From the NCBI GenBank assembly GCA_026391595.1, contig JAPLDY010000219.1, positions 1-32,104 of the forward strand: 32,104 nucleotides of DNA, in the 5' to 3' direction. Shown in pieces: positions 1-32,104 of the stretch. Source of the stretch: Bacteroidia bacterium. GTDB taxonomy: Bacteria; Bacteroidota; Bacteroidia; Bacteroidales; VadinHA17. Made by a program: the position numbers and the translations under genes. The first letter of the stretch is position 1. The number at the start of each line of letters is the position of its first letter. The notes beneath the pieces are model-generated. The model was given only the letters and a program-made list of their open reading frames with translations. It had not been told where the DNA came from and did not search any database.

Positions 1-451
1 ACATGGAAATAATAGTAATTGTACGGCCATGGAAATTGCCTTCGCAGCAAATGATCTTGGCTTTATCCTGTGTTTTTCCTTTGTTCTTGTATGCCCACTT
101 GCGGCAAAGCTTAAGAGCAGTTTCGTCAGCTTCTGCACCTGAGTTCATAGGCAGTACCTTGTCATATTTGAAATATTTCGTTATATACTCTTCATATTCA
201 CCTAGGACAGAATTATAGAATGCCCTTGAAGTAAGAGTAAGCTTCTGCGCCTGATCTGCCATTGCCTTTATAATTTTTGGATGGCAATGGCCCTGGTTCA
301 CAGCTGAATAGGCCGACAGGAAATCGAAATATCTTTTTCCATCAACATCCCATACAAAAGGACCTTCTCCTCTTTCAAGTACAACAGGAAGCGGATGGTA
401 ATTGTGTGCACCGTATTTTTCTTCCCGGTCAATGTAATACTGCGTATTCAT
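1..451 (-). CDS. rocD: Ornithine--oxo-acid aminotransferase, N-terminal part (runs off left edge)
   Basis: Read on the minus strand from ATG at 451, the frame is open to the window edge and gives about 150 residues beginning [20 protein letters not shown]. This is the typical start of class III PLP-dependent ornithine aminotransferases, which convert ornithine and 2-oxoglutarate to glutamate semialdehyde and glutamate. Visible family blocks are the [12 protein letters not shown] segment, [21 protein letters not shown], and the cofactor-phosphate-binding region [13 protein letters not shown]. The PLP lysine lies beyond the window. The ORF track omits the gene because it has no stop in the window; the small plus-strand ORFs listed here are its shadows. 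Assignment to ornithine rather than acetylornithine is from the overall block pattern and is likely but not proven. Confidence 0.9.
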
Positions 452-794
452 TTCGTTGATTATTAATTAGTTATCATTTATGAAATATAAGTCACAAGTT
501 TACGAAAGGTTTTGGTTATTTCCAAAAATAAAGGCACAGCGGTGCAGCGGTACAAAGGCGCAACGGCTTTCTGATTATTTCACCTGTTGCCTGACGCCCG
601 ACACCTTTCTCTGTCGCCTATAATACATCATATATAATTCATTCCTCACCGTTAGTCAAAAAAACTTGACTCGCTTTTTCTTTTGTCGTAAATTGCTAAT
701 AATTAATTTGTTTTCAACTTGTTGTCTAACCACAGGCCTCCTGTTCAAAGGCCTCTGAGCCTCTGTGCAGTTGTGCCGTTAAGCCTTTAGTGTC
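452..794. other. Intergenic region without a gene, between divergent rocD and the S74 adhesin gene
   Basis: This 343-nt stretch has no credible ORF. It holds the 5' regions of two divergent genes and degenerate repeat DNA at both ends (see the repeat entry). A weak promoter-like pair faces the adhesin gene: TTTG at 682-685 and TTAATTTG at 703-710, the second one mismatch from the Bacteroidota -7 consensus TAnnTTTG. If used, the 5' leader would be about 80 nt and would include the second repeat copy. On the minus strand, TATATTTC about 30 nt before rocD is also one mismatch from consensus. Confidence 0.5.
530..790. repeat. Two degenerate inverted copies of a GGCACAACGG-type dispersed repeat
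   Basis: At 530-571 the sequence is a short tandem of a unit like AAAGGCACAGCGGTGCAGCGG, followed by AAAGGCGCAACGGC. At about 751-788 the reverse complement reads AAAGGCTTAACGGCACAACTG, a related unit in the opposite orientation. The two copies flank the central part of the intergenic region and could pair imperfectly. The units are diverged, so this is a pattern judgement rather than an exact repeat. Confidence 0.4.
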
Positions 795-3341
795 ATGAAA
801 ACAAAACTCTCCCTCATTTTATTAATTCTTGCCCTGAGCCCTATGCCCTGTGCACTGAGCCAGATACCGCAGGGATTTAATTATCAGGCTATCGCCCGCG
901 ACGGATCAGGCAACATATTGCCAAATACTTCTCTGCAGGCAATGTTATATGTCCAATCTTTATCAACAGGAGGAACAGTTTTCTGGAAGGAACTGCATTC
1001 AACTGTGACAACAAACAGCTTTGGGCTCTTCACCCTGGTTGTCGGGAAAGGCACCAGGCAGACAGAGAGCACGATGGCGACATTTGATCTTATTGAATGG
1101 AGTGTCACTCCCAAATATCTTAAGACGGAGATATACTATTCAGGTTCATGGAAAGATATGGGAACATCCCAGCTCCTGGCGGTTCCCTATGCGATGGTAG
1201 CAGAAGATCTTGCGGGCTCGGTAAAGAAACTGGCGGTTGCGGGAGAAACATCAGGACTTGAAGAGGCCCTTTTTGAAGTTAAGAACAAGGATGGTCAAAC
1301 AGTCTTTGCGGTTTATAATGAAGGCGTAAGGGTTTATGTCAGTGACGGAGCCAAGGCACTGAAAGGAGGCTTTGCTGTGGGAGGCTTCGGAACCGATAAA
1401 GCCGAATCAACAAAATATCTGTTTGTCGGCAAAGACAGTGTGAGAATATATCTGGATACCAATCCATTGACGAAATCTATTAAATCTGGTTTTGCAGTGG
1501 GAGGATATGACCTTACTAAAGGAACAGTTCAGAATTATCTCGATATAAGTTCAGATAGTGTAAGAATATATATTGATAGTAATCCCGATACTAAAAAACT
1601 GAAAGGAGGTTTTGCAGTCGGGGGTTATGATATGACTAAAGGAATTACCGGTGACTATTTTAATGTCTCCGGTAAATCTGATGCAGAGGTAATTATAGGA
1701 GAGCCGAGAGTATTATGGTATCCTGCCAAGGAGGCATTTCGTTCGGGGAATGTGCTTATTGAGTCGAAGGATAGTGTGGGATTGAATTCCTGGGCATCAG
1801 GATACAGGTCGAAAGCCATTGGTAACTATTCTCAGGCGCTAGGTTATCAGGCTATTGCAAGAAAAGATTATTCTACAGCAATTGGATATCAGGCAGTTGC
1901 TAATAAGATCAACTCATTTGCCTTTGGGCAGTGGGCAACTGCAAAAAATGAAGAGAGCTATGCTTTTGGAAGAGGAGCAATTGCTGAGGGATTCAGAAGC
2001 TATGCATTCGGAAGTGCTGGTGTAGATTCGGCACATCAAGTTACAGGAGTAACCTTAGCAAGAGGAGATTATTCATTCGCAATAGGACAAGGATCACAAT
2101 CATTAAAGATAGGTGCTTTTTCGATGGGTTTGGCCGATACTGCTGGAGGCGATTATTCTGTTGCAATAGGATATAAATCTTCAGCTTCTAAGAATGGATG
2201 TACTGCTATTGGGTACACTGTCAGAGCGACCGGAATAGCAGCAACAGCTCTGGGAATTGGTACTACTGCAAGTGGTGTGGCATCAACTGCTATGGGAATT
2301 AGTACTAAAGCTGAAGGAATGTATTCATTTGCTATGGGTGCTGGTACCAAAGCAACCGAAATTTATTCGACTGCTATGGGATCCGTATCAACGGCAAGCG
2401 GACAATATTCAACTGCAATAGGTTCGGTAACGACAGCAAGCGGAAATGGCTCATTGGCATTGGGAAACAATACAAAAGCTAGGTCAGCTTATGAAACAGT
2501 TATTGGCAGGCTTAATGTTGACTATACACCAATAAGTACAACTGCTTGGATTCCTTCTGACAGACTTTTTGTCATTGGCAACGGCGATGCTGTTTTTCCA
2601 TCAAATGCTTTGACAGTGCTTAAAAACGGCAATGTCGGTATCGGTACTTCAAATCCAGTAAATTACCTCCATATTGCTACAAAAGCATCTGGTGGAGGCA
2701 TAACTATTGATGAACCTGATGGGACAAAATGGGCTAATATCAGATTCCGAGAGGGAGGAGGCGATAATTACGGTGGATTTATTGAATACAATGCAAATAA
2801 TGATGTTTTTGTTATGGGCACAATAGAGAATAGTACCGTTAATGTAGGAGTTTCAGTTGTAAGAACATCTGGGAATGTTGGAATTGGGACAATAACACCA
2901 GGAACAAAACTTGCAATCGCAGGTCTGACAGGTACAACTTCCGGTTCATATCTCAGAATTTATAATGACAATGTCTATTACTATAGTTCCTCCATTAAAA
3001 CCAAAACTGACATTGAACCCCTTGAAGAAGATTTCTATAAAATTCTTCAGGCGCAACCTGTATCCTTTACCGACAAAGTAAGCGGTGAAAGAAATATTGG
3101 TTTCATAGCAGAAGAGTTTGATAAAATTGGTTTATCAAATCTTGTTATCTACGAGAAAGGTGAACCCGTTTCATTAAGTTATGAACTAATTTCCTTATAT
3201 AACCTGGAAATAATAAAAAACCAACAGAAAGCAATCAAGGAGCAGCAGCAGCAGATCGAGATTCAGAATCAGAAGATAGATCAGCTTATTGTTTTAATTG
3301 ACGAATTAAAGAAGGAGATTGCTTCGCTGCGCTCGCAATGA
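795..3341 (+). CDS. Secreted trimeric adhesin-like protein with C-terminal peptidase S74 chaperone domain
   Basis: The 848-residue protein begins with a Sec signal peptide (MKTKLSLILLILALSPMPCALSQ). Next comes an N-terminal domain seen in many Bacteroidota surface proteins (PQGFNYQAIARDGSGN). Residues about 178-295 hold three 38-40-residue repeats with the core GGFAVGGY. Residues about 325-600 are YadA-head-like 14-residue repeats of the form AxGxxAxAxGxxSxAxG, which build a trimeric beta-roll. Residues about 731-848 are an intramolecular chaperone of peptidase S74 type (SSIKTKTDIEPL, then GFIAEE), ending in a Q-rich coiled coil. In phage tailspikes this domain trimerises the protein and then cuts itself off at a Ser in such a motif. 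I infer a trimeric surface fibre or adhesin; the ligand is unknown. The last eight codons and the stop come from a dispersed repeat. Confidence 0.8.
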   Translation: MKTKLSLILLILALSPMPCALSQIPQGFNYQAIARDGSGNILPNTSLQAMLYVQSLSTGGTVFWKELHSTVTTNSFGLFTLVVGKGTRQTESTMATFDLIEWSVTPKYLKTEIYYSGSWKDMGTSQLLAVPYAMVAEDLAGSVKKLAVAGETSGLEEALFEVKNKDGQTVFAVYNEGVRVYVSDGAKALKGGFAVGGFGTDKAESTKYLFVGKDSVRIYLDTNPLTKSIKSGFAVGGYDLTKGTVQNYLDISSDSVRIYIDSNPDTKKLKGGFAVGGYDMTKGITGDYFNVSGKSDAEVIIGEPRVLWYPAKEAFRSGNVLIESKDSVGLNSWASGYRSKAIGNYSQALGYQAIARKDYSTAIGYQAVANKINSFAFGQWATAKNEESYAFGRGAIAEGFRSYAFGSAGVDSAHQVTGVTLARGDYSFAIGQGSQSLKIGAFSMGLADTAGGDYSVAIGYKSSASKNGCTAIGYTVRATGIAATALGIGTTASGVASTAMGISTKAEGMYSFAMGAGTKATEIYSTAMGSVSTASGQYSTAIGSVTTASGNGSLALGNNTKARSAYETVIGRLNVDYTPISTTAWIPSDRLFVIGNGDAVFPSNALTVLKNGNVGIGTSNPVNYLHIATKASGGGITIDEPDGTKWANIRFREGGGDNYGGFIEYNANNDVFVMGTIENSTVNVGVSVVRTSGNVGIGTITPGTKLAIAGLTGTTSGSYLRIYNDNVYYYSSSIKTKTDIEPLEEDFYKILQAQPVSFTDKVSGERNIGFIAEEFDKIGLSNLVIYEKGEPVSLSYELISLYNLEIIKNQQKAIKEQQQQIEIQNQKIDQLIVLIDELKKEIASLRSQ
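1326..1680 (+). repeat. Three tandem 38-40-codon repeats within the S74 adhesin gene
   Basis: Successive units start at V178, V216 and V256 of the protein with VRVYVSDGAKALKGGFAVGG, VRIYLDTNPLTKSIKSGFAV and VRIYIDSNPDTKKLKGGFAV. Each continues with a GGY/GGF-D/T-xxK stretch and ends in S-D/K-S. At DNA level the copies are clearly diverged, so this is an old protein-level duplication rather than a recent slippage array. Confidence 0.8.
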
Positions 3342-3342
3342 C
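3317..3342 (+). repeat. Dispersed palindromic repeat GATTGCTTCG...CGCAATGAC, copy 1, inside the adhesin 3' end
   Basis: GATTGCTTCGCTGCGCTCGCAATGAC is a copy of the repeat seen again at 3377 and, inverted, at 3463. In frame it encodes EIASLRSQ followed by the TGA stop of the S74 gene, so the C terminus of the coding region is made of repeat sequence. Confidence 0.85.
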
Positions 3343-3376
3343 TGTTCCTTTTGGAGGGGTAGTGGTTATTTTGGAA

Positions 3377-3409
3377 GATTGCTTCGTCGCTGCGCTTCTC
3401 GCAATGACA
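3377..3409 (+). repeat. Dispersed palindromic repeat, copy 2
   Basis: GATTGCTTCGTCGCTGCGCT followed by TCTCGCAATGACAG is a longer version of copy 1 with the same ends and a variable centre. It lies between the convergent adhesin and trmD genes. Confidence 0.85.
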
Positions 3410-3462
3410 GTGTCATTAAGTTAGGTTTGTTTAAGATAAAACCTGACCGTAATTAATAAACC

Positions 3463-3506
3463 GTCATTGCGAGGAGTCACGTGTCAGCGTGACGACGAAG
3501 CAATCC
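3463..3506 (-). repeat. Dispersed palindromic repeat, copy 3 (inverted) with extra internal hairpin
   Basis: On the plus strand it reads GTCATTGCGAGGAGTCACGT, then GTCAGCGTGACGACGAAGCAATCC, the reverse complement arrangement of copies 1 and 2. The centre carries a GTCACG...CGTGAC hairpin. Copies 2 and 3 face each other and could fold into one large stem between convergent genes, acting as a transcript 3' end for both. Confidence 0.8.
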
Positions 3507-3515
3507 TTTTCTTGT

Positions 3516-4199
3516 TCACAGATCTTCCTTCAGCAATTCAGGTCTTAATCTATTGGTCCTCTCTTCCGCCTGCTCATGCCTCCATTTTTCAATTTCAGCC
3601 GCATGTCCTGATAATAAAACATCCGGCACTTTCCATCCCATGAATTCTGCTGGCCGCGTATAAACTGGAGGTGCCAGAAGGTCATCCTGGAAGGAGTCGG
3701 AGAGGGCCGACTGTTCATCACCAAGAGCCCCGGGTATAAGCCTAACGATTGCATCGGTAATAGCTGCTGCAGGCAGTTCTCCTCCGGAAAGAACGTAATC
3801 GCCAACAGATATCTCCATGGTTATCAGGTGTTCGCGGATCCTCTGGTCGATACCTTTATAATGGCCTGCAAGAATAATTATATTGTTCAGGAGTGAAAGC
3901 CGGTTTGCAGTTTTCTGGTTAAATTTTTCACCGTCGGGTGATGTATAGATTATTTCATCATAATTTCTTTCATTCTTCAGTTTTTCAATTGCCTTGAAAA
4001 CGGGTTCAATCATCATCACCATCCCGGCTCCTCCGCCGAAAGCATAGTCGTCAACGCTTTTGTATTTATCGTTAGCGAAATCGTGCAGGTTGATGACGTT
4101 TATCTCAACCAGGCCCTTGTCCCGGGCTCGCTTCACAATAGAATAGCCGAGAGGGCTTTCAAGCAGCTCCGGACAAACAGTTAATATATCTATTCTCAT
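3516..4199 (-). CDS. trmD: tRNA (guanine37-N1)-methyltransferase
   Basis: TrmD methylates N1 of G37 next to the anticodon of tRNAs reading CNN codons, using S-adenosylmethionine, and protects against +1 frameshifting. The 227-residue product has the usual family length. It shows the N-terminal [20 protein letters not shown] block, the [18 protein letters not shown] loop, and the trefoil-knot AdoMet site with GHYKGIDQR and [20 protein letters not shown]. The C-terminal tRNA-binding domain ends with a PxLL segment. The ATG at 4199 is the natural start. It follows the alpha/beta hydrolase gene by 47 nt on the same strand and may be cotranscribed with it. Its stop is about 10 nt from an inverted dispersed repeat that may form the transcript end. 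Confidence 0.97.
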
Positions 4200-4246
4200 T
4201 TTACGATAGTTAGCGTAAAAATAAGAATAATATAGTTTACTGCTTA

Positions 4247-5419
4247 TTATTGGTTAGTCACGTTTTCATTTAACCAGTTAATAACCAGATTATCAATGCG
4301 AACCATTCTTTTTGTCTTAACATTGACAGGAACATGTCCCATTTCCGGAATTATTGCAATATTGTAATTCTCATTTCCGCTCAACGACATATAGTGAAGT
4401 ATGTTCTCAACACTTGCTTCAGTCGGAACAACCCTGTCAGCCTCGCCAAAAATTGCCAGCCACTTCTTATTGAAATGGGAGAGTTCCGACAGGTAGTCAT
4501 TTGGCATTGAATTCCAGGTTGGAAGGACATCGCTGAATTCAGGTATACTTTCCATCTCCTGTTTTGTAAAGGGAAGAATCTGCCTGTCATACTTTGTTCT
4601 CCATTCTGTTATCTCTTTGTTAACCTTCTCATGCTCCAGTGGGTCATTGCTTGCCCATGCCAGGAAGGACTTTTCCCACAGAGGCCTCACAATTACCAGC
4701 AAAGAGTCGGTCAATATACCTCCATCTTTCATGCCGTTCAATTGTGCATAAAGCCTGTCTTCAACTGTGGTTACAACTGTACCTGCCTGGCTGATGACAA
4801 ATTTTATTACCGGAAAGCGGCTTGCAGCCACGACAGCAATTCTTCCGCCTTCGCTTGCGCCCATTACACCGATCTTATCAGCATCTATTCTTTTATGTTT
4901 TGAAAGGAATATTGCGCAATTACCGGCATCATTAATGTAATCGTCATAAGTAGTTTCAGCAAAATTGCCTTTAGAAAGGCCGGTCCCCCTTTTGTCATGA
5001 ACGAAGGCTGCAATGCCGCAATGTGCGAGTATTGGAGCGATCCAGTCAGAGAGAGATTTTATCGGACGGGATCCACCACCTCCTCCGTTGGTCAATACAA
5101 TCAGCGGTACCTTTTTGTCTCCCAACGGAAGATATAACCATCCGTAGATGTTAAGTCCTTCACTGGGAACTCTTATTTTTTCAACAGTGAATGTGCTGTC
5201 AGTTGTCTCTTTTCCGTTTTCATCAATATGGGTCAAAGGACCGGTCTGGTTGGACCGGTACCCCTCCAGACACTTTGGCCTGATCATCATTTTTTCAAGT
5301 TGATCATCCGAATAAATACTTGATACATCTGAACCACCTGTTTTTACATTCTGGGCATTTGAACAGCTTGAAAGCAGAATCATGAATAACGACACTGATG
5401 GAAAAAGTCTATTGATCAT
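4247..5419 (-). CDS. Alpha/beta hydrolase lipoprotein (dienelactone hydrolase/acyl-peptidase-like)
   Basis: The 390-residue protein begins with a lipoprotein signal peptide ([20 protein letters not shown]; lipobox LSSC), so it should be anchored in a membrane facing the periplasm or outside. The rest is an alpha/beta hydrolase fold. It has an oxyanion-side segment [10 protein letters not shown], the nucleophile elbow GASEGG, an acidic residue in GEADRVVP and the histidine in MGHVPVN, giving a complete Ser-Asp-His triad. The KRGTGLSKG motif between strands is typical of peptidase/esterase members of the superfamily. Substrate cannot be read from sequence. It is 7 nt downstream of the TPR gene and 47 nt upstream of trmD, so the three probably form one transcript. 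Confidence 0.82.
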
Positions 5420-5426
5420 GGCTTTA

Positions 5427-6353
5427 CTAGTTTAAAGGATAATTAATATTAAATCTTTTCAGATAAGTTGCAATAGGTTCCAGTCCGATTTCCTTCCTCC
5501 ATTCGTCCACTTTTGCAGTATTTTCCAGGGTATAGAGTTCTTCTGACTTTGTCTTTTCATTGTACCAGGTGTGGGTGCCGTATTTCTGCGGCCTCTTTTC
5601 ATTATAAAGGCTTCTGTCGTATATCATTGCATATCTTTCCCAGGGGAGTTCCTTCGCCTCGCAGACCTTTTTAATGTCTGCCAGATACTTTTTCTGTAAG
5701 CCATCGTTTGAATGCATAACAGTCAGATAAACTGCCATGGCTGCCTCTGGCCCTACATCAGCAACCCTTGGCCAGCCTTTCTCTTCCAATAGTTTCACAA
5801 GCTCTTGCTGGTTTCTTTCCTGGATCATGAACTTGAAATCCCAGAGAGCTTCCACGACAGAGGATTTCATCCCCGTTTTTCTCGCTGCGATCCCTACCTG
5901 GGTAAAATATGCCTGGTCATAAGCTCTCAGCTTCCAAAGTCTTCTGGCATATTCTACGTCCTTATAAGGATTTTTGAATTTAATATTCAGCATTCCGATA
6001 AGGTTATTTTCGAATTCAGGCCATCTTTTATCTTTCCGTGCAGTAATCAGATCTGATTCAATCAAGGCAGAGATTGATGTATCCAGTTTAACTAAGAGAT
6101 TCAGGTACTTAAAGCAGCTGTCAAGCTGTTTACCAACAGAAAGTGCACAGGCAAAATTGTACAGGTTCTTCTTATCTCCGGGTCTTTCAAGATAAATTCT
6201 CCTGTATTCAGCTATTGCGGCCGGGATATTACCTTCATTATATAGACTGTCAGCGATGCTTCCGGTGGCTGGTGGCTGCGGTTGTGAATAAGCCTCAATA
6301 CTGATAATGGTAACCAGGATTATAAGCAACGATTTGATGATCATTTTTTTCAT
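5427..6353 (-). CDS. Secreted TPR-containing protein of unknown function
   Basis: This 308-residue protein has a Sec signal peptide (MKKMIIKSLLIILVTIISIEAYSQ; no lipobox cysteine). A tetratricopeptide-like segment of about 40 residues follows, containing AAIAEYRRIYLERPGDKKNLYNFACALSV. The remainder (about residues 100-308) is helical and polar, with a WYNEK...LYTLENTAKVDEWRKEIGL tail that I do not recognise as a named domain. No catalytic motif is visible. It is the first gene of a tight minus-strand run (7-nt gap to the hydrolase lipoprotein). A partner role for the hydrolase is possible but is inference. Confidence 0.7.
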   Translation of the reverse strand: MKKMIIKSLLIILVTIISIEAYSQPQPPATGSIADSLYNEGNIPAAIAEYRRIYLERPGDKKNLYNFACALSVGKQLDSCFKYLNLLVKLDTSISALIESDLITARKDKRWPEFENNLIGMLNIKFKNPYKDVEYARRLWKLRAYDQAYFTQVGIAARKTGMKSSVVEALWDFKFMIQERNQQELVKLLEEKGWPRVADVGPEAAMAVYLTVMHSNDGLQKKYLADIKKVCEAKELPWERYAMIYDRSLYNEKRPQKYGTHTWYNEKTKSEELYTLENTAKVDEWRKEIGLEPIATYLKRFNINYPLN

Positions 6354-6439
6354 GGCTATTTTAAAAATATTTTTACAGAGATTCAGATAATTATGAAAAT
6401 TGAATACTTAATTTATATCGTAACATCGTTCGTTTAGAC

Positions 6440-6447
6440 TAGATTTG
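6440..6447 (+). promoter_or_regulatory. Possible -7 promoter box for the ykgJ-like gene
   Basis: TAGATTTG is a perfect match to the Bacteroidota -7 consensus TAnnTTTG, about 60 nt before the ykgJ-like ATG. No clear -33 TTTG lies at the usual distance, so confidence is limited. Confidence 0.4.
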
Positions 6448-6508
6448 ACAAATTACAGGTATTGGTTTGCAGACAACAGTTATTGTGGTACTTTTTTCAT
6501 AATTGGAG

Positions 6509-6766
6509 ATGATTTGCAGGAAAAATTGCGGAGCATGCTGCATAGCGATTTCAATCTCATCGCCTATTCCGGGAATGCCTGAAGGCAAACCGGCAGGGGT
6601 AAGGTGCATTCATCTGCTTGATGATTTTAAGTGTGGCCTTTGGGACAATCCTTCGAGACCTAAAGTATGTGCTGATTACAAGGCAGAGGAAGAGTTTTGC
6701 GGGACGACCAGAGAAGAGGCATTGAAGATATTGTCTTCATTATCAGACCCTCCAAGCCCCCCCTAA
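6509..6766 (+). CDS. YkgJ family cysteine cluster protein
   Basis: This is a small protein (85 residues from the ATG at 6509) of the CxxxCxxCC zinc/iron-chelating family. It shows the N-terminal CRKNCGACC cluster, the very conserved SSPIPGMPEGKPAGVRC segment, and later cysteines in KCGLW, KVCADY and FCG. The family is widespread and binds a metal; its cellular job is not established. The ORF track starts at TTG 6503, but ATG 6509 fits family N termini better and I prefer it. GGAG directly abuts the ATG, too close for a normal Shine-Dalgarno. The C-terminal SPP and TAA stop lie in the CCCCCCCTAAAGG start of a dispersed repeat, so the tail is probably repeat-derived. Confidence 0.88.
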   Translation: MICRKNCGACCIAISISSPIPGMPEGKPAGVRCIHLLDDFKCGLWDNPSRPKVCADYKAEEEFCGTTREEALKILSSLSDPPSPP

Positions 6767-6905
6767 AGGTAAGAACCCCCGCCCCACAAAGGCGGGGCAC
6801 CCCCTAAAGGGAGTTTAAAATCCACTACTAATCAAAATAGGTAATTGGTTTTGAGCCCCCTTAAGGGGGCAGGCCATCAGCCAGCTGGCTGATGGCCGGG
6901 GGTCA
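6753..6905. repeat. Composite C/G-rich palindromic repeat (element A) between convergent ykgJ and amidohydrolase genes
   Basis: The element begins with AAGCCCCCCCTAAAGG and continues with a GCCCC/GGGGC hairpin and CCCCCTAAAGGGAG. It then carries a perfect 16-bp palindrome GCCCCCTTAAGGGGGC (6855-6870) and a perfect 26-bp palindrome centred on CAGCTG (6872-6897), and closes with GGGGGTCA. Its left edge supplies the TAA of ykgJ. Its right edge supplies the TGA (plus-strand TCA) of the amidohydrolase. A related element lies at 19087-19170. Confidence 0.85.
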
Positions 6906-8591
6906 TTTCCCGGAAGTATAAACAACCTTCCCACCGGTAATCGTATAATCTACCTTCGTCTTCATGATCTCTGTTTCCGGGATGGTCAGCAGATCTTTGT
7001 CAACGATAACTATATCAGCCAGATAACCTGTTCTGATCATGCCTTTCCTATCGTCCATGAACTGGGCATAGGCTGAACCTAAAGTGTAATATTTAATTGC
7101 CTCATTCATAGTCAGTTTCTGTTCCGGGAACCAGCCATTGCCTTCCTCTCCAAGACGGTCTTTCCTGGATACAGCTGCATATAGCCCTTCCATCGGATTG
7201 AGTGGTTCGACCTGGTAGTCGGTTCCGAAAGCGAGGACAGAACCGGCATCTATCAGGCTTCTCCATGCATAAGTACCCTTGCAACGTTCATAACCTACCC
7301 GTTTCTCATAATACAATTTATCTGAAATACAGTGTGTTGGCTGCATGGAGGGTATCACACCAAGTTGTGCAAAACGCGGAATATCGGTTAACTGCAAAGT
7401 CTGGGTATGCTCATCGCGGTGACGGCTATCGCGCCTGCCGTTAACTTCTATGGCCTTTTCAAACGCATTCAGGATCCAGTTATTCCCTTTGTCTCCAATA
7501 CCATGTATGCCGATCTGAAATCCCATTTTGTCGGCAGTGATAACCATTTTTTCAAGTTCCTCATAAGGCCACATTGCGAGTCCTGACGAAGCCGGATTAT
7601 CAGTAAATGGTTCAAACATCAGGGCAGTACTTGATCCCATTGAACCGTCAGCAAAAGCCTTCAGGTATCCGAACCGGATCCAGTTGCCACTATCCGGGTA
7701 TTTCTTCTCTAACTCCCTATAATTCAATAGTTTAGATGTATCACCTGTAAGGGGTGCCCCGATGTCAATCCTGCTTGTAAGCTGGCCCTCCTTCTGAAGA
7801 TTCTCATATGCATCAAAGTCTCCCCATCCGGCATTCTGGATGCTTGTGACACCGAACTCACGGGCTTCTTTCATAGCCAGAAGATATCCCTGCCAGGTTC
7901 TGGCCTTTTCTTCTTCAGGAGTTCTTTCAATTTTTACATCTCCGAGTCTGATGAGGTCCATTGCCGCATCTTTGAGGATCCCGGTTGGCTCACCGGTCAG
8001 AGGATCATGCTGAATCTCACCGCCGAAGGGATCTTGAGTGTTCCTTGTAATACCTGATTTTTTCAGCACATAACTGTTTACAAGAACAGAATGTCCGTCG
8101 GCACGGTCAAGCAGAACGGGATTATCAGGAGATACTTTATCGATCAGCTCTTTGGCAGGCCATTTTTTATCAATGAACATCTCATGGAACCAATGGCCCC
8201 CCCTTATAACCTGTCCGGGTTTTGACCTCTCCACCTGAGCTTTGACTTTTTCGGTTATCACCGAAGGATCGGTAGTATACCTGAGCTCAATGAAGTCGGG
8301 GTCGAGAGGACCAAAATGGACATGAGCATCGTTAAAGCCGGGGATAACGAGTCTTCCTCCGGCATCTATCACATCAGTTTTGCCGTCTTCGATCCAGCCT
8401 TTGATCTTTTTTGAAGTGCCGACAGCAACTATCAGTTCACCTTTTATTGCTAATGCTTCTGCCATCGGATTGGTTTCATCGATGGTCAGGATTTTTCCGT
8501 TGAGTATTACTACATCGGCTTTTTCATGTTTGCTGCAAGAAGCTGACATAATCAATAATATTAATGTAAGAAAGAACATTGTTTTTTTCAT
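6903..8591 (-). CDS. Amidohydrolase family 3 (YtcJ-like) lipoprotein
   Basis: This is a metal-dependent amidohydrolase of the YtcJ/N-substituted formamide deformylase type, 562 residues from ATG 8591. The track's 8600 start is a TTG nine bases upstream; ATG gives a cleaner signal peptide. The N terminus is a lipoprotein signal (MKKTMFFLTLILLIMSASCS). The TIM-barrel metal site is visible as HVH in GFNDAHVHFGP, the histidine in GIHGIGDKGN, EHTQTL, and the aspartate in FGTDYQVEPLNP. The N-terminal beta-sandwich segment DVVILNGKILTIDE and the C-terminal GYLADIVIVDKD are typical. The substrate is unknown: the family hydrolyses C-N bonds in varied amides. The gene is monocistronic, convergent with ykgJ, and its TGA stop lies inside a dispersed palindromic repeat. 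Confidence 0.88.
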   Translation of the reverse strand: MKKTMFFLTLILLIMSASCSKHEKADVVILNGKILTIDETNPMAEALAIKGELIVAVGTSKKIKGWIEDGKTDVIDAGGRLVIPGFNDAHVHFGPLDPDFIELRYTTDPSVITEKVKAQVERSKPGQVIRGGHWFHEMFIDKKWPAKELIDKVSPDNPVLLDRADGHSVLVNSYVLKKSGITRNTQDPFGGEIQHDPLTGEPTGILKDAAMDLIRLGDVKIERTPEEEKARTWQGYLLAMKEAREFGVTSIQNAGWGDFDAYENLQKEGQLTSRIDIGAPLTGDTSKLLNYRELEKKYPDSGNWIRFGYLKAFADGSMGSSTALMFEPFTDNPASSGLAMWPYEELEKMVITADKMGFQIGIHGIGDKGNNWILNAFEKAIEVNGRRDSRHRDEHTQTLQLTDIPRFAQLGVIPSMQPTHCISDKLYYEKRVGYERCKGTYAWRSLIDAGSVLAFGTDYQVEPLNPMEGLYAAVSRKDRLGEEGNGWFPEQKLTMNEAIKYYTLGSAYAQFMDDRKGMIRTGYLADIVIVDKDLLTIPETEIMKTKVDYTITGGKVVYTSGK

Positions 8592-8630
8592 AGGTGTCAA
8601 TTTTCGATTCTGAAATATATGAAAATAATA

Positions 8631-8777
8631 GGAGATTTCTCATCCCGATTCCTCGGGATTCGAAATGACATTTTTTTCGGAGTGTTTTGAGGGCAGGGAG
8701 TTGCGGCCTTGCCGCAACTCCCTGCCCCCCTTCATTTAAAATAATACTTGTCATTCTGAGCGAAGCGAAGAATCTCC
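8631..8777. repeat. Inverted pair of AATGACA-ended dispersed repeats enclosing a hairpin
   Basis: The left arm GGAGATTTCTCATCCCGATT...CGAAATGACA (8631-8670) and the right arm TGTCATTCTGAGCGAAGCGA...AATCTCC (8749-8777) are inverted copies with matching ends (GGAGATT and AATGACA) and different centres. Similar units (TGTCATTCTGAGCGAAGCGAAGAATCTC) are a familiar dispersed repeat of bacterial genomes. Confidence 0.75.
8691..8727. repeat. Perfect 17-bp inverted repeat with 3-nt loop
   Basis: GGGCAGGGAGTTGCGGC, loop CTT, then GCCGCAACTCCCTGCCC. The arms match without a mismatch. It sits in the middle of the inverted dispersed-repeat pair and is followed by more C rather than a T tract, so it is not a standard terminator. 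Confidence 0.9.
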
Positions 8778-8800
8778 TTGATGTTACTGAAATTAAAATT

Positions 8801-8913
8801 CGAGCAAAGGCACGGATTACAACCGGGCAAAGGCACCGATTGCAACCGAGCAAAGCCACTGATTGCAAATCGGCGCCAGCGGTTAAGGCACGGATTACAA
8901 ATCGGCGCCAGCG
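8801..8913. repeat. 23-nt tandem repeats with a later 9-nt insertion
   Basis: Three adjacent 23-nt units of the form CGAGCAAAGGCACGGATTAC-AAC start at 8801, 8824 and 8847. A 32-nt unit (TCGGCGCCAGCGGTTAAGGC plus ACGGATTACAAA) and a partial TCGGCGCCAGCG follow. Units differ at a few positions. There are no unique spacers, so this is not a CRISPR array. Confidence 0.8.
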
Positions 8914-9009
8914 TATCATTGTGAGAATTTAACGTCTTGTTAAGAATTTTATGCTTCCATTATCATCTCCTGTATCGGAAAAGAGATAATTTCGCAGAAA
9001 ATCAAAGGA

Positions 9010-9726
9010 ATGAATATAGCATTGATAGGTTATGGAAGGATGGGCCATGAAATAGAAGAGATGGCGAAAAAGAGAGGCCATAATATTCCCCTCATTATAG
9101 ATATCGAAAACAGCAGCGATCTTAATCCGGAAAATATGAAGGGCATTGATGCTGCAATTGAGTTCTCCTCTCCGGAGGCAGCTTATAGAAATATATCCGT
9201 ATGTCTGGATTGCAAAATTCCTGTAGTATCAGGTACTACAGGGTGGCTGAAGGATTTTGACAAAGCTGCAGAATTATGCAATAAGAATGGAACGTCATTT
9301 ATCCATTCTTCAAATTTCAGCATCGGTGTAAACATGCTTTTCAGGCTTAACAGTGAGCTTGCAAAGCATATGAAGAATTACAGCGATTATACGGTGTCTA
9401 TTGAAGAGATCCATCATACAAAGAAGCTTGACGCTCCCAGTGGAACAGCTATAAATCTTGCTGAAGGAATTACAAAACAGCATGACGGATACAAAAGCTG
9501 GGGTTTGGAAAATGAAAAGGAAGATAGCAAAATACCAATCCGGGCGATTCGCGAGGGAACGGTCCCGGGAACACATACTGTGACCTGGGATTCCGACGTT
9601 GACACGCTGAGTCTCAGGCATGAAGCCAAGAACAGGAAAGGATTTGCGCTTGGAGCCGTAGTTGCTGCAGAGTTCATCCGGAACAGAAAAGGGGTATTCA
9701 CAATGGGTGATGTTCTTGGATTCTGA
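9010..9726 (+). CDS. dapB: 4-hydroxy-tetrahydrodipicolinate reductase
   Basis: DapB reduces 4-hydroxy-tetrahydrodipicolinate to tetrahydrodipicolinate with NAD(P)H in the diaminopimelate/lysine pathway. The 238-residue product is close to the usual length for Bacteroidota. The N-terminal Rossmann motif is GYGRMG. The catalytic block reads EIHHTKKLDAPSGTA with the conserved His and Lys, and SGTTGW and SSNFSIGVN are the other signature loops. The C terminus has KGFALGAVVAAEFI. The start is ATG 9010. It is 41 nt upstream of lepB on the same strand and probably cotranscribed. lysC and lysA of the same pathway lie about 10 kb away in the window. Confidence 0.97.
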   Translation: MNIALIGYGRMGHEIEEMAKKRGHNIPLIIDIENSSDLNPENMKGIDAAIEFSSPEAAYRNISVCLDCKIPVVSGTTGWLKDFDKAAELCNKNGTSFIHSSNFSIGVNMLFRLNSELAKHMKNYSDYTVSIEEIHHTKKLDAPSGTAINLAEGITKQHDGYKSWGLENEKEDSKIPIRAIREGTVPGTHTVTWDSDVDTLSLRHEAKNRKGFALGAVVAAEFIRNRKGVFTMGDVLGF

Positions 9727-9767
9727 TTATATTTTATACTTTTACGGCTTCAAAAATTCAAAACCAG

Positions 9768-11156
9768 ATGATAAATATCTTTCAGAGGAAATACATCACG
9801 TTTGCAATTGTTGCTATAATCTATATCCTTGTAGTTATATGGATAGGGAATTACTGGCTTCTGCTTGGACTTCCAATCATTTTTGACCTCTATGTGACTG
9901 AGAAGGTAAACTGGACATTCTGGAAAAAGAGACACGCGCCCAACAGTACATTTATTGAATGGCTTGACGCACTGATATTTGCAGTTATTGCCGTTTCACT
10001 TATAAATATTTTCCTGTTCCAGAACTACCGTATACCCACACCCTCAATGGAGAAATCGCTGCTTGTAGGCGACCATCTTTTTGTGAGCAAAATCGCTTAT
10101 GGTCCAAGGATGCCTAACACACCTATTGCTTTCCCGTTCACTCAGCATACAATGCCTATAACCAAAGGTAGATCATGGTCGAACCTTATTCAATGGGATT
10201 ACAGAAGGCTCGCCGGATTTGGCAAAGTAAAGAATAACGATCCGATAGTATTCAATTTCCCGGCCGGCGACACTGTTGTTGTAGAAAACCAGACAACAGC
10301 TTATTATGAGATAGTCCGGAGCAGTGCCAGAGAATTACAGGCAAGGTATAATTATGGAAACAGCATTCCGAAGCCTGTTGATTATTTTATGACAATGGCA
10401 CGGAAAGAGGTCCGCGACAATAACACAATAATTTATCGTCCTGTTGACAGGCGCGACAATTATGTTAAAAGATGTGTCGGTTTGCCCGGCGATACCATTA
10501 CTATCAGGGAAGGAACGCTTTATGTCAATGGCCATCTTGCTCCGGAGAGTGAAGGACAGCAGATCACCTATTATGTTGTAACGAACGGGACATCCATCAA
10601 TCCGAAAGCTTTTGAAAGGCTGAATATCCAAAAAACGGATCAGCAGATGATCTCCAGTTCAGTTTACGAGCTTCCTCTTACAAAGCGGAATGTTGAAACG
10701 ATATCGAAATTTACCAATGTCAAAAATGTATCAACAATTTTGGATACTCCCGGCAGATTTGTTCCATGGATCTTCCCTTATAAACCAGAACTCGGCTGGA
10801 ATGAAGATAATTTCGGGCCGCTCTGGATCCCGGTAAAAGGTACAACTGTGAAGCTTGACACCTCAAATCTTTGTCTTTATGATCGCGTTATAGACGTGTA
10901 TGAGGATAATGACCTGAAGGTTGAAGGAAGCAACATATATATTAATGGTAAAGTCGCTGACAGTTATACATTCAGGATGGACTATTACTGGATGATGGGA
11001 GATAACCGGCATAATTCTGCAGATTCGAGGTACTGGGGATTTGTCCCTGAAGATCATATTGTTGGCAAGCCAAAATTTATCTGGCTTTCACTGGACAAGG
11101 AAGCGACCGGGTTGAAAAAGCTACGGTTCAAACGAATGTTTATGGGTATAAAATAG
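9768..11156 (+). CDS. lepB: Signal peptidase I
   Basis: Type I signal peptidase cleaves Sec and Tat signal peptides at the outer face of the inner membrane. The 462-residue product is long for the family, as usual in Bacteroidota, because of an insertion between the conserved boxes. Two hydrophobic segments (about residues 11-40 and 66-82) anchor it. The catalytic serine is about S93 in PTPSMEKSLLVGD. The catalytic lysine lies in YVKRCVGLPGD. The final box reads MMGDNRHNSADSRYWGFVP. The insertion between the lysine box and the last box (about 120 residues) has no recognised domain. Linked to dapB by a 41-nt gap. A long inverted repeat follows its stop by 8 nt. Confidence 0.96.
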   Translation: MINIFQRKYITFAIVAIIYILVVIWIGNYWLLLGLPIIFDLYVTEKVNWTFWKKRHAPNSTFIEWLDALIFAVIAVSLINIFLFQNYRIPTPSMEKSLLVGDHLFVSKIAYGPRMPNTPIAFPFTQHTMPITKGRSWSNLIQWDYRRLAGFGKVKNNDPIVFNFPAGDTVVVENQTTAYYEIVRSSARELQARYNYGNSIPKPVDYFMTMARKEVRDNNTIIYRPVDRRDNYVKRCVGLPGDTITIREGTLYVNGHLAPESEGQQITYYVVTNGTSINPKAFERLNIQKTDQQMISSSVYELPLTKRNVETISKFTNVKNVSTILDTPGRFVPWIFPYKPELGWNEDNFGPLWIPVKGTTVKLDTSNLCLYDRVIDVYEDNDLKVEGSNIYINGKVADSYTFRMDYYWMMGDNRHNSADSRYWGFVPEDHIVGKPKFIWLSLDKEATGLKKLRFKRMFMGIK

Positions 11157-11164
11157 TTACACAC

Positions 11165-11281
11165 GTACTCATCCCCCCAGCCCCCTTCTCTGGTAAACCA
11201 TAGAAGGGGGTGTAAGATGCTGTAAATAAATAATTTCCCCTTCTTTACTTTAGTAGAGAAGGGGGCTGGGGGGATGAGTAC
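11165..11281. repeat. Long inverted repeat with perfect 27-bp arms between lepB and rplT
   Basis: Arms GTACTCATCCCCCCAGCCCC-CTTCTCT (11165-11191) and its exact reverse complement (11255-11281) enclose 63 nt. Inside is a second, weaker pair built from AGAAGGGGG and CCCCTTCT. The two flanking genes are convergent, so a folded transcript could mark the 3' end of lepB. The C/G-run chemistry links it to elements A and B, but the ends differ. Confidence 0.9.
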
Positions 11282-11289
11282 ATGAGATA

Positions 11290-11323
11290 CAAAATAAGAA
11301 AAGCCGACTTTCTTTAGCCGGCT
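11290..11323 (-). terminator. Rho-independent terminator of the thrS-infC-rpmI-rplT operon
   Basis: On the minus strand AGCCGGCT, loop AAAGAA, AGTCGGCT gives an 8-bp stem with one G-U pair, followed by TTTTCTTATTTTG. It begins 23 nt after the rplT stop. Confidence 0.8.
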
Positions 11324-11345
11324 TCTTTATTCTAAATGGTTTCTA

Positions 11346-11690
11346 TTATTTTACCTTTTCCACCACTGCTTTGAAGGCATCGGGGTGGTTCATTGCCAGA
11401 TCGGCAAGTGTTTTCCTGTTGAGCATGATACCTTTCTTTTCGAGCTTACCTATGAATTCGGAATAGCTCATATCATACTGGCGCACTCCTGCATTTATCC
11501 TTTGTATCCATAAAGCCCTGAACAGGCCTTTCTTCTTTTTCCTGTCGCGGTATGCATAACCCAGACCTTTGTCGAGGGTGTTTTTTGCGACGGTAATTAC
11601 GTTTCTTCTTGAGAGGAAGTTCCCCTTTGTCTGCTTAAGGACTTTTTTTCTCCTTGTCCTTGACGCGACTGCATTTACTGATCTTGGCAT
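11346..11690 (-). CDS. rplT: 50S ribosomal protein L20 (bL20)
   Basis: This 114-residue protein is the standard length for bL20, which binds 23S rRNA early in large-subunit assembly. It begins [19 protein letters not shown] and carries [40 protein letters not shown] and [13 protein letters not shown], all family hallmarks. Last gene of the thrS-infC-rpmI-rplT run. The 97-nt gap to rpmI is longer than in most such operons and includes a TTCGCC-GGCT-GGCGAA hairpin (11717-11732). Confidence 0.98.
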
Positions 11691-11716
11691 AACTCATTTT
11701 TTTTGAATGTCAGCGT

Positions 11717-11732
11717 TTCGCCGGCTGGCGAA
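11717..11732 (-). promoter_or_regulatory. Hairpin in the rpmI-rplT spacer
   Basis: TTCGCC, loop GGCT, GGCGAA gives a perfect 6-bp stem about 27 nt before the rplT start. In other bacteria L20 represses its own operon by binding structured mRNA near rpmI/rplT or in the infC leader. Whether this hairpin has such a role is inference; no U tract follows, so it is not a terminator. Confidence 0.35.
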
Positions 11733-11787
11733 CTCTTATCTGCTGTACATCCTGTTAATACTATTCTTTTTACACAACGCAAAACAT

Positions 11788-11985
11788 TTATTTAATTGCC
11801 AGCATAAGCTTCACATTTTTCAGGTCAGCTTTGTCAACCTGACCGAAGTAAGCAAGATTTCTCTTACGTTTTGTTGCTTTCTTGGTCAGGATGTGGCTTT
11901 TGTACGCATGCTTGCGTTTGATCTTTCCTGTTCCGGTGAGTGAGAATCTTTTTTTCGCACCCGGATTTGTTTTCATTTTTGGCAT
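11788..11985 (-). CDS. rpmI: 50S ribosomal protein L35 (bL35)
   Basis: This 65-residue basic protein is the normal size for bL35. It begins [36 protein letters not shown], the diagnostic N-terminal block, and carries the [12 protein letters not shown] middle segment. Start ATG 11985. It follows infC by 24 nt (an AT-dinucleotide run lies in the gap) and precedes rplT. Structural component of the large ribosomal subunit. Confidence 0.98.
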
Positions 11986-12009
11986 TTCTGAATATATATA
12001 TATTTAAAA

Positions 12010-12558
12010 CTACTTCTTCTTTTTCGAAGAGAAGGCTATTATCATTCTTTTTCCCTCGAGCCTTGGGAGCTGATCCACTTTACCATATTCCTCAAGATCA
12101 TTTGCAAAACGCAACAGGAGCACTTCACCCTGTTCCTTGAATAAAATAGACCTCCCTTTAAAGAACACATAAGCCCTCACCTTCGCACCTTCTTCAAGGA
12201 ATCTTATTGCGTGCTTGAGCTTAAAGTTGTAATCGTGATCATCAGTGTTTGGTCCAAACCTTATCTCCTTCACAACTATTTTTGTTGTCTTGGCCTTGAT
12301 CTCTTTCTGTTTCTTTTTCTGCTGATAAAGAAATTTCTGATAATCAACAATCTTGCAAACAGGGGGATCTGCGGTTGGAGAAATTTCGACTAGATCGAGT
12401 TCCATTTTGTCTGCCAGCTTAAGGGCATCCTGGATACTCATTACTTCTCCTTTTATTTCATCACCTACAACTCTGACCACTTTGGCAGTGATCCGGTTGT
12501 TAATTTTGTGAGCCGGCTGGGTAATCCTTCCGGGGCTTCGTCTGATAGGACCGGTTAT
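12010..12558 (-). CDS. infC: Translation initiation factor IF-3, apparent AUA start codon
   Basis: IF-3 binds the 30S subunit, prevents premature 50S joining and rejects non-canonical start codons. The ORF track starts at GTG 12480 (156 residues), which removes conserved N-terminal sequence. Upstream codons in frame read [18 protein letters not shown], matching the family pattern RINxxIxAxxVRxVGD, so the true start is upstream. Between the in-frame TAG at 12571-12573 and GTG 12480 there is no ATG, GTG or TTG. The best candidate is ATA at 12556-12558, eight bases after a perfect AGGAGG, giving 182 residues ([14 protein letters not shown]...). The N-terminal domain, linker and C-terminal domain ([25 protein letters not shown], then FFKGR) are intact. 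The gene sits between thrS and rpmI. Confidence 0.9.
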
Positions 12559-12566
12559 AACTCTTT

Positions 12567-12572
12567 CCTCCT
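12567..12572 (-). promoter_or_regulatory. Strong Shine-Dalgarno before the infC AUA start
   Basis: The minus strand reads TAGGAGGAAAGAGTTATAACC. AGGAGG is a full anti-SD match with 8 nt to ATA. Most start sites in this window, as in Bacteroidota in general, lack such a motif, so it marks a special initiation site. Confidence 0.8.
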
Positions 12573-12605
12573 AATTTTTGTTAATACTAAATATATTTGT
12601 CGCAA

Positions 12606-14546
12606 TTAAAATGCAAGTTCATTTTTGATCTCGGATCTGATAAAATTCACAAATTCCTCGATTTTCATGACTCCCTTATCGCCATCTCCCTGCTTACGAA
12701 CGGAAATTGTTCCGCTTTCAGCTTCTTTTTCACCTATTATAAGAAGGTAGGGAATCCTCTTTAATTCATTATCCCTGATCTTCTTACCAATTTTTTCACT
12801 CCGGTCGTCAATCAGTGTGCAAATATCGGAATTATTTAGAATTTCCAAAACTTTTGCGGCATAATCATTGAATTTGTCGCTTATAGGTAAAATGACAGCT
12901 TTATCAGGAGCCAGCCATAGAGGGAATTTGCCTGAAGTATTTTCTATTAGAACAGCTACAAACCTTTCCATCGATCCGAAGATTGTCCTATGGATCATTA
13001 CGGGACGATGCTTCTGATTATCGTTGCCGTTGTAGGTCAGGTCGAATCTTTCAGGAAGGTTATAGTCGACCTGAATAGTACCCAGCTGCCATTTCCGTCC
13101 GATGGCATCTTTTACCATGAAATCGAGCTTTGGTCCGTAAAATGCTGCTTCACCCCGAACAACATTTGTCACCAGATTCTTTTCGCCGGCTGCTTCAATA
13201 ATATCCCGTTCAGCTTTCTCCCAATTCTCTTCCGATCCGATATACTTCTCTTTATTATCCGGATCCCTCAATGATATCTGTGCAGTATAATCATTGAAAT
13301 TCATTATTTTGAAAACATAAAGGATCAGGTCGATTATATTCTTAAATTCATCACGCAGCTGATCGGGCCTGCAGAAATGATGTGCATCATCCTGGGTGAA
13401 GCTTCTGACTCTTGTAAGCCCGTGAAGCTCGCCGCTCTGTTCATATCTGTATACTGTTCCGAATTCAGCCATCCTTACAGGAAGCTCCTTATAGGAATGA
13501 GGTGTGGCATTATATATCTCACAGTGATGAGGGCAGTTCATTGGTTTGAGCATGAACTGTTCTCCTTCCTGTGGCGTTGAGATCGGCTGAAATGAATCCT
13601 TCCCGTACTTTTCAAAATGCCCTGAGAGTTTGTAAAGATCAACATTCCCGATATGTGGCGTTGTAACGATTTTATAGCCTCTCTTCTTAAGGAGGGCAGT
13701 CAGAAAATTGATCAGGTTCTGTCTGACTTCCGAACCTTTCGGAAGCCACAGAGGAAGTCCCATACCTACTTTCTGCGAAAATGTAAAGAGTTCCAGCTCT
13801 TTTCCAATACGACGATGATCTCTCTTCTTTGCTTCCTCCAGAAAAACAAGATAATCATCAAGCATCTTTTGCTTAGGGAAGGTGATACCGTAGATCCTTG
13901 TCATCATCTTTCTTTTCTCATCGCCTCTCCAGTATGCGCCGGCTACACTTGTAAGTTTGATGGCTTTAATTGGCTCAGTGGAGGTAAGATGCGGTCCGCG
14001 GCAGAGGTCTGTGAAACTGCCGCTTTTGTATAATGTAATAGTGCCGTCCTGAAGTTCGCTGATAAGCTCCGTCTTATACTCATCACCCTTTTTCGTGAAG
14101 AGCTCAATAGCATCTTTTTTGCTTATCTCTTCCCTTATGAATGCATGGTTCGTCGCAGCAAGCTCTTTCATTTTGTTTTCTATAACCGGGAGATCGGTTT
14201 CAGTTATTACCCTTGAAGTTCCTGGATCGACATCATAATAAAAGCCGTTCTCGATGGCCGGACCTATACCGAATTTGATCCCGGGGTAGAGAGCCTCAAG
14301 TGCTTCTGCCATCAGGTGGGATGAAGAATGCCAGAAGGCATGCTTGCCTTCAGTGTCATCCCATTTGTGAAGCTTTATTGTTGCATCCACATCAACTGGC
14401 CGTGCAAGGTCCAGTAATTCTCCGTTAACTGTGGCTGAATAGACTTCCTTTGCCAGACGGGGACTTATGCCTTCAGCAATTTCAAGGCTGCTTATTCCTT
14501 TTTTAAATTCCTTTTGAGATCCGTCGGGAAATGTTATCTTTATCAT
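12606..14546 (-). CDS. thrS: Threonyl-tRNA synthetase
   Basis: ThrRS charges tRNA-Thr with threonine. From ATG 14546 the product is 646 residues beginning [14 protein letters not shown]. The track start (TTG 14573) overlaps a -7 promoter box and an alternative ATG at 14558 would leave almost no leader. Domains in order: TGS (about 1-60), editing/second additional domain with [11 protein letters not shown], class II core with [10 protein letters not shown], motif 2 in [18 protein letters not shown] and motif 3 in GSMERF, then the anticodon-binding domain with [29 protein letters not shown]. First gene of the thrS-infC-rpmI-rplT operon; 47 nt separate it from infC. Confidence 0.98.
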
Positions 14547-14570
14547 TATAAGCTTCATTTTATTGGAGTG

Positions 14571-14578
14571 CAAAGTTA
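14571..14578 (-). promoter_or_regulatory. -7 promoter box of the thrS operon
   Basis: Minus-strand TAACTTTG is a perfect TAnnTTTG match. Transcription would start near 14565, leaving a leader of about 19 nt to ATG 14546. The -33 region is AT-rich without a clear TTTG. Confidence 0.65.
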
Positions 14579-14706
14579 ATCATATTTTTTAATTTAATGC
14601 TGATCTTTTGGAGGTTCCGGACCACTCCTGTTCCTTTTCCGGAGGGCTTTGTAAAAAGATGGCATGTATTTTGACTTACAGATATTAGATACAAATACCC
14701 ACGACA

Positions 14707-15462
14707 ATGAAAAAGATATACTATCTAGCAATACTTCTGCCGGTTATCCTGTTTTCATGTACGGATAAGATGCCTGAAGCTCAGTTCAGTACCGATGCCG
14801 TTGAACCGGAAGTCGGGCAGGAGGTGTTCTTCAACAACGGTTCAAAACATGCCGACAGCTATGAATGGGATTTTGGCGACGGAGTCACTTCTACCGCTGA
14901 AAATCCATCACATATTTTTACCGGAACAGGGCTGTTCGTTGTTTCCCTGACCGCTTTTAACAGTAGTATGGAAGCAGTGACAACTATGGACATGGAGATC
15001 TTCATTCCCACACTTCTTGAAGTAGATGTTTTTGAATGGAACTCAGCATACACCTACGATAACCCTATACCGGACGCAAGTGTATTCCTTTACCCGAACC
15101 TGACATCATGGGATAATCAGGTGAACATATATGCTGAGGGATATACCGATGCAGATGGCGTGGTTGTATTTTCTCACCTCAATAAACAGAGGTTTTATGT
15201 AGATGTATCTCACCAGAATTACAATAATTATACCTTAAGGGATGAAGATCCAGGCTGGATAGAGACCGACATTGTTCTTCCGCACAAGATCAACTGGTTC
15301 ATTGCATGGGTCGATTATGTAGGTGCAAAGGGCGAAATGGTAAACAGACGCGGAGGGTCATACGTGATCAGGAAGCTTGAAAGAAAAGTTATTGACTCTG
15401 ATAAGCCTGCGACCACGGAAGGCTGGCAGACACTATATAATAATAGTATCAAAGTGAAGTAG
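14707..15462 (+). CDS. PKD-domain lipoprotein
   Basis: The 251-residue protein starts with a lipoprotein signal peptide (MKKIYYLAILLPVILFSC). Residues about 25-100 form a PKD/immunoglobulin-like domain with the classic SYEWDFGDGVTSTAENPSHIF and VSLTAFNSS segments. The second half (about 105-225) has a prealbumin- or carboxypeptidase-regulatory-like beta pattern (IPDASVFLYPN, YTDADGVVVFSHLNKQRFYVDV). No catalytic motif is visible. Such proteins are usually surface-exposed binding or structural lipoproteins; the ligand is unknown. The gene is alone on its strand, divergent from thrS, and ends in its own terminator. Confidence 0.8.
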   Translation: MKKIYYLAILLPVILFSCTDKMPEAQFSTDAVEPEVGQEVFFNNGSKHADSYEWDFGDGVTSTAENPSHIFTGTGLFVVSLTAFNSSMEAVTTMDMEIFIPTLLEVDVFEWNSAYTYDNPIPDASVFLYPNLTSWDNQVNIYAEGYTDADGVVVFSHLNKQRFYVDVSHQNYNNYTLRDEDPGWIETDIVLPHKINWFIAWVDYVGAKGEMVNRRGGSYVIRKLERKVIDSDKPATTEGWQTLYNNSIKVK

Positions 15463-15489
15463 AAGCAATTATTTCAGAACAGATATAGA

Positions 15490-15519
15490 AGCAACCTCAA
15501 AAGGGTTGCTTTTTATTTG
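15490..15519 (+). terminator. Rho-independent terminator after the PKD lipoprotein gene
   Basis: AGCAACC, loop TCAAAAG, GGTTGCT followed by TTTTTATTT. It begins 28 nt after the stop and its T tract overlaps the 3' end of the convergent asparaginase gene. Confidence 0.9.
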
Positions 15520-16589
15520 CCGGGGAATACAATTTTCCCTTCGAATTTGCCGTATCCTCTCTCCGTCATTATGGTAGCCAGAGGATTACCAGTACCTTTC
15601 ATCCCTGCACAACCAATTTCTCCGGATTTATTAAAAGCTATGAAGTTCACGCTTGGGAAGTAATCAGGATTCACGTTCCTGTATTTATCGATTATCATAT
15701 GCAATGCATCTTCACATGCTTGTTGAGGCGACCTGCCTTCTCTCATCTTTAGAACAACATAATATGAACCGCAAGACTTAATAACTTCTTCACCGCGGTT
15801 TGTCGCTCCCGCTGCACCAACTTCATTGTCGACATAAAGGCCGGCCCCTATAATAGGTGAATCACCAACACGACCATTCAATTTAAAACTCAATCCACTT
15901 GTTGTAGTACAACCTGCAATATCACCATTCACGTCAACAGCCAGAACATTTACCGTACCGTAATGATGTTCAATTTCAGGAAAATTACGCCAGTAAGCGT
16001 CAGGTTTTACCTTTTTCTGAAGATGTTCAGGAGCGCCCCAGTCATCATTGTTGCTCATTTCTTCTTTCCACCTAAGCCATATTTTACGAGCTTTCTCAGT
16101 AAGAAGATTTTCTTCAGGAAATCCCCATGCCTTTGCAAACTGCAATGCACCAGCTCCAACGAGAAGAACATGATCGGTATGCTGCATTACCAGTTTTGCG
16201 ACCGAGGCTGGAGTCTTTATATTCTCGAGACATGCGACCGCACCTGCAGAATATGTTTTCCCATCCATGAATGATGCATCGAGCTGAACAATCCCATTTT
16301 CATTTGGCAATCCTCCATAGCCTACTCCGGTATCCTCAGGATCGAGCTCAATAACATTGGCTGCTTTCTCTACTGCATCAACTGCAGTACCACCATTTTT
16401 CAATATTTCCCAGGCTGTTTCGACCGCTACTTTGGCAGCAGGAGTTATCCGGCTGCATACAATAAGAGGTCTTATTACCTTGTTTTTATCCTGAAGTTTA
16501 AATCCGGATAATGAAGGCAGGATAATTGCTCCTGCACCTGCACCAATCGTCTGATTGACAAAATTGCGGCGTGAAATCGATTTTTTCAT
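15513..16589 (-). CDS. N4-(beta-N-acetylglucosaminyl)-L-asparaginase (glycosylasparaginase), exported
   Basis: Glycosylasparaginase cleaves the GlcNAc-Asn bond left after N-glycoprotein breakdown. The 358-residue precursor belongs to the Ntn-hydrolase family, which self-cleaves before a threonine. The site is visible as HYGTVNVLAVDVNGDIAG, with the new N-terminal Thr in GTVNV. Other family blocks are GGTAVDAVEKAANVIELDPEDTGVGYGGLPNENG, RVGDSPIIGAGLYVDNEVGAAGATNRGEE and GEIGCAG. The N terminus MKKSISRRNFVNQTIGAGAGA has twin arginines followed by a hydrophobic segment, suggesting Tat export. It lies 61 nt downstream of a GDSL esterase gene on the same strand, an arrangement that fits stepwise glycan trimming. 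Confidence 0.93.
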   Translation of the reverse strand: MKKSISRRNFVNQTIGAGAGAIILPSLSGFKLQDKNKVIRPLIVCSRITPAAKVAVETAWEILKNGGTAVDAVEKAANVIELDPEDTGVGYGGLPNENGIVQLDASFMDGKTYSAGAVACLENIKTPASVAKLVMQHTDHVLLVGAGALQFAKAWGFPEENLLTEKARKIWLRWKEEMSNNDDWGAPEHLQKKVKPDAYWRNFPEIEHHYGTVNVLAVDVNGDIAGCTTTSGLSFKLNGRVGDSPIIGAGLYVDNEVGAAGATNRGEEVIKSCGSYYVVLKMREGRSPQQACEDALHMIIDKYRNVNPDYFPSVNFIAFNKSGEIGCAGMKGTGNPLATIMTERGYGKFEGKIVFPGK

Positions 16590-16650
16590 ATTATTAATGT
16601 CTGTCGTTTAAACTTCTTCAACTTTCTTCAAGCCTCTTCAACCTCCTTCT

Positions 16651-17340
16651 TCATTTACTCAAAACTTTATCCAGTTCACCTTTAATTATATTGGTCCATA
16701 CCCGGTAGCCATCCGGATTAAGATGGAGCTTGTCGCTATTAAAAAGCTCTTCTCTGGGTTCACCGTTTCCGTTAAGAAATGCCGTATCGGTGGAGATGAA
16801 ATATGTATTACGTTGATTTTCACACCATTCTTTTATCAGTTCATTTCCTTTGCTGATCACGGGCCATGCTTTCCAGCGTAACCTCGTTGGAGTCACCGCA
16901 ATATAAAAGACAGGAGCTCCCGGATTACTCTTTCTGAATGTTTTATGGATGATGCTGAAAAGTCTCTTAACCTCTTCCGGACTTTTATCATTGACGGCTC
17001 CTGTTATATCATTAGCTATAAATAAAACCATCGCACTGCATTTGTGGGGCGAAAATACCCTGCCGGAATATACTGCATAATCGCTCATTTTGGCCCCGCC
17101 GTAACCTCTCTGTATCACATTGTAGGGAGCCATATCCGTTGCAAGTGTCGACCATAGCCTGATGCTTGAGCTTCCTGCAAACATTATAGCATTTTCAGGA
17201 TATACGGTGGTCTTATCGAGGTTTTCAAATTTTACAATCTCCGGTTCCCATATTTTTACCTCAGGCAGATTGCTGTACTCTTTCAGTGGTGAACAGGAAA
17301 GGAGGAAGATCAGCAGGAATGATATTTTGAATCTGTTCAT
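16651..17340 (-). CDS. SGNH/GDSL hydrolase lipoprotein
   Basis: This is a 229-residue esterase-type protein with a short lipoprotein signal (MNRFKISFLLIFLLSCS). All four SGNH blocks are present: serine in MFAGSSSIRLWS, glycine in QRGYGGAKMSDY, asparagine in FIANDITG and the Asp-His pair in DKLHLNPDGYRVW. The family removes acyl groups from sugars, lipids or peptides. This subgroup, with SSIRxW and GYGG, is common beside carbohydrate-active genes in Bacteroidota, but the substrate is not readable here. It is upstream of the glycosylasparaginase gene (61-nt gap) and likely cotranscribed with it. Confidence 0.88.
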   Translation of the reverse strand: MNRFKISFLLIFLLSCSPLKEYSNLPEVKIWEPEIVKFENLDKTTVYPENAIMFAGSSSIRLWSTLATDMAPYNVIQRGYGGAKMSDYAVYSGRVFSPHKCSAMVLFIANDITGAVNDKSPEEVKRLFSIIHKTFRKSNPGAPVFYIAVTPTRLRWKAWPVISKGNELIKEWCENQRNTYFISTDTAFLNGNGEPREELFNSDKLHLNPDGYRVWTNIIKGELDKVLSK

Positions 17341-17438
17341 AGAAATGCTTTTTCTTGTTTGAATTATAAAAGTAATATTTATAAGAAAGCTTTTAATAAA
17401 TTTAAGATCCCTATCACATTTTTTTAATCAAAAAAAGT

Positions 17439-17446
17439 TACGTTTG
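17439..17446 (+). promoter_or_regulatory. -7 promoter box of the amino acid permease gene
   Basis: TACGTTTG matches TAnnTTTG exactly, 39 nt before the ATG at 17486. It covers the TTG that the ORF track uses as start (17444), which argues against that start. Confidence 0.55.
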
Positions 17447-17485
17447 TATGAATTAAAGATTCCCTGCGAAACTCATTACCACTCT

Positions 17486-19084
17486 ATGTCTAAAAGCAAG
17501 TTGTTCATCACGAAGTCGCTCAGTCAGTTGATGCAAGAATCAACTGAGACAGGCGGTTTGAAAAGATCATTGACAGCACTAAACCTGACAACATTGGGTA
17601 TTGGTGCTATTATAGGTGCAGGTATCTTTGTCCTTTCGGGTCAGGCTGCAGCCCAATACGCCGGCCCTGCAATTGTACTATCTTTCATTATATCGGGTTT
17701 TGCCTGCGGTTTTGCAGGATTGTGTTACGCAGAATTTGCATCAATGATCCCTATCGCAGGAAGTGCATATACATACTCCTACGCTACTCTTGGAGAATTC
17801 TTTGCATGGATCATAGGGTGGGATCTGATACTGGAATATCTGTTTGCAGCATCAACTGTTTCGGTTGGCTGGTCGGGTTATGTTGTGAGTTTTCTAAGGG
17901 ATCTTAATGTTAATATACCGGCCCAGTTCACCGGAGCATCAGGATCAGTACTTGTCAATGTACCGGATATGGGATGGATGTCACTGACCAAACAGTATGC
18001 AGCGACACTCGCTTCGTCAGGTTTAAATGTTGATTCTCTTCAGCATATAACATGTATTCTCAATTTGCCGGCTATGTTTATCGTAGCGCTGCTGACAACT
18101 CTGCTTGTTATAGGAATAAAGGAATCGGCCAACTTCAATAATGTTATGGTAATCACCAAAGTGTCGGTTATTATCCTTTTCATTGCCATAGGCTTCATGT
18201 TTGTCAAGTCAGCCAACTGGCATCCGTTCATACCACCAAACACTGTTGAGAACACACCGATGTCCGAGTACGGAGGCTTCTGGGGGTGGCTGAAAGCATA
18301 TGGCCAGGAGTTCGGGAAGTTTGGCATCGGCGGCATCTTACGTGGAGCAGGAGTGATCTTCTTTGCCTATATAGGATTTGATGCAGTTTCAACAGCCGCA
18401 CAGGAAGCAAAAAATCCCAGGAGAGATATGCCAATAGGTATTTTGGGATCATTGAGTATTTCTACAGTACTTTATATTCTTGTTGCAATTGTCCTGACAG
18501 GTATCGTCAGCTACACTACTTTGAATGTTGCAGATCCGGTCGCTGTTGGTGTTAATGCGATGGGAAAGGGTATGTTCTGGTTAAGGCCGATAGTAAAAAT
18601 TGCCGCTATCGCGGGATTAAGTTCTGTAATTCTCGTGATGCTTCTCGGACAGCCAAGGATATTCTTTACAATGTCGAAAGATGGATTGCTGCCGCCTGTA
18701 TTTTCAAAGGTTCATCCGAAATTCAAGACTCCATATATCAGTACGATAATCACTGGTTCTGTTGCCATGATCATTGCCGGCATTCTGCCCATAAGCATCC
18801 TTGGAGAACTGGTTTCAATCGGCACTTTGCTGGCTTTCATTATAGTCTGCATAAGCGTACTTGTCTTAAGAAAGTCCAGACCCGATCTGGAACGACCATT
18901 CAGAACGCCCTGGGTACCTTTCGTCCCGATAATGGGAGCGGTGATATGTTTCATACAGATGGCTGCATTGCCGCTGGATACTTGGCTAAGGCTCATTATA
19001 TGGATGGCTATAGGATTCTGTATCTATTTCTTCTATGGGATAAAGCATAGTAAGGCACGCAGCGAAGCTAATAATCCTAAGTGA
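17486..19084 (+). CDS. APC-family amino acid permease (cationic amino acid transporter type)
   Basis: This is an inner-membrane amino acid transporter of the APC superfamily. From ATG 17486 it has 532 residues. The N-terminal cytoplasmic segment is followed by the substrate-binding TM1 motif GIGAIIGAGIFVLSG. TM3 has WDLILEYLFAASTVSVGWSGY and TM6 has GAGVIFFAYIGFDAVSTAAQEAKNP, the signature of the CAT/YfnA group. About 12-13 hydrophobic segments can be counted, and a TFL-type RPDLERPFRTPWVPFVP segment lies near the C terminus. Substrate is uncertain. Placement next to lysA-lysC suggests, but does not prove, a cationic substrate. The stop TGA is directly followed by repeat element B. Confidence 0.92.
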   Translation: MSKSKLFITKSLSQLMQESTETGGLKRSLTALNLTTLGIGAIIGAGIFVLSGQAAAQYAGPAIVLSFIISGFACGFAGLCYAEFASMIPIAGSAYTYSYATLGEFFAWIIGWDLILEYLFAASTVSVGWSGYVVSFLRDLNVNIPAQFTGASGSVLVNVPDMGWMSLTKQYAATLASSGLNVDSLQHITCILNLPAMFIVALLTTLLVIGIKESANFNNVMVITKVSVIILFIAIGFMFVKSANWHPFIPPNTVENTPMSEYGGFWGWLKAYGQEFGKFGIGGILRGAGVIFFAYIGFDAVSTAAQEAKNPRRDMPIGILGSLSISTVLYILVAIVLTGIVSYTTLNVADPVAVGVNAMGKGMFWLRPIVKIAAIAGLSSVILVMLLGQPRIFFTMSKDGLLPPVFSKVHPKFKTPYISTIITGSVAMIIAGILPISILGELVSIGTLLAFIIVCISVLVLRKSRPDLERPFRTPWVPFVPIMGAVICFIQMAALPLDTWLRLIIWMAIGFCIYFFYGIKHSKARSEANNPK

Positions 19085-19086
19085 AC

Positions 19087-19170
19087 AAACCCCCCCCCCC
19101 TAAAGGGGGGCTAAATTCGATAGGTTTTTAATCCCCCTTCAGGGGGATGTCGCGGTGCGACAGGGGGTTA
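19087..19170. repeat. Composite C/G-rich palindromic repeat (element B) between permease and lysA
   Basis: A long C run followed by TAAAGGGGGGCTAAA opens the element. Then come ATCCCCCTTCAGGGGGAT (hairpin, 19131-19148) and TGTCGC-GGT-GCGACA (hairpin, 19148-19162), and it closes with GGGGGTTA. The layout copies element A (CCCCC-TT-GGGGG stem, variable hairpin, GGGGGTYA end). The last three bases are the reverse complement of the lysA TAA stop. Confidence 0.85.
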
Positions 19171-20316
19171 CATCTCATCAGAGAAGACCGATCCCGGCAG
19201 ATCCCTGAGATTATATCTTGATGCCATTGCTTCTCCGTAAGCTCCTGCTGATCTTATTGCAATAAAGTCTCCCCTGTGCGTTTCCGGCAATTCGATGAAC
19301 TTGGCAAAAGTGTCTGACGATTCGCAGATTGGTCCAACAACATCATACCTGTAAATGCTTCCCTTTGAAGTGAGGTTCTCTATCTTATGATGTGCCTGGT
19401 AGAGGGCAGGCCGTATAAGGTCGGTCATTCCAGCATCGATAATTGCGAACATGGTATTGCATCCGTTCTTTATATACAGCACTTTTGAGATAAGGGAGCC
19501 GCACTGGCCAATTATTGACCTGCCTGGTTCGAGATGCAATTCCTGACCGTGCTTCAGATCGATAAAATCATGCAGCAGATTGAAGTACTCAGTAAACATA
19601 GGAGCCTTATCCGGATTTTCATAATCTATGCCGAGTCCGCCGCCTACGTTGACCACTTTAATATCAACACTCCGGTTAGTGAACCAGTCCTGAAGCTCAT
19701 TGATGTGTGCGCAAAGGCTCTGAAAGACCGACATTTTTGTTATCTGGGATCCAATATGGAAATGAATGCCAATTAGCTCGATATGTTTCATGGTGGATAA
19801 TGCCCTTAGGACATTGTCGAGTTCCCATGTATGGATTCCGAACTTACTTTCCTCGATTCCGGTTGTTATATATTTATGTGTATGTGCATCTACCAGTGGA
19901 TTGATTCTCAGAGCTATCTGAACAGTTTTCTTTTGCTTTGAAGCAAGTTGTTCAATGACTTCTATCTCAGGGATAGATTCACAGTTAAAGCAGAAGATTC
20001 CGGCCTTAATGGCATTTTTTATCTCAATGTCAGATTTCCCGACACCTGCAAATACTATTTTTGAAGGATCGAATCCTGCTTTAATAGCGGCAGCAATCTC
20101 ATTCCAGCTTACGCAATCAGCTCCAAATCCTTGTGATAATATTATTTTAAGTATCCTGGGATTTGCATTTGCCTTTAGTGCATAATGAATTTTAAATCCT
20201 GAATTGCCGGACTCTTTCTTCAGGGTTTTAAGTGTTGAGTTCAGGACACTGAGATCATAGTAATAGAATGGTGTTTCAAGATCCCGGAATTTTGAAATAG
20301 TGGTTTTACTTATCAT
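19168..20316 (-). CDS. lysA: Diaminopimelate decarboxylase
   Basis: LysA makes L-lysine from meso-diaminopimelate using PLP. The 382-residue product is a fold-type III alanine-racemase-like decarboxylase. The PLP lysine is in FKIHYALKANANPRIL. Further blocks are GVGKSDIEI, the IHFHIGSQI phosphate/substrate region, VNVGGGLGIDY, LEPGRSIIGQCG and the substrate-binding CESSDTF; the C terminus has SAGAYGEAMASRYN. Start ATG 20316 overlaps the end of lysC by 11 nt, so the genes are translationally coupled. The stop codon is supplied by repeat element B. Confidence 0.96.
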   Translation of the reverse strand: MISKTTISKFRDLETPFYYYDLSVLNSTLKTLKKESGNSGFKIHYALKANANPRILKIILSQGFGADCVSWNEIAAAIKAGFDPSKIVFAGVGKSDIEIKNAIKAGIFCFNCESIPEIEVIEQLASKQKKTVQIALRINPLVDAHTHKYITTGIEESKFGIHTWELDNVLRALSTMKHIELIGIHFHIGSQITKMSVFQSLCAHINELQDWFTNRSVDIKVVNVGGGLGIDYENPDKAPMFTEYFNLLHDFIDLKHGQELHLEPGRSIIGQCGSLISKVLYIKNGCNTMFAIIDAGMTDLIRPALYQAHHKIENLTSKGSIYRYDVVGPICESSDTFAKFIELPETHRGDFIAIRSAGAYGEAMASRYNLRDLPGSVFSDEM

Positions 20317-21643
20317 TGGTATTGTTAAAAATATGTTTGCTTAAAAGTCCCAGCGCCTGGGTTTTATTTTTTGTATCGATCAGGAGCGAAAGACTGTTCT
20401 GACTTCCACCATATGAAATCATCTTCAGCGGGATGGTATTGAGCGCCTGGAAGATCTCAGGAGCAGAGCCTGTTTTATCAGTCCTGAAATCGCCTACGAT
20501 ACAGACTATTGTCTGATTACCCTCGACCTCAACAGTTCCAAGCTCCCTGAGGTCTTTCGCGATCTCATTCATATATTGGGAATTATCTATGGTCAATGAT
20601 ACTCCAACCTCTGAAGTAGTGACCATATCGATAGGTGTTTTATATGCCTCGAATATTTCAAATACTTTTCTGAGAAACCCGTAAGCCATCAGCATCCTGT
20701 CAGATTTGATCCTGAGGACCGTTATGCCGTCCTTAGCTGCAACGGCTTTGTAATCAATGAGTACACTGTTTGATGTTATCAGTGTTCCTTCATCTTCAGG
20801 TTCCATGGTATTCTTGAGGCGCACCGGGACGTTTTTTTCTCTGGCCGGATTTACACTTGAAGGATGAAGGATCTTTGCTCCGAAATATGCCAGCTCAGCC
20901 GCCTCCTCAAACGAAAGCTCGCGGATAACACGGGTGTTCTTTACATACCTCGGATCGTTATTGTGGAATCCGCTGATATCGGTCCATATCTGGATCTCTT
21001 TCACTTTAAGTACTGCTCCGATAATTGAAGCAGAATAGTCGCTGCCTCCCCGTTTCAGGTTGTCGATATCTCCATAAACGTTCCTGCAGATGAACCCCTG
21101 GGTTATCTTTATGCTATCAGCATTATGCTTGCGAAGTTCCCTGATCAGATTCTCCTCTATATAGTAATAGTCGGGTTCCCCGTCCTTGTCAATACGCATG
21201 AAATTCAAAGCGGGAAGCAGTTCCGATTTGATGTTTCTTTCTTTCAGGAGATCATGAAACAATGAGGTCGAGATAAGTTCGCCCTGTGAGAGAATGGCTT
21301 TCTCCTGGAGTTTGGTAAAGACCCTGAGGGTGAAGTTATTGATATAATCGAAGTGTGAGTTTATAAGCTCATGACCTGTCTTCTTATACTCGTCAGTTGA
21401 ATAGAGATCATCGACGACTTTATGATATTTTTCCCTTAGTGCCTCTATCTTTAAAGATGCTTCATTTACATTGTCACTGTAGAGAAGATCATTTATCTCC
21501 ACAAGACTGTTGGTTGTCCCTGACATTGCTGACAGCACGACAATTTTCTTTTCACTGTCGGTTATGAGAGGGATAAGAGCTTTCATTCTTTCGGGACTTC
21601 CTACTGAGGTCCCTCCGAATTTCATGATTTTTTCAATCTTCAT
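20306..21643 (-). CDS. lysC: Aspartate kinase (monofunctional)
   Basis: Aspartokinase phosphorylates aspartate, the entry step to lysine, threonine and methionine. The 445-residue product has the amino acid kinase fold with KFGGTSVGSPERM at the N terminus, KRGGSDYSASIIGAVL and WTDISGFHNNDPR in the middle. Two ACT-like regulatory segments follow (about residues 300-440; ITVLRIKSDRMLMAYGFLRKVFEIF and the NQTIVCIVGDF part), where end products usually bind. It is a stand-alone enzyme, not fused to homoserine dehydrogenase. It is the first gene of lysC-lysA. The leader contains a hairpin plus seven T just 14 nt before ATG, described separately. Confidence 0.96.
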   Translation of the reverse strand: MKIEKIMKFGGTSVGSPERMKALIPLITDSEKKIVVLSAMSGTTNSLVEINDLLYSDNVNEASLKIEALREKYHKVVDDLYSTDEYKKTGHELINSHFDYINNFTLRVFTKLQEKAILSQGELISTSLFHDLLKERNIKSELLPALNFMRIDKDGEPDYYYIEENLIRELRKHNADSIKITQGFICRNVYGDIDNLKRGGSDYSASIIGAVLKVKEIQIWTDISGFHNNDPRYVKNTRVIRELSFEEAAELAYFGAKILHPSSVNPAREKNVPVRLKNTMEPEDEGTLITSNSVLIDYKAVAAKDGITVLRIKSDRMLMAYGFLRKVFEIFEAYKTPIDMVTTSEVGVSLTIDNSQYMNEIAKDLRELGTVEVEGNQTIVCIVGDFRTDKTGSAPEIFQALNTIPLKMISYGGSQNSLSLLIDTKNKTQALGLLSKHIFNNTNDK

Positions 21644-21657
21644 TTCTCCTTGTTTAT

Positions 21658-21685
21658 AAAAAAAGAGGCTGTCTCAAAAGCCTCT
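21658..21685 (-). terminator. Terminator-like hairpin in the lysC leader
   Basis: On the minus strand AGAGGCT, loop TTTGAGAC, AGCCTCT followed by a run of seven T. It ends about 14 nt before the lysC ATG and just before AAGGAG. No gene lies between it and the putative lysC promoter upstream, so it would act as a leader attenuator if functional. Confidence 0.55.
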
Positions 21686-21796
21686 CCCTTTTATATTGCC
21701 CCTAAATTCCGTTCAGCGGAATTTTCTGATTATCTGATATTTATAGAACCACCTTTTGGGGGCAGAGGGCAAGATTAGGGGTTTTGAGACAGCCTC
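21665..21796. mobile_element. 132-bp element with perfect 15-bp terminal inverted repeats (possible MITE)
   Basis: GAGGCTGTCTCAAAA at 21665-21679 and its exact reverse complement at 21782-21796 bound a short non-coding segment. Inside, CCCCTAA and TTAGGGG pair, and AATTCCG-TTCAG-CGGAATT forms a perfect 7-bp hairpin. Ends of this kind resemble insertion-sequence termini. No transposase is present and I see no convincing target duplication, so an RNA-level leader structure is an alternative reading. Confidence 0.5.
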
Positions 21797-21810
21797 ATGT
21801 CATTTTGAAG

Positions 21811-21818
21811 CAAAAATA
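21811..21818 (-). promoter_or_regulatory. Candidate -7 promoter box for lysC-lysA
   Basis: Minus-strand TATTTTTG is an exact TAnnTTTG match. It lies 14 bases before the 132-bp element, so transcription would begin near 21805 and the whole element would be in a leader of about 160 nt. Confidence 0.5.
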
Positions 21819-21862
21819 TACTTTTATATAATACTATAGTATTCCGTTTATAATTTTTTTGT

Positions 21863-21870
21863 TATTTTTG
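21863..21870 (+). promoter_or_regulatory. -7 promoter box for the tRNA-Leu pair
   Basis: TATTTTTG matches TAnnTTTG exactly and ends 13 nt before the first tRNA. It is the same octamer as the candidate lysC box on the other strand. Confidence 0.65.
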
Positions 21871-21883
21871 CCACCCGAAAGCC

Positions 21884-21967
21884 GCCCAGATGGCGAAATT
21901 GGTAGACGCGCTAGTTTCAGGGACTAGTGTCAGCAATGATGTGCAGGTTCGAGTCCTGTTCTGGGCA
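21884..21967 (+). tRNA. tRNA-Leu(CAG)
   Basis: An 84-nt class II tRNA. The acceptor stem GCCCAGA pairs with TCTGGGC and the discriminator is A. The anticodon stem CTAGT/ACTAG encloses loop TTCAGGG, giving anticodon CAG (reads CUG). The T arm has GGTTCGAGTCC and a long variable arm follows the anticodon arm. The 3' CCA is not encoded: the next bases are CGT. Confidence 0.97.
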
Positions 21968-21981
21968 CGTCACCATTCTAA

Positions 21982-22068
21982 GCCCAGATGGTGAAATTGG
22001 TAGACACGCCAGCTTGAGGGGCTGGTGCCGGTTACGGTGTGCAAGTTCGAGTCTTGTTCTGGGCACCA
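21982..22068 (+). tRNA. tRNA-Leu(GAG)
   Basis: A second class II tRNA with the same acceptor stem. The anticodon stem CCAGC/GCTGG encloses loop TTGAGGG, giving anticodon GAG (reads CUC and CUU). The variable arm is TGCCGGTTACGGTG-like and the T arm is AGTTCGAGTCT. Unlike its neighbour 14 nt upstream, it has an encoded CCA. Confidence 0.97.
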
Positions 22069-22073
22069 AAATA

Positions 22074-22106
22074 AACCAGGTTGTAAGTTGCAGCCTGGTT
22101 TTTTTT
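22074..22106 (+). terminator. Rho-independent terminator of the tRNA-Leu pair
   Basis: AACCAGG and CCTGGTT form the stem, extended by TTG/CAG with a wobble pair, followed by at least eight T. It begins 6 nt after the second tRNA. Confidence 0.9.
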
Positions 22107-22154
22107 AATAATTAAACGAAAGATTTTCGCACTTTTGTTCTAAAGATCAACGAA

Positions 22155-23639
22155 ATGAAAAAGAGATTTGTTTGTCTGTTTATAATCCTCCTGCTGGCTC
22201 CCGTGTCGGGCATTTCAGTCAGGTCATTTGCTCAGGAAAAGCAAACTCCGGAGCTTAAATGGGCAAAAAAAGCAGGCGCCATGAAAATCCCAAAAGGCAA
22301 AAAAGTCTATAATGTTTCAGCATATGGAGCAAAGAATGACAGCCTGACAATGAATACAAAAGCGATACAGTCAGCCATCGATGCCTGTGCATCTGCAGGA
22401 GGAGGCGTGGTTACATTTGATGCCGGTGCGTATATCACAGGTTCGCTCTTCATTAAAAAGGGCGTTACACTTCTGGTCGGGAAAAGTACAGTTATTCTTG
22501 GAAGCCAGGATATTGCAGACTACCCAGAGATTGACACCCGTATTGCTGGTGTTGAATTACGATGGCCAGCCGCACTGATAAATGTACTGGATCAGGACAA
22601 GGTCGCATTGGCAGGTGAAGGGACAATTCACGCTAGAGGAAAGCCATTCTGGGATAAGTACTGGACTATGCGCAGGGATTATGAAAAGAAAGGTCTGCGG
22701 TGGATAGTCGATTATGATTGCAAAAGACCCCGGACACTGCTGATCTCCGGTTCATCAAACGTTACGATAAAAGGTGTCACTTTTAAGCAGGCAGGATTTT
22801 GGACGGTTCAGATCCTCTACTCAAAAAATGTTACGGTAAACGGAATAACAATCCTGAATAATATTGATGGCAGTGGTCCAAGCACCGATGGAATTGATAT
22901 TGACTCATCATCGTGGATACTTGTGGAGAACTCTACTATCGACTGCAATGATGATGATTTCTGCCTGAAAGCAGGCCGCGATGCTGACGGACTAAGGGTG
23001 AACCGTCCGACAGAATATGTCGTTATCCGGAATTGTACCGCTTTGAAAGGAGCAGGACTTATTACCTGCGGGAGCGAGACATCAGGAGGGATACGTAATG
23101 TGCTGGCTTATAATCTTATCGCAAACGGAACAACAAATTGCATAAATTTCAAATCAGCAGTAACGCGTGGAGGCACTGTGGAAAACATCTATATACATGA
23201 TATCCAAATGAATAACGTCGGCACTATGCTAAGGGCTACAATGGACTGGAATCCAAGCTACAGCTACTCAGCACTGCCAAAAGAATATTCCTACGACAGC
23301 ATCCCGGCACACTGGAAGGTATTTCTTCAGACTGTGCCGCCTGAACAGGGAATACCTCACTTTAAAAACGTTCATTTGTGGAATTTCTCAGGCACTGTCA
23401 AAGGAGCGGCTGTTTCAATTGCAGGAAACAAAGAATCATTGATAGAGAACTATTTTTTAACCGATATCAATGTAGAAGCCCGGGCTCCCGGTGAGATAGC
23501 ATTTGCGAAAGGATGGAGATTCAAAAACGTCTCCGTAAAGAGCTCTGGCCCTGCTGAGTTGAAAGTCACCAACAGTTCAGATATGTCGACTCCAATTAAC
23601 GACGGCGCCGGTTTGGCTTCACCTGACTCGTCCCGCTGA
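22155..23639 (+). CDS. Secreted GH28-like glycosidase (polygalacturonase fold) with altered active-site motifs
   Basis: The 494-residue protein has a Sec signal (MKKRFVCLFIILLLAPVSGISVRSFAQ). A parallel beta-helix typical of glycoside hydrolase family 28 follows. YNVSAYGAKNDS is the usual entry block. The catalytic aspartates are visible in STDGIDIDSS and CNDDDFCLKAG. The segment GRDADGLRVNRPTEYVVIRNC is the Bacteroidota GH28 hallmark. Where polygalacturonases have GHG the protein reads KGAGLITCGSETSGG, and where they have RIK it reads NFKSA, so the conserved His and Arg are missing. It is probably a glycan hydrolase with a substrate other than plain polygalacturonate. The ATG at 22155 follows CACTTTTG (one mismatch from the -7 box). 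It is convergent with the GH3 gene. Confidence 0.87.
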   Translation: MKKRFVCLFIILLLAPVSGISVRSFAQEKQTPELKWAKKAGAMKIPKGKKVYNVSAYGAKNDSLTMNTKAIQSAIDACASAGGGVVTFDAGAYITGSLFIKKGVTLLVGKSTVILGSQDIADYPEIDTRIAGVELRWPAALINVLDQDKVALAGEGTIHARGKPFWDKYWTMRRDYEKKGLRWIVDYDCKRPRTLLISGSSNVTIKGVTFKQAGFWTVQILYSKNVTVNGITILNNIDGSGPSTDGIDIDSSSWILVENSTIDCNDDDFCLKAGRDADGLRVNRPTEYVVIRNCTALKGAGLITCGSETSGGIRNVLAYNLIANGTTNCINFKSAVTRGGTVENIYIHDIQMNNVGTMLRATMDWNPSYSYSALPKEYSYDSIPAHWKVFLQTVPPEQGIPHFKNVHLWNFSGTVKGAAVSIAGNKESLIENYFLTDINVEARAPGEIAFAKGWRFKNVSVKSSGPAELKVTNSSDMSTPINDGAGLASPDSSR

Positions 23640-23677
23640 AACATCACATTCTGTTGCCCTGTGTAAGTTTTTTGTTA

Positions 23678-26620
23678 TTATTCTACGATCGAATCATATA
23701 TTGCCTGCAGTATTTTCGGCCGGATATTCAGGGTTGAGAGAAGGTTATTATTTCTTGTCGGATAAACTCTGTTACAAAGGAAAACGAGACTTAAATCTTT
23801 TTCCGGATCGACCCAGACAAAAGTCCCTGTATATCCGGTATGGCCGAAGCTAGCGGCAGATGCACTTTTAGCAGGCCAGGCATCCCTGGCGGAAAGCTCA
23901 GCATTATTAAGCGGAGGCTTGTCAAACCCGATCCCTCTCTTATTATTGTTTTCGGGAAACTGAACCTTTGTATATCTCTCCAGAACATCTTTCGCTATGA
24001 TCTGTTCTCCAGCGTAATTCCCCATTCTCCTGTAAAGCTCCATGAGTTTCATCAGGTCGTTTCCGGTGGCAAACAGACCTGCATGACCTGATATTCCCCC
24101 CTGCATCGCTGCTCCTTCATCATGAACTGTCCCTTGCAGCTGCTGCTTGCGGAATAGAGAGTCATATTCGGTCGGTATTATGCGGCTCAGAGGATATTTC
24201 TGCATCGGATTAAAAGTGATATCATAGGCACCAATCTTATGATAGATGCTGTCATAAACAAATTGATACCATTTTTCTCCTGCAAGCTTTTCTATAATAT
24301 CAGTGGAGATTATCAAACCATTGTCGGAGTAGACATATTTCTTTTCCCCCAGAGGTGATTTTTTAATCTCTGTAAGCATTTTTTTCCTGTATTTGTCGGT
24401 GATAAACAGTCCGGGAGCTACTTCAAGAGGATATTTTTCCGAAAATTCGGAATGGTAAATTCGCTTTTTATACTGGCCGTTCTTTTTTAAAGTTTCCTTC
24501 CAGAATGGGATCCACGATATAAGTCCGGCTTGGTGAGTAAGGATATCCTTCATTTTTAAATCAGCCTTGTCAGATCCCTTGTAAAAGGGAAGGTATTCAC
24601 CCAGAGTCTTGTCCGTCGAGAACTTTCCTTCCGAGTCGAGAAGCATCAATCCTGCAAGTGTTGAAGAGATCTTGGTTACAGAAGCGAGGTCAAACAGGTC
24701 ATCTTCACTCAAAGCTGTTCTGTCATCGTAAGTCTGGTAACCATAGGTCTTGCTGAATACCACAATACCTTTCCGGGCGACCAGCACCTCACAGCCGGGA
24801 AAAGCTTTCTGCTCCAGCCCGTAATTAACTATTGAATCGATCCTGCTTTCAAGGAGTTCTGAAGACATGCCTGCATTTTCCGGAAGCCCGTACTGGACTC
24901 TAAGGTTACCGGGTGTCAGGATCCCGAAATTATATGGCCAGGTTTCATTTATTGTTACAGGCAGAGAACCGCGGGCTCCTATTCCTCCGAAAATAAGCTG
25001 TGCCGAAAGATCTTCAGTGAATTCATTTTCCTGATAGGACAGGAGGAGGGCGGCAGCTTTATCCAGAGAGTTGATCCTGGCCAGTGCATAAGGATTACCG
25101 AACCATGTTACCACACAATGGTTCATAGCCGTCAGCTGATCGATCACGCTCTTAAGTTCGGGAGTTATGCCGAAATCCTTTTCAGGGTGCTGGTTAGTTC
25201 CGTATATTCCGGCAAGTACCACATCGTAACCTGACAGCTTCTTAAGGACTTCAGAAACTGCATCCGGTTTGGTAGGATCGATGAAGAAATTATCAGCGAG
25301 TTTGTAAGAGGATATCCTTTTCTGGAAAATGGTTATCGTCTTCCTGTTTATGGCAACAGTTGCTATCCTTATCTTGTCTGTATTTCTCAACGGCAGGATG
25401 TTCTGTTCATTTGTCAGCAGGGTAAGAGCATTTGCGTATAGTTCCCTTATCAGCGCTATTATTGCCGGCGTTGTCAGATCTTTTTCAATACCCTGCACGC
25501 CCAAACTGCCACGATCATTCAATCCGGCCCAGTATTTGGCAGCGAGAACTTTCCTGCATTTTTCATCTATAAGTGCTTGTGACAGAACGCCCTTTTTTAT
25601 TTTGTCTGCGATCGACTTAATCGCCAGATCAGGGTCAATAACGTACTCCAACACATCCATGCCGGCATTCAGGGCTGCTGGTTCAGCTTCTCCTGAGGCT
25701 GAATACTTTGTAACACCACCCATATTCATTGCATCTGAAAGGATCAGACCCTTGAAATTCAGTTCATTTCTTAATAGTCCGGTAAGTACTTTCTGAGAAA
25801 GGGTAGCAGGAAAATTACGGACAGAATCGATGGCCAGCACATTAAGATGGCCCGGCATCACGCCTGCTACTCCAGCATCGATCAGATTCCTGAAAGGAAC
25901 CAGTTCTACCGAATCAAGCCTGGCCTTTGAGTGAGTCAGGACGGGAAGATCAAAATGAGAGTCGACTTCAGTATCGCCATGGCCCGGGAAATGCTTTGCT
26001 ACCGCCATTATGCCGTTATCCTGCATTCCCTTCATGTACATCATAGATTTCCTGAGTACATTATCCTTGTTTTCTCCGAATGACCTGGTATTTATTACCG
26101 GATTAAGAGGATTAATATTAATGTCTGCAACTGGTGCCAGGTTGATATCGACACCAGCACGCCTGAATTGACCTGCCACAGCTTTTCCCATCCGGTAGAT
26201 CAGTGAATCATCCCTGATAGCCCCAAGTGTAAGCTGGTAAGGGAATCTCTCAACATTTTCCAGCCTCATGCCTATACCATATTCTCCGTCAATCGCAATA
26301 ATTACCGGCACTTTGGATATATGGCGGTAATAGTTGATCAGTTCAGTCTGCCTTTCTGCCTTGCCCTCGAAAAAAATGATTCCTCCCACGCCATTCTGAG
26401 TCACCTGTCTGTTCAGCCAGGCTTCATGTTCAATATCGCCGGTTGCAAAACCTGCAACCCAGATTAGCTGTGCGATCTTTTCCTGTGGAGAAAGTGATTT
26501 AAACACTGAATCGACCCATGGATGATCAATATATTTATAGAAAGGAGGATCTGATCTTTGTGCAACAATCATCAATGGGATAAGCAATAATATAACAAGT
26601 ATGAATCTTTTTGACCGCAT
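23678..26620 (-). CDS. GH3 beta-N-acetylglucosaminidase (NagZ-like) fused to a beta-lactamase-family serine hydrolase
   Basis: This is a 980-residue secreted fusion. A Sec signal (to about residue 20) is followed by a GH3 domain with the NagZ signature KHFPGHGDTEVDSH (209-222; His214 and Asp216 correspond to the acid/base dyad), VMPGHLN and the nucleophile Asp in GLILSDAMNM (about D296). A GH3 C-terminal alpha/beta domain spans about 400-580. Residues about 590-980 are a class C beta-lactamase/PBP-like domain with SVTK (647-650), YSD (764-766) and HTG (927-929). NagZ removes GlcNAc from muropeptides. B. subtilis AmiE, which then frees MurNAc from peptide, is also of the beta-lactamase superfamily, so the fusion could do both. 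This activity is inference. Last gene of the operon, 7 nt after GH18. Confidence 0.92.
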   Translation of the reverse strand: MRSKRFILVILLLIPLMIVAQRSDPPFYKYIDHPWVDSVFKSLSPQEKIAQLIWVAGFATGDIEHEAWLNRQVTQNGVGGIIFFEGKAERQTELINYYRHISKVPVIIAIDGEYGIGMRLENVERFPYQLTLGAIRDDSLIYRMGKAVAGQFRRAGVDINLAPVADININPLNPVINTRSFGENKDNVLRKSMMYMKGMQDNGIMAVAKHFPGHGDTEVDSHFDLPVLTHSKARLDSVELVPFRNLIDAGVAGVMPGHLNVLAIDSVRNFPATLSQKVLTGLLRNELNFKGLILSDAMNMGGVTKYSASGEAEPAALNAGMDVLEYVIDPDLAIKSIADKIKKGVLSQALIDEKCRKVLAAKYWAGLNDRGSLGVQGIEKDLTTPAIIALIRELYANALTLLTNEQNILPLRNTDKIRIATVAINRKTITIFQKRISSYKLADNFFIDPTKPDAVSEVLKKLSGYDVVLAGIYGTNQHPEKDFGITPELKSVIDQLTAMNHCVVTWFGNPYALARINSLDKAAALLLSYQENEFTEDLSAQLIFGGIGARGSLPVTINETWPYNFGILTPGNLRVQYGLPENAGMSSELLESRIDSIVNYGLEQKAFPGCEVLVARKGIVVFSKTYGYQTYDDRTALSEDDLFDLASVTKISSTLAGLMLLDSEGKFSTDKTLGEYLPFYKGSDKADLKMKDILTHQAGLISWIPFWKETLKKNGQYKKRIYHSEFSEKYPLEVAPGLFITDKYRKKMLTEIKKSPLGEKKYVYSDNGLIISTDIIEKLAGEKWYQFVYDSIYHKIGAYDITFNPMQKYPLSRIIPTEYDSLFRKQQLQGTVHDEGAAMQGGISGHAGLFATGNDLMKLMELYRRMGNYAGEQIIAKDVLERYTKVQFPENNNKRGIGFDKPPLNNAELSARDAWPAKSASAASFGHTGYTGTFVWVDPEKDLSLVFLCNRVYPTRNNNLLSTLNIRPKILQAIYDSIVE

Positions 26621-26627
26621 TTAAGAG

Positions 26628-28085
26628 CTATTTAGTTATTACTATTTTTCTTGAGCTTATTTTGTTCTTTGTTCTCAGGGTACAAAAGTAAACGCCGTCA
26701 TTTAATACGGCTGGATTGAAATCTTCAGTATAGACACCAGGTTCCCTCTCTTCATCAGCCAGGACGATCCTTTCCCTGCCATTTGTATCATATATTTTCA
26801 GGGAGATCGTTTCTTTTTCCAGGAGCGAGAATTTAATCGTTGATGTTCCGTAAACAGGAACAGGATTGGGTGAGATGCTTATAATTATTGTATTTTCAGC
26901 CACTTCTTCTTCTTTTTCAGAAAAAATATCTGTAATCGTGCTCCATACCTCATCATATGCTCCTTCATAACTCAGGGCCCAGATCCCGACTCCTGCCAGG
27001 CCTTCCGAAGCGGCATATTCATATTTCATCCTGAGACTCCTGTCATCATCAAACCAGAGCTGTCGCCATGTCGTTGATGACATATAGCTTACCCATGCTG
27101 ATTGTGTCAATTCGTCAAAAGTCTCAGAATATTGATTCGCATAATCCTGAGCGGAAGTATAGATTCTTGCGGTGGCTTTTCCGGTTGCGGAGGATTTCCT
27201 TGCTGTACTGGTCACAGGCCAGTCATATCCGTACCATGGAACTCCGAGCAGCAGTTTATTATTTGGTACACCTGCATTGAGATATGTATTTATTGTCCTG
27301 CTTATATTATAGTTTTCACCGGCAAGAGGCGCAACAGGTCCTGCTGTTGTTGATCCGCTCCAGTAGTAATCATATCCCATCACAATAAGGTAATCACATA
27401 TCTCCGAAAGGTTTTTCAGATCCCACGAACCTGACCAATCTACAGCAGGTGTCGCCATGGAAATTTCAGCATTTGGAAGCTCAGCCTTTATCATGTTAAC
27501 AGCCATCTGCATGAAGTTCACAAGGTTACTTCTCTGAGATAAGCTGACAGATTCCAGGTCGAAGTTGACTCCGTCAGCATTGCGTGATTTAAGCAAAGGA
27601 ATCAGTGTATTTACCAGATTCATCTGCTTGATAGGATCTGACAACAGCTCAGTGTTTTTTGCGGTTCCGAAATTGGTTACCGTAAGAAGGACTTTCGTGC
27701 CATTCTGGTGAGCGTAATCTATAATAGGTGTCGTGTTCCATCCCCGGATCGTAGTATAGCCTCCCGTAGCAGTATCAACCTCATAGCTGAAAAATGCAAT
27801 ATGTGAGAGGGCATTATAATCATAGTTGAGGTATGCTGTGGATGCTGCCCAGTATGGGTGCCAGCCCAGGATTTTTGCGGTAAGATTTTTTTCAGGAGCC
27901 ATGTCAAGTTCTGCAGGAAACGCTTTTCCTTTTTCGTCTGACGGCTGATCTTTAGGAAATATAGCGGAATAATATTCACTCTCTTCCTGATGAATTCCCA
28001 TTCTCAGTGTATCTGTCTCCTGTGACAAAAGATTACCTGAAATTAAGCTGAGAAGGAGTAGTACCAGAGTTCTGGTGCGGATCAT
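26628..28085 (-). CDS. Secreted GH18 hydrolase (YaaH/SleL-like) with type IX secretion tail
   Basis: The 485-residue protein has a Sec signal (MIRTRTLVLLLLSLISGNLLSQ) and a GH18 barrel. The catalytic motif is DGVNFDLE (171-178, acid E178), a DxxNxDxE variant found in the YaaH/SleL branch that attacks peptidoglycan as well as in some chitinases. Other GH18 marks are ILGWHPYW, YLIVMGYDYYW and GVGIWALSYEG. The last about 80 residues (SISPNPVPVYGTSTIKFSLL ... SRKIVITK) are a Por-type C-terminal sorting domain, so the enzyme should cross the outer membrane by T9SS. Start ATG overlaps the gntR stop in ATGA. Clustering with MurQ and NagZ-like genes favours peptidoglycan over chitin as substrate. Confidence 0.92.
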   Translation of the reverse strand: MIRTRTLVLLLLSLISGNLLSQETDTLRMGIHQEESEYYSAIFPKDQPSDEKGKAFPAELDMAPEKNLTAKILGWHPYWAASTAYLNYDYNALSHIAFFSYEVDTATGGYTTIRGWNTTPIIDYAHQNGTKVLLTVTNFGTAKNTELLSDPIKQMNLVNTLIPLLKSRNADGVNFDLESVSLSQRSNLVNFMQMAVNMIKAELPNAEISMATPAVDWSGSWDLKNLSEICDYLIVMGYDYYWSGSTTAGPVAPLAGENYNISRTINTYLNAGVPNNKLLLGVPWYGYDWPVTSTARKSSATGKATARIYTSAQDYANQYSETFDELTQSAWVSYMSSTTWRQLWFDDDRSLRMKYEYAASEGLAGVGIWALSYEGAYDEVWSTITDIFSEKEEEVAENTIIISISPNPVPVYGTSTIKFSLLEKETISLKIYDTNGRERIVLADEEREPGVYTEDFNPAVLNDGVYFCTLRTKNKISSRKIVITK

Positions 28086-28807
28086 AAGTAGGCTTTGTAG
28101 TACTTCTTGTAAATTTCCATATTGCGTTCAAGCAGAACCACAGAAACATCATAGGCCTTCTGGCTGTCTTTGGATTTTAATGCGTTCAGCAGTTCCTTCT
28201 GATATTTCATAGTATACTCTTTTTCCCCTTCAATATTTCCATAAATGAGGTTTCTCATCCTTGGGAGGAGGGAGTATATGGGTTCAAGGCTTATTAACAC
28301 GATTGGATTATGAGTTGCTTTGGCCAGGTTCATATGAAACCTGTTTATAATGTCGACTTCAAGCTGGGTATTGTCAGGATTGCTTCTTTCCAGCTCGGCA
28401 AGATTCTTCTGGAGTGTTTTTATATCATTTTCGGTCCTGTTCCTGGCGGCAAGCCTTGCCACTTCAGGTTCGAAAAGACGTCTGACCTCTATGATCTGAA
28501 GAATAAGGTCTGAATTGAATCTCAGATCGTAAAACAGGTGAAGGGAGTTAATAGCATCTTCGATTTTGAGTTCCGTGACGTAGATCCCGCTTCCCTTTCT
28601 TATATCAATGAGTCCCCGGGCGCTTAGCCTCCTGAGAGCCTCCCTGAGGGCAGTACGGCTTACTGCAAACTGTGCGCAAAGCTCTTTCTCTGATGGTAGC
28701 TTGGTTCCCGGAATGAGCTTTTTCTGTCTGATCGCCTCTTCAATCTTACGTTCAATTTTCTGACTCAGTGTAAGTCCGGTCCCTATTTTGGTGAAGATAT
28801 CTTCCAT
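28082..28807 (-). CDS. FadR-subfamily GntR transcriptional regulator
   Basis: This is a 241-residue regulator. The N-terminal winged helix-turn-helix is clear (GTKLPSEKELCAQFAVSRTALREALRRL, then GLIDIRKGSGIYV). The all-helical FCD ligand domain follows (about 95-240) with FEPEVARLAARN and the D...H...H segment VDIINRFHMNLAKATHNP. The usual later metal-site histidines seem to be replaced (SLLPRMRNLIY; MKYQKELLNALKSKD), so ligand binding may differ from metal-dependent members. Known MurNAc loci use RpiR-type MurR, so this would be a different control solution. It sits between murQ (55-nt gap) and GH18 (4-nt overlap). A GTnnnAC palindrome lies in the gap before its ATG. Confidence 0.92.
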   Translation of the reverse strand: MEDIFTKIGTGLTLSQKIERKIEEAIRQKKLIPGTKLPSEKELCAQFAVSRTALREALRRLSARGLIDIRKGSGIYVTELKIEDAINSLHLFYDLRFNSDLILQIIEVRRLFEPEVARLAARNRTENDIKTLQKNLAELERSNPDNTQLEVDIINRFHMNLAKATHNPIVLISLEPIYSLLPRMRNLIYGNIEGEKEYTMKYQKELLNALKSKDSQKAYDVSVVLLERNMEIYKKYYKAYL

Positions 28808-28847
28808 AATGTCTAAATCGTTAAATCATAATTTCTTACACTGAATA

Positions 28848-28858
28848 AAGTGACACCA
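28848..28858 (-). promoter_or_regulatory. Candidate GntR operator upstream of gntR
   Basis: Minus-strand TGGTGTCACTT fits the FadR-family pattern TnGTnnnACnA except at the last base. It lies about 41 nt before the gntR ATG. An imperfect CACT-TTATTC-AGTG palindrome overlaps it. Confidence 0.4.
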
Positions 28859-28862
28859 ACTG

Positions 28863-29717
28863 TCACTGATAGTTCTCCTTATAAGATTCCAGGGCTTTCT
28901 TTACCGAACCATGCTGCATGAGGAGTATTCTTGCAGCTTCCCTTTGGATATTCAGCTCTTCAACTATCATTCGCGTTCCCCTTTCAATTAGCTTCCTGTT
29001 CGTCAGCTGCATGTTGACCATTTTATTGCCCTTTACCCTGCCAAGTTTGATCATGACCGTGGTGGTGATCATATTGAGAACCATTTTTTGCGCAGTCCCG
29101 GCTTTGAGCCTTGTACTGCCGGTGACAAACTCCGGACCCACAACCACCACTATGGGAATTTCAGTCGCTTCCACCAGCAGGCTTTCCGGATTACATGTTA
29201 TACAACCTGTCAGAATTCCATTTTCCCTTGCTTTTTTTATCCCTCCAATGACATACGGAGTTGTTCCGGAGGCAGCGATACCTATGACCGTATCTTTAGT
29301 GTTGATATTAAAGATCTCGAGTTCCTTCCATGCTTTATTGAGATCATCCTCAGCAGATTCGACAGCTCTCCTGAGAGCTACTTCTCCTCCGGCTATCAGT
29401 CCTATGACCATCGTACCAGGGACCCCGAATGTAGGAGGTATCTCAGAAGCATCGAGGACACCAAGCCTCCCGCTTGTACCTGCACCAAGGTAAAAAATAC
29501 GTCCTCCCTTTTTCATCCTTGTGATGATCTTGCTGACAAGCTTCTCAATCTGCGGAATAGCCTTCCTGACTGCCAGATGGACTTTTGAATCTTCCTGATT
29601 GATATTGGAAAGCAATTGTTGTACCGTCATCTTGTCGAGGTTCTCAAAGTTCGAAGAAGATTCCGTAATGCTCAGTTTCTCGAACGTATTAACAGGTTTG
29701 GACATGTTTTTATTCAT
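28863..29717 (-). CDS. murQ: N-acetylmuramic acid 6-phosphate etherase
   Basis: MurQ cleaves the D-lactyl ether of MurNAc-6-phosphate, giving GlcNAc-6-phosphate and lactate, in the cytoplasm. The 284-residue product is a SIS-domain protein of standard length. It shows SSNFENLDKMTVQQLLSNINQED, the sugar-phosphate loop FYLGAGTSGRLGVLDASEIPPTFG, the catalytic-glutamate region VESAEDD, GIAASGTTPYVIGGI and the strongly conserved STRLKAGTAQKMVLNM and GNKMVNMQLTN. ATG 29717 overlaps the kinase gene by 8 nt; a second ATG at 29705 would leave a 4-nt gap instead. Its substrate would come from the upstream kinase. Confidence 0.97.
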   Translation of the reverse strand: MNKNMSKPVNTFEKLSITESSSNFENLDKMTVQQLLSNINQEDSKVHLAVRKAIPQIEKLVSKIITRMKKGGRIFYLGAGTSGRLGVLDASEIPPTFGVPGTMVIGLIAGGEVALRRAVESAEDDLNKAWKELEIFNINTKDTVIGIAASGTTPYVIGGIKKARENGILTGCITCNPESLLVEATEIPIVVVVGPEFVTGSTRLKAGTAQKMVLNMITTTVMIKLGRVKGNKMVNMQLTNRKLIERGTRMIVEELNIQREAARILLMQHGSVKKALESYKENYQ

Positions 29718-30558
29718 TAGAACCGCTTAAATGATATCTTACAAGATCTTCAGCCGGCGAAAGTGTTATTTTACCAGTCTTGAGACCATTATTTGAAAGG
29801 CACCTTTCAAGAAATGGTCTGAAATAATAAGCAATGCTGCCTGTGAAATTGACAGCATGATCTTTTGATTCAGGGTACTGAAGTACGTTCCTCATTATGA
29901 ATTCATCAAAACTTGAAGTTATAATCTCCTGCAATTCAGGAATTTGACTATTATCTGAAAGAAAAATAGCAAACTGACCCAGGAACCTGTTAGGAAAGGG
30001 TTTCATGTATACGCTGTCGAGGATATCTGCACTACTCATAGCATAGGTACTGAAGAACGCTTTAATGACATTCTCCGGTACCTGTTTCTTTAGTACGGCA
30101 GAGAGCAGTTTTTTACCAAGAACTGCCCCTCCTCCTTCATCACCAAGGATATAGCCAAGCGGGGAAACATTGGAAACTACTTCACGCCCATTGTAATAAC
30201 ATGAATTTGAACCTGTCCCCATGATACAGGCTATACCAGGTTTATTCTGGCATAGTGCACGGGCTGCACCAAGGAGATCGCTGCCAATGAAGACCTCACT
30301 TTCGGGAAAAAGCATCTTGAGCGCACTCTTTACCCTGCTGTTCTTTGCTTCGCTGTTACAACCAGTGCCATAGAACCAGATCTTAAAAGGATTTTCCCCG
30401 GAAAAGGGTTTAAGCTCCTTTTTGATAAGCTGATATATCTCATCCACTGATAGGAAATAGGGATTTATCCCGGCTGAGAAGATTGAAGCCCCGGATTTGC
30501 CGTTTTCAATCGCTCTCCATTCCGTTTTTGTTGAACCTCCGTCGGCTATCAGGATCAT
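29710..30558 (-). CDS. BadF/BadG-type amino sugar kinase (MurNAc/GlcNAc kinase, MurK-like)
   Basis: The 282-residue cytoplasmic kinase has the actin-like ATPase fold. The phosphate-1 loop is ADGGSTKTEWRAI, the phosphate-2 segment is ACIMGTGSNSCYYNG and the adenosine-side block is PLGYILGDEGGGAVLG. The family includes N-acetylglucosamine kinase and Clostridium acetobutylicum MurK, which phosphorylates MurNAc and GlcNAc. In species without a MurNAc phosphotransferase import system, such a kinase makes the MurQ substrate. Overlap with murQ (8 nt) strongly supports this role here. First gene of the operon; the -7 box and a palindrome lie within 30 nt of the ATG. Confidence 0.9.
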   Translation of the reverse strand: MILIADGGSTKTEWRAIENGKSGASIFSAGINPYFLSVDEIYQLIKKELKPFSGENPFKIWFYGTGCNSEAKNSRVKSALKMLFPESEVFIGSDLLGAARALCQNKPGIACIMGTGSNSCYYNGREVVSNVSPLGYILGDEGGGAVLGKKLLSAVLKKQVPENVIKAFFSTYAMSSADILDSVYMKPFPNRFLGQFAIFLSDNSQIPELQEIITSSFDEFIMRNVLQYPESKDHAVNFTGSIAYYFRPFLERCLSNNGLKTGKITLSPAEDLVRYHLSGSNE

Positions 30559-30570
30559 GTTTCTTGTAAG

Positions 30571-30581
30571 ATGTATGACAA
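30571..30581 (-). promoter_or_regulatory. Candidate GntR operator overlapping the operon promoter
   Basis: Plus-strand ATGTATGACAA contains the palindromic core TGTATGACA, a GTnnnAC site with one mismatch from TnGTnnnACnA. It overlaps the -7 box at 30579-30586 and the expected transcription start. A bound repressor here would block initiation. Confidence 0.45.
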
Positions 30582-30586
30582 ATTTA
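30579..30586 (-). promoter_or_regulatory. -7 promoter box of the kinase-murQ-gntR-GH18-GH3 operon
   Basis: Minus-strand TAAATTTG is an exact TAnnTTTG match 20 nt before the kinase ATG, implying a leader of about 15 nt. No clear -33 TTTG is seen. Confidence 0.6.
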
Positions 30587-30642
30587 AAAAACTTTCTATT
30601 TTTGAACTAATATTCTTATATTTCTCTAAAATATTTTTTCTG

Positions 30643-32104
30643 ATGAAAAAGAGCCTTTTGTACCGGTTGCTGGTTTTGTTTTCATTTGTATTTGTGAATT
30701 TCACGTTAAGTTATTCGCAGGATGATGCTAAGCTTCATCGTATTGCTGCAGAAAAGATGCAGACCTGGAAGAATCCGGTTACGGAGTGGAAGCATATCGC
30801 AAAACCGAAGCTGGATTCGTTAACGATCGATCAGGAGAAGAAACATGTAAACCTCTTTTTTGCACCGCCGTTATCATATTATCCGTTCAGGGAGGCGAGT
30901 TTGCTGGAATTTTATCAATCCATCCTTAATTCGCTTGGCAGGAAATTCCGGAAGTATGCGATTGTGGTGCAGGCCGGCAATTACAGGCTTGACGAGCTGG
31001 TCCCGAACTATTACAGGAAAGATCTCCCGGTTGATTCAACCCGCTTCCCTCTTACCGGAACGTTAAAACCACAGCTGGTCAGGAGGGTTGACGGATTTAC
31101 TCCCGAAGGCGGACTTACAGGTAAATCCATCGCACTCTGGCATAGTCACGGGTACTACTTTGAAATGAATCTTGACAGGTGGGAGTGGCAGCGTGCGCGG
31201 CTATTCGGCACTGTAGAGGACATTTCAGTAATGGGATATGTTCTTCCTTACCTCACAAGAATGCTGGAAAATGCCGGAGCAAATGTTTTCCTGCCACGCG
31301 AAAGGGATACTCAAACCAATGAGGTAATTGTTGATAATGACCTTTCGACAGGGAACTCTGAAGTTGTAATACATCTTGATGATAAGAGCCGGAAATTATC
31401 GGAAGGATTTATTAAGACAGATACTCTTTTTCCGGGATTCAATCCGTTTATTCATGGCACATCCCTGCAGATAGTGAATGATTCAGCCCAATATATACCT
31501 GAAATCCCGGAAAACGGTGACTATGCAGTATACATTTCGTACCCTGTAAAAAGCGATAATAGCAGCAAAGTCAGCTACACGGTATCACATGCAGGAGGAC
31601 AGACTGAATATATTGTTAATCAGACAATTGGCGGCGAGACATGGACCTATCTGGGTACGTTCAGCTTTAAGGCAGGCAAGGATCCGGTCTCCGGATCTGT
31701 CACTGTGAAGGGTACTGGTGAGAAAGACAGATACATTGCCCTCGACGCAATACGCTTTGGAGGCGGAATGGGAAATGTAGCAAGGCGCCCCTCTCCGGAG
31801 ATAATTAAGAACAGCCAGTCAGCAAGTGAAAAACCTTCTGAAAAAATAGCTGTTGCCACATCGTCCGGAACAGATTTTAAATGGAAACTGAGCGGGAAGC
31901 CCCGCTTTGTAGAGGGTTCCAGGTACTGGCTCCAGTATGCCGGTATGCCCGACTCACTGGTATACACTCCGAATACCAATAAGAATGACTATAATGATGA
32001 CTACATGTCAAGATCTCTTTGGGTTAATTATCTCATCAGCGACCCATATAAATCAGTGAAAGGTGCTGCACAGGGCGGATTGGGGATACCCCTCGATCTG
32101 TCAT
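30643..32104 (+). CDS. Secreted N-acetylmuramoyl-L-alanine amidase-like protein with golvesin-like domain (runs off right edge)
   Basis: From ATG 30643 the frame is open to the window end (487 codons). The track lists only shadows because there is no stop. A Sec signal (MKKSLLYRLLVLFSFVFVNFTLSYSQ) is followed by a catalytic-type region with SIALWHSHGYYFEM, VMGYVLPYLTRMLENAGANVFLPRERD, the pattern of amidase_3-like Bacteroidota proteins often misnamed xanthan lyase. Residues about 245-370 look like a golvesin-type beta-sandwich (YAVYISYPVKSDNSSKVSYTVSHAGG, ALDAIRFGGG). The amidase region resumes at SRSLWVNYLIS near the edge. Such enzymes cut the lactyl-peptide bond of peptidoglycan. The gene diverges from the MurNAc salvage operon across 84 nt, supporting a shared role. 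TATATTTC (one mismatch from the -7 box) lies 19 nt before the ATG. Confidence 0.75.
   Translation, partial: MKKSLLYRLLVLFSFVFVNFTLSYSQDDAKLHRIAAEKMQTWKNPVTEWKHIAKPKLDSLTIDQEKKHVNLFFAPPLSYYPFREASLLEFYQSILNSLGRKFRKYAIVVQAGNYRLDELVPNYYRKDLPVDSTRFPLTGTLKPQLVRRVDGFTPEGGLTGKSIALWHSHGYYFEMNLDRWEWQRARLFGTVEDISVMGYVLPYLTRMLENAGANVFLPRERDTQTNEVIVDNDLSTGNSEVVIHLDDKSRKLSEGFIKTDTLFPGFNPFIHGTSLQIVNDSAQYIPEIPENGDYAVYISYPVKSDNSSKVSYTVSHAGGQTEYIVNQTIGGETWTYLGTFSFKAGKDPVSGSVTVKGTGEKDRYIALDAIRFGGGMGNVARRPSPEIIKNSQSASEKPSEKIAVATSSGTDFKWKLSGKPRFVEGSRYWLQYAGMPDSLVYTPNTNKNDYNDDYMSRSLWVNYLISDPYKSVKGAAQGGLGIPLDLS

Follow-up and report, generated by a model that had tools for sequence, protein, structure and literature searches.

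The window, a stretch of 32,104 nucleotides from contig JAPLDY010000219.1 of a Bacteroidia assembly (GCA_026391595.1), contains five tightly packed minus-strand genes that overlap or are separated by short gaps and that encode, in turn, a MurK-type kinase, MurQ, a GntR regulator, a GH18 glycosidase and, last, a protein in which a NagZ-like GH3 part is joined to a serine hydrolase (Table 1). A preliminary description of this DNA had presented the last product as a single 980-residue polypeptide, and this holds: the reading frame opens with ATG and runs through 980 codons in one frame with zero internal stops, and Pfam domains are found in both halves. It had also placed murQ and a kinase nearby. 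Both are indeed there, and their presence in the same operon bears out the MurNAc-catabolic context; the GntR and GH18 genes that lie between murQ and the fusion had gone unlisted, as had the second GH3 domain (PF01915) of an otherwise correctly described NagZ-type part. The window also encodes, at 795-3341, an 848-aa protein that has YadA-head repeats and ends in a Peptidase_S74 (endosialidase chaperone) domain.

Table 1. The operon genes and the parts of the fusion protein, in window coordinates.
Feature	Coordinates	Strand	Basis
MurNAc/GlcNAc kinase, Bacteroidota MurK type	29710..30558	(-)	PDB matches
murQ, MurNAc-6-phosphate etherase	28863..29717	(-)	NCBIfam TIGR00274 over cut-off
GntR/FCD regulator (NanR-like)	28082..28807	(-)	profile searches
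GH18 glycosidase, T9SS sorting tail	26628..28085	(-)	profile and structure searches
NagZ-AmiE-like fusion protein, 980 aa	23678..26620	(-)	ORF, translation, Pfam
Probable signal peptide MRSKRFILVILLLIPLMIVA (= MRSKRFILVILLLIPLMIVAQ), lipobox Cys absent	26561..26620	(-)	judged by eye
GH3 N-terminal (TIM barrel) domain, NagZ type	25541..26485	(-)	PF00933; B. subtilis NagZ among top PDB matches
KHFPGHGDT, His/Asp catalytic dyad loop, residues 209-217	25970..25996	(-)	aligns with B. subtilis NagZ KHFPGHGDT; core residues invariant, n = 27
D296, predicted GH3 catalytic nucleophile	25733..25735	(-)	invariant, n = 27; aligns with TDALNM Asp of B. subtilis NagZ
GH3 C-terminal domain	24938..25423	(-)	PF01915
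Serine beta-lactamase-like domain, placed with limited statistical certainty in the AmiE/YfeW clade	23747..24838	(-)	PF00144 and trees
ASVTK (SxxK) nucleophile motif, residues 646-650 (S647, K650)	24671..24685	(-)	motif read; invariant, n = 27
YSD motif, residues 764-766 (Y764)	24323..24331	(-)	also in AmiE and YfeW
HTG motif, residues 927-929, inside FGHTGYTGT	23834..23842	(-)	also in AmiE and YfeW

The Pfam E-values exclude a chance match for either half: Glyco_hydro_3 (PF00933) covers residues 46-360 (E = 2e-77, 261 bits against a cut-off of 27), Glyco_hydro_3_C (PF01915) residues 400-561 (E = 5.5e-8) and Beta-lactamase (PF00144) residues 595-958 (E = 3.9e-42). The predicted structure of the whole protein has a mean pLDDT of 92.8, and a Pfam search returned no Por_Secre_tail match that would indicate a T9SS tail on it. 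Among 27 full-length fusions, which apart from the window protein itself share 32-69% identity with it, residues K209, H210, H214, D216, D296, S647, K650, Y764, S765, G926, H927 and G929 are invariant. An artefactual or chance fusion is ruled out, since the single frame is kept across the genus and most sampled families of the order; an apparent fission in one same-genus genome (G034, locus L170) is likewise not a natural one, as the break falls on an N in the assembly.

By sequence and model the GH3 half is clearly of the NagZ type, and it very likely has the predicted NagZ-type activity. The signature that had been called complete is so, the KHFPGHGDT loop and D296 (within LSDAMNM, residues 294-300) both aligning with B. 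subtilis NagZ, and the top fold match of the whole-protein model is that same enzyme with bound GlcNAc-MurNAc (4gyj). The score against the NCBIfam equivalog PRK05337 (beta-N-acetylhexosaminidase) is 160 bits, under the cut-off of 207, so that the fusion is a relative and not a member of this equivalog, whose profile of 340 positions is shorter than the two-domain GH3 form found here.

This NagZ-AmiE-like fusion is of a known kind: it is common in both the order and the phylum, and RmNag3, an enzyme of this kind, was described in 2020. A match is present in 60 of 60 close genomes, and the whole fusion lies in one open frame in at least 20 of the 24 families of the order outside the genus (manual count). 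Of the 198 genomes sampled from the phylum, 168 have a match at 1e-60; manual counting gives about 40 near-full-length matches and about 50 more frames of roughly 950-1080 aa in which the reported match ends near residue 710, and all three of the latter that were opened (G238, G231 and G254) have a complete C-terminal domain. Other genomes of the phylum have NagZ alone, and at one locus (L189) separate genes stand side by side. In one family (f26) a stand-alone NagZ occurs together with a protein of some 610 aa that is encoded separately, elsewhere in the genome (L184:7889-9742(-) and L186:7818-9632(+)), which matches fusion residues 397-978 and consists of a GH3-C-like stretch and an AmiE-like domain without GH3 N; in the L186 protein Pfam detects the Beta-lactamase domain only. 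The linkage to murQ is narrower than the fusion itself. murQ adjoins it in four opened same-genus neighbourhoods (L152, L153, L154 and L159), while several others are truncated by the end of the contig; no neighbourhood opened from another genus shows it, so as a general feature the adjacency is ruled out, being confined to part of the genus.

The remaining operon genes and the rest of the source genome bear on what the fusion might act upon. The kinase has PDB matches to 8ow9, a 'Putative novel MurNAc kinase' (1.1e-71), and to PG1100 (1.1e-78). The GH18 protein, with the active site DGVNFDLE, has among its nearest solved structures the spore-wall glycosylases YdhD and YaaH (spore cortex-lytic), which makes peptidoglycan, not chitin, a possible substrate, and encoded as it is in a murQ operon this enzyme may be peptidoglycan-active. 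Family searches of the source genome found neither AnmK nor an Amidase_2 (AmpD type), which fits a release of MurNAc before uptake, although the assembly is 95.5% complete and these absences are therefore not firm. The same searches found three Amidase_3 genes, so the fusion is not the sole candidate amidase of the genome, and an AmpG-like permease scoring below the family cut-off, so that intact muropeptides might be imported too. Some 7 kb separate the permease gene (L199:996-2657(+), contig 46) from a gene of the NamZ_N (exo-N-acetylmuramidase) type (9346-10152(-)) whose product looks short at 269 aa, the N-terminal domain alone. A clear MurT, which we take to be a DUF5009 protein, was not found in this genome, where DUF5009 matches are sub-threshold only. 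A second AmiE-clade serine hydrolase, of 424 aa and with YSD and GHTGFTGT, is encoded at L200:2017-3288(+) (contig 150), with an Amidase_3 gene (L200:5137-6822(-)) some 2 kb away.

All three motifs that had been read in the serine-hydrolase half (SVTK, YSD and HTG) are present, and they form part of a longer signature common to the fusion domain, Bacillus AmiE and E. coli YfeW/PBP4B: ASxTK, YSD, G[VI]SGHAGLF, GHTGxTGT and LxNR, the last four of which are kept by clade members with small variations. Motif comparison found the full set absent from EstB, EstCE1, 4ivi, EH7, AmpC, AmpH and R61. Identity to AmiE and to AmiE-like proteins encoded directly upstream of nagZ in Bacillaceae is about 28-31% over some 390-415 aa. 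The top NCBIfam match of this half is PBP4B/YfeW at 138 bits, with class C beta-lactamase at 45 bits; as the cut-off of the PBP4B equivalog (PRK03642) is 385 bits, the domain is a relative of YfeW and not an equivalog.

The best trees agree with the motifs. In a 55-row tree, whose sources include the Bacillus murQ-murR-murP-amiE-nagZ-ybbC operon (L040) and E. coli murQ-murP-yfeW (L120), whose R61 and EstB sequences were verified residue by residue against PDB chains, and whose rows exclude B. subtilis PBP4*, the fusion domains form one clade with AmiE, YfeW, stand-alone relatives near nagZ and one same-genome paralogue (98/84, the measures being bootstrap and SH-aLRT), apart from EstB, EstCE1, 4ivi, EH7, AmpC, AmpH and R61. 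Support is 93/97 once five long rows are removed. The fusion domain is a cousin of AmiE: the closer kin of AmiE is YfeW, with which it shares a long stem. The AU test does not reject alternatives in which the fusion domains join R61/AmpC (p = 0.09) or AmiE/YfeW alone (p = 0.07). The AmiE-like character proposed in the preliminary description is supported by the clade, with limited statistical certainty; E. coli YfeW, however, lies inside it, and membership alone does not indicate an amidase.

Taken together, the evidence points to a bifunctional muropeptide hydrolase that is exported, probably to the periplasm, and is predicted to release GlcNAc, MurNAc and peptide, and we consider this the likely function of the protein. 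The NagZ half would take the non-reducing GlcNAc off GlcNAc-MurNAc-peptide, and the AmiE/YfeW-type half would next cut the stem peptide from MurNAc. The freed sugars would then enter the cell and be phosphorylated by the MurK-type kinase of the operon, MurQ would convert MurNAc-6P to GlcNAc-6P, and the pathway might be regulated by the GntR protein. Genes for members of the AmiE/YfeW group also belong to murQ operons in two further phyla, those of E. coli and B. subtilis. The amidase activity is something we infer, given that YfeW, a close relative, has been described as a DD-carboxypeptidase.

Several other activities can be envisioned for the serine-hydrolase half. It may act on muropeptides in a different way, by DD-trimming, O-deacetylation or acyl transfer instead of as a simple amidase, a doubtful possibility that nonetheless deserves some weight. 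Room for it is left by the YfeW report and by a group of Alteromonadales proteins of 822-841 aa (L063:1787-4288(-), L078:383-2848(-) and L079:4986-7508(-)) that carry a C-terminal AmiE-group serine hydrolase, placed by the tree together with Bacillus AmiE (95/93). In the L063 protein Pfam finds an Amidase_2 (zinc-type) and a PG-binding domain before it, so that two amidase-type catalysts apparently share one chain; such a joining would be odd if both were amidases, and it counts against the function that we favour. Another candidate is a DD-carboxypeptidase or DD-endopeptidase of the kind described for YfeW/PBP4B, with which the fusion would trim both ends of a muropeptide and leave the sugar-peptide bond uncut; YfeW has every motif, lies inside the clade and is cited as a DD-carboxypeptidase. 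We regard it as unlikely: for B. subtilis AmiE, the closest characterised neighbour of YfeW, MurNAc-L-Ala amidase activity is reported, the fusion domain has YSD as its second motif where R61 and AmpH have YSN, and peptide-free MurNAc is required for catabolism through MurQ.

A family VIII-type esterase, which might for instance remove O-acetyl groups from MurNAc, gains some ground from structure, since a fold search with the C-terminal domain model (pLDDT 94.3) puts family VIII esterases (EH7, 4ivi) and EstG first. The PDB matches include no structure of AmiE or YfeW, though, so this ranking cannot separate AmiE from esterases. Grouping with esterases, the outcome that would tell against the AmiE assignment, does not appear in the best trees, which keep the two apart, and is left unrejected by the AU test (p = 0.12); family VIII esterases lack the YSD, GHAGLF and GHTGxTGT signature, and in bit score the AmiE-type proteins (119-183, blastp) lie above the nearest solved esterase (about 56, phmmer), figures that come from two different programs. 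On balance an esterase is improbable. Even less credible is a catalytically weak half that chiefly aids substrate binding or the stability of the glucosaminidase half. RmNag3 has been characterised as a glucosaminidase only, as far as the accessible part of its description goes, and the third YSD residue varies in some homologues (YSG in L163 and L182, YSC in L168), but S647, K650, Y764, S765, H927 and G929 do not vary among the 27 diverse fusions and are kept by stand-alone relatives. An amidase-type muropeptide hydrolase thus remains the reading that we prefer.

Fused enzymes of this kind are widespread in Bacteroidota, and the gene in the window is an ordinary representative of the family. 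The activity of the serine-hydrolase half would tell how Bacteroidota free MurNAc outside the cytoplasm, and it would also bear on the making of muropeptides that hosts can sense. Were a non-amidase activity on muropeptides to prove true, the phylum-wide fusion would represent an unrecognised step in Bacteroidota cell-wall recycling. With kinase, murQ, GntR, GH18 and fusion genes in one set, the pathway is readily testable; our literature search found no report of an assay of the serine-hydrolase half of any such fusion.

Among known systems the nearest in architecture is RmNag3 (Rmar_0925) of Rhodothermus marinus, which the accessible part of its description presents as the sole characterised enzyme of its kind and as a proven N-acetylglucosaminidase that frees GlcNAc from chito-oligosaccharides. 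Compared by description, it has the same signal peptide, GH3 domains 1 and 2 and C-terminal beta-lactamase domain as the window protein; the portions of the RmNag3 literature available report no assay of the last and leave it out of the structural model. Peptidoglycan turnover in the periplasm is the role that its authors proposed, and they drew the parallel with B. subtilis NagZ and AmiE. Its gene is not beside murQ; the genes with which it is predicted to share a transcript encode an rRNA methyltransferase, an ATPase and a regulator. The murT-murK-murQ pathway of Tannerella forsythia shares with the window operon a MurK-type kinase and a MurQ etherase, but it includes murT, and the accessible text of the T. 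forsythia papers holds no NagZ-AmiE fusion. E. coli YfeW (PBP4B), described as a low-affinity PBP and DD-carboxypeptidase, has clade and motifs in common with the C-terminal domain and sits in a murQ-murP-yfeW operon, yet it is a stand-alone protein. In B. subtilis muropeptide rescue, too, NagZ (YbbD) and AmiE (YbbE) are two separate proteins, AmiE sharing about 28% identity with the fusion domain, and uptake is through the PTS transporter MurP, in contrast to the separate kinase of the window operon; the two systems nonetheless have homologous parts, equal catalytic motifs and a murQ-containing operon, which in Bacillus runs murQ-murR-murP-amiE-nagZ-ybbC (PMC5061867).
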